From contig NZ_QQTY01000001.1 in assembly GCF_003670115.1 (NCBI RefSeq), positions 868,001 through 932,000 on the forward strand: a stretch of DNA of 64,000 nt, given 5' to 3'. Numbering within the stretch: position 1 is the stretch's first letter; every line of letters begins with the position of its first letter. Origin of the DNA: Natronorubrum halophilum (lineage in GTDB: Archaea; Halobacteriota; Halobacteria; Halobacteriales; Natrialbaceae). The notes under the pieces were generated by a model. That model saw nothing but the letters and a program-made list of their open reading frames with translations. It was not told the DNA's origin and did not search any database. A program made the translations under genes and the position numbers. This document shows, piece after piece, positions 1 to 64,000 of this stretch.

Positions 1-143
1 CGCCACCACCGGTCTCGAATCGTACGAATTGCATCACCTCGAAATTCCCGCCCTGTCTCATGAATCTTTCTCTCGTCCCCTGTTAACTGGAGCGGCCCGG
101 GGACAATCGTTTCGCCCGAGCGACTCGAGACGCGGTCGGTTCG

Positions 144-2369
144 TTAGTCCGATCCGTTCGGAGCCACGAGCGAGATAGGATGCTGTGGCTGGCGGGACAG
201 GAGCGCGTCCAGTTGCTCGAGACACGAGGTTCCGCTCGCGACGACCGTTCGATCGGCGGTATCGGACGTCTCGAACTGTTCTCCGAGCCGGTCGCCGACG
301 TCCATACTCAGCTCGTAGTACTCGATCTTGTACCCGAAGCTTCCCGCCATCCCGCAACACTCGACGTCGGACGTGACGACGTCGTACCCGAGCTGATCGA
401 GGACGGCCGTCGTGTACGCTTCGAGTTCGAGCGTCCGCTGCTGACAGTGGGAGTGGTACGCGATATCGGATCCGACGCCGCGGGCGGCGTCTCCACCGCG
501 AAGCGGCGTCGGATCGGTACCGTTCTCGAGCAGCCCGTAGACGTACTCGAACACCTCGTAGCTGCGATCGGCGAGCGACTCGTAGCGCGACCCCCCGAGG
601 AGCCGCTCGTACTCGCCGCGGAACATCGCGAGGTCGCTGGGCTCGATGACGACGACGTCGTAGCCCGCCTCGAGATAGGGCTCGAGGTCGGCGGACACCT
701 CGTGAGCGTGGCCTTCCGCGGTGGCGATCATCCCCTGTGAGAGGGGGGCCCGGCCCGAGGAGGCGACCTCGGGGACCTCGACCGCGACGCCCAGCGCCTC
801 GAGCGTGCGGACGGTCGCCTTTCCTCGGTCGGTTCGAACGTGATTCGTGTAGAGGTCGGGGTAGACGACGGCGTGGTACTCGGCGTCGACGGGACGGGGA
901 ACGTCCCGGTTTCGGAACCACTCGACGAACGTCTCGCGCTCGAACGTCGGCAACTCGCGCCGGCGGTCGATCCCGAGAACGCGTTCCATGAGGAGCCGCG
1001 AAGGCGGCGTGTTCGCCATCCAGTTCGAGACCGGCGCGGTCGCGGAGCCGAGTTTCGCGAGCGTCGCGAAGTTCCCGAAGAAGCGCTTCTGGAGGTCGAG
1101 TCCCGCGGGTTCTTCGTCCGGTGTGAGCCCCTCGACGAGGAAGTCGAGTTGTCCCTCGTCAGCCCCGCGATTGCGCCGATTCCGGACGACCGTGTTGATC
1201 CACGGGATGTCGATCTTGACGGGACACTGGTTGACGCAGCGCGAGCAGCCGGTACAGAGGTCGTTGAACTCGTCGGCCGACTCCTGGCCGTGGACGCCGG
1301 CCTCCCACCCGGTCGCGATGCCGCCCGAGTACGTCTCGCCGCCGAAGACGTGGCCGCCGACGGACTGGAAGTTCGCACAGGAGTTGGCACAGGCCGAACA
1401 CCGGATGCAGTACAGCGTCTCTCGAAGCTGATCGTCGTCTCGCATGGCCATGCGGCCGTTGTCGAGCAGGACGAGGTGGAACTCCCGATCGTTCGGGTCG
1501 TCGGCGATCGGCTCGTCGTCGTCGAAGTCGACCGGCGGCGTCGAGACCGGCGGCGAAAAGAGGGAGACGTAGGAGGTGATGTCCTGACCGGTGCCCGAGC
1601 GCGCGATCAGTTCGACGAACGGCTGGAGGTCCTCGAAGGTCGGGATAATCTTCTCGACGCCCGCGACCGCGACGTGCGTGTCGGGCACGGCGACCGTCTT
1701 GCGGGCGTTACCCTCGCTCGTCACCAGCGCGATGGTTCCCGTGTCCGCCGTCACGAAGTTCGCGCCGGTCACGCCCATGTCCGCCTCCTCGATCCGCTCC
1801 CCGAGGTACTCTCGAGCGAATTCGGTCAGCTCCTGGGCCGTCTCGAGGGGTTCTTCCGGCTCGAACCGTTCGTTGAACAGGGTGGCGATCTCCTCGCGCG
1901 ACTGGTGGATCGCCGGCGCGACGAGGTGGCTCGGTGCCTCGTCGGCCACCTGCAGGACGAATTCGCCGAGGTCGGTCTCCCAGACGGCACAGCCCTCGGC
2001 TTCGAGGTGCTCGTTGAGATCGATCTCCTCGGTCGTCATCGACTTGGACTTGACGACGGTCTCGGCCGCCCGCTCGCGGGCGAGTTCGCGGACGTACCGG
2101 TTGGCGTCGGCGGCGTCGTTGGCGACGTAGACGGTTCCCCCGTTCGCCTCGACCGTCTCGCGAACCGCCTCGATCAGTTCGGGGAGGCGTTCGATCGCGT
2201 CTTCCTTGATCGCGCGCGCTCGATCCTTGTACGCGTCGTAGTCCTCGAGTCGGGCGACGGACTCGTAGCGCCCGTCGTTGAACCCCAGGGCGTTGCGCTC
2301 GACGCTGTCCCCCTCCGTCGCCATGACGTGCCGGATTCGGTCGGCCTTCTGGGATCGCTTACTCGCCAT
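144..2369 (-). CDS. LUD-domain iron-sulfur protein (fused LutB/LutA-like lactate oxidation subunit)
   Basis: Predicted electron-transfer and catalytic part of a LutABC-type lactate dehydrogenase. From the ATG at 2369 (741 aa), residues 60-260 form a LUD domain with the conserved TGANF and TADTGT segments. Two ferredoxin-type clusters follow (Cys 321/324/327/331 and 372/375/378/382). The C-terminal third is a LutA-like cysteine-rich domain with a SHCQQR segment and an ECCG motif. In Bacillus, LutA and LutB are separate proteins; here they are one chain. I chose the 2369 start because its ATGGCGAGTAA overlaps the stop of the upstream lutC-like gene, implying translational coupling. The in-frame extension towards 2501 lies inside that gene. 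The LUD assignment is firm; lactate as substrate is inferred. Confidence 0.88.
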   Translation of the reverse strand: MASKRSQKADRIRHVMATEGDSVERNALGFNDGRYESVARLEDYDAYKDRARAIKEDAIERLPELIEAVRETVEANGGTVYVANDAADANRYVRELARERAAETVVKSKSMTTEEIDLNEHLEAEGCAVWETDLGEFVLQVADEAPSHLVAPAIHQSREEIATLFNERFEPEEPLETAQELTEFAREYLGERIEEADMGVTGANFVTADTGTIALVTSEGNARKTVAVPDTHVAVAGVEKIIPTFEDLQPFVELIARSGTGQDITSYVSLFSPPVSTPPVDFDDDEPIADDPNDREFHLVLLDNGRMAMRDDDQLRETLYCIRCSACANSCANFQSVGGHVFGGETYSGGIATGWEAGVHGQESADEFNDLCTGCSRCVNQCPVKIDIPWINTVVRNRRNRGADEGQLDFLVEGLTPDEEPAGLDLQKRFFGNFATLAKLGSATAPVSNWMANTPPSRLLMERVLGIDRRRELPTFERETFVEWFRNRDVPRPVDAEYHAVVYPDLYTNHVRTDRGKATVRTLEALGVAVEVPEVASSGRAPLSQGMIATAEGHAHEVSADLEPYLEAGYDVVVIEPSDLAMFRGEYERLLGGSRYESLADRSYEVFEYVYGLLENGTDPTPLRGGDAARGVGSDIAYHSHCQQRTLELEAYTTAVLDQLGYDVVTSDVECCGMAGSFGYKIEYYELSMDVGDRLGEQFETSDTADRTVVASGTSCLEQLDALLSRQPQHPISLVAPNGSD

Positions 2370-2871
2370 TGTCTTCCAGAACAATCGCGTGCGTCTCTCG
2401 CGGCCCGTGAACGCCGTAGACGAGTGCGCCCATGTCGGCGGTCGCGCTCGGGCCAGTAGCGAGCACGGCGTCGTCGCGTCCGTCGCGGAACCGGTCGCCA
2501 AGCCGTTCGAACGCCGCGGCCATGTCGGGGACGAGGTCCCGCTCGCGAACGACGATCACGTGGCGGTCGGGAAAGAGGCCGGCGAGTTCGGCACCGGCCG
2601 GCGTCGACTCGAGGACGACCGAGCCGTAGTCGGCGACGCCGAGCGCGGCGGCCGTCACGCCGCAGGTCGCCTCGCGAAGCTGATCCGGCGTCGGCTCGAG
2701 GGTAACGTCGGTTCCCTCGAGGGTGACCTCCTCGAAGGGGAGCGACGCGCCGACGGCGGGGTGGTCGATGACGCCGGCGAGCGTTTCTTGGAACGCCGCC
2801 GGTGTCGTCCGGGTGACGTCCGTCCGGACGGTTTCGAGGTTCGTTTCGAACGTGTCTAGCTGTGTCGCCAT
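2359..2871 (-). CDS. LUD-domain protein (LutC-like)
   Basis: A 170-aa single-domain LUD protein, the usual partner of LutB in L-lactate oxidation. The central segment carries the family pattern of a Glu-Gly-Thr-Asp loop, a T-A-A-L-G-V-A-D-Y-G strand and a C-terminal GP-S-T-A-D-M-G motif typical of LutC/YkgG proteins. Its stop codon overlaps the start of the LutB/A-like gene by 11 bp. The closest upstream gene on the same strand is the GH28-like enzyme, 189 bp away, so it may be read with the sugar operon or from its own promoter. I saw no clear TATA box. Confidence 0.85.
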   Translation of the reverse strand: MATQLDTFETNLETVRTDVTRTTPAAFQETLAGVIDHPAVGASLPFEEVTLEGTDVTLEPTPDQLREATCGVTAAALGVADYGSVVLESTPAGAELAGLFPDRHVIVVRERDLVPDMAAAFERLGDRFRDGRDDAVLATGPSATADMGALVYGVHGPRETHAIVLEDNGE

Positions 2872-3060
2872 TCTTGTACGTGACTAACGGATGCCACGGA
2901 TTTGGGTCTTGTCATTGACCAGCACGTCCGCGCGAAGGTGTGGGTGTGCCGTGGACGCGAACCCCGTCGTCTCGCGGCGGACCTCCTTCCGCCGAACTGA
3001 ACGGGTCCGAACCGGGCATACCGATTTCGGTCGTCGGAGGAAGGTGAGTAGAAATCGCCG

Positions 3061-4752
3061 TCACAGCGGCGGCACGTTACCGACCGTCGAATGCTCGCTG
3101 TCGCCCTCGATCGGAATCGTCGCGTCGGTGAGGTCGTTGGTCGCGAATAGCCGGTCGTCGGCACTGCCGCTCGTCGAGAGGAAGCGTTCGGTTCCGGGTG
3201 CCGCCCGACAGTTTCGGATCGTACTCCTCGTCGTCCCCTCGAGGACGATGGCCGCCGGGCCCGCCGCGTCGGCCTCGTCTCCGTTCGTCTCGTCGCCGTC
3301 GCCGGACTCGGGCGAACCCAACTGCGCCTGTCGACCGGTAACCCCGTCGATCACCAGTTCGTCCACATCGACACAGCGAACGCCGTGTGCGAAGTACGCG
3401 GGCACGTCGTCCGCCCACTCGAGGGTTACATCGCACAGTTCGACGTCGGTGACGCGCTCGAAGTGGATCCCCGAAATCGCGTCCTCGTAGATCGGAGCCA
3501 TCACAGCGGTCGGTTGCAGGTCGACGTTTCCGCCGACGGCGGCGGCGTGACGGCTCCCGTCGATGGACAGCGAGATCGAGTCGAGACGGATTCGTTCGAG
3601 GGTCGAATCGGCGTGACCGTAGACGAGCGCTCCGTTCTCCGCGTCGGCGGCGATATTCGTGAATCGGATGTTTCTGACCGCGCCGAGGTCGGTGTCCTCG
3701 TCGCGCGGGACCGAGGTGACGTAGATCGGTTCGGCTTTCCCCCACCACGGCCCGGGACGGAGGTGCGTCGCGACGGTGATGTTCGAAAACAGGACGTTCT
3801 CGATCGTGCCGCCGTCGCGGTGTTGGATCCCCAGCCCCCGATTCGAGCCGTGGACGACGCAGTTGTCGAACGTGCAGTGGCGAATATCGCCGCTCGTCTC
3901 GGAGCCGAACTTGATCGCACACGCGCTCGAGGCGAGCGTGCAGTTGGTGACGGTCACGCGCTCGCAGTCCCGTTCGCGGTCGGCGTGGGAAACGAGGGTG
4001 ATCGCGTCGTCGCAGGACTCGATCGCGCAGTCCGCGATGCGGACGTTCCGGGAGTTGCCGATCGCGATGCCGTCGCAGTTCGGGATCCGCATGTGGTTGC
4101 GGATCGTCACGCCGCGCACGTCGACGTCCGCGCAGTCGTCGAAGCTGAGCGTCCAAGCGGGCATGTCCCGCAGCGTCACGTCCCGGATCGAGACGCCCTC
4201 GCAGTCGACGAAGTGGAGCATCGGTCCCGGTCGAAACGACGGCTTCGCCACCGGCCACTCGTCGAGCGTTCCCGATCGCTCGAGGTAGGCATCGCCCTGT
4301 CTGGCGCGGTGCGGCGCGTTCGAAACGAGCGGGTGGCCGTCGCTCTCGCCCGAGTGCTGGCGAATCGGCTCGTCCATGTCCATGATCTCGGTTCCGCGTC
4401 CGTCGATCGTCCCGTCGCCGACGATGGCACCGTTCTCGACGCCCTCCGCGAGTACGAACGGCCGCTCGCCGTCGGGACCGACGTGGCGGTCGACGTACGC
4501 CGACTTCGACTCGGCGGGGAGCAGCCGCGATCCCGCCTCGAGACGGAGCGTCACGTCGCTACGGAGTTGGACGGTCCCGAGGACGTACTCGCCGCTCGAG
4601 ACGGTAACGGTACCGCCGCCGCCGTCGTGGCAGGCGTCGATCGCGCGCTGAAACCGTTCGGTTGCGAGGTCGTCCGCCGACCCCACTTTTCGATTCGATT
4701 CGGCGGCCGGTTCGATCCGAAACGACGCAGTCGGCTCTGTACGCTCGGTCAT
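3061..4752 (-). CDS. glycoside hydrolase family 28-like protein (pectin-lyase fold)
   Basis: A 563-aa right-handed beta-helix protein of the polygalacturonase/rhamnogalacturonase type. The N-terminus (residues 25-80) has the typical segment in which a generated repeat 'GGGTVTVSSGEYVLGTV' leads into the helix. Catalytic-type acids are visible as NCDGI (225-229) and CDDAI (247-251), matching the NTDG and DD motifs of GH28. The region where GH28 has GHG reads SSACAIKFGSE, so the usual His is absent, and the RIK motif is weak (RGLGIQ). No signal peptide is seen, which suggests it acts in the cytoplasm on imported oligosaccharides. It lies after the sugar ABC genes and the esterase-like hydrolase on the same strand. 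Confidence 0.78.
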   Translation of the reverse strand: MTERTEPTASFRIEPAAESNRKVGSADDLATERFQRAIDACHDGGGGTVTVSSGEYVLGTVQLRSDVTLRLEAGSRLLPAESKSAYVDRHVGPDGERPFVLAEGVENGAIVGDGTIDGRGTEIMDMDEPIRQHSGESDGHPLVSNAPHRARQGDAYLERSGTLDEWPVAKPSFRPGPMLHFVDCEGVSIRDVTLRDMPAWTLSFDDCADVDVRGVTIRNHMRIPNCDGIAIGNSRNVRIADCAIESCDDAITLVSHADRERDCERVTVTNCTLASSACAIKFGSETSGDIRHCTFDNCVVHGSNRGLGIQHRDGGTIENVLFSNITVATHLRPGPWWGKAEPIYVTSVPRDEDTDLGAVRNIRFTNIAADAENGALVYGHADSTLERIRLDSISLSIDGSRHAAAVGGNVDLQPTAVMAPIYEDAISGIHFERVTDVELCDVTLEWADDVPAYFAHGVRCVDVDELVIDGVTGRQAQLGSPESGDGDETNGDEADAAGPAAIVLEGTTRSTIRNCRAAPGTERFLSTSGSADDRLFATNDLTDATIPIEGDSEHSTVGNVPPL

Positions 4753-4861
4753 CTCGTCCGGTTCATCGCGCCGAACGGTATAAATACCTCCGCTCGCTCG
4801 AGACGGGGTGGAACGACCGATACGGACGCTTCTCCGGACGGTTTCCGAACGACAGCACGCG

Positions 4862-5797
4862 TTAGCGACCGAGCCAACGGTCTACCCAGTCGTAGGCGCT
4901 CGACCGGACATCGGCGGGGAACTCGTGGCCCCCGTCGAAAAACAGCGTCTCGAACCGCTCCGGAGCGCCGGCTTCGGCGTAGGCCGCGGACACGTCGCCG
5001 GCGAGGGCGCGGACGGACTCGGGTGGAAAGATGTCGTCCTCGGTGCCGTGGGTTACCAACAGCGGCGTCGGGGCGACGTCGGCTAGTACGTCCGCCGCGT
5101 CGCCGACGGTCAGCAGTCCGGGGACGTACAGCGCGAAATTGTGGGTGATCCGCTCGCGCTGGACGGCGGCGAGTTGCGCCGTGCCGCTGGAGACGACCGC
5201 GGCGGCGACGCGGTCGTCGAACCACGACAGCCACGCGGCCTCCTGGCCGCCCAGCGAATGACCGACGACGCCCAACGCATCGGGATCGGTCAGGTCGTGA
5301 CCCTCGAGGACGTCGAGCGCGACGACGAGATCCGAGAGGTACTTCGCCTGCAGGGAGGAGCCACGCAGCAGGTAGTCCATCGCGACGAATTTCTCGTAAT
5401 CGGCACCCGTCGGAGCCGCGCCGGTCGCGCGCTCGCGCTCGGACGGGCATCGGTCCTCGAAGCAGAGCAGATCCGGACAGCAGACGACGTGACCGCGCCG
5501 GCAGAGTTCGACGCCGTAGTGGTACGACTCCGTGTCGCTCAGACCGGACGGATCGGACTTGCCGACGCCGAACTCGCCCGCGTGCGGATGAACGGCGAGG
5601 ATCCCGGGACGGTCGCCGTCGACGTCGTCGGGAACGAGCAGATACGCCCGAACTCGCTCCCCCGGTTCGACGTCGTACTCCAGAAGTCGACGTTCGAACC
5701 CGTCGGCAGCCGTAACCGAAACGGTCTCGACGGCCGGGTCGGGACGGTCGGGAATCGTCCCGAGACAATCGATAACCGCGTCGCGAGTGGTGTCCAT
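4862..5797 (-). CDS. alpha/beta-hydrolase (esterase/dienelactone-hydrolase-like)
   Basis: A 311-aa cytoplasmic hydrolase. The nucleophile elbow is GHSLGG with Ser181; an acid is likely in THGTEDDIFPPE and the His in DGGHEFP. That is a complete Ser-Asp-His set in the order of the dienelactone hydrolase/acetyl-xylan-esterase group. It lies between the ABC transporter genes and the GH28-like gene, all on one strand, so removing acetyl or methyl esters from imported pectic oligomers is a reasonable guess. A lactonase role is also possible given the dehydratase nearby. The ATG at 5797 is used; no better start is visible. Confidence 0.8.
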   Translation of the reverse strand: MDTTRDAVIDCLGTIPDRPDPAVETVSVTAADGFERRLLEYDVEPGERVRAYLLVPDDVDGDRPGILAVHPHAGEFGVGKSDPSGLSDTESYHYGVELCRRGHVVCCPDLLCFEDRCPSERERATGAAPTGADYEKFVAMDYLLRGSSLQAKYLSDLVVALDVLEGHDLTDPDALGVVGHSLGGQEAAWLSWFDDRVAAAVVSSGTAQLAAVQRERITHNFALYVPGLLTVGDAADVLADVAPTPLLVTHGTEDDIFPPESVRALAGDVSAAYAEAGAPERFETLFFDGGHEFPADVRSSAYDWVDRWLGR

Positions 5798-5924
5798 ACC
5801 GGCGCAATGAACGGGGGACCCTTAAGTTTCTCCGGTGGCCCTTCCCCTCCGCTGATCGTCTCACGAGGGGAACTTCTCTGCACGCCGAGCGAATAACCGG
5901 GTCGAAATCGGAACGGAGTGTCGT

Positions 5925-6101
5925 CTATAGGTACTCTTCGGGATCGGGACGGTCGTCCAGTTCGTCGTCGCGTAGGTACGCTCGGACGGCCGGAACGAAC
6001 TGGTACCGCAGGTCGAAGTAGAACGAGACGAGCCCGTAGATCCAGAAGAAAAACAACACGACTGCGGAGACGATGAACAGCGCGCCCGCAGTCGTTACCA
6101 T
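5925..6101 (-). CDS. 58-aa single-span membrane protein in the sugar ABC operon
   Basis: Small gene read directly from the sequence: ATG at 6101, TAG at 5925. After a short N-terminus (MVTTAGALF) it has one hydrophobic segment (residues 6-29, rich in V, L, F and W), then an aromatic juxtamembrane stretch (FYFDLRYQF) and a strongly acidic tail ending DPEEYL. It starts 8 nt below the end of the ABC ATPase gene with no room for another promoter, so it should be co-transcribed. No function is known to me. The position and single membrane span suggest an accessory subunit of the importer. Confidence 0.75.
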   Translation of the reverse strand: MVTTAGALFIVSAVVLFFFWIYGLVSFYFDLRYQFVPAVRAYLRDDELDDRPDPEEYL

Positions 6102-6108
6102 CGTTCAC

Positions 6109-7290
6109 TCACCCCTGTATCTCTTCTTCGGACGAACCGACTGTGGCACCGGCGGTCGCCGGGTCGACGAGGCTGTGCGTGACCGCATCGCCCGTCGCGC
6201 CGTCGAAAACGTGGATGTTCTCCCGGTCGAAGACGACTTTGACCGACTCGTCCTCGCTAATCGCGGTTCCGGGATCGATGCTCACGAGCAACTGCTCGGC
6301 TCCGTCGCCCATGACCGACTCGCTCTCCGACCGTGTACCGTGTGGCTGCAGGTAGGCGTACGTCTGATCGCCCACCGGCTCGAGCACGTCGACGACGGCC
6401 TCGAACGACCGGCTCGGGTTCGCCGGATCGTCCTCGCTCGAGACGAGGTAGGCGTCCTCGGGCCTGATGCCGACGGTCACGTTCTCGCCGTCGTATTCGG
6501 AACCGAGCGCCTGTTCGATCTGGAAGTGCGTGAGGTCGATCACGCCGCCGGCGACGGTTCCGTCGAACAGGTTCATCGACGGACTGCCGATGAAGCTCGC
6601 GACGAATCGGTTTGCCGGTCGGTTGTAGCACTCGAGCGGCGGTGCACACTGCTGAAGGGTGCCCTGATTGATGATCGCGATGTGGTCCGCCATCGTCATC
6701 GCTTCCTCCTGGTCGTGGGTCACGTAGACGGTCGTGATACCCAGTTCCTTCTGGAGGCGCTGGATCTCGGTGCGCATGTGAACGCGCAGTTTCGCGTCGA
6801 GGTTGGCCAGGGGCTCGTCCATCAGGAACACTTCCGGCTCGCGGACGATCGCGCGGGCGATCCCGACGCGCTGTTGCTGTCCGCCGGAGAGTTCGTCGGG
6901 GTTGCGATCGAGCATTCCCTCGAGTTGGACGATCTTCGCGGCCTGTTCGACGCGCCTGTCGATCTCGTCTTTGTCGAAGTCCCGAAGGCGCAGCCCGAAG
7001 CTGATGTTGTCGTAGACATCCATGTGGGGGAACAGCGCGATGTTCTGGAAGACCATCGCGATGTCCCTGTCCTTCGGCGGTTCGTTCGTGACGTCCGCAC
7101 CGGCGATCTCGATCGTTCCGTCGGAGGGCAGCGTCAGCCCCGAAATCATCTCGAGCGTCGTCGACTTCCCACAGCCCGATGGGCCGACGAGACAGAGGAA
7201 CTCGCCGTCCTCGATCTCGAGGTTCATCTCGTCGACCGCGATTATGTCTTCGTACCGTTTGGTTGCGTCACGAAGGGTAACATTCCCCAT
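6109..7290 (-). CDS. carbohydrate ABC transporter ATP-binding protein (CUT1, MalK/UgpC type)
   Basis: A 393-aa ATPase that energises sugar import. Walker A GPSGCGKST is at 36-44, the Q-loop FQN near 81, signature LSGGQ at 134-138, Walker B VFLMDEP at 154-160 and the H-loop His at 192. The C-terminal 150 residues form the MalK-type regulatory (TOBE/OB) domain with the GIRPED motif. It begins 6 bp after the end of the MalG-like permease, so the genes form an operon. In this family one ATPase can serve several importers. The substrate cannot be read from this subunit. Confidence 0.95.
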   Translation of the reverse strand: MGNVTLRDATKRYEDIIAVDEMNLEIEDGEFLCLVGPSGCGKSTTLEMISGLTLPSDGTIEIAGADVTNEPPKDRDIAMVFQNIALFPHMDVYDNISFGLRLRDFDKDEIDRRVEQAAKIVQLEGMLDRNPDELSGGQQQRVGIARAIVREPEVFLMDEPLANLDAKLRVHMRTEIQRLQKELGITTVYVTHDQEEAMTMADHIAIINQGTLQQCAPPLECYNRPANRFVASFIGSPSMNLFDGTVAGGVIDLTHFQIEQALGSEYDGENVTVGIRPEDAYLVSSEDDPANPSRSFEAVVDVLEPVGDQTYAYLQPHGTRSESESVMGDGAEQLLVSIDPGTAISEDESVKVVFDRENIHVFDGATGDAVTHSLVDPATAGATVGSSEEEIQG

Positions 7291-7296
7291 AAGTTA

Positions 7297-8226
7297 TCAC
7301 TCCTTTAGTCCCCCGGACGTTAAGCCCTTTACGATGTGTTTCTGTGCGACGATGACGAGGAGCGCGACCGGGAGGATGCCGATAAGGCTCGCTGCCGCCA
7401 TCATGTTCCACAGTTCGGTGTGCTGTTCCTGGAAGTTGAGGATGCCGTACACCAGCACGGCCCAGTTGCCCGGCTGACCGTCGGTCATCATGAACGAGAA
7501 GAAGAACTCCCGGTAGACGCCGATGAAGACGATGATCGCCGCCGTCGCGACGCCGGGCGCGGAGAGCGGGATGATGACCCGAAACAGCGCGCCCAGGCGC
7601 GTGGTGCCTTCGACGCGGGCCGCATCCTCGAGCCCGTCGGGGATCTGACTGTAGAAGGTCGTGAGGATGAAGATGGTGATCGGAAGGCTGAGCATAGTGA
7701 AGGGGAAGACCATCGCCCACGGCGTGTTGTAGAAGTCCGGCGTCATGAACGGACCGAACGTGAGCGTCCCCGTCAGCATCTCGAACAGCGGAATCAGGTA
7801 GGTGATCCCGGGGAAGTACGAGACGATGAGCAAGAGGAGCATCAGCGGCCCCTTGCCCCGGAACTCGACGCGACCGAACGCGTAGCCCGCGAGACTACCG
7901 ATCACGAGACAGATGACGACGGTGATCGCGGCGATCACGATGCTGTTGAAGATGTAGAGGTGTAGCGGGTACTCCTGTAGGACCGTGAGGAACACCGAGG
8001 TGTTGAACCCCTCGGGCACGATACCCATGTCCCGAAGCGTTCCCTCCGGCGTCAATGCGAGGATGAACAGCCAGTAGAACGGAAACAGCGTGATCGTGAT
8101 GAAACCGACGAGTCCGACGTAGAACAGGAGTCGGTACGAGTCGGTTGCGTTGTGGACGAGGAAGTCGACGATGCGTCCGGCGACGCCTCTCTTTTCCGTC
8201 GTATCGGCTGCGACTGGATTACTCAT
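7297..8226 (-). CDS. carbohydrate ABC transporter permease (MalG type)
   Basis: A 309-aa inner permease with about six membrane spans. The cytoplasmic EAA loop is visible as DGLEDAARVEGTTRLGALFR, the site that contacts the ATPase. Residues 30-60 form the first span after a charged N-terminus. The ATG at 8226 overlaps the stop of the MalF-like gene by 4 bp (ATGA), so the two permeases are translationally coupled. It forms a heterodimer with the next gene in the CUT1 arrangement. Confidence 0.95.
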   Translation of the reverse strand: MSNPVAADTTEKRGVAGRIVDFLVHNATDSYRLLFYVGLVGFITITLFPFYWLFILALTPEGTLRDMGIVPEGFNTSVFLTVLQEYPLHLYIFNSIVIAAITVVICLVIGSLAGYAFGRVEFRGKGPLMLLLLIVSYFPGITYLIPLFEMLTGTLTFGPFMTPDFYNTPWAMVFPFTMLSLPITIFILTTFYSQIPDGLEDAARVEGTTRLGALFRVIIPLSAPGVATAAIIVFIGVYREFFFSFMMTDGQPGNWAVLVYGILNFQEQHTELWNMMAAASLIGILPVALLVIVAQKHIVKGLTSGGLKE

Positions 8227-9176
8227 TCTCCCACCTCATCTCTGAACTGGACGAGGTAGACCATGACGATCCCCCCGATAATCACCGCGGTGATGAACGC
8301 GATCGCGGACGCCGTCGCCCACCGCTGCAGGCGGAACGTATCGACCACGAGGCACGTCAACGTCGGGACCGTGTTACAGCCCGCCGACGCCTCGACGATG
8401 CCGTAGATCTTCATCGAACTGATCGTGTAGAAGATCATGCCGATGAGCACGACGGGCTTGATCAGCGGCAACGTGATGAGACGGAACTGTTGCCACTTCG
8501 ACGCCCCGGCGACTTTCGCCACGTCGTAGAGGCTCTGATCGATGCTCGCGAGCCCCGCCATGATGATCAAGGCGATGAACGGAATCTTTCGCCAGACGTC
8601 GACGAGGATGACCATCACCATCGAGTCCCGGCTGCTCACCAGCGGATTCTGCGATAGCAGCCCGAGGTCGTGCAGGGGGTCGACCAGGAAGCTGATCGAC
8701 GGCTGGAACAGCAAGTAGAACATCATCCCCTGGATGACGATCGGAACCGCCCATGGAAGGATGACGATCATCCGGGCGAACGACCGCCCGCGGAACTCCT
8801 TGTTCAGGATGAGCGCCATTCCGAGCCCGAATCCCGTTCCGATCGTCACGCTGATGAGCGTGATGAGCAGCGTGACCACCAGCGCGCTCGAGAGCGGATC
8901 GCTGAGCGAGAAGAACGGATTGTTCAGGACGATGTTTGTATCGCCGTTGAGGATCGAAACGTAGGTGTTGATCCCGTCGAACGCGCCGATCGGGTCCTCG
9001 CCGTACAGATCGTCGGTGTGGAGCGAAACCCAGAACGTCCGCGCGAGCGGATAGAACGCGAGGATCGAGAGGACGATGATCATCGGCGCGATCAGCAGAT
9101 AGCCGTACCTGTCCTCGTCTAACCGTTCGATCCGGTACAGTACGGGCGAGACTGCCCGTTGTATTGCCTCTTTCAT
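8223..9176 (-). CDS. carbohydrate ABC transporter permease (MalF type)
   Basis: A 317-aa permease with about six spans. The EAA loop reads DVAKVAGASKWQQFRLITLP (about residues 218-237). The N-terminal segment before the first span is short (about 25 residues), unlike the extended MalF of enterobacteria. It is the first permease after the binding-protein gene (78 bp gap) and overlaps the MalG-type gene by 4 bp. Confidence 0.95.
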   Translation of the reverse strand: MKEAIQRAVSPVLYRIERLDEDRYGYLLIAPMIIVLSILAFYPLARTFWVSLHTDDLYGEDPIGAFDGINTYVSILNGDTNIVLNNPFFSLSDPLSSALVVTLLITLISVTIGTGFGLGMALILNKEFRGRSFARMIVILPWAVPIVIQGMMFYLLFQPSISFLVDPLHDLGLLSQNPLVSSRDSMVMVILVDVWRKIPFIALIIMAGLASIDQSLYDVAKVAGASKWQQFRLITLPLIKPVVLIGMIFYTISSMKIYGIVEASAGCNTVPTLTCLVVDTFRLQRWATASAIAFITAVIIGGIVMVYLVQFRDEVGE

Positions 9177-9253
9177 TATGGTGCTCTCTATTTTCGGATT
9201 ATATAGTAGTTCGTGTCTCGAGCGGAGGCGCGGTGTCGACGGTCGCGATCACC

Positions 9254-10738
9254 TCAGGCCTCCTTCTGTTCGATCGCTTCGACGTCTTCCTGTGCCGCTT
9301 CGACGGCTTCCTGGGGCGATTGCTCCTGGTTGAGACACGCGTAGAACTCGCTGGCGATCGAGTTGGACTGGGTGTCCCAGATCGGATTGATCGGATGCAC
9401 CCACTGGTTCTCCGATTGTAGCTGCAGGGTGTCGAGGTATCGGCTCATGATGTCGACCTCCTGTGCCTGGTCGGACTCGAACAGTTCCGGCTTCGGTGGC
9501 GTCGAGCCCGTAAACTCGAAGATGTCGAGGTAGAACTGTTCGGACGTCATCACTTCGAGCAACTCGACGGCCGCCGCGAGGTTCTCGCTCTCCGGGTTGA
9601 GCGAGAGGTGCCAGCCGCCGAGCGTCGCGTTCGTGCCGCCGGTGCCGTTGTATTTCGCCTCGTCTTCGGAGACGCCGTACGGGAACGGCATCAGGCCGAG
9701 GTCCTCGCCGAAGTCCTCCTCGCCACCGAAGCTCGCGATCGCGAACGACCAGTTCCGGTGGAATACGGCGTCGCCGGCGCCGAACGATTCCATCGAAGGC
9801 GTCGTATCCCATCCCAGCGCTTCGGAGGGCAGGAAATCGCCGTCCATACCGTCGATGGCGTACTCGTCGTCCGAACCGTGCATGAACGTCCGCATCATGC
9901 GCAGCGTTTCGATAATCGGCTCGTCGTCGATCGTGATGGGACGGTCGCCGATGGGACCGTGCTGGTTCTCCATATCCCCGAAGTAGTTGCCGCCCATCGT
10001 GACGACCTTCTCGTAGCCGGTCTGATGGCCGATCGTCCGCTGGTTGAGCGTCGTCGTGTAGCCGTGCTCGACGTCGTTGGCCTCCACCGCGTCGCTCGCG
10101 ACCTCGGCGAACCGTTCCCACGTCATCGGCTCGGTCGCCCAATTCTCGCCCTCGGGGTCGTATCCGGCGTTTTCGACGTAATCCTTGCGGTAGAGGATTG
10201 CCGGAATGTCGACGAACTGAGGCACCCCGTAGAGGCCGCCGTCCCAGCGCATCGAGTCGACCATCGTCTGGTGGTATCCGCTCTCGAGTTCGGCGAGTTT
10301 CTCGTCCGATAGCGCCTCGTTCAGGTCGACCAGCCACCCTCGCGGCGCGAACGCCGACGTGTACGCGAAGTTCGTCAGCATGATATCCGGCGTGGATCGA
10401 CCGGCTTGCAGGATCTGCGTGTATCGATCCTGCTGATCGTCGGCTCCCCAGACGCCGGTCGAGAACTCGACCTCGATGTTCTCGTGAAGGCCCGCGTCTC
10501 GCATCGACTGTTTGAGTTCGTCCTCGATGTCTCCGAACAGCGGCGCGGTGGCGTACTCGAGCGTCACTTCCTCGCCGTCGTAGTCGCCGATATCCACGCT
10601 GTCGTCGCTGTCGTCGCTGATACAGCCGGCCGTTCCGATGATCCCAGCGGCACCGGCCGCCGAAAGGACTTGACGGCGGGAAACGATCGATTCAGCCCGC
10701 ACTCTACCCCGATTTCTATGATTGGCTCTGCCTACCAT
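9254..10738 (-). CDS. extracellular sugar-binding lipoprotein of the ABC importer
   Basis: A 494-aa family 1-type solute-binding protein. The N-terminus has a Tat motif (SRRQVL) followed by a hydrophobic run and a lipobox-like AGC with Cys39, then an acidic linker, as is usual for haloarchaeal lipoproteins. It should be anchored outside the membrane and deliver sugar to the permeases below. I chose ATG 10738 over the TTG at 10744 because a TATA element (10758-10768, minus strand) is centred about 26 nt upstream, which predicts a leaderless mRNA starting at this ATG. It is the first gene of the sugar operon. Confidence 0.93.
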   Translation of the reverse strand: MVGRANHRNRGRVRAESIVSRRQVLSAAGAAGIIGTAGCISDDSDDSVDIGDYDGEEVTLEYATAPLFGDIEDELKQSMRDAGLHENIEVEFSTGVWGADDQQDRYTQILQAGRSTPDIMLTNFAYTSAFAPRGWLVDLNEALSDEKLAELESGYHQTMVDSMRWDGGLYGVPQFVDIPAILYRKDYVENAGYDPEGENWATEPMTWERFAEVASDAVEANDVEHGYTTTLNQRTIGHQTGYEKVVTMGGNYFGDMENQHGPIGDRPITIDDEPIIETLRMMRTFMHGSDDEYAIDGMDGDFLPSEALGWDTTPSMESFGAGDAVFHRNWSFAIASFGGEEDFGEDLGLMPFPYGVSEDEAKYNGTGGTNATLGGWHLSLNPESENLAAAVELLEVMTSEQFYLDIFEFTGSTPPKPELFESDQAQEVDIMSRYLDTLQLQSENQWVHPINPIWDTQSNSIASEFYACLNQEQSPQEAVEAAQEDVEAIEQKEA

Positions 10739-10757
10739 GATCAAGACATGAGTACAC

Positions 10758-10768
10758 CATTATATAAA
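10758..10768 (-). promoter_or_regulatory. TATA box of the sugar ABC operon
   Basis: Minus-strand TTTATATAATG centred about 26 nt before the ATG at 10738. This spacing matches archaeal TATA-to-transcription-start distance, so a leaderless transcript is predicted. It is the best promoter candidate for the whole minus-strand array down to at least the ATPase gene. Confidence 0.65.
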
Positions 10769-11006
10769 CATAACCATTTATTCAGGAGTGGCGAGTTATC
10801 ATCGCGTTCTCCCGACGAGGGATGGAACGAAGACTGAACGGATACGCGGTCCGGCTCACCCACCGTTGCTCGCACGTGCGAAAGTAGACTGTAATCCGGT
10901 AATACCAGACGGAATAGCGACCATTGCTAACATTCATCACACGACTCGTCGGTACCCGATATGGTATGTCACAATGAGACGCGGATCCGGCCTCACCGGA
11001 CAACTG
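10769..11006. other. divergent intergenic region between the sugar operon and iclR-type gene
   Basis: About 240 bp with no supported gene. It is the expected site for regulator binding. One widely spaced inverted pair is visible (ATACCA at 10902-10907 and TGGTAT at 10962-10967). I cannot say that it is the operator. Confidence 0.4.
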
Positions 11007-11014
11007 TTAAATAG
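11007..11014 (+). promoter_or_regulatory. TATA box of the IclR-type regulator gene
   Basis: TTAAATAG centred about 26 nt before the ATG at 11037, predicting a leaderless transcript for the regulator. Confidence 0.6.
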
Positions 11015-11036
11015 GTGGTAGCTGTACTAGCTGGTA

Positions 11037-11801
11037 ATGTCGCAAGAAGTTCAATATCCGGTCCAGGCCGCTGCGACAACCTTCCGGATCATCGAAACGC
11101 TCCACGACCTCAACGGCGCAGGCGTCGCCGAACTCGCCGACGAACTCGAGATGCCAAAGAGCACGGTCCACGACCACCTGCGAACACTAACCGAGGTCGA
11201 GTACCTGGTCAACGAGAACGGGACGTACCACGTCGGCGCTCGCTTCCTCGAGCTGGGCGGGTTCGCCCGAAGCCAGATGAAACTGTATCAGGTCGGATCG
11301 CCGGAGATCAAGAAGCTGGCCGAGGAGACGGGCGAGCACGCGAACCTGCTGATCGAAGAACACGGCAAGGGAATTTTCCTCAACAAGGTCAAAGGGCCCG
11401 ACGCCGTCAATCTCGACACCCACATCGGCATGCGCGTCTATCTCCAGACGACGGCGCTCGGCAAGGCGATCCTCTCGAGGCTCCCGGAGGCAACAGTCGA
11501 CGAGATCATCGACCGCCACGGGCTGCCCGCCGTCACTGAACAGACGGTTACGGACCGAGACGAACTGAAAGCCCAGCTCGCGGAGATCCGCAACCGAGGA
11601 TACGCGATCGACGACGAAGAACGCGTACTCGGGATGCGCTGTGTCGCCGCGCCGATCTGCGACGAAGACGGCATGCCCATCGGAGCGGTCAGCGTGTCCG
11701 GCCCGACGAATCGGTTCAACAACGAAGTGTTCGAGGACGAGATTCCGAAAAGCGTGTTGAGCACCGCAAACGTGATCGAAGTCAATATGACGTACACGTA
11801 G
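11037..11801 (+). CDS. IclR family transcriptional regulator
   Basis: A 254-aa regulator. Residues 10-75 form the winged helix (AELADELEMPKSTVHDHLRTL is the helix-turn-helix). The rest is the IclR effector domain, with GMR at the dimer face, the TALGKAILS motif and a C-terminal segment (GAVSVSGPTNRF) that usually contacts the ligand. It is transcribed divergently from the sugar ABC operon, the standard layout for local control. In haloarchaea IclR proteins often act as activators of sugar and sugar-acid pathways. Confidence 0.93.
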   Translation: MSQEVQYPVQAAATTFRIIETLHDLNGAGVAELADELEMPKSTVHDHLRTLTEVEYLVNENGTYHVGARFLELGGFARSQMKLYQVGSPEIKKLAEETGEHANLLIEEHGKGIFLNKVKGPDAVNLDTHIGMRVYLQTTALGKAILSRLPEATVDEIIDRHGLPAVTEQTVTDRDELKAQLAEIRNRGYAIDDEERVLGMRCVAAPICDEDGMPIGAVSVSGPTNRFNNEVFEDEIPKSVLSTANVIEVNMTYT

Positions 11802-12172
11802 CACGTCCGCCACCACCGGACGATCGGTGGAACCCACCTGTGGACGAACCCGTATCATTACAGACATACGATTGTAAGAAAATGCGCTACAACAGTTCCA
11901 GCGACGCTCGACCGGGAACGCAACTGGAACCGTCCCGTTCGAATCTCGGCGCGCACCACCGGTGATACCAAACGAATCGATGGGCTATCGATAGCCGCTG
12001 TCGCCGTCGGCGAACCGAACAGTAGTCGTCACGGTCGCGTCGACCGCTTCGCTGACCTCCGTACTCCTGCGGTCGCCCCGAACCGTCGGCCACTGCGGAA
12101 TCGTCTTGACGTGCAGTTCGCAGAAAACGATCGCGATCTCCTCTGCTCGTCGGTCTCGAATACAGCGGAGAA
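11802..12172. other. intergenic region, no gene seen
   Basis: About 370 bp between the convergent ends of the regulator and the dehydratase gene. Open frames here are short, arginine-rich and lack acidic bias, so I take them as noise. No strong terminator or repeat was recognised. Confidence 0.5.
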
Positions 12173-13396
12173 TCAATCGAATCTGTCGGTTCCGGGGAGA
12201 ACGTGGTCTTCGACAACCGACTCGTCCAGTTCGATGCCGAGGCCGGGATCGGTCGGCACGTCGATGTATCCGTCCGATATTATCGGTTCGTCTCGTTCGA
12301 GCAAGTCGTCCCACCAGTCGACTTCCAGGGCGTGATACTCGAGGACGTCGGCGTTCGGGACGGCTGCACAGAGGTGAACGCAGGCCATCGTTCCGACGGG
12401 GCTACAGACGTTGTGCGGTGAGAACGGAACGTAGCGCTCCTCGGCGCGGTCAGCGACGCGCTTGGACTCGGCGAGGCCGCCGCAGGTAGTCGGATCGGGC
12501 GTGATCACGTCGACGGCGTACCCGTCGAGCAGTTCGGTCAGTTCGTGGACGCGAAACCGGTTCTCGCCGGTGGCGAGGGGCGTCTTCGTGCGCCGAGCGA
12601 CCTCGCGTTGGGCGGCCGTCTCCTCCGGCGGAACGACGTCTTCCAGCCACATGAGATCGTACGGCTCGAGCGCTCTCGCGAGGCGAGCGGCGCTCTCGAC
12701 CGTGTAGTCCCAGTGGCAGTCGAAGGCGAGATCGATCTCGTCGCCGATCGCCTCGCGGACGGCCGCGACGACCTCGACTTTGTGATTCAGCGCGGCGTTG
12801 GACAGCCGTCCGTTGTACGGATCCGGCTTGTTGTCGCGTTCCATATCGAGGTCGAACTTGATCGCGTCGAACCCCATGTCGACGACGCGCTCGGCCTCCG
12901 CCGCGTACGCGTCGGGCGTGTACGCCTCCGCGTTGGCGTACTCGGTGAACCCGCCCTCGTCGACCGCGTAGGCCTCGCCAGCGTGGCAGTCACAGTAGAT
13001 TCGGACGCGGTCACGGTAGCGAGAGCCCAGGAGCTGGTAGACGGGCACGTCGAGGATCTTCCCAGCGACGTCCCACAGCGCGATTTCGATCCCGGAGACG
13101 GCGGTAACGACCTTTCCGGTCGTTCCGCCGTGGCCCGACATCTCCTGGACGATGTATCGAAACAGCCGTTCGACGTCCAGCGGATTTTCGCCGACGAGGA
13201 ATCGATTGGTGTACTCGACGAGTTCGGGGACGCCACCGCCGCGGTACGCCTCGCCGATTCCGGTCACGCCCGCGTCGGTGTGCACCTTCACGAGGTTCCA
13301 CTCGAAGTTTCCGTCGACGACCGCCGCCTCGACGCCGGTGATTTCGACGTCGTGACCCGCGGGTCGTTCTGTCGAATGGTTCGAAAAATCTCTCAT
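12173..13396 (-). CDS. enolase-superfamily sugar-acid dehydratase (mandelate racemase/muconate lactonizing type)
   Basis: A 407-aa member of the enolase superfamily, expected to dehydrate an aldonate to a 2-keto-3-deoxy acid. Metal ligands are D226 (FDCHWDY), E252 (WLEDVVPPE) and E278 (TGENR); H328 (SPHNV) is the likely general acid/base, and K180 in AIKFDLD is on the second strand. Family members of this size include galactonate, gluconate and rhamnonate dehydratases, and the sequence alone does not separate them. It sits beyond the IclR gene on the opposite strand, in the same sugar island. Confidence 0.88.
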   Translation of the reverse strand: MRDFSNHSTERPAGHDVEITGVEAAVVDGNFEWNLVKVHTDAGVTGIGEAYRGGGVPELVEYTNRFLVGENPLDVERLFRYIVQEMSGHGGTTGKVVTAVSGIEIALWDVAGKILDVPVYQLLGSRYRDRVRIYCDCHAGEAYAVDEGGFTEYANAEAYTPDAYAAEAERVVDMGFDAIKFDLDMERDNKPDPYNGRLSNAALNHKVEVVAAVREAIGDEIDLAFDCHWDYTVESAARLARALEPYDLMWLEDVVPPEETAAQREVARRTKTPLATGENRFRVHELTELLDGYAVDVITPDPTTCGGLAESKRVADRAEERYVPFSPHNVCSPVGTMACVHLCAAVPNADVLEYHALEVDWWDDLLERDEPIISDGYIDVPTDPGLGIELDESVVEDHVLPGTDRFD

Positions 13397-13894
13397 TGCG
13401 TACCACCACGTATTCGTCCTCCAACCAAAGTTGTACCGGTGACGCCACTCGACGGCGTCGCGAGTCGGCGAGAGGGGCTCCGGTCGACGGCAAGAATTCC
13501 CTTCGAAATCAGAGACGAAACAGATCAGTCAGCTGGAATGGGGCGTCTCGAGACGGGAACGGGGTAGATTTCGTCGCAGGTTGCCGTCGTGGATCTATCC
13601 GCCGGGCGCGTTTTCCCGCGAGTTCGTCGAACGGACGATGGGATGGCTACGGGACGCCTTCAGCGGCCTGCCGCTGCGTTGCGCTAGCGCTGCCACGCGA
13701 GCGGTCGCGGGACGAGGGCGTTCGTCGACACTCGTCTATCGGACGGCTCTCGATGTGTGGCTGGTTTGACCAGTATTATCAGCTCGCGGTGACACGTCGG
13801 CCGAGCGATTTCCGTCCGCGTGCGTCGTCCGAACACGATTCCGGTCACGCTCGACACCGGTCCGAACGGTCCGGCGATCAGGCAGCAGACCGAT
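13397..13894. other. intergenic region upstream of the dehydratase, no gene seen
   Basis: About 500 bp between the dehydratase start and the end of the ThDP enzyme gene. Its open frames are arginine/serine-rich out-of-frame translations. The dehydratase promoter should lie near 13400-13450, but I could not pick a convincing TATA box. Confidence 0.4.
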
Positions 13895-15544
13895 CTACGA
13901 GTCGTCGCTCATCCAGTCGCTCGCCTGTGGCTCTCGAGGATCCGTCGGCACCTCGAGGAGAACCGGTTCGTCGGCGGCGACCGCGGACTCGAGGGTCGAG
14001 CGAATCTCCGACGGCGTTTCCGCACGCTCGGTTCGCATGCCGAAACTCGCCGCGAGGCCGGCGAAATCGATCGGCGCGTCGGTCCAGTCGTACTCGCCGT
14101 CCTCGAGGTCGTAGTTCCGGCCGGCGTCGTCGCTGATGATCGCGTAGTCCTCGTTGACGAAGACGACGACGGTGATCGGGAGCGCCTCGGCGACGGCCGT
14201 GTGAAGTTCGTGGACGCACATCAGCAGTCCGCCATCGCCGACCAGAACGACGACGTCCGCGTCCGGGTTCGCGAGTTGAGCACCGATCCCGGACGGCAGT
14301 GCGGTCCCCATGGTCGCCCACGAACCCGGATTGACGTACGAACGCGGGCCGCCGGCTTCGAACACGTTCAGCCCCCAGACGCGCGAGCCGCCGGCGTCGG
14401 CCGTGGCGATCGCCTCCCGCGGAACCGCCGCTCGAACGGTCTCGAGCGCGCTGACGGAGGTGATCGGCGGCGACGACCCGCGAAGCGACTCGAGCCGATC
14501 GCTCGTCGCCGTTCGGATCGCACCCGCTCGCTCGACGGCGTCGCCGGCCGCGAACTCGCGCTCGGAGAGCGCGCCCTCGAGACGCGACAGCGCCGCCGCG
14601 GCGTCGGCGACGATCCCGACGGACGGCTCGTAGCCGTTCCCGAGATCGTCGGCATCGAGCGTGACGTGGACGAGTGCTTCGGGGACGTCGACGGCCCACG
14701 CGCGGGTGGCAACGGCGTCGAAGTCCGTTCCCACGGCGAGCGCCGCATCCGCCTCCGCGAGTAACTCGAGCAACTCGGGCGACGCGCTTCCCGAGAGCGT
14801 CCCGGCGACGTAGCCGCCGGATCCGTCGGGAAGCACTCCCTTCCCCTTGTACGTTGCGACGACGGGGGCTCCGAGTCGATCGGCGACTCGGCGGAGGTTG
14901 TCGCTCGCGTTCGCGGTGCGAACGCCGCCGCCGGCGACGATTACCGGGTCGTCGGCCTCGGCCAGGAGATCGGCGGCGGCCTCGATATCCTCGGTTGCGA
15001 CGCCCGTAACGAACTCTCGGCTGTAGTCCGCCGGCGTCGCGAGCGGAATGTCCATCGCGAGGAAGTTCTTCGGAATTCCGACGCGAACTGGACCTTTCGG
15101 CTGCGTTTCGGCGATCGAGATGGCTTCCTCGAGGACGGCGATCGTGCTTTCGGGACGTTCGACGAGCAGGTTCGCCTTGACGACGTTGTCGTAGGTGTCA
15201 GGGGGCGTCTCGTGGATACCGTCCCCGCCGCGTACCTCTGGTTCGGTTTCGACGGCGATGTGAACCAGCGGCGTACAGTCGTTGAGCGCGTTCTTCAACC
15301 CGTTCATCGCGTTCATGTCGCCCGGCCCCGGAACGACGGCTGTCGCCGCGGGCCGTCCGCTGGTTTCCGCGTACCCCCACGCCTGATGCGTGACGGCGGT
15401 CTCGTGTCGAGCGACCACGAACCGAATGTCGTCTCGCGTCCCGATCGCCTCGTTGAGCGGGAGCGTCTGTTTGCCGGGAATGCCGAACACCGTGTCGATC
15501 CCATCGGCAGTCAGTCGCTCGATGACGGCCTGGCTGACGTCCAT
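13895..15544 (-). CDS. thiamine-diphosphate-dependent enzyme (acetolactate synthase large-subunit-like)
   Basis: A 549-aa protein with the three ThDP-enzyme domains. The N-terminal PYR domain has the catalytic Glu48 in RHETA. The middle domain carries a nucleotide-type VIVAGGG segment. The C-terminal PP domain has GDGG followed about 27 residues later by VNEDY, the Mg-ThDP motif. No small regulatory subunit gene is adjacent, so it is probably not the anabolic acetolactate synthase. A catabolic decarboxylase or carboligase for a keto acid from sugar breakdown is possible. It could belong to the sugar island or be independent. Confidence 0.82.
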   Translation of the reverse strand: MDVSQAVIERLTADGIDTVFGIPGKQTLPLNEAIGTRDDIRFVVARHETAVTHQAWGYAETSGRPAATAVVPGPGDMNAMNGLKNALNDCTPLVHIAVETEPEVRGGDGIHETPPDTYDNVVKANLLVERPESTIAVLEEAISIAETQPKGPVRVGIPKNFLAMDIPLATPADYSREFVTGVATEDIEAAADLLAEADDPVIVAGGGVRTANASDNLRRVADRLGAPVVATYKGKGVLPDGSGGYVAGTLSGSASPELLELLAEADAALAVGTDFDAVATRAWAVDVPEALVHVTLDADDLGNGYEPSVGIVADAAAALSRLEGALSEREFAAGDAVERAGAIRTATSDRLESLRGSSPPITSVSALETVRAAVPREAIATADAGGSRVWGLNVFEAGGPRSYVNPGSWATMGTALPSGIGAQLANPDADVVVLVGDGGLLMCVHELHTAVAEALPITVVVFVNEDYAIISDDAGRNYDLEDGEYDWTDAPIDFAGLAASFGMRTERAETPSEIRSTLESAVAADEPVLLEVPTDPREPQASDWMSDDS

Positions 15545-16370
15545 ACGATTTCCTCGTAAACCACGTACTTAGGACCTCCCCTTGTGGTACCCCGAGGTAG
15601 CGGCGCTCGAGGGATCGTCACCAAAAGAGTGTATCACCTGACGATATCGCCCGAAACGCTACGCCGTCGATGTGCCACTACTGGGACCCGACGGCGCAAT
15701 CCTCGGCGGGTCCGCCGTTGTCGGCCCGAGCCACTGACTGCGTGGCGAGCGGTCCACGGAGGACATCCCGAACACGACCCGAGGCGTCAGCACCGAACTC
15801 GAGTTGAACCGCAGCCGTTCCCGAGAACGGAACCCTCCGGGTACGATATAATATATTTTTATAGATATAGATGTTGGCATGATAGTTTCAATAGGCACTA
15901 TCTGGCGACAAATTCGAGAACGCGGAAAACGAACGCGTTGAGCGCATAGTCTGGCAGTCATTCGGAACAGCGGCTCTGTGGGTAAGGCGTCGAAAATCCC
16001 AACACACTCGAATTAGACCACTAGTAGGCGTGATACTCCATATTTGTCGAACGCTGGTTATTCCGTGCTCGAAGATGTCGGCTATAGCATCTCATCCGGT
16101 AATAGACTATTATTTGATGTTTCCAAAACCGATCCCCATCCCTTATCCGACGGTACTTTCGCGGTTCACCGCGACTCGGTTCGAACACCGGTCCGTTCGA
16201 CGACCGCGGCCTGCGTCGACCGGAAAAACGGTATAGAAGGGACGCCGTCGGTGGAGACCGCCGCTGTAACCGACGCGAGAACGACCAGCGATTCGATACG
16301 GACGCACCCGTTCCCGGTCAAACTGATCGGGTTCGACAATCCTTATAGTGGGTAGTGAATACTAGTTCGT
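15545..16370. other. intergenic region with an AT-rich core
   Basis: About 825 bp without a convincing gene. Open frames in 15584-15961 are arginine-rich and do not look haloarchaeal. The segment 15844-15910 is markedly AT-rich against its surroundings (runs such as ATAATATATTTTTATAG), which fits a promoter array, decayed element or insertion scar. Near 16340-16348, CTTATAGTG lies 26 nt before the CBS gene and is a likely TATA box for it. Confidence 0.45.
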
Positions 16371-16775
16371 ATGGAGGATATTTTCGTTGCCCGAGTAATG
16401 TCTTCGTCGCTGCAGACGGTCACACCGGACACGCTCGTCGAAGACGCGGGACAACTGATGCTCGAGAACGAGGTCGGTTCGGTCATCGTCGTCGACGAAG
16501 ACAACCAACTCGAAGGGATTCTGACGACGACGGACTTCGTCCGGATCGTCGCCGAACGAAAGCCCAAAGACCGGACGCCGGTCTCGGCGTACATGACCCA
16601 GAACGTGATCACGGTCACGGCGCAGGACAGTATCCGCGACGCCGCGGACGTAATCGTCGAACACGGCTTCCATCATCTCCCCGTCGTTGACGAGGACGAG
16701 GGAGTCATCGGGATCATCACGACGTCGGATCTGGCCTCCTACCTCTCGCGCGAGGAGACGCCGAGTCCCGAGTAA
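16371..16775 (+). CDS. CBS-domain pair protein
   Basis: A 134-aa protein made only of two CBS motifs (about residues 8-60 and 72-126), each ending in a strand-turn such as LEGILTTTDF and VIGIITTSDL. Such Bateman modules bind adenine nucleotides and act as stand-alone sensors. The ATG at 16371 lies about 26 nt below a TATA-like CTTATAGT, predicting a leaderless mRNA. No target protein is evident nearby. Confidence 0.9.
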   Translation: MEDIFVARVMSSSLQTVTPDTLVEDAGQLMLENEVGSVIVVDEDNQLEGILTTTDFVRIVAERKPKDRTPVSAYMTQNVITVTAQDSIRDAADVIVEHGFHHLPVVDEDEGVIGIITTSDLASYLSREETPSPE

Positions 16776-16870
16776 TCGGTCGCCGTCGAGCGCCGTATTC
16801 GACGGAGTCGCGCGTTCGCCGCGAGTTTCGTCTATCGATCCGTCGGCCTCGAGCCGATCTCGACGGTGAG

Positions 16871-17239
16871 TCAACCGTCGAGTTCCGGATCGTCGTCTTC
16901 GGTCATCCAGCGGACGGTCTCGTCGAGGTGGTCCCGCAGCGCTCGCGCCTCCGCCGGCGTCAGTTCGACATCGACGTGACCCATACCGTGGTCGCCCGCC
17001 ATCGCGTCGACGCTCAGGACGATCCGGTGGCCGTCCGTCGATTCGGGTCGCACCGAGACGTCGGCCCGGTCGGGATAGTCCCGCGGCGGTCCGAGTTCGA
17101 TATCGGTCTCGCCGCGGGTAACGCCCATTTGAACGCGCTCGGCGTGCTCGAGGTCGAACGAGTCCGTCGGATCCGCATCGATCGGGTCGCGCTCCGACTC
17201 GGGCTCTTCGGTGCGCTCGTCACTGGTATCGGTTGGCAT
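16871..17239 (-). CDS. conserved acidic hypothetical protein
   Basis: A 122-aa soluble protein. The first 40 residues are a highly acidic, probably disordered tail rich in Asp, Glu and Pro. The rest has beta-rich segments and the pattern HGMGHVDVELTPAEARALRDHL near the C-terminus, which looks like a small folded domain. I do not recognise the family beyond a haloarchaeal hypothetical. GC3 and acidity support coding. Confidence 0.75.
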   Translation of the reverse strand: MPTDTSDERTEEPESERDPIDADPTDSFDLEHAERVQMGVTRGETDIELGPPRDYPDRADVSVRPESTDGHRIVLSVDAMAGDHGMGHVDVELTPAEARALRDHLDETVRWMTEDDDPELDG

Positions 17240-17330
17240 ACTCTGTGGGTTGTGTCGCCTCCACCTTGGCTGTACGCCCGGAACCGGACAGGAGACGAGC
17301 GGCCTCAGTCACGGTCTGCCGTCTCGAGAA

Positions 17331-17750
17331 TCAGTCGACGGTAAACGCCTCCTCGGCGATCACCACGCCGCCGGCCCAGCACTCGCGGGCGAACCACGCG
17401 AAGTAGCCCACCATCCCGAGGGTGATGACGACCTCGATCGATCCGAGTCCGGTGACTCCGTCGCCCGCGAGGAGACTCACGAGGCTGACGCCACCCCAGC
17501 CGACCGCGAGCATCGAAACGGCGACCGCGGCGACGCGAGGCCAGCCGACGGTCCTCGAGCCGATCGATACGCGTTCACGAAGCCCGGCGAGGAGCATCGT
17601 CCCTCCGACGAGAGCCAGCCACGAGATCAGCACGAACGTCGACGGACTCGGTGGCAGGCCGAGCGAGATGAGGACGGTTCCCGCTAACACCAGCGTGACG
17701 AACCCGCCGCCGGTGAGCCCGTGCCGGACGACCCGCTTTCGAGCGTTCAT
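17331..17750 (-). CDS. four-span membrane protein of unknown function
   Basis: A 139-aa protein with a short basic N-terminus (MNARKR) and four predicted membrane helices (about residues 13-33, 37-57, 69-94 and 101-124). No catalytic or binding motif is seen. It lies 81 bp downstream of uvrA on the same strand, so it might be read through from it. No function can be proposed. Confidence 0.75.
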   Translation of the reverse strand: MNARKRVVRHGLTGGGFVTLVLAGTVLISLGLPPSPSTFVLISWLALVGGTMLLAGLRERVSIGSRTVGWPRVAAVAVSMLAVGWGGVSLVSLLAGDGVTGLGSIEVVITLGMVGYFAWFARECWAGGVVIAEEAFTVD

Positions 17751-17831
17751 CGCGCTCGTGTTCGCCGTCCGCCGCCGTTAACCGTTCGCATCGACGTCGT
17801 AATCGACGGCCGACATCGATACCGGCGTCGC

Positions 17832-20795
17832 TCAGTCGTCGTCCATCGGCGCGGTCACGGGCTCGACGCGCTCGCCGCGTGGCCCCTCGAGGTCTACCTT
17901 CGGCAACAGATCGCGCAGGTACCGTCCGGTGTGGGATTCCTCGAGTCGGGCGACCTCCTCGGGCGTGCCGCTCGCGACGAGTTCGCCGCCATTCTCGCCG
18001 CCTTCGGGGCCGAGGTCGATGACGTGATCGGCGTTCTTTACGAGGTCGAGTTCGTGTTCGATGACGACGACGCTGTTGCCGTTGTCGGTCAGTCGGTGGA
18101 GGACGTCGATCAGCTTGCGCTCGTCCTCGCTGTGGAGACCGGTCGTCGGCTCGTCGAGCAGGTACAGCGTCTCGCCGGAGTCCTTCTTCCCGAGTTCCTC
18201 CGCGAGTTTGACCCGTTGGGCTTCCCCGCCCGAGAGCGTCGTGGAGGGCTGGCCGAGTTTCATGTAGTCCAGCCCGACGTCTTTCAGCAGCTTCAGCCGC
18301 CGCCGAATCTGGCTCGAGGACTCGAAGAAGTCGTAGGCCTCCTCGATGGACAGTTCGAGGACGTCCGCGATGGTCTTGCCCTTGTAGGTGACGTCGAGCG
18401 TGGCGTCGTTGTAGCGCGCGCCGTCGCACTCCTCGCAGGGGACGTAGACGTCGGAGAGGAAGTTCATCTCGATCTTGACGGTGCCCTGTCCGCCACACTC
18501 CTCGCAGCGACCGCCCTTGACGTTGAAGGAGAACCGCCCCTTCTCGTAGCCTCGTTGTTTCGCGAGCTTCGTCGACGCGAACAGCTCCCGGATGTAGTCG
18601 AAAACGTTCGTGTACGTCGCCGGATTGGACCGCGGCGTGCGGCCGATCGGCGACTGGTCGATCAGGCGAACCGTCTCGATCCCCTCGAGCCCCTCGAGGC
18701 CGTCGTGGTCGCCCGGAATCACGCTCGTGTTGTCGTTCATCCGGCGAGCGAGGCCCTTGTAGAGCACGTCGTGCATGAGGGTGGACTTCCCGGAGCCGGA
18801 AACGCCCGTGATCGCCGTAAAGCATCCCAGCGGAAGATCCACGTCGAGGTCCTTGAGGTTGTGCTGGCGGGCACCGAGAATCGTCAGTGCACCCTCCGCG
18901 TCCCGGCGTTCGTCGGGAACCGGAATCTGCTTGCGGCCGGAGAGGTAGTCGCCGGTGATCGATCCCTCGGTCCGTTTGAGCTCCTCGACGGAGCCGTTGG
19001 CGACGACCTCGCCGCCGCGCTTGCCGGGGCCGGGACCCATGTCGACGACCTGGTCGGCACGGCGCATCGTCTCCTCGTCGTGCTCGACGACGATCAGGGT
19101 GTTACCGATGTCGCGCAGTTCCTCCAGGGTGTCCAGCAGGCGGTCGTTGTCCCGCTGGTGGAGCCCGATCGACGGCTCGTCCAGCACGTAGAGGACGCCG
19201 ACGAGTCCGGAGCCGATCTGCGTCGCGAGACGAATCCGCTGGCTCTCGCCGCCGGAAAGCGTCGAGGCCTCGCGGTCGAGCGTGAGGTACTCGAGGCCGA
19301 CCTCGCACATGAAGGCGAGTCGCGAACGGATCTCTTTGAGGATCTCCTCGGCGATCACCTTCTCGCGCTCGGTGAGGTCGGCTTCCATCGACTCGAAGTG
19401 CTCGAGAGCGTCGCCGATCGACAGCCCGTTGATCTCGGTGATCGAACTGTCGTCGACGAGTACCGCGCGACTCGCGGCTTTCAGGCGGGTCCCGTCGCAG
19501 GCCGGACACTCCGTGACCGACATGTAGTCCTCGATGTGCTCTCGGGTCGAGTCCGAATCGGTCTCGAGGTAGCGGCGCTCGAGGTTCGGAATGACTCCCT
19601 CGAAGCGCTTTTTCTTGCGGCGGGTCCCGTTTTTCGTCCGTCGCTTGAACAGCACCTGCTCGCTGGTGCCGTACAGGAACGCCTGCTGGACGTCTTCCTC
19701 GAGTTCTTCGAACGGGGTCGTCAGCGGGACGTCGAAGTGCTCGGCCACGGCGTCGAGGCGGGTCTGATAGTACGAGCGGTTGTAGCTCCAGGGTTCGAAG
19801 ACGTGCTTGAGCGGTTTGGACTCGTCTTGCAACACGAGGTCCTCGTCGACCTCCTTCGTCTCGCCCAGCCCCTCGCACTCGGGACAGGCGCCGTGGGGCG
19901 AGTTAAAGGAGAACGAGCGGGTTTCGATCTCGGGGACGTCGATTCCGCAGTGGGTACAGGCCAGATCCTTCGAGAACTCGACGACGAAGCGGTCGTCCTC
20001 CTCGACTTCGTCGCCGAGCGCGCCCGTCCGGCGGGCCGCGTCGCCCAGATCACTCGCGACCTCCTTCGGTGCGTCCGGGAGGATGACCTTCAGCACGCCC
20101 TCGGCCTCCTCGAGCGCCGTCTCGACGCTGTCGATGATCCGCGGTCGGGCCTCGGTCGAGACCTTCACGCGGTCGACGATCACATCGATCGTGTGATCGA
20201 AGTTCTCGTCTAAGTTCGGCTCGTCGCGGGTGAGGTCGTGTTCCTCGCCGTCGACTTCGACGCGGGCGTACCCCTCCGAGACGAGTTCGTCGAAGAGGTC
20301 CTCGAAGGCTCCCTTCTGATCGCGGACGACGGGTGCGGCCAGCTTGGCCCTGGTTCCCTCCGGAAGCTCGAGGATGCGTTCGACCATGTTCTGTGCGCTC
20401 TGTTCGCCGACTTCGCGACCGCACTCGGGACAGTGGGGGGTACCGACGCGGGCGTAGAGAAGACGGAGATAGTCGTGGAGTTCGGTGACGGTCCCCACCG
20501 TCGATCGCGGGTTGTTCGCGGCGTTCTTCTGGTCGATCGAAATCGCCGGCGAGAGTCCTTCGACGGTCTCGACCTGTGGCTTGTCCATCTGGCCGAGGAA
20601 GTTCCGGGCGTACGCCGAGAGGCTCTCGATGTACCGGCGCTGCCCCTCGGCGTAGATCGTCTCGAACGCCAGCGAGGATTTTCCCGACCCCGAAAGGCCG
20701 GTGACGACGGTGAACGCCTCGCGGGGAATCGTCACGTCGAGGTCCTTGAGGTTGTGTTCCTCTGCACCCCGCACCTCGATATAGTCCTTGCTCAT
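17832..20795 (-). CDS. uvrA: excinuclease ABC subunit A
   Basis: A 987-aa UvrA, the damage-recognition ATPase of nucleotide excision repair. There are two ABC modules: the first Walker A GLSGSGKS is at 33-40, and the second (GVSGSGKST) is near residue 655. Signatures appear as LSGGESQR and LSGGEAQR. Zinc-finger cysteines are visible as CTHC...CPEC in the first half and CEEC...CEEC in the second. Length is normal for the family. It overlaps no neighbour; uvrB and uvrC are not in the window. Confidence 0.98.
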   Translation of the reverse strand: MSKDYIEVRGAEEHNLKDLDVTIPREAFTVVTGLSGSGKSSLAFETIYAEGQRRYIESLSAYARNFLGQMDKPQVETVEGLSPAISIDQKNAANNPRSTVGTVTELHDYLRLLYARVGTPHCPECGREVGEQSAQNMVERILELPEGTRAKLAAPVVRDQKGAFEDLFDELVSEGYARVEVDGEEHDLTRDEPNLDENFDHTIDVIVDRVKVSTEARPRIIDSVETALEEAEGVLKVILPDAPKEVASDLGDAARRTGALGDEVEEDDRFVVEFSKDLACTHCGIDVPEIETRSFSFNSPHGACPECEGLGETKEVDEDLVLQDESKPLKHVFEPWSYNRSYYQTRLDAVAEHFDVPLTTPFEELEEDVQQAFLYGTSEQVLFKRRTKNGTRRKKKRFEGVIPNLERRYLETDSDSTREHIEDYMSVTECPACDGTRLKAASRAVLVDDSSITEINGLSIGDALEHFESMEADLTEREKVIAEEILKEIRSRLAFMCEVGLEYLTLDREASTLSGGESQRIRLATQIGSGLVGVLYVLDEPSIGLHQRDNDRLLDTLEELRDIGNTLIVVEHDEETMRRADQVVDMGPGPGKRGGEVVANGSVEELKRTEGSITGDYLSGRKQIPVPDERRDAEGALTILGARQHNLKDLDVDLPLGCFTAITGVSGSGKSTLMHDVLYKGLARRMNDNTSVIPGDHDGLEGLEGIETVRLIDQSPIGRTPRSNPATYTNVFDYIRELFASTKLAKQRGYEKGRFSFNVKGGRCEECGGQGTVKIEMNFLSDVYVPCEECDGARYNDATLDVTYKGKTIADVLELSIEEAYDFFESSSQIRRRLKLLKDVGLDYMKLGQPSTTLSGGEAQRVKLAEELGKKDSGETLYLLDEPTTGLHSEDERKLIDVLHRLTDNGNSVVVIEHELDLVKNADHVIDLGPEGGENGGELVASGTPEEVARLEESHTGRYLRDLLPKVDLEGPRGERVEPVTAPMDDD

Positions 20796-21180
20796 GTTCT
20801 GGTACTGAATGGTGACCGGATCGATGTTCGACTCGCTGCTCGATTCACTGTGATAGAGTCAGTGGCCGGAAGAACTTAACGAGTCTGAAAGCCCGGTAGC
20901 GTGATGCGTGCTAGCAAACGAAGTTTCGCGCGGGTCTCGACCGATTCGGTGGCCCGCCTGCGCTCGATTCGATGGATCGAGCCGATGTGTCCACGTGCGT
21001 TGTCACTGCACGATTTTCGTCGAGTACTGTGTCGAAACTGGACCACGTGAACACGCAAATATTGCGGTGAGATCGCTATCAGAAGGTATCTTCGGCGACG
21101 AGTACAGTGACTCGCGTCTCGGACACCGGCGATAGCGTTACATTCCAAATATTTTCGACGTTCGAAATGAAAGACATACT
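20796..21180. other. intergenic region between uvrA and a lipoprotein gene
   Basis: About 385 bp holding two divergent promoters. On the minus strand a TTAAGTT near 20874-20880 is the best TATA candidate for uvrA. A weak inverted pair, CACTG at 20846-20850 and CAGTG at 20860-20864, lies between it and the gene. On the plus strand CAAATATTTTC near 21147-21157 may serve the lipoprotein gene. No gene is seen. Confidence 0.4.
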
Positions 21181-21570
21181 ATGGAAAGACGTTCGTTTCT
21201 CGCTACGGCAGGAACCGCCCTTGTAGTGCTCTCTGCGGGTTGTTCAAGCATTACATCCGCTACTCAGCGGCAAAGCTACGAGTTTGGAATCTATAACGGA
21301 CCGCGGGAGTCCCATTCGTTCAGAGTTCGGATCGGAAACGACTTAGACGGGTATTTCCGAGAAGAAACGTTCGTGATGGATGGCGAAACGGCCAACGAAA
21401 ACGTCTCGATCGAGGATACTCCATCCCGGATCTACATCAAAATAGATTCGGCCGAGGAACGAGAATTTCCGTGGCCCGCTTCGACCAACGAGTTAGGAAC
21501 CACCGCCGCTAAAGCGGACATCTGGTACGAACCGACGCTCGAGCAAGACGTTTTGATTCAAGAGGGGTGA
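21181..21570 (+). CDS. small Tat lipoprotein of unknown function
   Basis: A 129-aa protein. MERRSFLATAG is a Tat-type signal, followed by a hydrophobic run and a lipobox ending at Cys21 (SAGCSS). The mature part is beta-rich with a pattern (NGPRESHSFRVRIG, then a YFREETFVM strand) like the small immunoglobulin-fold lipoproteins common in haloarchaea. Its codon use is less GC-rich than that of its neighbours. Function unknown; probably anchored to the outer face of the membrane. Confidence 0.8.
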   Translation: MERRSFLATAGTALVVLSAGCSSITSATQRQSYEFGIYNGPRESHSFRVRIGNDLDGYFREETFVMDGETANENVSIEDTPSRIYIKIDSAEEREFPWPASTNELGTTAAKADIWYEPTLEQDVLIQEG

Positions 21571-21858
21571 CAGACCGAATCGGCGCTGATAACTAGCCAC
21601 CGCAGCGTGCGGTGTTTTCCGAAGAGGAATACCGGACCGATATTCATGCTCAAACAGACCCGTTACACTTCGGTAAGCGGCGGGGGCGAATCTCCCAGAG
21701 GCGATCGTCGGGGGTCGACAACATGGCCCGAATGTCGCCCCAAGACGCATCTCGAGCGCGGCTTCACCAGACGGTCACCGGCGGCGTCCGCGCGCTCGAG
21801 GACGGTCGATTCGCTCAGCCGCCATCGCGCTCGGTGCGGACGGCTCCGACGACCCGAT

Positions 21859-22341
21859 TCACCGGTCGTGCCACCACTGGCCGACGATCCCGCCGGTCGC
21901 GACGGAGACGAGACCGACGATAACGAGGATGTTTACCACCGGGATCAGATACAGGAGGTTGACGACGACCGTTCCGACGACGAGCGCGAGCCACGGGTTC
22001 GATTCCGAACCGTCGCCGAAGTGACGGAGCAGGGCGGAGCCAGCAAGGATGATCCCGATTGTGTTCGCGAGCGTCAACAACACCGGCACGACGACCGCCG
22101 AAAGCGCGAGTGCGAACCCGACGGTCGGGGGCAATCCGCGTTCGGTGAGCAACGCGACGACGGCTCGCACTGACGCGACGGCAAGCGCCGAGCCGACGAG
22201 CGCGCCGAACCCGATCGCCCCCGCGTTCAGCGGGTTTTCGAGGATTCGAGCCTCGATTCGCCGGACGGACGACCGGGAGACGGCGAGAAGAATCGCACCG
22301 ACGCTCAGGGTGAGGAGGCTATAGTAGCCACTGAAAGTCAA
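21859..22341 (-). CDS. four-span membrane protein whose start lies inside a palindromic element
   Basis: A 160-aa hydrophobic protein with four predicted membrane helices. No motif links it to a known transporter. The only in-frame start is TTG at 22341; an in-frame TGA lies 11 codons upstream, with no ATG or GTG between. The first eight codons (MTFSGYYS) are the terminal inverted repeat of the element at 22320-22402, so the insertion has supplied or replaced the start region. It may be a natural fusion or a gene damaged at its 5' end. Confidence 0.7.
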   Translation of the reverse strand: MTFSGYYSLLTLSVGAILLAVSRSSVRRIEARILENPLNAGAIGFGALVGSALAVASVRAVVALLTERGLPPTVGFALALSAVVVPVLLTLANTIGIILAGSALLRHFGDGSESNPWLALVVGTVVVNLLYLIPVVNILVIVGLVSVATGGIVGQWWHDR

Positions 22342-22402
22342 TGCACACCTGATCGCACGATAGCTGTGCGATCAGGTGTGAATCGTTTCAGTTGTTACTA
22401 TA
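22320..22402. mobile_element. MITE-like palindromic element, compact copy
   Basis: An 83-bp near-palindrome. The core is a perfect 15-bp inverted repeat (22344-22358 and 22366-22380) around a 7-nt loop. Outer arms extend the pairing with a few mismatches: TATAGTAGCCACTGAAA at the left against the complement of TTTCAGTTGTTACTATA at the right. A second, longer element with the same arms lies at 26017-26136. It has no coding capacity. The shared arms at two sites are the evidence for a mobile or repeated family. Confidence 0.72.
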
Positions 22403-22638
22403 TAGAGTCCGAAGACGAAGGCGAGTTCGCCGACCGTCGTCGGGTCGAGTATCGACTCCTCGAGGTCGCGGCGCGCGAGGGCGGTCGTGAGCACGAACGG
22501 TTGAAGTATCATCGCTGCATGGGGACGCTCGAGATGCAATCGAAGGCTCCCGCAACTCGATGGACTCGAGGCGGAACGACTCGGTGTGGCGGGCTGGCGG
22601 ACCAAAGTGACTTCGGTTGGAAGCGCCAATAGCGGGCT

Positions 22639-23142
22639 ATGAGCGACGATACCGGACCCACGCTGTCGGTCGACGACTTCGTCGACTACTGCCACACGCA
22701 GACCGGCCTGCTCTCGGGGCGCGTCGAGATGATGCGCGCCGAAGCCGACGAGTTGCTCTCCGAAATCGACGAGGAGACGGCCGAGATCCGACGCCGACTC
22801 GAGGACCACACGAAGCGACTCGAGGGAACCGACGCGCCGTCGACGCCGGCCGGTCCGGACAGGAGCGACCTCGACCTCGAGGCGCTCGAGGGGCTCGAAA
22901 GCGAGGTCAAAGAGAAACAGCTGCTCGTCAAGGCCAAACAGACGCGAATGCAGGCCTTTCAGGAACTGGCTGCAGCCTACACCGACCTCGCCGGAGAGTT
23001 ACGGTCGGACGTCGACGACGGCGAGGAAGCGATGACCCGAGTGATTCAGTTCGAAGCCGACAACGACGCGCCGACGTACTTCGAGGACCGGGAGACGCTG
23101 GTCGAAGCCGCGGCGCACTCGCGCTCGACCGAGGGCGAGTGA
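22639..23142 (+). CDS. coiled-coil acidic protein, unknown function
   Basis: A 167-aa protein, largely helical and charged. Residues 25-60 and 80-125 have heptad-like spacing suggesting a coiled-coil hairpin, joined by a Pro/Thr/Asp-rich linker. GC3 and acidity are typical of a genuine haloarchaeal gene. No enzyme motif or membrane segment is present. I do not recognise the family. Confidence 0.78.
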   Translation: MSDDTGPTLSVDDFVDYCHTQTGLLSGRVEMMRAEADELLSEIDEETAEIRRRLEDHTKRLEGTDAPSTPAGPDRSDLDLEALEGLESEVKEKQLLVKAKQTRMQAFQELAAAYTDLAGELRSDVDDGEEAMTRVIQFEADNDAPTYFEDRETLVEAAAHSRSTEGE

Positions 23143-23184
23143 GCGACCGAAACGCGCGGGATCGTCGATCGCCGAATCGATCGT

Positions 23185-24018
23185 TCACTCCGCTTCAGAC
23201 GCTCGTACCGTCAGCACCGGCGTCGTCGCCGTCCGTAACACGCGTTCCGTGACGCTCCCGAGCAGCAATCGGTCGAGTCCGCTTCGGCCGTGCGTCCCCA
23301 TCACGAGCAGGTCCGCGTCCGCGTCGTCCACGTAGGTACGGATCATCCGATGCGTCGACCCGTGTCTGATCGCACTCTCGGCGTCGACGCCCGCGTTCTC
23401 CGCAGCCGCGACGCCCTCGTCGACGACCCTCCTGGCGTACTGCTGGAGGCGGTCGATCGTGAGGTCGTTGTGTTCTTCGATCCCGGCGGGAGTCACGTCG
23501 ACGACCGAGAGGACGTGGACGGTCGCGTCGTGGTGTCTCGCCACCATCAGTGCGCGTTCGATCGCCGCGTCGGCGTATGCACTGCCGTCCGTCGGGACCA
23601 CGATCGTCTCGAGCGGATAGGGGCGTCTGACCCCGGCCGCCCCTCGAACGACGAGGACGGGAACGTCGGCGTCGCGGACGACCGTTTCGGTGACGCTTCC
23701 CAACAGGAGCCGACCGACGCCGCTTCGGCCCCGCGTTCCCATCACGATCGCGTCGACGTCGTGAGTTGCGGCGTACTCGAGGATCGCCTCGGCCGGCTCA
23801 CCGGTCTCTATCCCGTCGACGACGGACGTCTCGCTGTCGCCCACCCAGTCGCGACCGTCGGCGAGTTGGTCGGCGGCGTCCGCCGGATCCGTTCCCGGTT
23901 CGGTCACGTACAGCACGTGCACCGTCACCTGCTCTACGGCTGCGATATCGCCGGCGTACTCGAGCGCCGCGTTGGCCGGACCGCTCCCGTCCGTCGGAAC
24001 GAGGATGCGTTCGAACAT
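23185..24018 (-). CDS. tandem universal stress protein (two UspA domains)
   Basis: A 277-aa protein made of two UspA domains (about 1-135 and 140-275). Each begins with a VPTDGS strand-loop and ends with the ATP-binding G-x2-G-x9-GS pattern (GTRGRSGVGRLLLGSVTE and GTHGRSGLDRLLLGSVTE). Both nucleotide motifs are intact, so both halves may bind ATP. It stands alone between the coiled-coil protein and the aminotransferase. Confidence 0.93.
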   Translation of the reverse strand: MFERILVPTDGSGPANAALEYAGDIAAVEQVTVHVLYVTEPGTDPADAADQLADGRDWVGDSETSVVDGIETGEPAEAILEYAATHDVDAIVMGTRGRSGVGRLLLGSVTETVVRDADVPVLVVRGAAGVRRPYPLETIVVPTDGSAYADAAIERALMVARHHDATVHVLSVVDVTPAGIEEHNDLTIDRLQQYARRVVDEGVAAAENAGVDAESAIRHGSTHRMIRTYVDDADADLLVMGTHGRSGLDRLLLGSVTERVLRTATTPVLTVRASEAE

Positions 24019-24104
24019 ACGTACTCGTCATCGCACAGCGACTTACAGCTATCCGGGCGTCCCAGCGGTTGGGACCGACCGGCACGATCGACAGCCACGC
24101 GTCG

Positions 24105-25223
24105 TTACCCGCGGAGCGCCTCGAGCAGCGCGTCCACGTCTCCCCGACTGTTGAACGCGTGAACCGACGCGCGGATCGCCTCGGGACGGGGTAACGACCT
24201 GACAACGATACCCTGCGCTGCCAGGCGCTCGACGGTCGCCTCCGGGTCGTCTACGGCGATCGTCACGAGGCCGGATTCGAAAGAACGGGGACTCAACAGC
24301 CGCTCCTCGGACAGGCCGCTTTTGAGTCGATCGGTGAGCGCGCAGATTCGGTCCTCGACCGTCTCGACGCCGACGTCCTCGAAACACGAGACGGCCGCCG
24401 TCAGTCCGGCGTAGGGTGCCGGACTCGCGGTCGCGACCTCGAACCTCCGCGCGCCCGTTTCGTACCGGTACTCGACGGCGTTCTCGTCGACGACGCTCCG
24501 GTACCCGATCGCAGGGGGAACGAGGTCTCGCTCGTCCACGACGCCGTCACGAACGTACAAAAATCCGGATCCGAACGGTCCGCACAGCCACTTGTGGCCA
24601 GCGCCGACGACGACGTCGGCACCCCACTCGCGAACGTCGATCGGGACCTGCCCCGGCGCTTGCACGGCGTCGACCAGCACGAGCGCGCCGGCATCGCGGG
24701 CGACGTCGACCACCTTCTCGACGGGCAAGCGCGTCCCGTGGGTCCACGTGAGCGAACTCACACAGACGAGGGTTGCACCGTCGACCGCCGATTTGACGGC
24801 CTCGAGATCGAGTCGCCCACCTTCGGTCTCCAGCACCCGAACGTCGAGTCCGTGCTCGCGCTCGAGGCGCTGCCACGGGAGGATCCCCGCGGAGTGCTCG
24901 AGGTCGGTTCGGACGACGATATCGCCCTCGCCCCAGTCGATCGCTCCCGCGACGCGGTTGATCCCGTCCGTAGTACTGTCCGTCAGCGCGATTTCCTCGG
25001 CGGTAGCGCCGAGCAGGGACGCGACGGCTGCTCGCGCCTCGTCGTAGACCTCGAACGCCGCGGGGTACATCCCCTCGTCGGTCGGAGCCGAGTACTCGTG
25101 GTGCTCGAGGCTCGCGTTGGCCGCGTCGACCACGCGACGCGGACTCGGCCCGCCGGCACCCCAGTTGAGGTACGCGTCGGACTCGAGGGCGGGAACGGTT
25201 TCGCGGAACTCCAGCGGTGTCAT
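24105..25223 (-). CDS. class V aminotransferase (cysteine desulfurase/selenocysteine lyase-like)
   Basis: A 372-aa PLP enzyme. The cofactor Lys lies in GAGHKWLCGP (near residue 200) and the Asp that pairs with the pyridine N in VDAVQAPGQ (near 180). The N-terminus begins with the YLNWGAGGPSP substrate-loop pattern. The family includes cysteine desulfurases, isopenicillin epimerases and kynureninase-like enzymes; no conserved active-site Cys loop was recognised near the C-terminus, so sulfur transfer is not assured. No Fe-S assembly genes are adjacent. Confidence 0.88.
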   Translation of the reverse strand: MTPLEFRETVPALESDAYLNWGAGGPSPRRVVDAANASLEHHEYSAPTDEGMYPAAFEVYDEARAAVASLLGATAEEIALTDSTTDGINRVAGAIDWGEGDIVVRTDLEHSAGILPWQRLEREHGLDVRVLETEGGRLDLEAVKSAVDGATLVCVSSLTWTHGTRLPVEKVVDVARDAGALVLVDAVQAPGQVPIDVREWGADVVVGAGHKWLCGPFGSGFLYVRDGVVDERDLVPPAIGYRSVVDENAVEYRYETGARRFEVATASPAPYAGLTAAVSCFEDVGVETVEDRICALTDRLKSGLSEERLLSPRSFESGLVTIAVDDPEATVERLAAQGIVVRSLPRPEAIRASVHAFNSRGDVDALLEALRG

Positions 25224-25355
25224 CGCGTGGCCGTTGGGTCCACGCCGTGTTAGACCCTCGCTTCGGTCCGATTCCCGAAACTCGGCGACCGAGGGCGGAT
25301 CGTGCGCCGTCGCGGTGTTCGGCGGAAGATCGACTCGAGGCGAGGGCTACCGAGC

Positions 25356-25610
25356 TCAGAGATTCCCGCGCAGGACGATCTCCTCGCCGACCGACTCGAG
25401 CATGTCCTCCGTGACGAGGTAGTCCTCGTCGTCTTCGCCTTCCACCCCGATCTTCGCGAGCAGATGTTCGGCGACCGAGGGGTTCGGATCGACGAAGGCG
25501 CGTCCGCCCTCGACTTTGGCAACGATTCCAAGTTCCTTTCCGTCCGCGTCGACGACCGTCTTTCCAACTTCGTCGTCAGTCAGTGTTGCTGTCACACTGG
25601 TTGGTATCAC
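25356..25610 (-). CDS. PRC-barrel-like small protein
   Basis: An 84-aa protein with the pattern 'DDEVGKTVVDADGKELGIVAKV' and a DPNPS segment, typical of haloarchaeal PRC-barrel-type proteins. The start is uncertain: GTG at 25610 gives 84 aa, and a second GTG at 25595 begins the conserved part (TATLTDDEVG). PRC barrels often bind RNA or other proteins; no partner can be named here. Confidence 0.78.
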   Translation of the reverse strand: MIPTSVTATLTDDEVGKTVVDADGKELGIVAKVEGGRAFVDPNPSVAEHLLAKIGVEGEDDEDYLVTEDMLESVGEEIVLRGNL

Positions 25611-25791
25611 GACGGCCGGGATAACGTTCGGGCCGTCCCGTGCCGGTCCGGACCACCGGCGAACCCCTCAACCACCCCCTCGAACGTCCGTCAGTAGCGC
25701 CAGCCGACCATCTTCGTTGCAAACGCGCCCCCACACTATTTGCCGACGGTCGACGACGGTTCAATCGAAGCGCCCGCTTCGAGACACCACC

Positions 25792-25941
25792 ATGACACAC
25801 ACCGTCGAAATCAGCGACGAGATGAAAGACCGACTGGACGCCCACTGCGAAGAAGACGAGACCTACGAGGAGTTCCTCGAGGAACTCCTCACGATCTACG
25901 AGACCGAAGGCGCGTTCCTCCAGGAGGGGTACTCCGAGTGA
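25792..25941 (+). CDS. 49-aa acidic small protein, antitoxin- or RHH-like
   Basis: A short gene starting at ATG 25792. The product opens MTHTVEISDEMKDRLDAHCE and continues with an acidic helix. The first strand (THTVEIS) and two helices resemble the small ribbon-helix-helix-like proteins common in haloarchaea. No toxin gene is adjacent, so I do not call it an antitoxin. The longer open frame extending upstream crosses the divergent PRC-barrel gene and is not supported. Confidence 0.75.
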   Translation: MTHTVEISDEMKDRLDAHCEEDETYEEFLEELLTIYETEGAFLQEGYSE

Positions 25942-26016
25942 CGGGGGCCCTCGAGACCGCCGATCGAAATGCGCGGCCGCATCCGATCACCGCCGTCGTT
26001 TCGGACTCGTTCGACG

Positions 26017-26136
26017 ATAGTAACAACTGAAACTGTTTGTACACCGATCGCATAGCCGCGGCTCTCACTCACTCCGTTCGCTCCGAACCGCGCTGCCCTC
26101 GTGCGATCGGGTGCGCACCGACTTTCAGATACTACA
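26017..26136. mobile_element. MITE-like palindromic element, long copy
   Basis: About 120 bp bounded by arms that match the compact element at 22320-22402: ATAGTAACAACTGAAAC at the left and GACTTTCAGATACT at the right, with inner GATCGCA and TGCGATC blocks. The middle (about 26055-26097) carries the low-complexity CACTCACTCCGTTCGCTCC stretch often seen in haloarchaeal spacers. No coding capacity. It lies between the 49-aa gene and the end of the NrfD-like gene. Confidence 0.68.
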
Positions 26137-26202
26137 GCGCTTCGGATTCGCTCGAGTCGTGTCCGGATGCGCTCGAGCAGCCAGGATGAACTCCGAGTCC
26201 CG

Positions 26203-27552
26203 TCAGTCGTGGGTGGTCGGGTCGTGATCTCGCTCACGTTCCTGTTTCTCCCGGAGGTGTTCGACCGCGTGGAGTTCGACCACGGGGAACACTTTGGCGA
26301 CCGTGAGAAAGATCAGCGTTACCATGCCGACCGTGCCGATGATCGACGCGATCTCGATTAGGCTCGGGAAGTACGTGCCTGGCGTCGCAGCGTAGATGTC
26401 GAACGTCGGGTGTAGTAGTCCGTCGACGACGAAGAGGATCTTCTCGGTGAGGGTGGCGGTGAGGACCGCGATACCGCAGACGACGGCCCGACGCTTGGTG
26501 AACAGCGACGGTCGGATCGTCTGTGCGAAGATGTAGGCGAGCACCGCGGCGACGAGCCCGATCGCGAATAGATAGAGTGCGTTCGAGAAGTTCGCCTCCC
26601 ACACGTGGGTCAGGTCGACGGGGGCGACGAACGAGCCGGTGATCATCTGCTGAAGCTGGAGCCAGAGGAAGAGGAGACAGAAGAACCCGAGCCACAGCGT
26701 GAGCCCGCGGAAGATGTCGTCGGTGATGATGTGATCCCAGTCGTAGGCCCAGCGGAACGCGTAGGAGAGGAGGATCACGCCGCTGATCGCCGAGGTGAGC
26801 GCGATGGTGAGGAACTGCGGCCCTTGCACCGCGCCGAACCAGCCCGGCATGCTCGGAATGAGGGCGAACAGCCACGGAATCACGCCGCCGTGGAGGAGGA
26901 GCGGTGCCATGATGATGATCGCGAGCGCGAGCCACCAGACCATCCGTTGGACGATCTCGTCTTCTTTCTCCGAGTAGCCGACTGTCAACAGCTTGTAGAT
27001 GGGGCCGAAGTGATCCGGCAGTTCACCGCGTAACCTCGTGATGTCGTATCGAAGCGTGAGCGCGAGGTAGGTCGCCGTCAGCACGAAGTAGGCCGTGATG
27101 ACGGTGACGTCCCACACCAGCGGCGAGGCGTGGATCGTGATGTGGTAGTGCGTGATGATGCTCGTGACCATCCGGTCGGGTCGCCCCAGGTGGACGACGA
27201 TGTAGAAGCCGGCCGCCGACAGTCCGGCGATGGTCAGCAGTTCGGCGAGGCGCGCAACGGGCATGTACCGGTCCATTCCGAGCAATCTGACCGCCGCCGA
27301 GAGGATGATCCCGCCGTGGGCGATTCCGACCCACCAGATGAACGCCCCGATGTACAGTCCCCAGGTGACGCCGCCGCCGGACCCCCAGTCCGAGAGACCG
27401 GTCACGACCAGTCCCCGGTAGAGCTGGTAGAACCAGCCGAGCAGGAAGAGCGCGAACGCCAGTCCGGCGACGGCGACCAGTGCGAAGTACTTCGTCGACG
27501 TGTTCTGTATCGGCCGCAAGATATCGGCCTTCTGTGGCGTTTTCGTACTCAT
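26203..27552 (-). CDS. NrfD/PsrC-like membrane anchor subunit (orphan)
   Basis: A 449-aa integral membrane protein with about ten helices. Segments such as WGLYIGAFIWWVGIAHGG near residue 65 match the NrfD/PsrC quinone-interacting subunit family. Such proteins normally sit beside a 4Fe-4S subunit and a molybdopterin or cytochrome subunit. Here the neighbours are a small acidic protein and a universal stress protein, so it is an orphan in this window. The C-terminal 25 residues are highly charged and soluble. Confidence 0.88.
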   Translation of the reverse strand: MSTKTPQKADILRPIQNTSTKYFALVAVAGLAFALFLLGWFYQLYRGLVVTGLSDWGSGGGVTWGLYIGAFIWWVGIAHGGIILSAAVRLLGMDRYMPVARLAELLTIAGLSAAGFYIVVHLGRPDRMVTSIITHYHITIHASPLVWDVTVITAYFVLTATYLALTLRYDITRLRGELPDHFGPIYKLLTVGYSEKEDEIVQRMVWWLALAIIIMAPLLLHGGVIPWLFALIPSMPGWFGAVQGPQFLTIALTSAISGVILLSYAFRWAYDWDHIITDDIFRGLTLWLGFFCLLFLWLQLQQMITGSFVAPVDLTHVWEANFSNALYLFAIGLVAAVLAYIFAQTIRPSLFTKRRAVVCGIAVLTATLTEKILFVVDGLLHPTFDIYAATPGTYFPSLIEIASIIGTVGMVTLIFLTVAKVFPVVELHAVEHLREKQERERDHDPTTHD

Positions 27553-27804
27553 GTGGTAGGGGCTCCCAAGCGTACTTCAGCCATCCCCGTTATTGCACCC
27601 GTTGGCCTTGCAAGCACCGTCGTCAGACAGCGCACGCCGTTTTCGAATTCACGGTAACGGAGGTGAGCCGCGGTGAATCGGTCTCTCGGGGCGGAGCGCA
27701 CCGAGCGTCCGGCGACAGCACGCTCAGCGCTCAGCTATCGTCCGATACCACGCGCCGTGTTACCAACGCAATCACTCAAGTGCTTCCCGGACCAACGGTT
27801 TCGC

Positions 27805-28221
27805 ATGGAGTTGCTGGTCGCCCTCGACGAGTCTGAACCGGGGTGGGAGGCTCTCGAGTACGCGCTCCGAGAACACCCCGAGGACGACATCGTCGTCGTT
27901 CACGTCGTCGACTTGAGCCAGAGCGGGTACGGCGAGTTCGCACACCTCGGCACGAAGGCGATCCGCGATCGGCAGCGAGCGCATGCGGCAGAACTGTTCG
28001 ATGCGGCCCGCGAGCGCGCGGCCGAACGCGGCCGTGAACTCACCACGGAGCTGTTGGTCGGCCAGCCCGCGGCCACGATCGTCGATTACGCCGCCGAACG
28101 CGGAGTCGACCGCGTGATCGTCGGCAGCCACGGCCGGTCGGGGATCTCGAGGGTCCTGCTCGGTAGCGTCGCGGAGCGGATCGCCCGCCGAGCCCGCGTT
28201 CCCGTGACGATCGTTCGGTGA
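27805..28221 (+). CDS. universal stress protein (single UspA domain)
   Basis: A 138-aa single-domain UspA starting at ATG 27805 (MELLVALDES). The ATP-binding pattern GSHGRSGISRVLLGSVAE is intact at the C-terminus. It lies divergent from the NrfD-like gene, separated by about 250 bp. Longer upstream starts run into that non-coding region and lack acidic bias. Confidence 0.92.
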   Translation: MELLVALDESEPGWEALEYALREHPEDDIVVVHVVDLSQSGYGEFAHLGTKAIRDRQRAHAAELFDAARERAAERGRELTTELLVGQPAATIVDYAAERGVDRVIVGSHGRSGISRVLLGSVAERIARRARVPVTIVR

Positions 28222-28383
28222 GTCACTGTCTCGCAAGCAGACGGATAATCCGTCAGCTTCGCCTGGGTTCTCCCACTCGAAGCGGACGGCCACCGATCGT
28301 GTGTCAAAACCAGTATGTGTCCGGAACCCGTAACTCAATCGTGACTGAATAAACTAATGAGGGTCCGAAACAGTTTCGGCGGT

Positions 28384-29628
28384 ATGAACAACCGCTACGA
28401 TGTGGTCATCGCTGGCGCCGGCCCGGCCGGCGGTCAGTGCGCACGCGACCTCGCTACCAGGGGCTACGACGTTGTCGTGCTCGAGACCGAGTCCGAAGAG
28501 GAGTTCCCGCGCCAGAGCAACAAGTCGACTGCGGGCACGTTCCCGTCGATGATGGCGTCCTTCGGAATCCCCGACGACGTCGTGATGCAGTACACCGACA
28601 GCGTCGTTCTCGAGTCGCCGACCGACCACTACGTCCGGAAACAGCCCGGTGCCGTCCTCGAATTCGCTGACTTCAAGCGATTCCTGGTCGAAGACGGCCG
28701 AGACGACGGTGCCGAGTACCGATTCGACGCCCGCGTCACCGCGCCGATCATGGAGGACGGCGAGATCGTCGGCGTCAGATACAACGGTGACGAGGAAGTC
28801 TACGGCGAGATCGTCATCGACGCGACGGGTCCGGCCGCCCCTCTCGCGAAGAAACTCGACGTCGTCGACCTCAAGCGTGAGAACCACGCGATCGGCATCG
28901 AGTACGAGTTCGAAGGGATCGATATCGACCGACCCGGATTCGCGGACCTCCACGACGCGATGATGCTCCGACTGGACCACGAGATCGCCCCCGGCGGCTA
29001 CTCGTGGATCTTCCACACCGGCGAGGACACCGCCAAGGTCGGCCTCTGTTACATCCAGAACGAGAGTCACAGCGAGTACGCGCGCGAGGACACCTCGATC
29101 GACGACTACCTCACTCACTGGCTCGAGACGGATCCGCGCTTCGCGAACGCCGAGCGGATCGAGGGGAAACAACACCGCGGCTCGGCCCACATCCAGCCGC
29201 CGGGGAAGGTTCACACCGATCGGTTCATGGCCATCGGCGACACCGTCCCGACGGTCGATCCGCTCTGGGGAGAGGGGATCAACAAGTGCATGCAGTCGGG
29301 CCGCGTGGCGGCCGTCACAGCCGACACCTGCCTCAAACACGCCGACCACGAACCGACCGCCGAGAACCTCGAGGTGTACGACTCCCTCTGGCACCGCGAC
29401 GTCGCGCCGAACCAGCGAAAGCGGCTGCTGATGACCCAACTGCTCTATCTCGCTCCGAACGAGCGCTACGACGAACTCATGGCGGATCTCAACCGACTCG
29501 ACGACGACACGCTGGCGAAGGCGAACCGGGGGAACGTCGGTGCCATCACGGAACTACTCGGTCTCGAGGATGTACCGCTGGTCGCTCGCCTGGCGAAACA
29601 ACAACTCAAACTCAAGGGACTCCTGTAG
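28384..29628 (+). CDS. FAD-dependent geranylgeranyl-reductase-family protein
   Basis: A 414-aa flavoprotein. The N-terminal dinucleotide fold is VVIAGAGPAGGQCARDL. A second FAD motif (FMAIGDTVPTVDPLWGEGI) occurs near residue 285, as in geranylgeranyl reductases that saturate archaeal isoprenoid chains. The start used is ATG 28384; the upstream ATG 28357 adds nine unconserved-looking residues. The true substrate could be a lipid, quinone side chain or carotenoid. The gene is monocistronic as far as can be seen. Confidence 0.86.
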   Translation: MNNRYDVVIAGAGPAGGQCARDLATRGYDVVVLETESEEEFPRQSNKSTAGTFPSMMASFGIPDDVVMQYTDSVVLESPTDHYVRKQPGAVLEFADFKRFLVEDGRDDGAEYRFDARVTAPIMEDGEIVGVRYNGDEEVYGEIVIDATGPAAPLAKKLDVVDLKRENHAIGIEYEFEGIDIDRPGFADLHDAMMLRLDHEIAPGGYSWIFHTGEDTAKVGLCYIQNESHSEYAREDTSIDDYLTHWLETDPRFANAERIEGKQHRGSAHIQPPGKVHTDRFMAIGDTVPTVDPLWGEGINKCMQSGRVAAVTADTCLKHADHEPTAENLEVYDSLWHRDVAPNQRKRLLMTQLLYLAPNERYDELMADLNRLDDDTLAKANRGNVGAITELLGLEDVPLVARLAKQQLKLKGLL

Positions 29629-29758
29629 CCGGCTCCGGCCCCGGGCGACATGCCGTCTCGCTTCCGGCCCGCCGTCGCGCCGTGTCCCTCCGATCGTCGC
29701 GCTTCTGTCACGAGTACCGAACGGTTAATGATCCTCGCCTTCGAGACATGCCAATACG

Positions 29759-30793
29759 TTGACTCGCCCACCCCGTCCCACCCTCGACAGTCACGCCATC
29801 TCGAGACGCACGATGCTCGCTACCGGCGTCGCGCTCGTTTCCGCGACGGCCGGCTGTTCCGGCTTTGTCGACGACGAGGACGACGGGACGGCGGCGGATC
29901 TCGAGAGCTACGCGCCCGCCGGCACCACGTTGCTCGTCCACCTCGACATCGCTGCGGTCGCGAGCAGCGACGCCGTCGACGGTGGCGTCGACGAGACCCT
30001 CGCGGTCCTCGAACCTGCCGACCCGGAACACGTGTCCGACATCACGACGAGGTTCGAGTCGCGAACCGGGCTGGACCTCCTCGAGACGGACGACGTGTTA
30101 CTGTTCGGAGCGTCGGCTGCCGACTCGGACGACGCCGGTTCCGACGACTGGGAACACATCGACGTCATCGTCGACGGCGACTGGAACGAGGACGACATCC
30201 TCGACTCGCTCGAAGGGAATACCGGCCTCGAGTACGCGGAAACGACGTACGCGGACGAACCGGTGCTGTACGAACCTTCCGCGGACGTGGACGATCTTCC
30301 GGAACTTCCCTCGGTCGGCGATCACGGCGGCGGACGTTTCGTTATCGGCGGCGGCGAAGCCGTGCGAGCCTCGCTCGACGTCCGGTACGGGGACGCCGAC
30401 CCCGTCTCCGGACCCGTCCGCGAGGCGTACGACGACACCCGCGACGCCCAGCTATCCGTCGCTTCCGAACCGTCGGGATCCCTCGTTCCCGAGATGTACG
30501 CGTCGCGCATCGAACTGAACCTCGATATCCTCGAGGAAATCGAGGCCGTCGGTCGGAGCTACGACGTCGTCGAGGCCGGTATCGACCTCGAGGTCGACCT
30601 CCACGTCCCCGACGACCGCGACGCCGAGGACCTCGAGACGACGCTACTCGGAGCGTTCCCGTCCCTCGGCCAGTTCGACGAGGAGTTCGACGAGGCGCGC
30701 GACGACATCGGCCTCGAGCGCGACGGAGCGGTCGTAACGGTCGCCTACGTGGGCGAGGCCGACGCCGTCTTCAGCCTGCTCGATGGAGTGTGA
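29759..30793 (+). CDS. Tat lipoprotein of unknown function, linked to an ABC exporter
   Basis: A 344-aa secreted protein. The N-terminus has a Tat-type SRRTML, a hydrophobic run and Cys33 (TAGCSG). The mature part is very acidic, repetitive in strand/helix pattern and has no recognised catalytic motif. The start is a TTG at 29759: no in-frame ATG or GTG precedes the signal motif, and a TATA-like TTAATG lies about 26 nt upstream. Six bp separate its stop from the ABC permease gene, so it is the first gene of a three-gene operon. Confidence 0.8.
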   Translation: MTRPPRPTLDSHAISRRTMLATGVALVSATAGCSGFVDDEDDGTAADLESYAPAGTTLLVHLDIAAVASSDAVDGGVDETLAVLEPADPEHVSDITTRFESRTGLDLLETDDVLLFGASAADSDDAGSDDWEHIDVIVDGDWNEDDILDSLEGNTGLEYAETTYADEPVLYEPSADVDDLPELPSVGDHGGGRFVIGGGEAVRASLDVRYGDADPVSGPVREAYDDTRDAQLSVASEPSGSLVPEMYASRIELNLDILEEIEAVGRSYDVVEAGIDLEVDLHVPDDRDAEDLETTLLGAFPSLGQFDEEFDEARDDIGLERDGAVVTVAYVGEADAVFSLLDGV

Positions 30794-30799
30794 CGCCGC

Positions 30800-31864
30800 G
30801 TGGACCTGCCGGCACTGCTGCGAAAGGAGTCGATCACCGTCAGGCGAAACCTGGGGTTGATCGGCGTCCTCCTCGTCTTGCTCCCCGGCGGCATCGTCGC
30901 CGGAACCGCCGTCTTCGAGCAGACGATTCCGCGCGACGTTCCGGTCGGCGTCGTCGCCGAGGAGGGAGCGACCGCGGACGACATCGCGATCGCCGAGGCG
31001 GGCCTGACCGCGTTCGCGACGCCGGTCGAGTACGAGTCGGCGGCCGACGCGCGCGAGGGACTCCAACGCGAGGAAGTCTATCTGGTGGTTCACGTCCCGA
31101 GCGACGTGATGGACGAGGGAACCGACGCGAACGTCACGATCGTCTCGGACCACGCCTTCGTGCCGTTCCAAGAGCCGGTCAACGAGAGCGCCGGCCTCGC
31201 CGAGTCCGAGATCGATCGACTCGTGCGAGCCGACGTTACCGTCGACCACGAGCGGGTCGGCGACCCGCACACGCTCTCGGAGTTCCTCGTCCCGACCGGG
31301 CTGTTCGCGTTCGTCACGCTCTACGCGCTGGTCTACCTGCCCTATCAGGTTCGCTCCGAACGGCCGGTGCTCGATCGTCTCCAGACCGAGTCCAGACTCG
31401 AGACGGTCGTGGCGAGCAAACTGCTCTTTTACGGCATCGTGCTCGCGATCCCGGCGGTGGTCGTCGCCGCGACGGGCGCGTGGCTGGGCTACGACGTGAG
31501 CATCCTGTCACCGCTGTCGGTCGCCGTGCTCGGGCTCACCTTCGCCTACCTGGCGGCGATCGGGCTCGCGGTGCTCTTCGCGCTCGGACTCCGACAGTCG
31601 GCGCTGTTCGTCAATCTCGGACTCGCGCTGGCCGTCTTCGGCCTCTCGAGTCTCGTCTATCCGGTCGGGTTCTTCTCGCGGAGCCAGGGAACGATCTCGC
31701 GGGCGCTGCCGACGCACTACTCCGCGATCGCGATGCGAAGCTCGATGCTGCGGGACGCGCCGGCGTCCCTGTACGCCGACTACCTGCTGTGGCTGATCGC
31801 GACGACGCTCGCCTCGCTCGTCGCCCTGAAACTGGCCCTGCTCGTCTACCGGCGGAGGCGGTGA
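30800..31864 (+). CDS. ABC-2-type transporter permease
   Basis: A 354-aa membrane protein. It has one N-terminal span (about 19-40), a large external loop (about 40-165), then five or six spans, the NatB/ABC-2 export layout. Start is GTG 30800. It is followed with only 3 bp by the ATPase gene and preceded by the lipoprotein gene. The transported substrate is unknown. Confidence 0.88.
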   Translation: MDLPALLRKESITVRRNLGLIGVLLVLLPGGIVAGTAVFEQTIPRDVPVGVVAEEGATADDIAIAEAGLTAFATPVEYESAADAREGLQREEVYLVVHVPSDVMDEGTDANVTIVSDHAFVPFQEPVNESAGLAESEIDRLVRADVTVDHERVGDPHTLSEFLVPTGLFAFVTLYALVYLPYQVRSERPVLDRLQTESRLETVVASKLLFYGIVLAIPAVVVAATGAWLGYDVSILSPLSVAVLGLTFAYLAAIGLAVLFALGLRQSALFVNLGLALAVFGLSSLVYPVGFFSRSQGTISRALPTHYSAIAMRSSMLRDAPASLYADYLLWLIATTLASLVALKLALLVYRRRR

Positions 31865-31867
31865 TCC

Positions 31868-32551
31868 GTGACTGATACCGACTCCGATTCCGACGCACTC
31901 GCGCTCGTCGACGTGTCGAAACGCTACGGGGAGACGACCGCGCTCGAGGACCTCACGCTCGAGATTCGTCCGGGCACGTTTCACGGCCTGATCGGCCCGA
32001 ACGGCTCGGGGAAGACGACCCTGTTCGCGCTGCTCGCCGGACTCGCGCGTCCCTCGAGCGGACGGCTCGAACGCGCCGACGCTGCGACGACCGTCGGCTA
32101 CAGCTTTCAGGAGCCCCGGTTCTACCCCGACCTGACCGTCCGCGAGAACCTCGAGATTTTCCGGGGCTTCGCCGACGATCCGCCGCCGGCGTCGTGGGTC
32201 GAGACGCTGCTCGAGGCGCTTCGGCTCGACCCGGCGGCGGATCGGCGAGCGGCCGAACTGTCGGGCGGATTCCGCAAGAATCTCGATCTCGGGCTCGCGC
32301 TGGTCAAGCGCCCGCAGTTCCTGTTGCTCGACGAGCCCCTGGCCGACGTCGACGACTACTCCCGGCGGCGCATCCGGACCTTTCTCGAGTCCTACCAGCA
32401 AGCGGATCGGACGGTCGTCATCTCGACGCACAACGTGACCGCGTTCGCGGACTCCTTCGATCGACTCACCGTCGTCGTCGACGGCGAACTTCGGTTCGAC
32501 GGGGTACCGGAAAGCGATATCGTCGCCCAGTACCGCAGTGTACTGGAGTAA
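31868..32551 (+). CDS. ABC transporter ATP-binding protein (exporter type)
   Basis: A 227-aa ATPase. Walker A GPNGSGKT is at 43-50, signature LSGG at 131-134, Walker B FLLLDEP at 151-157 and the H-loop STH at 186-188. Start is GTG 31868, 3 bp after the permease stop. It powers the exporter encoded with it. Confidence 0.94.
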   Translation: MTDTDSDSDALALVDVSKRYGETTALEDLTLEIRPGTFHGLIGPNGSGKTTLFALLAGLARPSSGRLERADAATTVGYSFQEPRFYPDLTVRENLEIFRGFADDPPPASWVETLLEALRLDPAADRRAAELSGGFRKNLDLGLALVKRPQFLLLDEPLADVDDYSRRRIRTFLESYQQADRTVVISTHNVTAFADSFDRLTVVVDGELRFDGVPESDIVAQYRSVLE

Positions 32552-32675
32552 CGGGCGACGCGGAAAAGACGCCGACCGCGACGAATCGAACGACGGCCGC
32601 AGTTGCGGGGGATCGTCGTCCAACATATCCCCGGATGTGAACAACAGTTATGATTGTTCGGAGGGTGTTGCTCGT

Positions 32676-32846
32676 ATGGCACACGTTCCGGAACAACTGG
32701 ACCAATACGTTTGTGAAAACTGTAAGATAGTCCATGCGGGCACCTCGACCGCGACATCCGGCGGTTCCGAACCGCCCGATTCCTGCGGTGCCTGTGGCAA
32801 GGACGTGTTCGTTCAGGCCAGCGAGTGGGCCAACCGCTACGAGTGA
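32676..32846 (+). CDS. 56-aa zinc-ribbon protein
   Basis: A small protein with two CxxC knuckles (CENC and CGAC) about 29 residues apart, a zinc ribbon. Start is ATG 32676. A TATA-like TTATGATTG lies about 26 nt upstream, so a leaderless transcript is likely. Such ribbons are widespread and unassigned in haloarchaea. No operon partner. Confidence 0.85.
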   Translation: MAHVPEQLDQYVCENCKIVHAGTSTATSGGSEPPDSCGACGKDVFVQASEWANRYE

Positions 32847-32952
32847 CGGCCCACCCTCGAGAACGGTCCGTCTTCGCTCAACGGTTGCGGTAGCCGCCAG
32901 CACGGACTCGACTCGCGGCGGGGGCCGTTATCTCGAGCGTCGACCGAGTCGG

Positions 32953-34395
32953 TCAGTCGTCCGCGTCGACCGTAACCGTTCCATCGTCCGTTTCGTCGGA
33001 CTCGACCGACCCGACTTCGTCCGCCTCGGCGTCGCCGGTTTCGGCTGCCTCGGAGTCGTCGACGCGCGGGAAGTTGTCGATGGTCTCCTCGCGGAGCGCG
33101 TCCTCATTGAACTCGTACTCGTCGTCGAGGAACTCCACCACTCGATGGGTATCCTTTACGGCGTTTTTCAGACACGTCGACGCGCCCGGGGAGGGCGTGA
33201 TGTTGAAGATGATGTCGTCGCCGATAATCTTCGCCTCGCCCATGTCGAGGGACTTGTTTTTCGTGTCGACGATCTGTGGGCGCACGCCACCGTATCCCTT
33301 TGCCCGTTCGATATCCTCGAGTTCGACGCTCGGAACGACCTTCTGGACGTGCGGGAGGAACTGTCGCGGTCCGACCTCGGGGAGGTCGTAGACGAGGTTC
33401 CTGATGACGTAGGGGAGGAGGATCCGATCGGAGAGAATGTTGGCGTAACTGAGGAACGCCGCGGCGTTCAGTCCGAACACGTCGAGGAAGTCTTTCACCG
33501 TCGACATGCGGCCGCGCTCGAGCGTCGGGACGAGTTTCGCGGTCGGTCCGAACCGGGTCACGCTGGCGTCGTGGACGTCCGCATCGCCGTGGACCGCGGC
33601 GAAGGGCAGTTTCTTCATCTGGAGCGTGTACACCTTCCCATTGAGGAGATCGTCCGCGAGGAAGAAACTCCCGGCAATGGGGAGCAACACCTTGTCCTGC
33701 CCGTAGCCGAGCTCCTTCGCGATCTGGAGGCTGTGTGATCCCGCGGCGACGACGGTGGTATCACAGTCAAAGCGACCGTTGCTCGTGCCAATCGTGTACC
33801 CGTCGAGCGTCTCCGTGATATCCTCGACTTCCGTCCCGGTGTAGATGTCGACGTTCGCTTCCTCCTCGGCCTGTTCGATGAACGACTTCGTCGTTTCGCC
33901 GTAGTCGACGACGTAGCCGTCCGGCGTCTGGAGCGCGAGCATCTCCGTCTCCGGATCGCGGCCTTCCACGACCTTCGGTTCGATTTCGGCGATTTCCTCG
34001 CGGTCGATCGCCCGAAGTTTCGGGAAGAGTTCCCCGAACCCTTCCTCGGTGTAGCGGCGCTCGAGTTGGTCCACTTCCTCCTCGCCGACGCCGAGAACCA
34101 TCTTGCTACGCTTGGCGTGCATCTCTCGGTCGGCGTCGTGGTTCTCTAGATAGCCCGCCAAGAGTTCCGCGCCTTCCTTTACCTCTTCGGCCTTCTCGAG
34201 CGTGTAGTTGGTCTCGATATCTCCGAAGTGGAGGGTCTGGGAGTTGTTCGTGGAGTGGGAGTTGATCGCCGCGATCTCCGACTCCTTCTCGATCAGTGCA
34301 ATGGAGTCGATATCAGTGAACTTCGCGGTCGTGTACAACAGGGATGCGCCACTGATACCGCCACCGACGATAACGAGGTCGTATTTGCCAGACAT
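32953..34395 (-). CDS. malate:quinone-oxidoreductase-like FAD protein
   Basis: A 480-aa flavoprotein starting at ATG 34395 (MSGKYDLVIVGGG). The FAD motif GGGISGASLLY is at the N-terminus. The family-typical SHSTNNSQTLHFGD segment follows near residues 45-60. The C-terminal 45 residues are a low-complexity acidic tail. If an MQO, it would pass electrons from malate to menaquinone at the membrane face. Other 2-hydroxyacid oxidases of the same fold cannot be excluded. Confidence 0.86.
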   Translation of the reverse strand: MSGKYDLVIVGGGISGASLLYTTAKFTDIDSIALIEKESEIAAINSHSTNNSQTLHFGDIETNYTLEKAEEVKEGAELLAGYLENHDADREMHAKRSKMVLGVGEEEVDQLERRYTEEGFGELFPKLRAIDREEIAEIEPKVVEGRDPETEMLALQTPDGYVVDYGETTKSFIEQAEEEANVDIYTGTEVEDITETLDGYTIGTSNGRFDCDTTVVAAGSHSLQIAKELGYGQDKVLLPIAGSFFLADDLLNGKVYTLQMKKLPFAAVHGDADVHDASVTRFGPTAKLVPTLERGRMSTVKDFLDVFGLNAAAFLSYANILSDRILLPYVIRNLVYDLPEVGPRQFLPHVQKVVPSVELEDIERAKGYGGVRPQIVDTKNKSLDMGEAKIIGDDIIFNITPSPGASTCLKNAVKDTHRVVEFLDDEYEFNEDALREETIDNFPRVDDSEAAETGDAEADEVGSVESDETDDGTVTVDADD

Positions 34396-34902
34396 GTTTC
34401 GGGAGTAGCTATTTCCGTCACGGAACTCCACACGGATAACTCATATTCTTTGACTTGGATTTTCGTCAATTGACGGAATTAGTATCGACGACTTTCACTC
34501 CCGATTGAGAATACCGGACATGAGAGGCTCATTCGGCAGATAACCCGGGTTCACTGGCATGTAACGGAAGGCATCGATAGCACAACATCCTCGAATTGTT
34601 GAACCCCTTACATGTGACTCTCGCAAATATTACCGTGTATTGGATAATGACTCCGTATTCGTCGCAACGAATTCGTCAGTAGTCGATTTTTCGTGAGATC
34701 GATTCGATCACGCCGATAGTCCTGCGAATCCGTCGGTCGCTTCACTCCCGCCGATTGGTTCCAAACGATCCTGGCGACGCCGGTTTGAGAGCCGGAAACG
34801 GCGCTACGTCGAACCGGGAGCGGCGCTACCCCGAGCGACGGAGGTAGGAGGGTTGCATTCTCAAGTCGACGGGACTTTAGAGACGCGCCGTGGAAGGTAC
34901 AC
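34396..34902. other. intergenic region, relatively AT-rich
   Basis: About 500 bp between divergent genes, with lower GC than the flanking genes (for example CGCAAATATTACCGTGTATT near 34625). Promoters of the flavoprotein and methyltransferase must lie here. No gene or clear repeat was found. Confidence 0.45.
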
Positions 34903-35544
34903 GTGAATTCTAACGAGGTTCGACGTCAGTGGGCGACCCGGTCCGGAGAGTATTCGCCGACGTATTACGCCTACTACGGTCCCGACGAGACGAGCGAGTC
35001 GATTCGCGGAATCCTCGAGCGGTTCGTCGACCGGGACGCATCGATCCTGGAACTCGGCTGTAGTTCGGGGCGTCACCTGTCGTATCTCTCCGAACACGGG
35101 TTCGAAGACCTGACAGGGATCGAGGTCAACGGGGACGCGTTCGACGTAATGCGAGAGAGCTATCCCGATCTCGCCGCTCACGGAACGTTCTACCACGACG
35201 CGATCGAAGACGTCGTCAGGGATTTCGACAACGGACAGTTCGATGCGATTTACTCGGTTGAAACGCTCCAACACATCCACCCGGACGTCGAGTGGGTCTT
35301 CGAGGAACTGTCCCGGGTCGCGGGCGACCTCCTTATCACGGTCGAAAACGAGAGCAAGATCGAGACCGATAGCTCGCGATCGGCGGAGTTCGAAGTGAAC
35401 TACGTCAACGACGATTTTCCCCTGTACTACCGCGACTGGAACCGCGTTTTCACCGAGTTAGGATTCGACGAAATCGACGCCGAGTCGGGAAAGAGAGACA
35501 CCGTCCGAACGTTCCGCTCGAGGCGGGACTGTTCCGTCCGGTAA
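34903..35544 (+). CDS. class I SAM-dependent methyltransferase
   Basis: A 213-aa enzyme. The SAM-binding motif I is ILELGCSSGRHLSYL (near residue 48), with motif II acid in LTGIEVNGDAF. The C-terminal part has an IYSVETLQHIHP segment, the usual post-motif in small-molecule methyltransferases. Start is GTG 34903. Its substrate is unknown; the next gene is a secreted glycosidase-like protein about 230 bp below. Confidence 0.85.
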   Translation: MNSNEVRRQWATRSGEYSPTYYAYYGPDETSESIRGILERFVDRDASILELGCSSGRHLSYLSEHGFEDLTGIEVNGDAFDVMRESYPDLAAHGTFYHDAIEDVVRDFDNGQFDAIYSVETLQHIHPDVEWVFEELSRVAGDLLITVENESKIETDSSRSAEFEVNYVNDDFPLYYRDWNRVFTELGFDEIDAESGKRDTVRTFRSRRDCSVR

Positions 35545-35771
35545 CCGTACACGCGGTTGCGTACCGGCGCGAGGAGCGAGCACGAAAGTCGCGGATAACG
35601 GAGTGCGTTTTTCGAGAGTCCGTCCGCCGGCTTTGATAGTAAGCAGAGTCGCACTCGATCCGTGGGGGACCGAACGCATCGTCCATCTCCGACGTACCCA
35701 CGAGTCTGTAGGTCATAATTGTTGACTAGGCAACACTATTCCTATTCGGCTCCTAATATCGGTTACGATTG

Positions 35772-38039
35772 ATGGATAGAAGACGATTTCTAGCGGCGGT
35801 AGGGGTAGCGACAGCGGGATCTATGATCGCTGGATGCATCCAATATCGTCCACTTCCGGAGCCACAGGATATCGAAAGCAACGTCACCGACGACCGGTTT
35901 CGAACGAGGCGAGACGGCGGCGAGTGGACCGATTTTCGGGCCCGTGGCGTGAATCTCGGGATGGCAAAACCGGGCTACTTTCCGGGAGAGGCGGCGATCA
36001 CGAAAGCCGAGTACAGTCGGTGGCTGAGACAGATCTCGGAGATGAACGCGAACGTTATCCGAACGTATACGCTTCACCCGCCGGCGTTCTACGAGGCGCT
36101 CGCCGAACACAACGTCGATCGCGACGACCCGTTACTGCTCTTGCAGGGGAACTGGATCGACGAAGAGGTGATGATCGAAACGGGCGACATGTTCGACCCG
36201 GAGGTGTTGAAAATTCACGAAGAAGGGGTGGAAAACGTCATCGATGCGGTGCACGGAAACCTCTCAGTACCCGACGAACCGGGGCACGCGAGCGGACAGT
36301 TTCGAGCGGACGTCTCACCGTACGTCCTCGGGTACGTACTCGGCCTCGAGTGGGACCCGGAAGTGGTCGACTCGACCGATAAGAAACACGACGGCCTCCG
36401 AGAGTACGACGGAACCTATTTCACGACCGAAAACGCGACCCCGTTCGAACATTGGCTCGGCGCACGTCTGGACGATGCGGCCGCGTACGAACACGAACAC
36501 TACGATACGCTTCGGCCGCTGAGCGTGACTAACTGGGTGACGGCGGACCACCTCGAGCACCCTGCAGAGCCCATGGAGGAAGAAGACCTCGCGAGCGTCA
36601 CGCTCAACCACGTCTTCCCGACCGACGAGTTCACTGGAGGTCTCTTCGCGACGTACCACATCTACCCCTACTATCCGGATTTCTTGAATTTCGAACCGGA
36701 GTACGTCGAGTACGAAACCGAGACCGGTGAGCGGAGTAGCTACCGCGGCTATCTCGAGGACCTCATCGCGGCGAGCGACTATCCGATATTCGTCGGCGAG
36801 TTCGGCGTCCCGGATTCGCGTGGCATGACACACAGACACGTACAGGGGTTCGACCAGGGCCACCACACAGAACGCGAGCAAGGCGAGATCGTCGCGGAAC
36901 TCTACGAACAGATAACCGAGGCGGATTCGCTGGGCGGCGCGGTGTTCTCCTGGCAGGACGAGTGGTTCAAACGAACCTGGAACACGATGGACTACATGAA
37001 TCCCGAACGCCGCCCGTTCTGGTCGGACACCCAGACCTGTGAACAGTCCTTCGGGCTGCTGAGTTTCGACCCGAAAGGGAAGACCAACATCACCTTTTCC
37101 GGGGACCCCGCGGAGTGGAAGCGCGCAACCGAGTTGTACGCCGATACGAGCGCTGAGCCGCTGGTGCGTCTCGACGACGGCCACGACGGGGCGCGAACGC
37201 TCACCGGACTCGAGGTGGCGGTCGATCCTCGGTATCTGAATCTCAAGCTGTCGTACGATGACCTCGGGCCCGAGGTCGACTGGGATCGAACGAACACGCT
37301 CGTGCTCCTCGATACGAAACCGGATCAGGGGAACACCTCGACGCCGCTCAATACGGCGCTACAGACGAACGAGGGCGTCGACTTCCTCGTTCACCTCGCA
37401 GGACCCGAGGACTCTCGAGTCCTCGTCGACAGCTACTACGACACCTTCTACTATCTCTACGGGGAGGACCTCGAGATGATCCCCGAGGTCGAGTACGCGG
37501 GGGAACGGGACAGCGGCGAGTTCCACGAAATCGAACTCGCGCTGAGTCGAGAGCTGTACATTCCGAGTTTGGAGGAAACGATCGAGTTCGAAAGCTACGA
37601 GACCGGGAAGCTCCGGTTCGGGAACGGCGACCCGGAACTCGAGCAGTACGATTCGCTGACGGACGTCTGTGTCACGCCCGAAGAGAACACGATCGAGATC
37701 CGTCTCCCGTGGCTACTCCTGAACTTCGGCGACCCAAGCCAGCGCGAGGTTCTCGGTGACCTCTGGGATAGCGAGTTCTCGATCGGAGAGTTCGTCGGAG
37801 AGATCGTCGAGGGGATTTCCATCTCCGCGGTGACGTTCGAACCCGATGACGAGAACGAGGCCACCGACCTCGAGTCGGAACCGAACATCACCGACTCGCT
37901 GTCGCGGGTACGCGGCGAGGAACTGCGATTCGATTCGGACTCGCAGTTCACGTGGAAAACGTGGGACGAACCGGCGTACGACGAGCGTCTCAAACAGTCC
38001 TACGACATTCTACAGGATGTCTACGGCGAGGCGGAGTAA
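35772..38039 (+). CDS. Tat lipoprotein with a glycosidase-like (clan GH-A type) barrel
   Basis: A 755-aa exported protein. The N-terminus MDRRRFLAAVG is a Tat signal with a lipobox Cys near residue 22. Residues 55-400 look like a TIM-barrel glycosidase: GVNLGMAKPGYFPGE opens the barrel, LGLEWDPE could supply one acid and IFVGEFGVPDSRG the nucleophile Glu. The C-terminal 300 residues look like beta-sandwich domains with many acidic loops. A TTG three bases upstream (35769) is less likely than the ATG. Substrate unknown, probably an extracellular polysaccharide or glycoprotein glycan. Confidence 0.75.
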   Translation: MDRRRFLAAVGVATAGSMIAGCIQYRPLPEPQDIESNVTDDRFRTRRDGGEWTDFRARGVNLGMAKPGYFPGEAAITKAEYSRWLRQISEMNANVIRTYTLHPPAFYEALAEHNVDRDDPLLLLQGNWIDEEVMIETGDMFDPEVLKIHEEGVENVIDAVHGNLSVPDEPGHASGQFRADVSPYVLGYVLGLEWDPEVVDSTDKKHDGLREYDGTYFTTENATPFEHWLGARLDDAAAYEHEHYDTLRPLSVTNWVTADHLEHPAEPMEEEDLASVTLNHVFPTDEFTGGLFATYHIYPYYPDFLNFEPEYVEYETETGERSSYRGYLEDLIAASDYPIFVGEFGVPDSRGMTHRHVQGFDQGHHTEREQGEIVAELYEQITEADSLGGAVFSWQDEWFKRTWNTMDYMNPERRPFWSDTQTCEQSFGLLSFDPKGKTNITFSGDPAEWKRATELYADTSAEPLVRLDDGHDGARTLTGLEVAVDPRYLNLKLSYDDLGPEVDWDRTNTLVLLDTKPDQGNTSTPLNTALQTNEGVDFLVHLAGPEDSRVLVDSYYDTFYYLYGEDLEMIPEVEYAGERDSGEFHEIELALSRELYIPSLEETIEFESYETGKLRFGNGDPELEQYDSLTDVCVTPEENTIEIRLPWLLLNFGDPSQREVLGDLWDSEFSIGEFVGEIVEGISISAVTFEPDDENEATDLESEPNITDSLSRVRGEELRFDSDSQFTWKTWDEPAYDERLKQSYDILQDVYGEAE

Positions 38040-38206
38040 GAGCGGGCAGTCGGAATCGACAGCGCTCACTACCGGTCGAACACGCACGATACTCCGAAGT
38101 GGCAGATCTACTATCGATATTCCGATCAAATATCTTCCCAGTTAGCCGTCTGTAGCCGTTTTTGCGCCCGGAAGCGTTACCCCAATACGGAGACAATATA
38201 CGATAC

Positions 38207-39301
38207 ATGCCCCACTCCTTCGAACAGCAACTGACGGAGCGTGCTGATTTCCGTGATTTTATCGATCAGTTCGATAGCGTCGCCGTCTGGTCGGCGGACG
38301 AGTCCGGACTCAGCTACATGAGCCCCGCGTTCGAGGAGATTTTTGGCCGTTCGGTCGAGGATATCCTGGAAGATATGTCCGTTTTCATCGAAGCGGCCCA
38401 TCCCGACGATCGCGATCGAGTCGTCGCCGTGATGGAAGATAGCGACGATCGACTACGGAACGGGGAATCCTATCAGATGGAGAGTCGCATTATTCGGCCC
38501 GACGGAACCCTTCGATGGATCGAAGCCCGTATGCTCCCGCTTCACGGCGACTCGGGCGAGGTCACCGAAGTGGTGGGCGTGACGATCGACATCACGGATC
38601 GAAAACGCACCGAACTCGAACTCGAGCGACAGAACGAACGACTCGAACGGTTCGCCAACATTCTCTCTCACGACCTTCGCAACCCCCTGACCACCGCGAA
38701 GGGCTACCTCGACCTCGCCACGGACAAATACAGTCACAAGTATCTCGACGTGGTCGGCCAGGCGCTCACCCGAATCGAGGAGATCATCACGGACGTCCTG
38801 ACGCTCTCTCGCGTCGGAAAGGCGGCCGAAACGACCGAAACCGTCGACCTCGAGGCGACGGCCAGAGAGGCGTGGCTGATCGCGGACGAGGGTCGGGGCC
38901 GCCTCGAGGCGGTGGACGATCTCGGCGCGATCGAGGCCGATCGGAGTCTCGTCGGGCAACTGTTCGAGAACGCGTTTCGGAACGCGATCAAACACGGTTC
39001 GACGGACAGTCGGCCCGTAGCCGACGACAGTGTCGAACACGGTTCTCGAGACGTTACGGTCCGGGTCGGACTGCTCGAGGAGGAAAACGGGTTTTTCGTC
39101 GCCGATGACGGCGTCGGCATCCCCGAATCCGAACACGAACAGGTGTTCGAGGCCGGCTACTCCACCTCCGAGAAAGGAACCGGCTACGGCCTCTTGATCA
39201 TCAAGGAGATCGTCGACGCTCACGGCTGGGACGTTCGCATTACGGATTCGACAACCGGCGGCGTCCGTCTCGAGGTCACAGACGTCGCCGTGGCCGAATG
39301 A
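38207..39301 (+). CDS. PAS-domain sensor histidine kinase
   Basis: A 364-aa kinase without membrane spans, starting at ATG 38207. A PAS domain occupies about residues 18-130. The HisKA helix has H155 in SHDLRNPLTT, and the HATPase part has the N-box NAFRNAIKH and G-box DDGVGIPE followed by GTGYGL. It is a cytosolic two-component or phosphorelay sensor. The neighbouring downstream protein has degenerate receiver domains and may interact with it. Confidence 0.92.
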   Translation: MPHSFEQQLTERADFRDFIDQFDSVAVWSADESGLSYMSPAFEEIFGRSVEDILEDMSVFIEAAHPDDRDRVVAVMEDSDDRLRNGESYQMESRIIRPDGTLRWIEARMLPLHGDSGEVTEVVGVTIDITDRKRTELELERQNERLERFANILSHDLRNPLTTAKGYLDLATDKYSHKYLDVVGQALTRIEEIITDVLTLSRVGKAAETTETVDLEATAREAWLIADEGRGRLEAVDDLGAIEADRSLVGQLFENAFRNAIKHGSTDSRPVADDSVEHGSRDVTVRVGLLEEENGFFVADDGVGIPESEHEQVFEAGYSTSEKGTGYGLLIIKEIVDAHGWDVRITDSTTGGVRLEVTDVAVAE

Positions 39302-39336
39302 CCCCCGTCCGTTCGCCGAATTCCTGTCGAACTCCC

Positions 39337-39483
39337 CTCGGTTATATACCCATACGCGTGATCCGTGCACTATTCGCTATGGACACTCGGTTATATACCC
39401 ATACGCGTGATCCGTGCACTATTCGCTATGGACACTCGGTTATATACCCATACGCGTGATCCGTGCACTATTCGCTATGGACA
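39337..39483 (+). repeat. three exact 49-bp tandem repeats, each with a TATA box and an ATG
   Basis: Copies at 39337-39385, 39386-39434 and 39435-39483 are identical. Each holds TTATATA (offset 6-12) and an ATGGACA at its end. The TATA centre lies about 26 nt above a point 8 nt before that ATG, so each copy is a complete promoter plus start codon. The two bases after the last copy also match. Because 49 is not a multiple of 3, the frame of a reading through ATG changes with copy number. The array lies between the PAS kinase and the GAF/HisKA gene. Confidence 0.9.
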
Positions 39484-39654
39484 CTATCGAGGATCCACAA
39501 CGGGTTGCATCGGAACACCCTGAGCTCGATGACGTACTGCCGTGATCCGCTCTCGCTCCCACGCGCTACTCGAGGCCGCGACCGAGAGCGCACGGTTCGG
39601 AATCTGTTGCAACCGCCGTCGGGCGCGCTGCCAGCGGCGGGTGATCCGCGATGA
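39477..39654 (+). other. leader region with a short open frame between the repeats and the GAF gene
   Basis: From the ATG of the third repeat a 22-codon frame reads MDTIEDPQRV and continues to a TGA at 39545. A second frame of 41 codons (ATG 39529) ends in TGA at 39654, overlapping the start of the next gene (ATGA). A third frame starting at GTG 39542 has high GC3. None is convincing. They may be remnants of a gene, or short leader peptides that couple translation. Confidence 0.3.
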
Positions 39655-41387
39655 CTGACGACGCTCCCGACCCGTCCACCGACCGGGACGAGATGAGTGA
39701 AGACGTTCGTGACAGCCTCGAGGCGATTCTCACCGACGACGCGTCCTCACACCGGCTCGATCACCTCCACCGGGTCGCGAGAGAGATCTCCGGGCGTTCG
39801 ACCGAGACCGCCGTCTACGACCACGCGATCGCCGGCGCGCACGACCTCTTCGACGTTCGCTACGCCGTCGTCGCGCTTCCGCGAGGCGACCGGTGGGTAA
39901 CCGTCACGAGTACGTGTTGTGACCTCGACGTCCGGTTCGAACAGACGCCGATCATCAACGCCGAGATCGAGCGGGCGCTCGATCGAAACGAGACGACGCT
40001 GATCGATGACGTTTCGGAAGCGACCGACGGTGCCGTCCCGTTCGAGGACGGACGCGCACTGTGTGCGCCGATCGGCGACGCGGGAATGCTCCAGCTCGTG
40101 AGGGACGGGAACGACTTCGACGAGGCCGACGTTCGCTACGCGAAGTTACTCGGATGGATCACGGCCGCGCGCCTCGAGCAACTCGCACTGAGCGAGGAGG
40201 TCAGGTCGATGGAGAACCAGCTCACGTCGTTCGCCGATTTCGGCGGGGAAGTTTTCGAACAGACGTCACACACCCTCCGAACGCCGCTAACGACGATCAT
40301 CGGCTACATGGAACTGCTCGCCGACGAGGAGGTGGGATCGCTCTCCGACGAGCAACGCGAGTTCACGCAACTCGTCCTCCGAAAGGCGACCGAACTCGAC
40401 GCCGCGATCGAGACGCTCACGTCGTCATTCGACACGCGGTTGGCGAACATGCGCGCCGGACGGCACAGTCTCCCGGTAACCGATCTGATGGACGTTCCGG
40501 AGTCCGACGACGGCCCCTTCGTCTTCCTCGCTCTCGATACGGGAGTAGGAAGGCTCCTCGCCGAGCAACTGATCGACCTCGGTTACGAGGTCACGGTCGC
40601 GGACGACGAAGCGGCCGCTCGAGCGGCGGTTCGTCGCACCCCGTCGTCGACGATCGTCGTCGAACTGTTCGCGCCCAGTAGCGAGGACGGGGCTGAGAAC
40701 GATCGCGAGCGGAGTCGCGGAGAGGAGAACGGCGATGAGAGACGGGTCGAAGACGGAACCGGGAACGGAGAGGACGAGGGCGGGAGTGAATACGGAAACG
40801 GGCTCGCCCTCGCCGAGACGATCCGACGCGAGGACGGAAGCGAGGAGACGGCGGTCCGCCTGGTGTCGATTCTCCGGGACGAACCGACCGGCGTCACACA
40901 ACTGGGCGCGTCCGCGTACGTCCCGGAGCGATCGGATTCGATCGTCGAGGCGGTGGAACTCCTCCTCGGCGTCGGCGACGAAGAACGACTCCACGTGCTG
41001 ATGTTCGACGCGATGGCGACCGAGACGTCGAGAGACGAGTTGCCTGCAAGCTGGGAGGTGACGACGGTCGACGGTATCGACGCGGCACGAACCGCGGCGC
41101 AGACGGCGCTGTACGACCTCGCGCTCGTCCGAACCGACTCGCTCTCCGGTCGGGAACGGGAGATCGTTCGGGCGCTCCGGGAACGCCGACACGGACGACG
41201 GCTGCCGGTCGTGCTCGTCGACCGCGGATCGACCGTGACCGACGCCCGGTACGTGCTGGGCAGAAAGTTGTTCATCCAGCGTCCGCTCACCGTGGCGGAT
41301 CTCATGTCGATGCTCATCTCGGAGTCGACGGCCGACGACGACGGTTCGACGATCGAAGGCGACCGCGGAGGGCCGGACGACTCGTGA
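39651..41387 (+). CDS. GAF-HisKA protein with two degenerate receiver-like domains and no ATPase domain
   Basis: A 578-aa protein. A GAF domain spans about 41-175. A HisKA-like helix has H207 (SHTLRTPLTT) but no HATPase follows. Residues 289-438 look like a receiver domain split by an acidic low-complexity insert (344-383); the phosphoacceptor position is E338 instead of Asp. A second receiver-like segment (447-557) has R494 at the acceptor position. The missing ATPase and changed acceptors suggest a signalling scaffold rather than an enzyme. It overlaps a short open frame by 4 bp. Confidence 0.82.
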   Translation: MTDDAPDPSTDRDEMSEDVRDSLEAILTDDASSHRLDHLHRVAREISGRSTETAVYDHAIAGAHDLFDVRYAVVALPRGDRWVTVTSTCCDLDVRFEQTPIINAEIERALDRNETTLIDDVSEATDGAVPFEDGRALCAPIGDAGMLQLVRDGNDFDEADVRYAKLLGWITAARLEQLALSEEVRSMENQLTSFADFGGEVFEQTSHTLRTPLTTIIGYMELLADEEVGSLSDEQREFTQLVLRKATELDAAIETLTSSFDTRLANMRAGRHSLPVTDLMDVPESDDGPFVFLALDTGVGRLLAEQLIDLGYEVTVADDEAAARAAVRRTPSSTIVVELFAPSSEDGAENDRERSRGEENGDERRVEDGTGNGEDEGGSEYGNGLALAETIRREDGSEETAVRLVSILRDEPTGVTQLGASAYVPERSDSIVEAVELLLGVGDEERLHVLMFDAMATETSRDELPASWEVTTVDGIDAARTAAQTALYDLALVRTDSLSGREREIVRALRERRHGRRLPVVLVDRGSTVTDARYVLGRKLFIQRPLTVADLMSMLISESTADDDGSTIEGDRGGPDDS

Positions 41388-41485
41388 CGCGAGTTGCGCT
41401 TATCACGGAAGGCGACGGGGACGTACGCGCTTACACGAGTCGAACCGGGGGGCTCGATGCTCGGCCGCTCACTCGTCCGGCCGGG

Positions 41486-42328
41486 CTATCGCGGTTCCAC
41501 ACCTAACTGGCGGTCGTGACCGGGATCCGCTTGGAAGAATTCCTCCGGGTCGAAGGGGCGAGCCTCGCGCCGTTGTTTCTCGTAGATCTCGTCCGCCCAC
41601 GCCCGCGCTTCAGCGGCGGGCGTGTCGATCACGGCCTCGAGTTGTGCCGATTCGCGGTCGTGCCCGCAGATACCGATACGGTCGTCCATGATGTTGAGCC
41701 CGCACCGGTCGTCGTCCGGCAGCGCGTCGTGGAGCAGTATCGTACAGTTTTCGCGTGCGAGGGCCTCGGCGGTCAACGACGGATTCCACGCCACGATCGC
41801 TCGCAGGATCTGCGGCGAGTAGATGTACTCCGTGTTCATCCCGTCGATGACGCGCTGACAGAATACCTCGAGGTTACCGGACTTGTACAGCGTCGTCCCG
41901 AAGCCCCGGATCGCGTCGGTGGACTCGAGCAACTGGGTGACGCGTTTGATCGGGCGATAGGGATACTCGGGCCCCGGAGCAGCGACCTCCGCGTCTTCGA
42001 ACAGGTCGACCGTGAACCCGTCCATCTCGTGTGGAAGCCACTGCCAGACGTCGCGCAGCGTTCGCGCCGTCGACATCCCCGACCACAACTCGGCGAACCG
42101 CTCGGTGACGAACTCGCCCAGTAGCGTCAGTTCGTACCGCCCATCGTCGCGGACGATCCAGCCGCGGTCCTCGAAGTCCCGGATGATCCGGCCGACAGTC
42201 GGGTTCGACGCGTCGGTCGCAGCGCACAGGTCACGGCGGTCGCGAGGAGACTCGGCCAACGTCTCGAGGACCGCGACTCGATGCGCTGATCGCGCCAAAA
42301 ATTCGATGTCGCGTATTGCTGTGTCCAT
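41486..42328 (-). CDS. FilR1-type winged-helix regulator
   Basis: A 280-aa regulator with an N-terminal winged helix (LCAATDASNPTVGRIIRDFE is the recognition part) and a C-terminal effector region of the FilR1 middle-domain type (ending with the strand CGLNIMDDRIGICGHD). It is a paralogue of the gene at 53501-54310. A TATA-like CGTATTACC lies about 26 nt above the ATG on the minus strand, predicting a leaderless transcript. Target unknown; haloarchaea carry many of these. Confidence 0.85.
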   Translation of the reverse strand: MDTAIRDIEFLARSAHRVAVLETLAESPRDRRDLCAATDASNPTVGRIIRDFEDRGWIVRDDGRYELTLLGEFVTERFAELWSGMSTARTLRDVWQWLPHEMDGFTVDLFEDAEVAAPGPEYPYRPIKRVTQLLESTDAIRGFGTTLYKSGNLEVFCQRVIDGMNTEYIYSPQILRAIVAWNPSLTAEALARENCTILLHDALPDDDRCGLNIMDDRIGICGHDRESAQLEAVIDTPAAEARAWADEIYEKQRREARPFDPEEFFQADPGHDRQLGVEPR

Positions 42329-42401
42329 TGATATCAGTACACAGTGGAAGGTAATACGTTTCGGGGGACCACCGATGGCGAAACAGCGAAGGGAACTGCT
42401 C

Positions 42402-42605
42402 TCAACAGGAGTAGATCCAGATCTTGTGCCCGTTGGAGCAGTGAGCGGTGTTGTACTCGCCGAAGGCCGCAGCGTACGGCCTCACCACGAACTCAGCGTC
42501 GGTATCCGAAACCGCGACGCTCGTCGGTCGGTCACAGCGCGGGCAGGCGACCTCGATCTCCTGCGACCGGTCCGTCGAGTACGCTCGCGAACTCTCCCTA
42601 GGCAT
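42402..42605 (-). CDS. 67-aa zinc-ribbon protein
   Basis: A small protein with CPRC and, about 30 residues later, CSNGHK, then a Cys near the C-terminus; a zinc ribbon is likely. Its ATG at 42605 overlaps the stop of the cupin gene by 8 bp, so it is translated with it. The ribbon could be a redox or RNA-binding module. No enzyme motif. Confidence 0.75.
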   Translation of the reverse strand: MPRESSRAYSTDRSQEIEVACPRCDRPTSVAVSDTDAEFVVRPYAAAFGEYNTAHCSNGHKIWIYSC

Positions 42606-42990
42606 CGGTGCTCATCTTGGCCCGCATGTGGTCGATGACCGCCGTGTGTTCGTGCTGCGGGCTAAAGAGAACGAATTCCGAATCCTCGTCGGCCCTGACG
42701 GTGTGTCCGGGCGGCCAGTAGAAGAGATCTCCGGCCACGTCGGTCTCTTCTGGCTCGTCCGTGTACCGGACGGTGAGCGTCCCCTCGAGGACGTACCCCC
42801 AGTGGGGGCACTGGCACGTGTCGTCTTCCAGTCCCTCGAGCAGCGGCGTGATGTCCGTTCCGGCGGAGAGCGTGAAGTACTCCCCGCTGAGTTCACCGTA
42901 TCCGCTGGCGTTTCCGAAGCCTTCCTGCTGGCGAGCGACCGCGGCCGGCGTGTCGATCTTCGTCGGGATGTCGTCTTTTGCGTGTTTCAT
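42598..42990 (-). CDS. cupin-fold protein
   Basis: A 130-aa protein starting at ATG 42990. The central beta barrel has PHWGYVLEGTLTVRY and YWPPGHT segments, which carry the metal-ligand pattern of a cupin (His, Glu, His). The 8-bp overlap with the downstream ribbon gene indicates a two-gene operon. Likely small-molecule or metal sensing, or an oxygenase-type enzyme; not resolved. Upstream extension to 43146 is not supported by composition. Confidence 0.82.
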   Translation of the reverse strand: MKHAKDDIPTKIDTPAAVARQQEGFGNASGYGELSGEYFTLSAGTDITPLLEGLEDDTCQCPHWGYVLEGTLTVRYTDEPEETDVAGDLFYWPPGHTVRADEDSEFVLFSPQHEHTAVIDHMRAKMSTDA

Positions 42991-43293
42991 AGGGTTCACC
43001 CGGTTGCTGATCGTGGGAGTTCGTGACGACCCGCGCAGCCAACGACTGGCCCCGATTCCGACAGTGGGTTCGGTCGACCGCACCTTCCCGCCCGTCGTCG
43101 CCATCGATCTCCGCCGACCAGTACTACCCTGGAAGCGGCCGTCCAAGGAGTACTCACCTGGTGGAATATTTCACCGTCTGAAATCGGGCGCTCGAGCGTG
43201 GTCACGGACGTTCCCAGTATCAGAGACAGACCATCGAGGAACCGCGCATTCGACCGGATCGCTTTATGTGATTCCGTCCCGTGCATCGGTGGG
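42991..43293. other. intergenic region, no gene seen
   Basis: About 300 bp between divergent genes. The plus-strand gene has a TATA-like CTTTATGTG at 43262-43269, about 28 nt before its ATG. The cupin promoter was not identified. No other feature. Confidence 0.45.
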
Positions 43294-44280
43294 ATGCCCC
43301 TTCCACTCGCAAAGCGACGCGCCGCGGAACTCGATTCGGACGCCCGAGCGATACTCGACGAGGGAGTCGCAGTGGGAGCGCCCGACATCAGTCACCTCTC
43401 CCCCGAGCAGGCTCGAGCGGCTCTCAGCGACGTGTTCATACCGGACGGCGAACCCGAACCGGTCGCGTCCGTAACCGAGCGAAAGATCCCCGCCGACGCA
43501 CGTGATATTCGAATTCGAGTGTACGATCCTGACCCGGACGAGACGCGTCCCGCGGTCGTCTACTTCCACGGCGGTGGCTGGGTCGCCGGGAGCCTGGACA
43601 CCCACGACGGCGTCGCGCGGTCGCTGGCGAACGAGGGCGACTGCGTCGTCGTTTCCGTCGACTACCGGAAAGCACCGGAACACCCGTTTCCCGCGGCCGT
43701 GGAGGACGCGTACCTCGCCACGAAGTGGACCGGCGACAACGCCGACGAACTCGGAGCGAGCGAGGGATTGGCCGTCGCCGGCGAGAGCGCGGGCGGCACG
43801 CTCGCGACCGCCGTGACGCAGATGGCCGTCGCAAAGAGCACCGCCCCGCCGGATATCGATCATCAGGTGCTGTTCTATCCGGCGACCGACCACTCGTTCG
43901 ACACGCCGTCGTACGAGGAGAACGCCGATGGATACTCGCTGACGGCGCGGTCTATGGTGTGGTTCTGGAACCAGTACCTTCGAGACAGTATCGACGGCGA
44001 GAACCCCTACGCGTCGCCGCTTCGTGCGCCCGAGCGTGTGCTCGCCGACCTGCCACCGGTGGCCCTCTTTACGTGCGGGTACGATCCGCTCCGCGACGAA
44101 CAGTTCGCGTACACCGAGGCGCTTGCGGAAGCGGGCGTCCGCGTCGAACACCATCATTACGACGACATGATCCACGACTTCGTGAACATGCGTCGACTTG
44201 CCGACCCGTTTCCGGGAATCGAAGCGGCCGACGACGCGCGCCAACGGGCCGGCGCGGCACTCCGCACGGCGTTCGAGTAG
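43294..44280 (+). CDS. alpha/beta-hydrolase of the HSL (hormone-sensitive-lipase-like) family
   Basis: A 328-aa hydrolase. HGGGW (oxyanion hole) is near residue 90, the nucleophile motif GESAGG near 170, the acid in YDPLRDE and the His in IHDFVNM. All family motifs are intact, so it should be an active carboxylesterase or lipase. Start ATG 43294 lies about 28 nt below a TATA-like element. Cytoplasmic, no signal peptide. Confidence 0.9.
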   Translation: MPLPLAKRRAAELDSDARAILDEGVAVGAPDISHLSPEQARAALSDVFIPDGEPEPVASVTERKIPADARDIRIRVYDPDPDETRPAVVYFHGGGWVAGSLDTHDGVARSLANEGDCVVVSVDYRKAPEHPFPAAVEDAYLATKWTGDNADELGASEGLAVAGESAGGTLATAVTQMAVAKSTAPPDIDHQVLFYPATDHSFDTPSYEENADGYSLTARSMVWFWNQYLRDSIDGENPYASPLRAPERVLADLPPVALFTCGYDPLRDEQFAYTEALAEAGVRVEHHHYDDMIHDFVNMRRLADPFPGIEAADDARQRAGAALRTAFE

Positions 44281-44424
44281 ACGGAGCTGCGAGCGGACAC
44301 GGGGTGACCTCCGATGTGTCGGAGATGACGTACTCGCCTGACATCGGTCGTGAGTAGTCAGTTAACGGACCGATGCGTGTATCCGGGCTCTACGATTATC
44401 GCGTTCGACGTGGAACGGTAGCTG

Positions 44425-45309
44425 ATGGCGCCCACAACCGTCTGTCTAACGTACGATTTCGACGCGGTGTCCGTCTGGATACACACGTTCGGAGCCGGTA
44501 ACGCACCGACGCAACTGTCTCGAGGAGTGTACGGCGCGTGGGTCGGTGCGCCCCGCATACTCGACCTTCACGACGAGCACGACATCCCGGCGACGTGGTT
44601 CGTCCCCGGCCACACGATCGAAAGCTTCCCCAACCGAGTGGGTTCGGTTCACGACCGGGGGTACGAGGTTCAATGCCACGGCTGGAGCCACGTCAATCCG
44701 AGCACGTTCGATACCAAGGAAGCGGAGAAATCGGAGTACGAGCGGGCGATAACGAACATCGAGGACGTGACCGGGCGCACGCCGGTCGGCTTCCGATCGC
44801 CCGCGTGGGAGTTTTCGACACACACGCTCGCCATCCTCGAGGAACTCGGTTTCGAGTGGGACTCGAGCCAGATGGGGAACGATTTCCGGCCGTACTACCT
44901 CCGGAAAAACTGGAGCGCACCCGCCGACGGCCCCTACGAGATCGGTGACTCGACCGAGATCGTGGAAGTGCCGATCTCGTGGAAACGGGCGGATTTTCCG
45001 GCGCTGATGTTCGTCTGGGAGCAGTCGATACTGTGGGGGTTCGCCGACGAGCGATCGGTGTTCGACCTGTGGCAGGCCCAGTTCGACTGGCTGTACGAGA
45101 ACGTCGACGGCGGGATCTTCACCCTCGCGATGCACCCACAGGTGATCGGACAGCCCCCGCGCACGGCGCGTCTGGAGGAACTGATCACCCACATGAAAAC
45201 GAAACCGGACGTCGAGTTCGCAGCCCTCGGAACGGTCGTCGACGAGATCGAAGCCGGCGATCGGGAGATCTTCGAAGTGATGGGGGAACACGAGGAGAGT
45301 GGGATCTGA
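44425..45309 (+). CDS. polysaccharide deacetylase family protein
   Basis: A 294-aa protein of the NodB/PuuE-type deacetylase fold. LTYDFD holds the first Asp, and CHGWSH the metal His pair near residue 75. The FRSPAW segment is the usual motif 3. The family includes peptidoglycan/chitin deacetylases and allantoinase-like PuuE. No signal peptide is present, so a cytoplasmic PuuE-like amidase is possible. Confidence 0.86.
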   Translation: MAPTTVCLTYDFDAVSVWIHTFGAGNAPTQLSRGVYGAWVGAPRILDLHDEHDIPATWFVPGHTIESFPNRVGSVHDRGYEVQCHGWSHVNPSTFDTKEAEKSEYERAITNIEDVTGRTPVGFRSPAWEFSTHTLAILEELGFEWDSSQMGNDFRPYYLRKNWSAPADGPYEIGDSTEIVEVPISWKRADFPALMFVWEQSILWGFADERSVFDLWQAQFDWLYENVDGGIFTLAMHPQVIGQPPRTARLEELITHMKTKPDVEFAALGTVVDEIEAGDREIFEVMGEHEESGI

Positions 45310-45363
45310 GCGTCCGGCAGGCCGTCCGCACACGAACGGTAGTCGACGGTCATCGAGCGGGCG

Positions 45364-46533
45364 TCACTCCTCGGCGAGCCCGATCGGTTGCGTACTGGTC
45401 ACCCCGCCGTCGTCGTTCAGCAGGTGGGCGCGGACGTAGGGAACGTGATCGGCCGACAGCGAGATCGTCTCGTCGGTTGATACGACCTCCCCGTCGCTCA
45501 CCCAGCCGAGATCGTCGTAGTCGGACGCCTCGATCGAGATCGCACCGGCATCGCGATCGACAGTGAGCGCGTCGACGAGCGGCCCCGGCGCTGGGTCCTC
45601 CGAGTCGGGATCCCACGTCTCGCGCCCGTGGAGCAACGTTCGACCGGCGATCATCGCGTTCGCCGCGGCCCGTCTCGAGGCGGGTTGGTCGGTCGGATCG
45701 AACTCGGTGTCGTCGAGCAACACGGTGGTCCAGTTGACGTCCAGGTCGGACCCGAGTTCGTACTCCGTCGGATCGTCGACGCCGAATCCCCAGAGCAGCC
45801 GATCGGGCGCGAACACCGAGAGCAGGGCGTCCCACAGCCGGAGATCGTGACCGAGGATCGACGTCCTGTTGAACACCTCGAGTCCGACCATGCCCTGTTC
45901 GCGCGTCCGGAACTCGAAGTCCGTCCGGTACCGTTCCCACGCGTCGTCCGGATCGCTCCACGCGTAGTAGAAAAACGGGTGGGCGAGGACTGCCAGCCCG
46001 CCGCCGTCGGCGGGGACGTGGTGGTCCGTTCGATCGACGATCGCGTGGGACTGTTCCCACCGGTCGGTGATCTCGTCACCGTCCACGTCGGCGTGAGCGA
46101 GCGTGCTGAAGAGCGATGAGACGTGTTCGTCGTACGCGAACTCACAGCCGGGAAAGGCGACGACGCCGAGTTCCTCGGGATTTCGATCCTCGAACGCGCC
46201 GTCGATGGTCGAAAAAGCCGTCCAGGGCCACGCGATCGGTCGACCCCCCTTGTCCGCAACGGCGTAGACGGTGTAGTCCAGTTCGCGGTAGCGGTCGACG
46301 ACCTCCGCGGGTTCGGTCACCGCGCCGCGCACGTGGTTGTGGAACTCGCACTTGTGAGCGGTCACGGTCCGCCAGTCGACGGCGTCGTACGGATCGTAGA
46401 CGACTCGGACGTCCGAATCGGCGAACTGTCCGTCGACCGATCCGCGCACGTCGGATGCTCGAGACCGTGGCGAGATCGGGAGGCTTACTGTGGCACCGAC
46501 GGCAGTTCTCGAGAGGAATCGTCTGCGTTCCAT
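45364..46533 (-). CDS. Tat-exported PHP-superfamily-like protein
   Basis: A 389-aa protein. MERRRFLSRTAVG is a Tat signal without a following lipobox Cys, so the product may be released. The mature part has EFHNH near residue 68, AHP near 190 and further His/Asp residues, the spacing of metal ligands in PHP-type phosphoesterases. A TATA-like CCTATGAC lies about 26 nt upstream. Its role outside the cell is unknown. Confidence 0.78.
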   Translation of the reverse strand: MERRRFLSRTAVGATVSLPISPRSRASDVRGSVDGQFADSDVRVVYDPYDAVDWRTVTAHKCEFHNHVRGAVTEPAEVVDRYRELDYTVYAVADKGGRPIAWPWTAFSTIDGAFEDRNPEELGVVAFPGCEFAYDEHVSSLFSTLAHADVDGDEITDRWEQSHAIVDRTDHHVPADGGGLAVLAHPFFYYAWSDPDDAWERYRTDFEFRTREQGMVGLEVFNRTSILGHDLRLWDALLSVFAPDRLLWGFGVDDPTEYELGSDLDVNWTTVLLDDTEFDPTDQPASRRAAANAMIAGRTLLHGRETWDPDSEDPAPGPLVDALTVDRDAGAISIEASDYDDLGWVSDGEVVSTDETISLSADHVPYVRAHLLNDDGGVTSTQPIGLAEE

Positions 46534-46756
46534 ACGTCCTCCACCCCAACCCCCGTCATAGGGTTGTCATCGGGTCGTCGTGACACTCCCGACTGCTGTC
46601 TCGAACGCCGTTCCAGACGGACCGGACATAGTGTGACAGAAAGCCCTCAGAATCGGGGAAAGCGAAGTTCGTAATCTGCGGCGGAGACTCGCCTGCGTTT
46701 TGAGATGAAGGCATCGCTTAGTCAGCGGAAACAGGAGCGTTCAGTCGGTCTTACTA

Positions 46757-46910
46757 TCCCCTTCGGGGAATCCTCGTCCTCGAAAACGCGTTACGTTTTC
46801 GGGTGTGGCCCGAGATGGCCGCGCCATCTCGGCATCACGAGAGACGACCTCTCTCGAACGACAACGAGACGCGTTGCGTCTCGTCATGCCCCTTTAGGGC
46901 GGGGAGGATG
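46757..46910 (+). ncRNA. hairpin array resembling the right end and omega-RNA of an IS200/IS605 (TnpB) element
   Basis: Six consecutive stem-loops: 46757-46769, 46781-46801, 46810-46832 (10-bp stem), 46838-46856, 46864-46884 (9-bp stem) and 46888-46900. They end in AGGGCGGGGAGGATGTCA, the kind of terminus I know from haloarchaeal TnpB elements. There is no tnpA or tnpB frame nearby, so this looks like a right-end remnant or a non-autonomous copy. It stops exactly at the stop codon of the next gene (46911). Transcription is not shown. Confidence 0.6.
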
Positions 46911-47348
46911 TCAAAATTGTCCGAAAATGCTCCCGTCCGCGTACTTTCGCTCGTACTCCGCATCGTCCGCGATAAGTATGAGAATCCCCTCGACGAGTCC
47001 GAGGAGGGAAGGGATGCCCGTCCAGAAAAAGCAGAGGTAGAGGACGCCGTACTTGATGTTTCCTTGGTAGAATTTGTGCGCACCGATTCCACCGAGCAGA
47101 AGGGCCAAGATGCCGGCGACGATCTTGTCCGAGTTGGCGTCGCTACTGGTGGAGTACTGCCTCACGCCGCATTCCGGACAGATTTCCGCCTTTTTGTTTA
47201 TCAACTCGCCGCATTCGAGACAGTATTTCTCGTTCTCGTTTCGGTTCCCGTCTCCCGCCTCGAGCGTGGTCGTCTGGGCGACGCCACAGCCAGGACAGCG
47301 TTCCGCGGTATCGTTGATCTGGTCCCCACAGTTGATGCAGTGTTTCAT
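46911..47348 (-). CDS. TM2-domain protein with two zinc ribbons
   Basis: A 145-aa protein starting at ATG 47348 (MKHCINCG). Two CxxC...CxxC ribbons occupy residues 4-22 and 43-63. A TM2-type membrane pair follows, with GGIGAHKFYQG and the ...WTGIPSLLGLVEGI... spans. Such proteins are small membrane proteins of unknown role. A TATA-like TTTTATG lies about 30 nt upstream of the start. Its last codon abuts the TnpB-like right-end remnant. Confidence 0.85.
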   Translation of the reverse strand: MKHCINCGDQINDTAERCPGCGVAQTTTLEAGDGNRNENEKYCLECGELINKKAEICPECGVRQYSTSSDANSDKIVAGILALLLGGIGAHKFYQGNIKYGVLYLCFFWTGIPSLLGLVEGILILIADDAEYERKYADGSIFGQF

Positions 47349-47386
47349 CGTGATCTCTTTTGGCTTGTCACAGCAGTCATAAAACA

Positions 47387-47857
47387 TTAGCCATGTTTCA
47401 GTTCACCGGGCTGTAATGAATAGAGAAGAGCACCGGCGATAACCCCGTAGGCGACTCCCACGGCGGCGACGCGAAAATCGGCCGCGAGGAACAGTCGTGG
47501 CAAACCGACGCCGTACCCGTATCCGAGCAGAAAGCCCGTGGTCGTTCGAACGGCGTTGTACCCTCGACGGTCGGTAAACGTCGTCACCGTCCAGTCGACG
47601 AGCGCAGGAAGCGGGAAACCGAGGACGATCAACAGGGCGGTGGTCGACGAATGCGCGAGACCGGACGCGAACAGCGAGGCGGCGAGCGCGGCGAGTATCC
47701 CCGGGTACAGTCCCAGACACCGCGCACAGAAGTGGATCCGTCTGCCGAAGACCACGGGTGAGTAACACCGGTAGCGCTCGGACGGAACGTGGTGGGACAG
47801 GAGGTACGGCCACGTCCTCGAGAGTCCCTTTCGCACCTCCGCCCGGTCGATTCCCAT
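47387..47857 (-). CDS. DUF2085-type membrane protein
   Basis: A 156-aa protein. After a soluble N-terminus there is a FCARCLGLYPG motif, the hallmark of DUF2085, then about four membrane helices. The Cys residues of RCYSP and FCARC may bind a metal. A TATA-like CTTTTAGTC sits about 26 nt above the ATG at 47857. It is separated from the TM2 gene by 38 bp; function unknown. Confidence 0.85.
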   Translation of the reverse strand: MGIDRAEVRKGLSRTWPYLLSHHVPSERYRCYSPVVFGRRIHFCARCLGLYPGILAALAASLFASGLAHSSTTALLIVLGFPLPALVDWTVTTFTDRRGYNAVRTTTGFLLGYGYGVGLPRLFLAADFRVAAVGVAYGVIAGALLYSLQPGELKHG

Positions 47858-47949
47858 ACCGGATCTCAGCGACTGCGACGACTAAAAGTTGTGCGTAACC
47901 GACGGATCCGATTCCCGTCCATCGCGACACCGATGCAGTCGGTCGTGGC

Positions 47950-48990
47950 TCAGTACTGCGGGTTGGACGAGAGTTCGTCGTATTCGTAGGAGTAGGAGTT
48001 GATACCCGCTTCCTCACAGCGTGAACATAAGTTTGCTGGCAGAACATACGTCCGCTCACCCAATCCTTTCTCGAGATGTTTGCAAAATGCAATGGTGATC
48101 TCTCGATCTTCCGCGCTACCTTCTGCACCCTCGAGCACCACCGCCAGATCCGGATCGTCGTAATCCGGTTTGATGACGTAATCGCCCGGAGTGAAAGGGT
48201 TCTCCGCGTGCTCAAGATTAGTGTGTTTGTAGGTATAGAGCTTGATATCCTGATCGTCACAGTAGGATGCAAGCTTCGCGGGATGGATTTCGCGCCAGTT
48301 GCCAGGTCCGTCATCGAGCATATTCGGAAACGCGACACTGACGGCTTCGCCATCCATCGTCTGTCCATAGAGATTAACGTCTTGTTCCGGTGGGAGAACC
48401 TCTACGACCACAGCAACTGAAGCATCGGTATCTTCTGCTTTAACCACTCGATCGCCGGGTTTGAACGGGTTCTGTGGCTTCTGATTCATGTGGGCCGTGT
48501 TCGGCCCCAGATCCTGTAACTCGTTCATCGGACGCGCAGCGAGGTGCGCAAGCTTCTCCGGTTCCTCCCCGGAGTACGCCGTCTGCGTTTTGACTTTCGA
48601 CTTGAGCGTTTCAGTTCGCTCCCAGCCAAGGAGAATAAGCGCATCTTCGTTGTCCCGATGCCAGACCATCACGATAATATCGTCGTCCGGATCGTTCTCG
48701 AGGATGTTTGCCGGACGAAACGCGGAGACGTCCCTCGAGGTTTTCACGTCGATTTCGTAGCCGAAGACGTCGAAGTCGTGACCGGAGAAACTCTCGGGAT
48801 TACAGCGCCGGATCGCTTCTTCGTTCTCCCAGTCCCACATCTCGACGGGGAGGTATTCGCGGCAGAACTGCTCGAACGCGAGTTCGCCGAGGTTCCCGAT
48901 CCGTTTGACATCTAAATTATCCGCACCCTGGATAACCGCTTGGTGATGTGCTCGCTCTCTATCGATTTCGTCCGGCGTATAGAGATACAT
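47950..48990 (-). CDS. PD-(D/E)XK nuclease-like protein with two C-terminal repeat domains
   Basis: A 346-aa protein starting at ATG 48990. The N-terminal domain has GELAFEQF (E36) and HDFDVFGYEIDVKTS, giving D74 and D81-x-K83, the PD-(D/E)XK pattern of restriction-type nucleases. Two homologous C-terminal repeats (about 174-255 and 264-338) each begin NPF-x-PGD and look like SH3/barrel modules. Longer 5' extension to 49059 is unlikely because an inverted repeat covers the start. Codon use is less GC-rich than the core genes, suggesting acquisition. No methylase or partner gene was found. Confidence 0.72.
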   Translation of the reverse strand: MYLYTPDEIDRERAHHQAVIQGADNLDVKRIGNLGELAFEQFCREYLPVEMWDWENEEAIRRCNPESFSGHDFDVFGYEIDVKTSRDVSAFRPANILENDPDDDIIVMVWHRDNEDALILLGWERTETLKSKVKTQTAYSGEEPEKLAHLAARPMNELQDLGPNTAHMNQKPQNPFKPGDRVVKAEDTDASVAVVVEVLPPEQDVNLYGQTMDGEAVSVAFPNMLDDGPGNWREIHPAKLASYCDDQDIKLYTYKHTNLEHAENPFTPGDYVIKPDYDDPDLAVVLEGAEGSAEDREITIAFCKHLEKGLGERTYVLPANLCSRCEEAGINSYSYEYDELSSNPQY

Positions 48991-49023
48991 TACGCTCTGG
49001 TTATTTGTTAGCGTAATGTATCT
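48983..49023. promoter_or_regulatory. 14-bp perfect inverted repeat over the nuclease-like gene start
   Basis: Arms AGATACATTACGCT (48983-48996) and AGCGTAATGTATCT (49010-49023) are exact complements around a 13-nt AT-rich spacer. The left arm covers the ATG at 48988-48990 and its first bases. Position fits an operator or an mRNA 5' hairpin controlling the gene. Confidence 0.75.
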
Positions 49024-49321
49024 TACGCACGGGTAGCAGCTTGGGAAACAATACGACATCCGGGTTGGTCTATGGCCGATCTGCTACCCGTTGCTGTCTC
49101 ACGATCACAGAGAACTACGTATTTGTTCGTGGCTAAAATAGGGTTCGCGTGCTAGTCCGCGTCAATAATTCGATTGACATAAGAACGGAAATCCGTTTCG
49201 TCACGAAGTAACGAGGTCTGTGCTACCGGATAGAATGACTCTATCGAACGTGGTAGTTACTGTCATTCCATGAACGGACTTTATGCTTCCAAGCAGTTAA
49301 TAGATTATACAGTGATGGGTC
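49024..49321. other. divergent intergenic region, AT-rich
   Basis: About 300 bp between the nuclease-like gene and the DUF4013-type gene. GC is lower than in core genes. A TTAATAGATTATAC stretch near 49298-49311 is a plausible TATA region for the downstream ATG at 49322. No gene seen. Confidence 0.45.
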
Positions 49322-50653
49322 ATGGGCACACAACTATCGAAGTCATCTCTAGAGAACTACTCGATCCGAAACGTGCTCGTCGGATCGGCCACGTATCCGC
49401 TGAGAACACCAAATAAGAAAGTCGCGTTCCTCGTCGGCGGGCTGCTTCTGATTCCGGTGAGTATTGTAACGAGTATTCCGTGGGACGAAACGGCGAATTC
49501 GACCATCATCAACGTATTACTGCTGGGTTCAGCCCTGCTTTCGATACTCCCGATCGGATACTATGTGCGAGTTATCCAGCAGGTATCACGCGGAAACCGT
49601 GATCCACCCGCTTTCGACCTCGGGAACTGGAAGAGTTTGTTCAGCGTCGGTACAAGAGCGATCGTCATCTATATGATTTTTCTCTTCTATCCACAGAAAG
49701 CCATGGGCGCAGTAACTGGATTGCCGGGACAGATCAGCATAGAGGCGCTGGAGGGGTGGCTCGGGGGGATAATGACCGTCCTGTTGGTTTTCATCGCGAG
49801 CACCGTTGTCTATCCATCGACAGTTTTGAATTTTGTTCGTGAGGAGAAACTTCTTGACGCGTTCTCTCCGACGTTACTTCTCTCAATGATGGTCAATCGA
49901 AAGTTCATAATTGGGATAATCCCAGTCGCAATCATAACCCAGGTGATTTCGTTCACCATCTCGAGACTGGTTTTATCAGATCTTACTGGAGATTTTACCA
50001 TCGGTCCGCTAACGATAGTCCTCGTCGGCCTGGCAGCGTTCTACCTGGGAATGTCGCTGAATTACGCTCTCGGTCGCCAGTTGGAGGCCGTACTCGTTAC
50101 TGAGGCGGAGCAGGATACGGCCTTCGAACCGAGCTTTCGCCCACCGTTGAACGCTCTCACGGAATTGTATGAGGCAGGCGTTTTCACAGCAGATGAATAT
50201 TACTTGAAGCGACGCGACCTCGACACAGTTACCGAAACAACGTCACCAGCGCCATCGACACAACTGACTACTGTTCGTCAACTCAATACACGCGGCATCG
50301 TATCGGACGAGGAGTTCGAAGCGACGAAGCAAGCGTTATCCACGGACACAGAGCACTCACAGACCGGTTCTACTGTCTCGGCTGACAACGGGGACTCGAA
50401 CATTCGATCCGAGACGAGACCGCTGGAAGCGCTGTATCACCTGTACGAAGAGGGGATTTTGACCAAAGCCGAATACGAAGAGATACAGCGAACCCTCAGA
50501 GAACAAACTAATTCGAAGGTGCCCGACGATCAATATCCGTCGAAGATTGCTGCACAACTTACCGACCTCGAGTACGTACACGAACTAGAACTAGTTACCG
50601 ACCGAGAATATGCAGAAAAGCGACAGCAGATAGAGGACCAGTCCTCATTGTAA
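49322..50653 (+). CDS. DUF4013-like membrane protein with four SHOCT-like C-terminal repeats
   Basis: A 443-aa protein. Residues 33-250 contain about six membrane helices, with the PPAFDLGNWKSLFSVG motif of DUF4013-type proteins. The soluble C-terminus carries four short helical repeats with the SHOCT pattern (L-x2-L-x-E-x-G-I-x-T-x2-E-Y): about 277-300, 317-339, 369-392 and 412-437, separated by Ser/Thr/Asp-rich linkers. SHOCT motifs often help oligomerise membrane proteins. Codon use is AT-richer than the surroundings, as for other accessory genes here. Confidence 0.8.
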   Translation: MGTQLSKSSLENYSIRNVLVGSATYPLRTPNKKVAFLVGGLLLIPVSIVTSIPWDETANSTIINVLLLGSALLSILPIGYYVRVIQQVSRGNRDPPAFDLGNWKSLFSVGTRAIVIYMIFLFYPQKAMGAVTGLPGQISIEALEGWLGGIMTVLLVFIASTVVYPSTVLNFVREEKLLDAFSPTLLLSMMVNRKFIIGIIPVAIITQVISFTISRLVLSDLTGDFTIGPLTIVLVGLAAFYLGMSLNYALGRQLEAVLVTEAEQDTAFEPSFRPPLNALTELYEAGVFTADEYYLKRRDLDTVTETTSPAPSTQLTTVRQLNTRGIVSDEEFEATKQALSTDTEHSQTGSTVSADNGDSNIRSETRPLEALYHLYEEGILTKAEYEEIQRTLREQTNSKVPDDQYPSKIAAQLTDLEYVHELELVTDREYAEKRQQIEDQSSL

Positions 50654-50699
50654 ACAGGCGTGCATTCACGACGACAGTAGTCTAGCACTCGCATGAATA

Positions 50700-51410
50700 A
50701 TGGTTAAGAATTTGGACGGCATAGGTACAGAAGAGATGGAGGAAGGACGAGGGGGACACACACGTCGTCGTGTTCTGATGGCCGTCGGCGGATCTGTGAG
50801 TATCGTTCTGTCCGGCTGTCTATCGATACCCGAAAACTCGATTAACGGGGATAACGCCACTGAAAACGGTACCACCCTGCCACCGGACGGGCAACCGGAT
50901 CCGGAGGCGTTGCCCCATCCAGAAGAAGATCCGGACGCGCCCAACGCCGATCCGGAGGTGTTAGCGAAGTATACGAGTTCCCAATTCGCGTACAGTACGT
51001 TGTATCCGGAAGCATGGAGTATCGATGAGAGCGATCCCACGACAGTCGCGTTCCTTCCAGCGGATGAGGTCGGCGGACAGAAACTGTATACCTTCTCGAA
51101 CGAGGAATCGCTGTCCGTAGAGGAGTTTGCGGAACGGTGGCTTACCACCGCCAGCGATACTGCCGCAACGTACGATGTGGTAGAATCAAGATATGTGACG
51201 ATTCCGAGTGGCCAGACGGGGATTATCTACGACATCGATTCAACGTATGAGAGTGGTGAATTCCGGCAAAAGGTGCTCGTCGTTACAGCAAGCGTAGCCC
51301 AGTACGTGAACGAATTTTGGCTGTCTGCGGACGTGTATACCGAAAAAGTCGACCAATTCGTCGATCTCATCTCCGAATCGCTGACACTACTTTCGGCTGA
51401 AACAGGGTAG
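50700..51410 (+). CDS. Tat lipoprotein with a PsbP/Mog1-like domain
   Basis: A 236-aa protein. RRRVLMAVGG plus a hydrophobic run and LSGC gives a Tat lipobox near residue 40. The mature part opens with an acidic linker then SQFAYSTLYPEAWSI, the strand pattern of PsbP-like domains also seen in the gene at 52254-52802. The start may be ATG 50700 or the ATG at 50736. It lies 46 bp after the DUF4013-type gene and may be read with it. Confidence 0.8.
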   Translation: MVKNLDGIGTEEMEEGRGGHTRRRVLMAVGGSVSIVLSGCLSIPENSINGDNATENGTTLPPDGQPDPEALPHPEEDPDAPNADPEVLAKYTSSQFAYSTLYPEAWSIDESDPTTVAFLPADEVGGQKLYTFSNEESLSVEEFAERWLTTASDTAATYDVVESRYVTIPSGQTGIIYDIDSTYESGEFRQKVLVVTASVAQYVNEFWLSADVYTEKVDQFVDLISESLTLLSAETG

Positions 51411-51462
51411 TCCGACTGCCTGAGAGAGCGTCGCTCCCGCTCCGGTTACGCCGAGGAGAACG

Positions 51463-52236
51463 TCACTTCGACTCGTACTCGACGAGTTCGACCTCGAGTT
51501 CGAGGTCGCCGTCCTCGGTGTAGGTGGCCACGTAGGGGGCGATTCCGACCTCCGAGGCGCGGAGACAGCCCTGCTTGGAGCGGTCGCCGTCGATCGTCGT
51601 CTCGACGAGGGAACACTCGACCCCCGCGTAGGAGCGTTTCTCCGTGACCTCGGTGATCTGGGTCCCCTCGTCGGTGGTGGTCTGTTTGCGGTTGCCGACC
51701 GAGGGGTTCGTAAAGCCCATTTCGACATAGTAGAGCAGAGAGACGCTCTGGAGCGCCAAGATCGGCTTGTGAGCCGGTGTGAGGAACAGTTGGCCGGACA
51801 CCTCGTCGCCAGGAGCGGTTACGGTCGACTGATACTGCTCGTCGCCGAACTCGTAGTCGACGCTCGTCGTTACCTCCTCGCCGGCGTCCTCGATGTCGTA
51901 CACCAGCCGCCCGGTGACCTGTTCGCCGGTCTCCTCGTCCATCCCCGCGAGGTCGAAGGCGTAGTAGCCCGGTCGACTCAGGTTGAACCAGTCGTCGTCC
52001 GCGTCGGCTCCGTCGCCGATCATCGAGCCGAGACCGTCGTCGTCAGCATCACCGCTGTCGGCCCCACTGTCGTCCGCCGCATCGTTCTCGCCGTCCTCGA
52101 GGTCACCCAGCCCGCCCGTCCCGGTACAGCCCGCGAGGGCGACCGAGAGGACGACCACAACCGTCAGAACGGTGTGGGCAGTCAGCTTCGCGTTCAGCAA
52201 TCGATCCAGTCCGGATTGTCCGTGTGATTCGTCCAT
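51463..52236 (-). CDS. lipoprotein, unknown function (third gene of a minus-strand trio)
   Basis: A 257-aa protein. A hydrophobic segment (HTVLTVVVVLSVALAGC) ends in a lipobox Cys near residue 36, without an RR motif, so it may use Sec. An acidic low-complexity linker (35-80) is followed by a beta-rich domain with an FDLAGMDEETG segment. It starts 17 bp below the PsbP-like gene, so they are probably one transcript. Confidence 0.8.
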   Translation of the reverse strand: MDESHGQSGLDRLLNAKLTAHTVLTVVVVLSVALAGCTGTGGLGDLEDGENDAADDSGADSGDADDDGLGSMIGDGADADDDWFNLSRPGYYAFDLAGMDEETGEQVTGRLVYDIEDAGEEVTTSVDYEFGDEQYQSTVTAPGDEVSGQLFLTPAHKPILALQSVSLLYYVEMGFTNPSVGNRKQTTTDEGTQITEVTEKRSYAGVECSLVETTIDGDRSKQGCLRASEVGIAPYVATYTEDGDLELEVELVEYESK

Positions 52237-52253
52237 GTGTCGTAGTTCCGTTT

Positions 52254-52802
52254 TCAGTTCGTTTCGACGGCGAACGACTCGACGATCCGCGCGGCGAGTT
52301 CGTCGAGACCGTCATCGTCGTTCCAGTCCACCCCGAGGACGTAGCCGGTCTCGCCCTCGCGGACGAAGAGGTAGGTGAGCCGCCAGCGCTCGCCGTCGGG
52401 TTCGCCCCAGTAGGCGTAATCGACCACCCGACCCATCCCCCCGCTCTCGAGGAAGACGTCCCGGCGATCGAGGCGTTCGATCGCCCGGACGTGCTCGTCA
52501 GCTGCGAGCGTCTCGAGGAAGCCCGCGACGTAGTCCGCCAGCGTGAGGTCGCCGCCCTCGTCGACGGAGACGGTCGCACCGGCCGAGCCTATCCGGTCGT
52601 CGAACGACGTCCCGCCTGCCGGCTCCGCCTTCGCGGACCAGGTAGCCGGATACGCGAGCCGGTAGCCGTACTCGTCGTCAGCATAGGTCTCGAACGACGA
52701 TATCGATCCTGTCCCGTCCATCCCCACGTCGCTGTTCCCGTCCGCCCGTCCGTCGGTCGCTCGTCCAGCGGTATTCCCTGTTTCCTCTCGGTTCGTGGGC
52801 AC
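52254..52802 (-). CDS. PsbP/Mog1-like acidic protein
   Basis: A 182-aa protein with a GTG start at 52802. After a Gly/Asn-rich N-terminus, DDEYGYRLAYPATWSAK opens a PsbP-like domain, which ends in RIVESFAVE. It resembles the domain in the Tat lipoprotein 50700-51410. No signal peptide is visible, unlike that paralogue. It is the middle gene of the minus-strand trio (9 and 17 bp spacings). Confidence 0.75.
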   Translation of the reverse strand: MPTNREETGNTAGRATDGRADGNSDVGMDGTGSISSFETYADDEYGYRLAYPATWSAKAEPAGGTSFDDRIGSAGATVSVDEGGDLTLADYVAGFLETLAADEHVRAIERLDRRDVFLESGGMGRVVDYAYWGEPDGERWRLTYLFVREGETGYVLGVDWNDDDGLDELAARIVESFAVETN

Positions 52803-52811
52803 GGCTCCGCC

Positions 52812-53249
52812 TCAGACCAGTTTGTCGGCGATTCCCGCGACAACGGGCAGTCGGGTGGTCTTGCCCCGGTAGGTCGTGACGATGAGGTAGACCCAGACCG
52901 CGAACCCGCCGAGCGTGAGTCCCAGCCAGACCAATCCGAGGAGCAACGAGATGATGCTCCCGATGATGACTGTACTCGTACTGGCGAACATGACCGTCGT
53001 AAGGATCGTTCCGCCGATGCTCAGTACGATAGAAGCCAGTACGACCAGCCCGGAAACGACGATGCTCTGAGCGGCGTGAAACCGCACGAACTGGTTGTCT
53101 CCTTCGATCAGGAAGAAGATCAGCCCCGAGACGAACCCGAACAGATACGAAAGCGCCCCCGCGACGTTCTCGTCGAGTCCCGATTCGGTTTCCGTTGGTT
53201 CCGTCATACGTTCGGCCTCGAGATCGACGTCCTGTGTATTGCTTGCCAT
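52812..53249 (-). CDS. DUF4870-like membrane protein
   Basis: A 145-aa protein from ATG 53249 (MASNTQDVD). After a charged N-terminus, VAGALSYLFGFVSGLIFFLIE and two more helices match DUF4870-type proteins, which sit in the membrane with an NQFVRFHAAQS motif. An ORF start at 53321 (TTG) would only add 24 unconserved residues. A TATA-like element (TTCATATAATTG, minus strand) is just upstream of that TTG. First gene of the trio. Confidence 0.82.
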   Translation of the reverse strand: MASNTQDVDLEAERMTEPTETESGLDENVAGALSYLFGFVSGLIFFLIEGDNQFVRFHAAQSIVVSGLVVLASIVLSIGGTILTTVMFASTSTVIIGSIISLLLGLVWLGLTLGGFAVWVYLIVTTYRGKTTRLPVVAGIADKLV

Positions 53250-53500
53250 TGGTAGTTTCGACGAGGAATCCGCGCCCAGTAGCGCCTTCCTCCGGTACCA
53301 ATCGGAAGGAGCGACGGTCAATTATATGAACCGGGTGAGATCATTCCAGATGCTGGGATCGTCTCAGACCGTGGAACGACGTTCAGCGAGTGAACCAGTT
53401 TCTCCGGAGCTATCCAAGGGTTCGAGCCGCCAGATTACTGACGGAGGGCCGATAAACGACCAGTGAAGTTAATATCGACATGAGTTAGGTTAACGTGGGG

Positions 53501-54310
53501 ATGGATATCGAGGAGCTCATCGAAATTGTCAGGCAAAAGCCAGTACTCGACGCGTTACGAGAGGAGGGGGCGCTCGATCGGCGAGAGTTAGAACAGCACC
53601 TGAACGTCTCCCGGTCGACCGTCCACCGGTTCACCCGATCGCTCAGGGACAGCGGCGTGATCGAACGCACCGGCGGCGAGTTCGTCCTCACGCCACTGGG
53701 CGAGGTGGCCGCCGAAGAGATTGCCGAATTTCAGTCGACGGTCGAGGCAGCGTGGGACCTCGCACCGGTCCTCCGGGTTACCGCCGCCCACGATATCGAC
53801 ATCGATCTCGAGGCGTTTACAGGTGCGACCGTGACGACCGCTGCGCCCGGAACGCCCTATCGTCCGGTGAACCGATTCATGTCGCTGGTACGGACGACCG
53901 AGACGTTACGCGGCCTCGATCCGGCCTCCATCAACCCGCTCCACCTTGACGAACTGTACGACTGCATCAGTACCGAGATGGAAACGGAGGCCGTCTATCC
54001 GCTCGCAGTCGTCGAAGAACTCCTCGCGTCGCACCCGGAACGGGCACGGACAGTCATCGGGAGCGGAAATCTAACGTTCTGGATCCACGACGAGCTCCCG
54101 TTCGGACTGACGCTCTGTGACGACCGGATCGGAGTCGGCGTGTACGACGACGAGACGGGGCTGTTGCGCACGTACGTCGATACCGATTCCTCGACCGCAC
54201 GCGAGTGGGCCGAGGACGTCTACACGACCTATCGCGCCGAAGCGACTCCCCTCGCGGAAGCGGTCGATCTCGACCGATTGTTATCTGATTCAGCAGCGTC
54301 CAGCGGGTAG
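53501..54310 (+). CDS. FilR1-type winged-helix regulator (second copy)
   Basis: A 269-aa regulator with an N-terminal winged helix (LEQHLNVSRSTVHRFTRSL) and a FilR1-type middle domain that ends DRIGVGVYDDETG. It is a paralogue of the regulator at 41486-42328. A GTG at 53495 adds two codons; TTAATATC about 26 nt above either start predicts a leaderless or near-leaderless transcript. It diverges from the DUF4870 trio and may control it. Confidence 0.85.
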   Translation: MDIEELIEIVRQKPVLDALREEGALDRRELEQHLNVSRSTVHRFTRSLRDSGVIERTGGEFVLTPLGEVAAEEIAEFQSTVEAAWDLAPVLRVTAAHDIDIDLEAFTGATVTTAAPGTPYRPVNRFMSLVRTTETLRGLDPASINPLHLDELYDCISTEMETEAVYPLAVVEELLASHPERARTVIGSGNLTFWIHDELPFGLTLCDDRIGVGVYDDETGLLRTYVDTDSSTAREWAEDVYTTYRAEATPLAEAVDLDRLLSDSAASSG

Positions 54311-55144
54311 CGCAGTAGGGCGTTCGACCGTCGGCACGATCGGAACGAGAAACTGTGGGGATGCGAATAGACGATCCCGGATATTCGCGGACGTATCGAA
54401 TCGATTGGTCGTCTCGTTATTACCTGACACGGGAGATACTTCCGCCCAGCATGGGCGAAACGGGCACGCGGACCGCTCGAGGATAACGGAGTTTCGATAC
54501 TGAAGGGATCAACGAACGACGAGTGGTGCACGTAAATCGGTGGCCTCGGCACTCATAGGGCTCGTCACCACCGGGTGCCGAGTCCGGTTCGGAGCGAGTG
54601 ATTCGTCATCAGCCACTCGAGCGTAACGCAGCCGCTCCAAAGACGGTTTGGATTACTCGAGAAGACCCTCGCCCACCCTATCGCGCTTTGGAGTCCGCAA
54701 AGGCGGCGTTGAACTCGTCGATCAGGTTCTCGAGGCGCGCCGTGTCCCGGTGGGCAAACGTCCGGGGGGCGCGGTCGGTGGCCGTCCGCGGGTCAGTGCT
54801 GATCTCGGGGGCCGTGGTTCGAGTGGGTCGGTTCGGGTGCGATTCGGTCGCGGTCTGGAAGTGTGGTGTGCTCATGTCGGTCGGAGAGGTGGCGTCGTCG
54901 GGAGCCGATACTGGGTCGTCGAAAGAGAGGGGCGTGAGTTCACGCTACTACGTGTACGACCGACATCTGTACGCAACCGTATACGCCCCATAGTTATAAA
55001 AGTTCATGATAGACAATGGTGCTTCGTTCATCGTATGAAATTAAACCGCGTCTCGACTCGAGGGAGCGCTCACAACAGCAGTAAGGCGGCCATACTCCGA
55101 TAGATTAAGACCGTCTGGAGATGTTTCCTCGAGTAGAGACTCCA
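54311..55144. other. long intergenic region with a doubtful small gene
   Basis: About 830 bp. A minus-strand frame at 54678-54875 (65 aa, opens MSTPHFQTATESHPN, ends RLENLIDEFNAAFADSKAR) has an acidic helix at its C-terminus and may be real, but it lacks a promoter and I give it low weight. An AT-rich stretch near 54990-55020 (CCCATAGTTATAAAAGTTC) looks like a promoter region. The rest shows no convincing coding signal. Confidence 0.4.
54678..54875 (-). CDS. possible 65-aa acidic protein (doubtful)
   Basis: The frame opens at ATG 54875 with a Thr/Pro-rich N-terminus and ends in an amphipathic helix (LENLIDEFNAAFADSKAR). Length and composition are borderline. No domain is recognised and no TATA box is clear. 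I list it so that it is not lost. Confidence 0.35.
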   Translation of the reverse strand: MSTPHFQTATESHPNRPTRTTAPEISTDPRTATDRAPRTFAHRDTARLENLIDEFNAAFADSKAR

Positions 55145-55924
55145 ATGGGCGACGACGGTCACGATACCGACGCCAGTCACCACGGTGACGACAATCACCG
55201 TCCCCTCGACAGCGACGAGGACGCCGACAGCGACGCCAGCGGCGTCGACACGCCGGACGTGAGTTTCGTGATCCCCACGCGGAACGAGGCCGACTATCTC
55301 CGGGGAACGCTCGCGAGTATCGCCGCGCTGGATACGAGCTACAGCTACGAAACGATCGTCGTCGACGGGAACTCGACCGACGGGACGCGCGCGGTCGCTC
55401 GCGAGTACGGCGCGATCGTACTCGACGAAGACGACTCGAGCATCGCGGCCGCGAGAAATCTCGGGGCCGACCGCGCCGGCGGTGAGTGGCTCGTCTTCAT
55501 CGACGCGGATACCGAACTGCGGGCCGACTACCTGACGAAACTGCTCGGTTACCTCGAGGCCGACGGCCTCGCCGCGGCGAGTTCGCGCTGCCGGATCACC
55601 GGGCCCCGACGGGCGAAGGTGATGGAAGCGACGATCAACTACGTCTTCCCCCGGCTCGAGCGCCCGATTTTGCCGGGATTCAACTGCGTCGTCCACCACG
55701 GGGCGTTCGACGAACTCGGCGGCTTTCCGGACGTGCCCAACGAAGATACGGCGTTCAGTCGCCGACTGGCCGGTCGGTATCCGACGGGGTACTGTCCCGC
55801 GGTGTTGGTCGAGAGTTCGGGCCGCCGGATCGCCGAGGACGGACTCACCGGAACGCTCTGGCACTACGTGACGCTGGACGTCGAACGAATTCGTCGAACG
55901 AACCGCAGCGAGTTCACGCCGTAG
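55145..55924 (+). CDS. glycosyltransferase family 2 protein
   Basis: A 259-aa inverting GT-A glycosyltransferase. After an acidic Asp/His-rich N-terminus (about 40 residues) comes VSFVIPTRNEADYLRGTL, then VFIDADTEL with the metal-binding DxD. The ATG at 55145 is preferred over 55121 because a TATA-like TAGATTAAGA is nearer the expected distance. No membrane helix is evident. It may act in glycan or polysaccharide assembly; no partner genes in the window. Confidence 0.85.
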   Translation: MGDDGHDTDASHHGDDNHRPLDSDEDADSDASGVDTPDVSFVIPTRNEADYLRGTLASIAALDTSYSYETIVVDGNSTDGTRAVAREYGAIVLDEDDSSIAAARNLGADRAGGEWLVFIDADTELRADYLTKLLGYLEADGLAAASSRCRITGPRRAKVMEATINYVFPRLERPILPGFNCVVHHGAFDELGGFPDVPNEDTAFSRRLAGRYPTGYCPAVLVESSGRRIAEDGLTGTLWHYVTLDVERIRRTNRSEFTP

Positions 55925-56278
55925 TCCGACCGTTCGTGGCCGCGAGTCACGGCCGGCTCAGCACCGTCACTGGAGCGTTTCATCGTCACGGAAGCGCTTT
56001 CACACTGCGGGAGCGGTTTTTCGACTGCCGTGGCGACTCCACCGGGACGGTTCCACCGGAAGGCCAGGATCCCCTCGAGAGCGAACCGCCGGTGACATCC
56101 TTCCCGGCGTAGCCGGAGCGGGAACGTCGTTCCATCGGGCGGTTGGCTGCGCCAGATAACGCCGGACTCCTACCGCAGACGGGATGGCCCACCTCGGGAA
56201 CTGCGGCGACGGGCGTCTCCTCGTCGCCGGCGCGTTGCACACGCAAGAACTCTTGTCGACGGATCCACGAGTAACCGT
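55925..56278. other. intergenic region, no gene seen
   Basis: About 350 bp, GC-rich, with only arginine-rich out-of-frame readings. No convincing TATA box was located for the aldo/keto reductase. Nothing else found. Confidence 0.4.
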
Positions 56279-57049
56279 ATGACACCGACGCTCCCGCGGC
56301 TCGGTCTCGGCACGATGGGAATCGACGATCCGGAGACGATCGACGCCGCACTCGACCTCGGCTACCGTCACCTCGATACGGCTCAGGTCTACGGCAACGA
56401 GCGCGTCGTCGGCGACGGACTCGCCCAGAGCGACGTTCCGCGGGAAGAGGTAACCGTCGCGACGAAGGTGTGGGCCGACAGCTTGGCTCCCGAAGACGTC
56501 CGTCGAACGACCGAGGAGAGCCTCGACCGGCTCGACCTCGAGTCGGTCGACCTGCTCTACGTCCACCGCCCGATCGAGACGTACGACCCGGAGACGACGC
56601 TGCCCGCCTTCGACGACCTGCGCGCGGACGGACTGATCGACGCTGTCGGGTTGAGCAACTTCGCCGTCGACGAACTCGAGACGGCCCGCGAGTTCCTCGA
56701 TGCGCCGATCGCGGCCCACCAGGTGGAGTTCCACCCGCTGTTCCAGCCCGAAGGGGTCCTCGAACACGCTCGCGAGCACGAGTATCCGATCGTCGCCTAC
56801 TCGCCGCTGGCCGGCGGACGCGTCCGCGATATCGACGAGGTCGTCGCGGTCGCCGAGGCGCACGACACGACGCCGGAGGCGGTCGCGATCGCGTGGCTGC
56901 TCGCGAAGGAGGGCGTGACGACGATTCCGAAGGCGAGCAGCCGCGCCCATCTCGAGGCGAATCTCGCTGCTGCCGAACTCGAACTCGACGGCGAGGCGTG
57001 CGAGCGGATCGACGGGCTCGAGCGGACGGCGGAGCTGTTTCCCGAATAA
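56279..57049 (+). CDS. aldo/keto reductase
   Basis: A 256-aa NADPH-dependent reductase. The catalytic tetrad pattern is visible: Asp and Tyr in YRHLDTAQVYGNE, Lys in VATKVW, and the His position in LLYVHRP. The C-terminal cofactor loop contains TTIPKASSRAHLEANL. Length is slightly short for the family (usually 270-320). Substrate unknown, probably a small aldehyde or ketone. Confidence 0.92.
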   Translation: MTPTLPRLGLGTMGIDDPETIDAALDLGYRHLDTAQVYGNERVVGDGLAQSDVPREEVTVATKVWADSLAPEDVRRTTEESLDRLDLESVDLLYVHRPIETYDPETTLPAFDDLRADGLIDAVGLSNFAVDELETAREFLDAPIAAHQVEFHPLFQPEGVLEHAREHEYPIVAYSPLAGGRVRDIDEVVAVAEAHDTTPEAVAIAWLLAKEGVTTIPKASSRAHLEANLAAAELELDGEACERIDGLERTAELFPE

Positions 57050-57142
57050 CGTCCGACCCGGCCGGACCACGGCGGTGATTCGGCCGACTGATCGCGGGTG
57101 GTCTCGTTAGGGGTCTTTGTCGGTTCGCGTCGTAACACCGGC

Positions 57143-57529
57143 ATGGCCCCGATCCCCGCCGAAGCCGAACGGCTCCTCGAGAGCGAAACGCTGATGGCTC
57201 ACCTCGCAACCAGCGTCGATGATCGCCCGCACGTCGCGCCGGTCTGGTACCGCTACGAGGACGGCGTCGTCGAGCTCGTGACGACGGGGCGAAAGCTGGC
57301 GAACGTTCGCGAGAATCCGCGTGTGGCGCTCTCGATCCAGAAGGACGACGACGGCGACGCGAGGTGGATGGTCGCGCTGCGGGGAACCGCGACGATCGTC
57401 GAGGACGCCGACGAAATCGGGGTCGCCACTCGGAAGATCAACGAGAAGTACGGCGCGGACCCCGACGCCTACCCGCAGAATACGCTCGTCCGAATCGACG
57501 TCGGATCGGCGAACTATCAGACGTACTGA
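57143..57529 (+). CDS. pyridoxamine-5'-phosphate-oxidase-fold (PPOX) protein
   Basis: A 128-aa split-barrel protein starting at ATG 57143 (MAPIPAEAERLLES). LATSVDDRPHVAPVWYRYEDG and RENPRVALSIQ are the flavin- or F420-binding segments of the PPOX fold. It could use FMN or F420; archaeal members of this size are often F420-dependent. Monocistronic, between the aldo/keto reductase and the export-type membrane protein. Confidence 0.85.
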   Translation: MAPIPAEAERLLESETLMAHLATSVDDRPHVAPVWYRYEDGVVELVTTGRKLANVRENPRVALSIQKDDDGDARWMVALRGTATIVEDADEIGVATRKINEKYGADPDAYPQNTLVRIDVGSANYQTY

Positions 57530-57679
57530 CGACGGTTGGAATTCGTTCGCCCCCGCAGGTCGGAACGCTCTCGGATCGGTCCGGGTCGTGTACAGTGCGG
57601 TCGTCAGGCCGGCGGGATAACGATGGCTATTTGACTCGTCTGAGAATACGGTACGAGACTGCATCTACAGGACGCAAAA

Positions 57680-58180
57680 ATGTCACTCGAACCGCTTTTC
57701 GTCGACGTCGGGGCTACGCTCGAGAACGCCGGCGGATTCCTCCAGTACGTCCTGGTCTTCGTTTTCGCCGCGATACCGCTCCTCGAGATTCTCGTCGTCA
57801 TTCCGGTCGGGATCGGACTCGGGCTCGATCCGATGGCGACGGGTGCCCTCGCATTCGCCGGGAACGTTGCGTCGGTTTACGTCCTGATCTACTTTCACCG
57901 GCGGATCTCGAACTGGCGGCGCGATCGACGATCCGCGGACGAAACGGACTCGAGCGACCGGTTCGAACGAGCACGCGGGCTGTGGGAACGGTACGGACTC
58001 CCCGGAATAGCGATCGGTGGCCCGATCCTGACTGGCGTCCACATCGCCGCACTCGTCGCGTTGCTGGCCGGCAGCTCCGAGCGAACGGTCGCGGGGTGGA
58101 TGACGGTCGGAATCGGTCTCTGGGCCGCACTCCTCGTCGCCGGATCGGTGTTGGGGGTTTCGTTGCTCGGGGTTGCGTGA
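57680..58180 (+). CDS. small-multidrug-export-type membrane protein
   Basis: A 166-aa protein with about four membrane helices. The PLLEILVVIPVGIGLGL segment is the conserved ExxxxxPxG pattern of the small multidrug export family (PF06695). A charged cytoplasmic loop (90-110) separates the helix pairs. Transport role is only by family name; the substrate is not known. Confidence 0.82.
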   Translation: MSLEPLFVDVGATLENAGGFLQYVLVFVFAAIPLLEILVVIPVGIGLGLDPMATGALAFAGNVASVYVLIYFHRRISNWRRDRRSADETDSSDRFERARGLWERYGLPGIAIGGPILTGVHIAALVALLAGSSERTVAGWMTVGIGLWAALLVAGSVLGVSLLGVA

Positions 58181-58202
58181 TCAGGCCGGCCTCGAGGACC
58201 GG

Positions 58203-58262
58203 GTGGCCTCTCTCGAGCACGGTGAGACGTTCGAGTTCGAGCCGTCCGATCGCCACGGCTAA
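58203..58262 (+). pseudogene. C-terminal fragment repeated downstream, truncated
   Basis: A 20-codon reading ending in TAA encodes VASLEHGETFEFEPSDRHG. A near-copy of its last 12 codons occurs at 58854-58907 (LEHGETYEFEPASDRRN). The two look like duplicated C-terminal ends of one protein family, with no intact parent nearby. Short length keeps the confidence low. Confidence 0.4.
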
Positions 58263-58315
58263 CGACGGGGTCGTTTCGGACGGGGATCAAACCGGCTCGG
58301 AACGGTCGAACGCAC

Positions 58316-58594
58316 TCACTCGTCGTTCGAATCGCGGTTCTCCTCGCGACGGTCTGTAGGTGTCGAGCCGGGGAGCGAGAACGGATCCGCCTCGTCATCT
58401 TCGTACCGCCCCTCGCTGTCGGTATCCGCTATGAAGAGGAGGAGTCCCATTCCACCCGAGAGAAACACGAATCCAGCCCACTTGGCGGGAGAATCGAGCC
58501 CACGGCGGTTTGCGTCCCAGTAAACCAGTGCCGAGATCGAACCGAAGATCGCGACGTAAATGAGTCCGATCAGCAGTAGCGGACGCCAGAGCAT
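58316..58594 (-). CDS. 92-aa membrane protein, two spans
   Basis: A small protein with two hydrophobic segments (about 4-25 and 40-56) and an acidic, charged C-terminal tail (DDEADPF...DSNDE). A TATA element TTTATACTT on the minus strand lies about 26 nt before the ATG at 58594, so a leaderless transcript is predicted. Function unknown. Confidence 0.78.
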   Translation of the reverse strand: MLWRPLLLIGLIYVAIFGSISALVYWDANRRGLDSPAKWAGFVFLSGGMGLLLFIADTDSEGRYEDDEADPFSLPGSTPTDRREENRDSNDE

Positions 58595-58687
58595 ATTCTC
58601 TCTCTTGAACGTACAAGTATAAATGTAATATTATTGTCGAGAAAAGCGAAGAAGAGATCTGCGAATATGCCAAGAGCCGAGACATAG

Positions 58688-58819
58688 ATGTGTTGGCCGA
58701 TATCGCGGAACTTCCGCGCCATCCGCAAGTTCGAGGGGTTCTCGGCGCGAGGTCCTGAGGCGCTCCGAGCGAAGAAGGCCGACGAACGAGGCGGCTTTAC
58801 CGATCGGCTCGTGCTCTAA
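58688..58819 (+). pseudogene. degenerate C-terminal gene fragment (MazG-like?)
   Basis: A 43-codon frame ends EALRAKKADERGGFTDRLVL-stop. From memory this tail resembles the end of haloarchaeal MazG or phosphoribosyl-ATP pyrophosphohydrolase-like proteins. The upstream 60 bp have frame breaks and no proper N-terminus, so it looks like a relic. Followed at 58854 by the second copy of the LEHGETYEFEP fragment. Confidence 0.4.
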
Positions 58820-58853
58820 TCGCGTTGAATCGGAAGGTCGGGGAGCGTGCCGT

Positions 58854-58907
58854 CTTGAGCACGGCGAAACCTACGAGTTCGAACCGGCGTCGGATCGTCG
58901 GAACTAG
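58854..58907 (+). pseudogene. second copy of a short C-terminal fragment
   Basis: Reads LEHGETYEFEPASDRRN then TAG. Its similarity to 58203-58262 suggests both are relics of the same family. The bases before it do not continue the frame sensibly. Confidence 0.35.
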
Positions 58908-59398
58908 GTATTCGACGAACGGCCGGTACAGCGGATCTCTGTGTCACTTCGGACTGAGCAATCGGTATGCGGTGGCGCGCGCTGGGCCGCGTCGAACAGA
59001 TAGTGAGACGCGGGCCGAAACTACGCGAGGGATGGGTGAGCAAGAGTGCGGCGCGTAGCGCCGCTGACGCGAACGGCGTAGCCGTGAGCGCGAGCGAATG
59101 AATCGGCTGGGGAGGACGTGGAAATCCCCGGTGCCACGATAGCAGAGACACCGCGTTCGTTTCAGTCTCATCGACGACGAGCGTCCTACTCGTGCTGGCG
59201 ACACGGAGTAGCCACGCCCTTTCCAGCCGATTTCTCCTCACGGACGCGAAGCGTCCGTTCGGATGGTTCGCGGGACCGTCGGTCCCGCGCTAACGCTCAC
59301 TGCGGTTCAGCGCGCGCCACCGCACGTGCTCTCTCGTCTCGAGCCGATCCGGTACTCGTCGATGACGGAGTGGTGTCGTTCCCTCGAGCGCCGCGGGA
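58908..59398. other. non-coding stretch with hairpins
   Basis: About 490 bp with no convincing gene. Stem-loops are visible at 59048-59064 (7-bp stem, GTA loop), 59073-59085 (5-bp stem), 59240-59258 (8-bp stem, GAA loop) and 59270-59288 (8-bp stem, GTC loop). GGCTGGGGAGGACGTGGAAA near 59106 resembles the terminus of the hairpin array at 46890-46915. It may be another decayed transposon end or haloarchaeal spacer sequence. The hairpins at 59240-59288 could also act as terminators. Confidence 0.45.
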
Positions 59399-60448
59399 TC
59401 AGTTTGCGAGTCGCTCGAGCGCCGCGGCGACCACGAGCGGGAACGTGATCGTCGCGTCGGCGTAGACCGAGACGTTGTCGGCGTCCTTCTCGAGTTTGCC
59501 CCACGAGCGGGCTTCGTCGAGCGTCGCACCGGAGAGGCCGCCGGTCTGTTTGGGGTCCATGGTCAACTGGACGGCGTAGTCGTAGGCGTCGGGTGCGACG
59601 AGCATCGTCTGGAGGGTGAAGTTCTTGGGGACGCCGCCGCCGACGATGAACGCGCCGGCCTCCTCGGCGTAGTAGGCGGTGTCGGTGAGGGCGGTCATGT
59701 CCGCCAGCGCGTCCAGCGAGAAGTCGGAGGTCTGGGAGTACATCCACGCCTGGAGGCCGAGCACGGAGTCCTGAACCGCGGGGCAGTAGATCGGCACGTC
59801 GTTCTCGTAGGCTGCGGCGGCGATCCCCGGCCCCTCCGAGACCCCCTCGCGCTCGTTGACCTCGGCGTTCGCGTGGCCGAGTTCCTCGGTCAGCCGCTGG
59901 ATCGAGACGATGCCCTCTTCCTCGAGGGTCGGAAACACCTCCTCTCGCAGGTGGGACTCGAACGTCGCGAAGAACTCCTGTGGGAGGTAGACGTTGTAGA
60001 TGCGGTCGACGCCCTCGTCGCGCAGCGTTTCGTCGTGTTCGCGCTCGGTCTTCCCCTCGGCGTGGACCGCGCCGTGGTGGTGCTTGCCGCCGATGGCCTC
60101 GATGCTGTCGTGAGTGAGATTCGCCCCGGTCGTGACGAGCACGTCGATGTGGCCCTCGCGAATCAGATCGGCGACGATTCGTCGCATCCCCGTGGGCACC
60201 ATCGCCCCCGCTAGCCCGAAGAAGACGGTTACGTCGTCGTCGAACATCGACTCGGTCACGTCGACCGCCTCGTGGAGGTCCGCAGCGCCGACGCCGGCGT
60301 TGCCGTACTCGTCGGCGAGTTCGCCGACGGTCATGCCCGCTCGAGCCTCCGCGTGACCGATCGGATCGTGCGAAAACGTCTCGCGTTCGGGTTCGTGATG
60401 GCCGTCTTCCGCATCCGCGGCGGAATCGTCAGCGTGGTCGTCGCTCAT
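59399..60448 (-). CDS. dys: deoxyhypusine synthase
   Basis: A 349-aa enzyme that transfers the aminobutyl group of spermidine to a lysine of translation factor aIF5A, the first step of hypusine formation. The active-site Lys lies in SWGKLEKDADNVSVYADATI near residue 320. The N-terminal 30 residues are an extra acidic tail. Conserved segments include GLAGAMVPTGMR, TTGANLTHD and VGGGVPKNF. It is essential in archaea. Confidence 0.95.
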   Translation of the reverse strand: MSDDHADDSAADAEDGHHEPERETFSHDPIGHAEARAGMTVGELADEYGNAGVGAADLHEAVDVTESMFDDDVTVFFGLAGAMVPTGMRRIVADLIREGHIDVLVTTGANLTHDSIEAIGGKHHHGAVHAEGKTEREHDETLRDEGVDRIYNVYLPQEFFATFESHLREEVFPTLEEEGIVSIQRLTEELGHANAEVNEREGVSEGPGIAAAAYENDVPIYCPAVQDSVLGLQAWMYSQTSDFSLDALADMTALTDTAYYAEEAGAFIVGGGVPKNFTLQTMLVAPDAYDYAVQLTMDPKQTGGLSGATLDEARSWGKLEKDADNVSVYADATITFPLVVAAALERLAN

Positions 60449-60571
60449 ATCCTCGAGTGAGGACGCCAGCGCTTTGAACGTCGCGATCCCTCCAGCGCGA
60501 ATCGAGCGAGGCGAGCGGCGACCCGCCGGACCGCTGGTTCGGTCGAGAGCGGAGGTACCGCCGAACGGGCG

Positions 60572-61339
60572 TCACAGCCCGGTCGGCACATCGAAGTACG
60601 TCGTCTCGAGACCCCACTCCGCGACCAATTCTTGTAGCGAGCACACGCCGAACGTCTCCGTTGCGTAGTGGCCCGCAAGCACGACGTTGATCCCGGCCTC
60701 CTGGGCCTCGTGGTAGACTTTCTGTTTTCCTTCGCCGGTGACGAGCGCATCGACGCCCGCATCATCGGCCTCCTCGAGCCAGTCGGTTCCACTGCCGGTG
60801 ACGATCGCGATTTCAGAGATTTCCTCGGGGCCGAATCCGAGGCCGCGTACCTGTCGGTCCCCCGTGTCGAGTTCGGCCTCGAGGCGGTCACAGAGCGATT
60901 CGATCGAGTAGGACTCGAGGGCGGTCCCGCGCTGGCCGATGTACTCCGGGCCGAGTTCGCCGAATGGCGAGCGGTTCTCGAGATCCAGTACGTCGGCGAC
61001 CCCGGCGGCGTTGCCGTGATCCTGGTGGCCGTCCAGCGGCAGGTGCGAGACGTAGAGTGCAACGTCGTTCTCGATCAGCGGCGCGATTCGATCGTAAGTC
61101 CGACCGGTGACGCGGTCGAAGCCGCCCCACGAGATGCCGTGGTGGACGACGAGCGCGTCGGCGTCGGCGTCGATCGCCCGCTCGAACGTCTCCCGAACGC
61201 CGTCGACGGCGAACGCGACGCGTTCGACCTCGCCGCCGTCGGGACCGACCTGGAGGCCGTTCGCACTGGCGTCGAGGTCGGCGTAGTCGTCGGTTCGCAA
61301 CTCCTCGTCGAGTCGATCGGCGAACACTGCGAGTTCCAT
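60572..61339 (-). CDS. Nif3-like dinuclear metal centre protein
   Basis: A 255-aa member of the Nif3/YbgI family. The metal ligands are suggested by VHHGISWGG near residue 65, and a C-terminal GEGKQKVYHEAQEAGINVVLAGHYATE. The family forms hexamers with a dinuclear metal site; the biochemical role is unsettled. It lies between deoxyhypusine synthase and the cox gene on the same strand, with modest gaps. Confidence 0.9.
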   Translation of the reverse strand: MELAVFADRLDEELRTDDYADLDASANGLQVGPDGGEVERVAFAVDGVRETFERAIDADADALVVHHGISWGGFDRVTGRTYDRIAPLIENDVALYVSHLPLDGHQDHGNAAGVADVLDLENRSPFGELGPEYIGQRGTALESYSIESLCDRLEAELDTGDRQVRGLGFGPEEISEIAIVTGSGTDWLEEADDAGVDALVTGEGKQKVYHEAQEAGINVVLAGHYATETFGVCSLQELVAEWGLETTYFDVPTGL

Positions 61340-61423
61340 GCTGCGAGGTTCCCCGTCGAGACCCTTGTATCCGGTAGGTTTACCGCTCCTTGGTCGGCGA
61401 TGGGAAACGGGGAGATCCCGGTC

Positions 61424-63883
61424 TCACATCAGGTAGAACAGCGGGAACAGGAACACCCACACGATGTCGACGAAGTGCCAGTAGAGCCCGAAGAACTCGA
61501 CCGGACGGTGGTCGTCGAGATAGGCGTCGATCGTCCTGATCCGGTAGATCATGAAGGCGGCGATGAGCAGTCCGAGGATCACGTGCAGCGCGTGCAGACC
61601 CGTGGTGACGTAGTAGATGGAGTACTCGAGGCCGTACCACCAGTACTCGCCGTGGGAGATCTTGACGCTGTACTCGTAGGCTTTCACCGTCATGAACGCC
61701 AACCCGAGCAGGAGCGTCGCGCCCATCGCGGTGAGCAGTCCCTTCTTGTTCTGGCGCTCGGCGAAGACGAGCGCGAGGACGACCGTGAAGCTCGAGGTGA
61801 GCAGGATATAGGTGTTGAGCAGGCCGGGCCAGGAGGCGAACGGCACCATCGTCCAGTTGTTCCAGCCCATGTGCAGGCGCATGAACACGTACGCCCCGAT
61901 CACGGAACCGAAGACGACGACGTCGGAGGCGATGAAGAACCAGACGCCGAGTTTCGTCGTCCCGATCCCGTCGAACGGCCAGCGTTCGGCGATCGCCATC
62001 TCGGGCGCGTGAAACCGCTCGCGGCCGTACTCGAAGAGCGTGTAGCCGAGGATCGCCACGCCGAGTACCGTCAACACCGGGTAGAGGATGCTCGGTTCGG
62101 CACCGGTGCCGACGAGCGTGTCGGGTGCCGTTCCAGTTCCGTCGGCGAACGAAACCATGTACGGGGTGATTCCCGAAATCCCGAGGAAGAAGACGAACAT
62201 GCCGAATCCGATCCCGACCGGCCAGATACTGGCGTGATCGGCGTGTTCCGCCTGGTGCGACGCGTCGGCCGTCAGACCGCCGTCGGTGGCGGCCGCCGAG
62301 TCGTCGACGAACTCGAGGCGACCGCTGGCGTAGCTCGGACGGCCGTCCCAGTTCTCGAGCGGCGGGGGCGACGGAATCGCCCACTCGGCGGTTCGGGAGT
62401 ACGCCCACGGATTGTCGGGGGCGTCGGGACCCGACAGCCAGCTCTTGGCGAGCGTGTAGAACATGATCAGGAACGACGCACCGAGGACGAACGCCCCGGC
62501 GGTCGCCATCCGGTGGTACAGTTGCAGTCCGACACCGTAATCGAAGACGCGACGCGGCGTCTCCCAGGCGAGGAACATCGGGAAGTACAGCAGGTTGAAC
62601 CCGAGGAAGTAGACCGCGAAGTGGAGTTTCCCCAGCGTCTCGGAGTACATCTTCCCGGTGATTTTGGGCCACCAGTAGTAGAGGCCGCCGATCAGCGCAG
62701 TTACCCCCGAAACCATCACGTAGTGGAAGTGAGCGACGACCCAGTAGGTGCCACGGAACTCGAAGTCCAACACGACGGCCCCGAGGAAGACCCCGGTGAT
62801 CCCGCCGAGGATGAACAGGACAAGCGCACCCAGCGAGAAGAGAAACGGCGTGGTAAATCGGACCCGTCCCTTGACCATCGTGTAGATCAGCGCGAAGACC
62901 ATCAGGTCGAAGGGCAGCGAAATCCCGATCGTCGTCGCCATGAACAGCGTCTTGATCTCGAGGTTGATGGTGGTCAGGAACATGTGGTGCATCCAGACCA
63001 GGAAGGACTGGACGGCCACGAGGACCATCGCGATGATGACCCACTTCCGACCGACGAGTCGCCGGCCGGTGAAGGTCTGGAACGTCTCGAACATGATCCC
63101 CAGTGCGGGGAAGAAGACGATGTACACCTCCGGATGGCCGAAGAACCAGAACAGGTGCGCCCACAGCAGGCTCGAGCCCTGGTCGGTCGCAAAGTACTGC
63201 GTCAGGAAGATGCGGTCGCTCGCCTGCAGTAACAGGGCGGCGAGCAGCGCGGCGAAGGCGAACAGCATCATCCAGACCGTCAGCAGCCACGACCAGGTGA
63301 AAAGCGGCATGTTCCAGAGGCCGAGCCCTTCCGCCCGCGAACGGTGAATCGTCGTGAGGAAGTTCACCGTCCCGATCGTGATCGAGAAGACGAACAGAAT
63401 CAAAGCCAGGATCGCCGCGTTCCCCCCGGTGGCCGCCTCCATCGCGGTCGTGTACATCGGCACGTTCAGCGGGGCGTACATCGTCCACCCGCCGGAGAAC
63501 GTCTGCCCCTGAAAGAACGAGATTCCGAACAGGATTCCCGAAAACAGGTAAAACCAGTAGCTCATCGCGTTCAATCGCGGAAACGCGAGATCCTTTGCAC
63601 CGATCTGCAGCGGGACGAGATAGTTCGCGAAGCCGGTCGCGATCGGAGACAGGAACCAGAAAACCATCAACAACCCGTGAGCCGAGACGGCCTGATTGTA
63701 TTCGCTTCCCGTGAGGAACCCCGTGCCGCCGGCATCCCACAACTGAATGCGAAACAGCATCGCGAGGACGCCGCCCAGCAGCAAGAAGAACAGCGCCGTC
63801 GCCAGATAGAGGACCCCGACGTCCTTGTGGTTCGTCGTCACGAGCCACCGCTTGATGCTCGTCATCGGGGGAAGGTCGCTCAT
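61424..63883 (-). CDS. coxA: cytochrome c oxidase subunit I fused to subunit III
   Basis: An 819-aa haem-copper oxidase. Subunit I (about 1-500) has LDH-type helices with the CuB and haem ligands: SAHGLLMVFW, FFGHPEVYIVFFPALG (with the Glu of A1-type enzymes), VWMHHMF and HFHYVMVSG. Subunit III (about 610-819) has GVWFFIASDVVVFGSVIGAYVFM and further spans. I used ATG 63883 because a TGA of the preceding frame overlaps it (ATGA). Subunit II should be upstream, beyond the window. Confidence 0.94.
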   Translation of the reverse strand: MSDLPPMTSIKRWLVTTNHKDVGVLYLATALFFLLLGGVLAMLFRIQLWDAGGTGFLTGSEYNQAVSAHGLLMVFWFLSPIATGFANYLVPLQIGAKDLAFPRLNAMSYWFYLFSGILFGISFFQGQTFSGGWTMYAPLNVPMYTTAMEAATGGNAAILALILFVFSITIGTVNFLTTIHRSRAEGLGLWNMPLFTWSWLLTVWMMLFAFAALLAALLLQASDRIFLTQYFATDQGSSLLWAHLFWFFGHPEVYIVFFPALGIMFETFQTFTGRRLVGRKWVIIAMVLVAVQSFLVWMHHMFLTTINLEIKTLFMATTIGISLPFDLMVFALIYTMVKGRVRFTTPFLFSLGALVLFILGGITGVFLGAVVLDFEFRGTYWVVAHFHYVMVSGVTALIGGLYYWWPKITGKMYSETLGKLHFAVYFLGFNLLYFPMFLAWETPRRVFDYGVGLQLYHRMATAGAFVLGASFLIMFYTLAKSWLSGPDAPDNPWAYSRTAEWAIPSPPPLENWDGRPSYASGRLEFVDDSAAATDGGLTADASHQAEHADHASIWPVGIGFGMFVFFLGISGITPYMVSFADGTGTAPDTLVGTGAEPSILYPVLTVLGVAILGYTLFEYGRERFHAPEMAIAERWPFDGIGTTKLGVWFFIASDVVVFGSVIGAYVFMRLHMGWNNWTMVPFASWPGLLNTYILLTSSFTVVLALVFAERQNKKGLLTAMGATLLLGLAFMTVKAYEYSVKISHGEYWWYGLEYSIYYVTTGLHALHVILGLLIAAFMIYRIRTIDAYLDDHRPVEFFGLYWHFVDIVWVFLFPLFYLM

Positions 63884-64000
63884 CGCCGGATCACCCGCTG
63901 GGCAGCGGCGATCGCTCGAGGAACCCACCGAACCAGCCCGATCCGACGCACAGTCCTCAGCCCACGTCCGCGAGACACGAGGTCCATTGACAGAGTGTTT
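63880..64000 (-). CDS. partial upstream frame ending at the cox start
   Basis: A frame open from the window edge (position 64000) runs to TGA at 63880-63882, overlapping the coxA ATG. It would encode a basic tail (RIGLVRWVPRAIAAAQRVIRR). A short ATG frame (MDLVSRGRG) could also start it. Translation is arginine-rich and may be noise; the overlap with the cox start is the only support. Confidence 0.3.
   Translation of the reverse strand, partial: NTLSMDLVSRGRGLRTVRRIGLVRWVPRAIAAAQRVIRR

Follow-up and report, generated by a model that had tools for sequence, protein, structure and literature searches.

A haloarchaeal family of predicted PD-(D/E)XK-type nucleases with probable SH3-like C-terminal modules, placed in defence islands and in a variable pleolipovirus slot

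The type IV enzymes Mrr and McrBC, which work without a cognate methylase, are the described systems to which the gene reported here is most readily compared. Its 346-residue product (hereafter the focal protein) resembles them in being a stand-alone predicted PD-(D/E)XK-type nuclease that has no methylase of its own, is patchily distributed and is mobile, and Mrr and McrB-like genes are often neighbours of the focal gene. It differs from them in lacking a match to Mrr_cat or to any other Pfam family, Mrr_cat being absent from all 27 members scanned, and in carrying C-terminal modules that look SH3-like. Helicases related to BREX that combine Tudor and REase domains have been described (PMC12839542), and a provirus of Haloferax lucentense carries CRISPR-Cas (PMC12596717). 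The latter case resembles the present one in that a virus-carried gene may repel competing viruses, the focal gene lying in a slot of variable content that conserved virus genes flank; it differs in that the focal gene is a single nuclease-type gene, is found in pleolipovirus-type proviruses and has no partner.

The gene lies in a stretch of 64,000 nucleotides from Natronorubrum halophilum, here called the window, where it occupies positions 47950-48990 of the minus strand. The open reading frame proposed at these positions by a first-pass annotation is present. Its ATG start at 48990 is common to the homologues, and a conserved leaderless promoter fixes its position. The focal gene is single-copy in its own genome. 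Its surroundings have a GC content of 48-54%, compared with about 60-68% across most of the window, and its GC3 of 0.63 (window mean 0.79) ranks fifth lowest among 51 genes, so that the accessory-like codon use ascribed to it earlier is borne out. In three congeners the two neighbouring genes, DUF2085 and TM2 zinc-ribbon, stay paired in the absence of the focal gene, and the gene is therefore most simply an insertion in the N. halophilum lineage. No methylase adjoins it in the window, as the first-pass annotation had stated, and no Rfam family was found within 45000-53000. The TnpB-like relic that had been placed 1 kb away was dropped, because the TnpB Pfam domains PF07282 and PF01385 gave zero matches anywhere on the window's contig. 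A membrane protein encoded at 49322-50653 on the plus strand is full-length in this genome alone (61 relatives); elsewhere there is a match of about 30% to its N-terminal part.

The upstream region was compared across 46 non-redundant sequences. The information peaks at a BRE/TATA element at -34 to -26 (49016-49024, minus strand), with A-A at -34/-33 and T-A-Y-A-T at -30 to -26, and only 3 of the 46 regions contain an SD-like motif, a pattern indicating a leaderless haloarchaeal promoter. In the window this region also holds a 14-bp perfect inverted repeat (48983-49023, arms 48983-48996 and 49010-49023), which by length is in the top two of all perfect repeats in the window, scanned as 533 120-bp tiles. 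The strong operator-like repeat reported earlier is thus real and rare, but only partly conserved: the BRE/TATA element makes up the left arm, and the start codon and its flanking bases, AGCGTAATGTATCT, make up the right one. The full repeat was found in the window only, with partial symmetry in close relatives that is accounted for by the TATA element and the start codon, and the operator reading was accordingly rejected as a feature of the family. Within the window's clade the palindrome may take part in autoregulation. A second, imperfect 16-bp inverted repeat (49029-49044 and 49076-49091; 88%, 31-nt spacer) lies upstream of the gene and has no plasmid match.

The N-terminal 150 residues (48541-48990, minus strand) are predicted to form a PD-(D/E)XK-type nuclease domain, as suggested by conserved residues and by the helix and strands of a model. 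The E...D...(D/E)xK active-site set of this superfamily is present on the minus strand as E36 (48883-48885), D72 (48775-48777) and the motif D81-V-K83 (48742-48750), and none of these four residues is substituted in any intact homologue (61/61). At about 30% identity, relatives still keep G32, N33, L34, E36, D72, D81 and K83. Thus, of the catalytic set first proposed, E36, D81 and K83 stand, whereas D74 has to be replaced by D72; position 74 is a glutamate in 58 of the 61 intact homologues and D74 is lost in distant relatives. The (D/E)xK residues were checked for loss and are retained in every one of the 61, and the conservation of the active-site set in all homologues agrees with the PD-(D/E)XK-type core that had been assigned.

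Models of the focal protein are of low confidence, with mean pLDDT values of 68 and 64. The N-terminal model (pLDDT 64) places a helix from residue 26 to between 46 and 54 and strands at 69/71-75, 78-85, 105-111/112 and 117/118-125. Structure searches with it returned no significant match, a result from which little follows given how weak the models are. Its best matches are weak and stand in the same lists as unrelated folds; they include the PD-(D/E)XK enzymes Cas4 SSO0001, MGME1, Rai1/DXO, NaeI and Eco15I, with Z up to 3.5 for Cas4, Rai1 and NaeI. A sequence search of the PDB for relatives gave none that were significant.

Behind this domain lie the two NPFxPGD modules of the first-pass annotation, module 1 at residues 173-262 (48205-48474) and module 2 at residues 263-346 (47953-48204), both on the minus strand and each of about 85 residues. 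They are homologous to each other, with tblastn cross-matches at 30-40% identity and down to E=1e-14 in the locus L079. Their pLDDT is mostly above 80, and the modelled modules superpose on tandem Tudor, Spt5 KOW and R67 DHFR barrels with Z of 5.8-7.3, most over 51-62 residues. SH3-like structures were matched many times, with a Foldseek E of 1.9e-3 at best and a VIA Z of at most 7.3; such values stay under the level needed to discount a common arrangement. The modules had been described as novel; the models suggest instead that they look like SH3-like barrels of the Tudor/KOW type. In contrast to Tudor, KOW and other SH3-like readers, they show no significant sequence match and are duplicated behind a predicted nuclease domain. 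Two modules are present in 52 intact relatives and one in 9, module 2 being the variable copy and the one missing from one-module relatives. Mean pairwise identity accordingly falls from 85% in the nuclease domain to 75% in module 1 and 49% in module 2. Proteins that seemed to consist of a C-terminal module alone were set aside, those examined being mostly decayed or truncated copies.

To Pfam and NCBIfam the focal protein gave nothing above threshold, and none of the PADLOC families matched it up to E=10. No match to a housekeeping family was found. PHROG 18072 matches residues 2-341 (E=1.2e-177) and is the same family; its label carries no function, and the focal family is mostly found outside recognisable viruses. 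Homologues, fragments included, occur in 112 of 392 haloarchaeal genomes and in 49 of 95 genera. The sampled 295 genomes of the phylum held no relatives outside the order, and two scans of IMG/VR returned none. By its sequence matches the family thus appears to be specific to haloarchaea and to belong to no Pfam, NCBIfam or PADLOC entry. Several of the weak hits represent copies in decay. Purifying selection acts on the intact ones, with a median dN/dS of 0.13 over 226 non-independent pairs and values of 0.02-0.10 in several close pairs. The family tree requires at least 13 changes of host family, and identity between host families is often 70-90%, which together show horizontal transfer. The gene or a piece of it is also found in 12 plasmid records, so that the patchy spread, the plasmids and the host-family changes all agree with the accessory character suggested at the outset and mark the gene as mobile.

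The defence role raised by the first-pass annotation is matched by a strong association with defence genes in relatives. Mrr and a D12 adenine methylase lie near the homologue in a Halorubrum/Halobellus lineage that includes pHLAC01, McrB-like AAA_5 proteins are neighbours at L037 and L044, and BREX stands beside the homologue at L082. Further neighbours are PDC-S27/S37, a PLD/SNF2 helicase, QatC and HEC-05, Cas10d and LmuB-like ATPases. PADLOC matches at 1e-6 were obtained for 16 of 20 scanned neighbours versus 2 of 10 same-replicon controls, a comparison that is indicative only, as the 20 were picked by eye and are biased. Defence genes are a minority among the neighbours in the clade to which the window belongs, comprising Natrialba, Natribaculum and this genome. 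A solitary nuclease within defence islands might also be a toxin-like effector, killing or arresting the infected host cell under the control of an unlinked sensor or inhibitor, and the effector systems SIR2 and QatC among its neighbours as well as the frequent decay of the gene would suit such a role. The 49 loci as a whole show no recurrent close partner gene, however, and the gene has a simple leaderless promoter of its own, and we regard the toxin as improbable, the least likely of the explanations considered. L047, L051 and L056 have a two-gene backbone in common, clusters c16 and c21, ahead of the focal gene, and differ in the genes behind it (McrB-like, PLD/SNF2 helicase, Mrr with D12 methylase); the site is a possible integration hotspot.

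The D12 methylase of the Halorubrum/Halobellus lineage leads to the question whether the protein could be a type II restriction endonuclease, shielded by an unlinked host methylase such as the orphan CTAG, GATC and CATTC methylases common in haloarchaea. The PD-(D/E)XK-type core would be compatible with this, and orphan methylases have a wide distribution across Halobacteria (PMC6471742, PMC10609329). Yet no single methylase is common to the loci: most have none next to the focal gene, and the near-identical copies L047, L048 and L051 are without the D12 methylase. The CTAG methylase was rejected as a universal protector because in Halorubrum, a genus in which the focal gene is common, it is seldom present (1/10, PMC10609329). 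The linked cognate methylase of type II systems is likewise absent from Halfgib1, where the cytosine methylase (Dcm) pairs with HfxHg1_070. The type II explanation is thus unlikely, and the type IV trait of having no cognate methylase holds in the window, at most other loci and in Halfgib1.

Halfgib1, an inducible virus, was found as an active provirus (PMC7911831), and a sirtuin has been noted in it (PMC9503650). It represents a second setting of the family: at ten pleolipovirus-type loci the focal gene lies between VP8 and the regulator/integrase end, and one virus record carries it. In the Halfgib1 slot the focal gene has a REase_II gene and the cytosine methylase on one side and a SIR2-TPR gene on the other. 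The REase_II gene, HfxHg1_070 (L080, 8994-10115, minus strand, corresponding to L063:5401-6567), is annotated as hypothetical and matches PADLOC REase_II with E=3e-30; it and the neighbouring Dcm seem to form a complete type II R-M pair. A pairing of the focal gene with this methylase was rejected, as the methylase already adjoins its own REase_II. The provirus L064 (VP8 98%, integrase 99% identical) retains the focal gene in a 2.5-kb slot, and L140 (VP8 98%, integrase 99%) and L141 (VP8 98%, integrase 44%) are without it. The focal gene therefore sits in a variable, swappable pleolipovirus slot. Both of these Haloferax proviruses (L140, 552-4667; L141, 7418-11125) have a short slot, although their VP8 is 97-98% identical. 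L140 also has a partial second copy of VP8 past the integrase, which hints at recombination at the VP8 end.

The ten loci, the virus record, the carriage on plasmids and the membership in a virus protein family, PHROG 18072, would also be expected of a virus or plasmid gene that serves the life cycle of the element or the take-over of the host (replication, recombination or degradation of host DNA) and was later stranded in host genomes. Such an origin does not sit well with a swappable slot and with proviruses that have a 97-98% identical VP8 and no focal gene, nor with the finding that most copies lie outside recognisable proviruses, many of them in defence islands. We consider it about as doubtful as the type II enzyme. 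The tree requires four changes between viral and other contexts.

The explanation we favour, and hold to be probable, is that the focal protein is a stand-alone, metal-dependent PD-(D/E)XK-type nuclease, specific to haloarchaea, that restricts incoming virus or plasmid DNA in a type-IV-like manner. The N-terminal domain would cut nucleic acid using E36, D72, D81 and K83, and the two C-terminal SH3-like modules would bind the target. Because no dedicated methylase travels with the gene, a type-IV-like rule for telling self from non-self seems most likely, and the invader could be distinguished by a DNA modification, by a structural state of the DNA or by a protein on the DNA. Against defence, the nuclease domain and module 1 are unusually conserved for a defence protein that recognises a target, and a role directed against the host would likewise be compatible with carriage by viruses. 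More speculatively, and with less confidence than the restriction reading, the family could form a new class of partner-free antiviral nucleases whose tandem SH3-like modules read a conserved feature of foreign DNA other than methylation, and which would be a main cargo of a previously unrecognised pleolipovirus defence slot that parallels, in archaea, the P2/P4 cargo hotspots.

A strain suited to an experiment is already described. In Halorubrum lacusprofundi, the species of the homologue HLAC_RS16180, strain ACAM34_UNSW has lost pHLAC01, a plasmid with a homologue on it, and shows sensitivity to HRTV-DL1 (PMC10544981). As the loss of pHLAC01 also took CRISPR-Cas, R-M and BREX (PMC10544981), this sensitivity is no evidence for the focal gene, and the strain offers a ready test host with a clean background. 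The gene or its remains are present in about 29% of the sampled haloarchaeal genomes, yet the family has no entry in Pfam, NCBIfam or PADLOC, and catalogues of haloarchaeal defence consequently miss it. The neighbourhood points to a pleolipovirus cargo slot for type II R-M, SIR2-TPR and this predicted nuclease, and through such a slot archaeal viruses that are non-lytic would act as carriers of defence genes.
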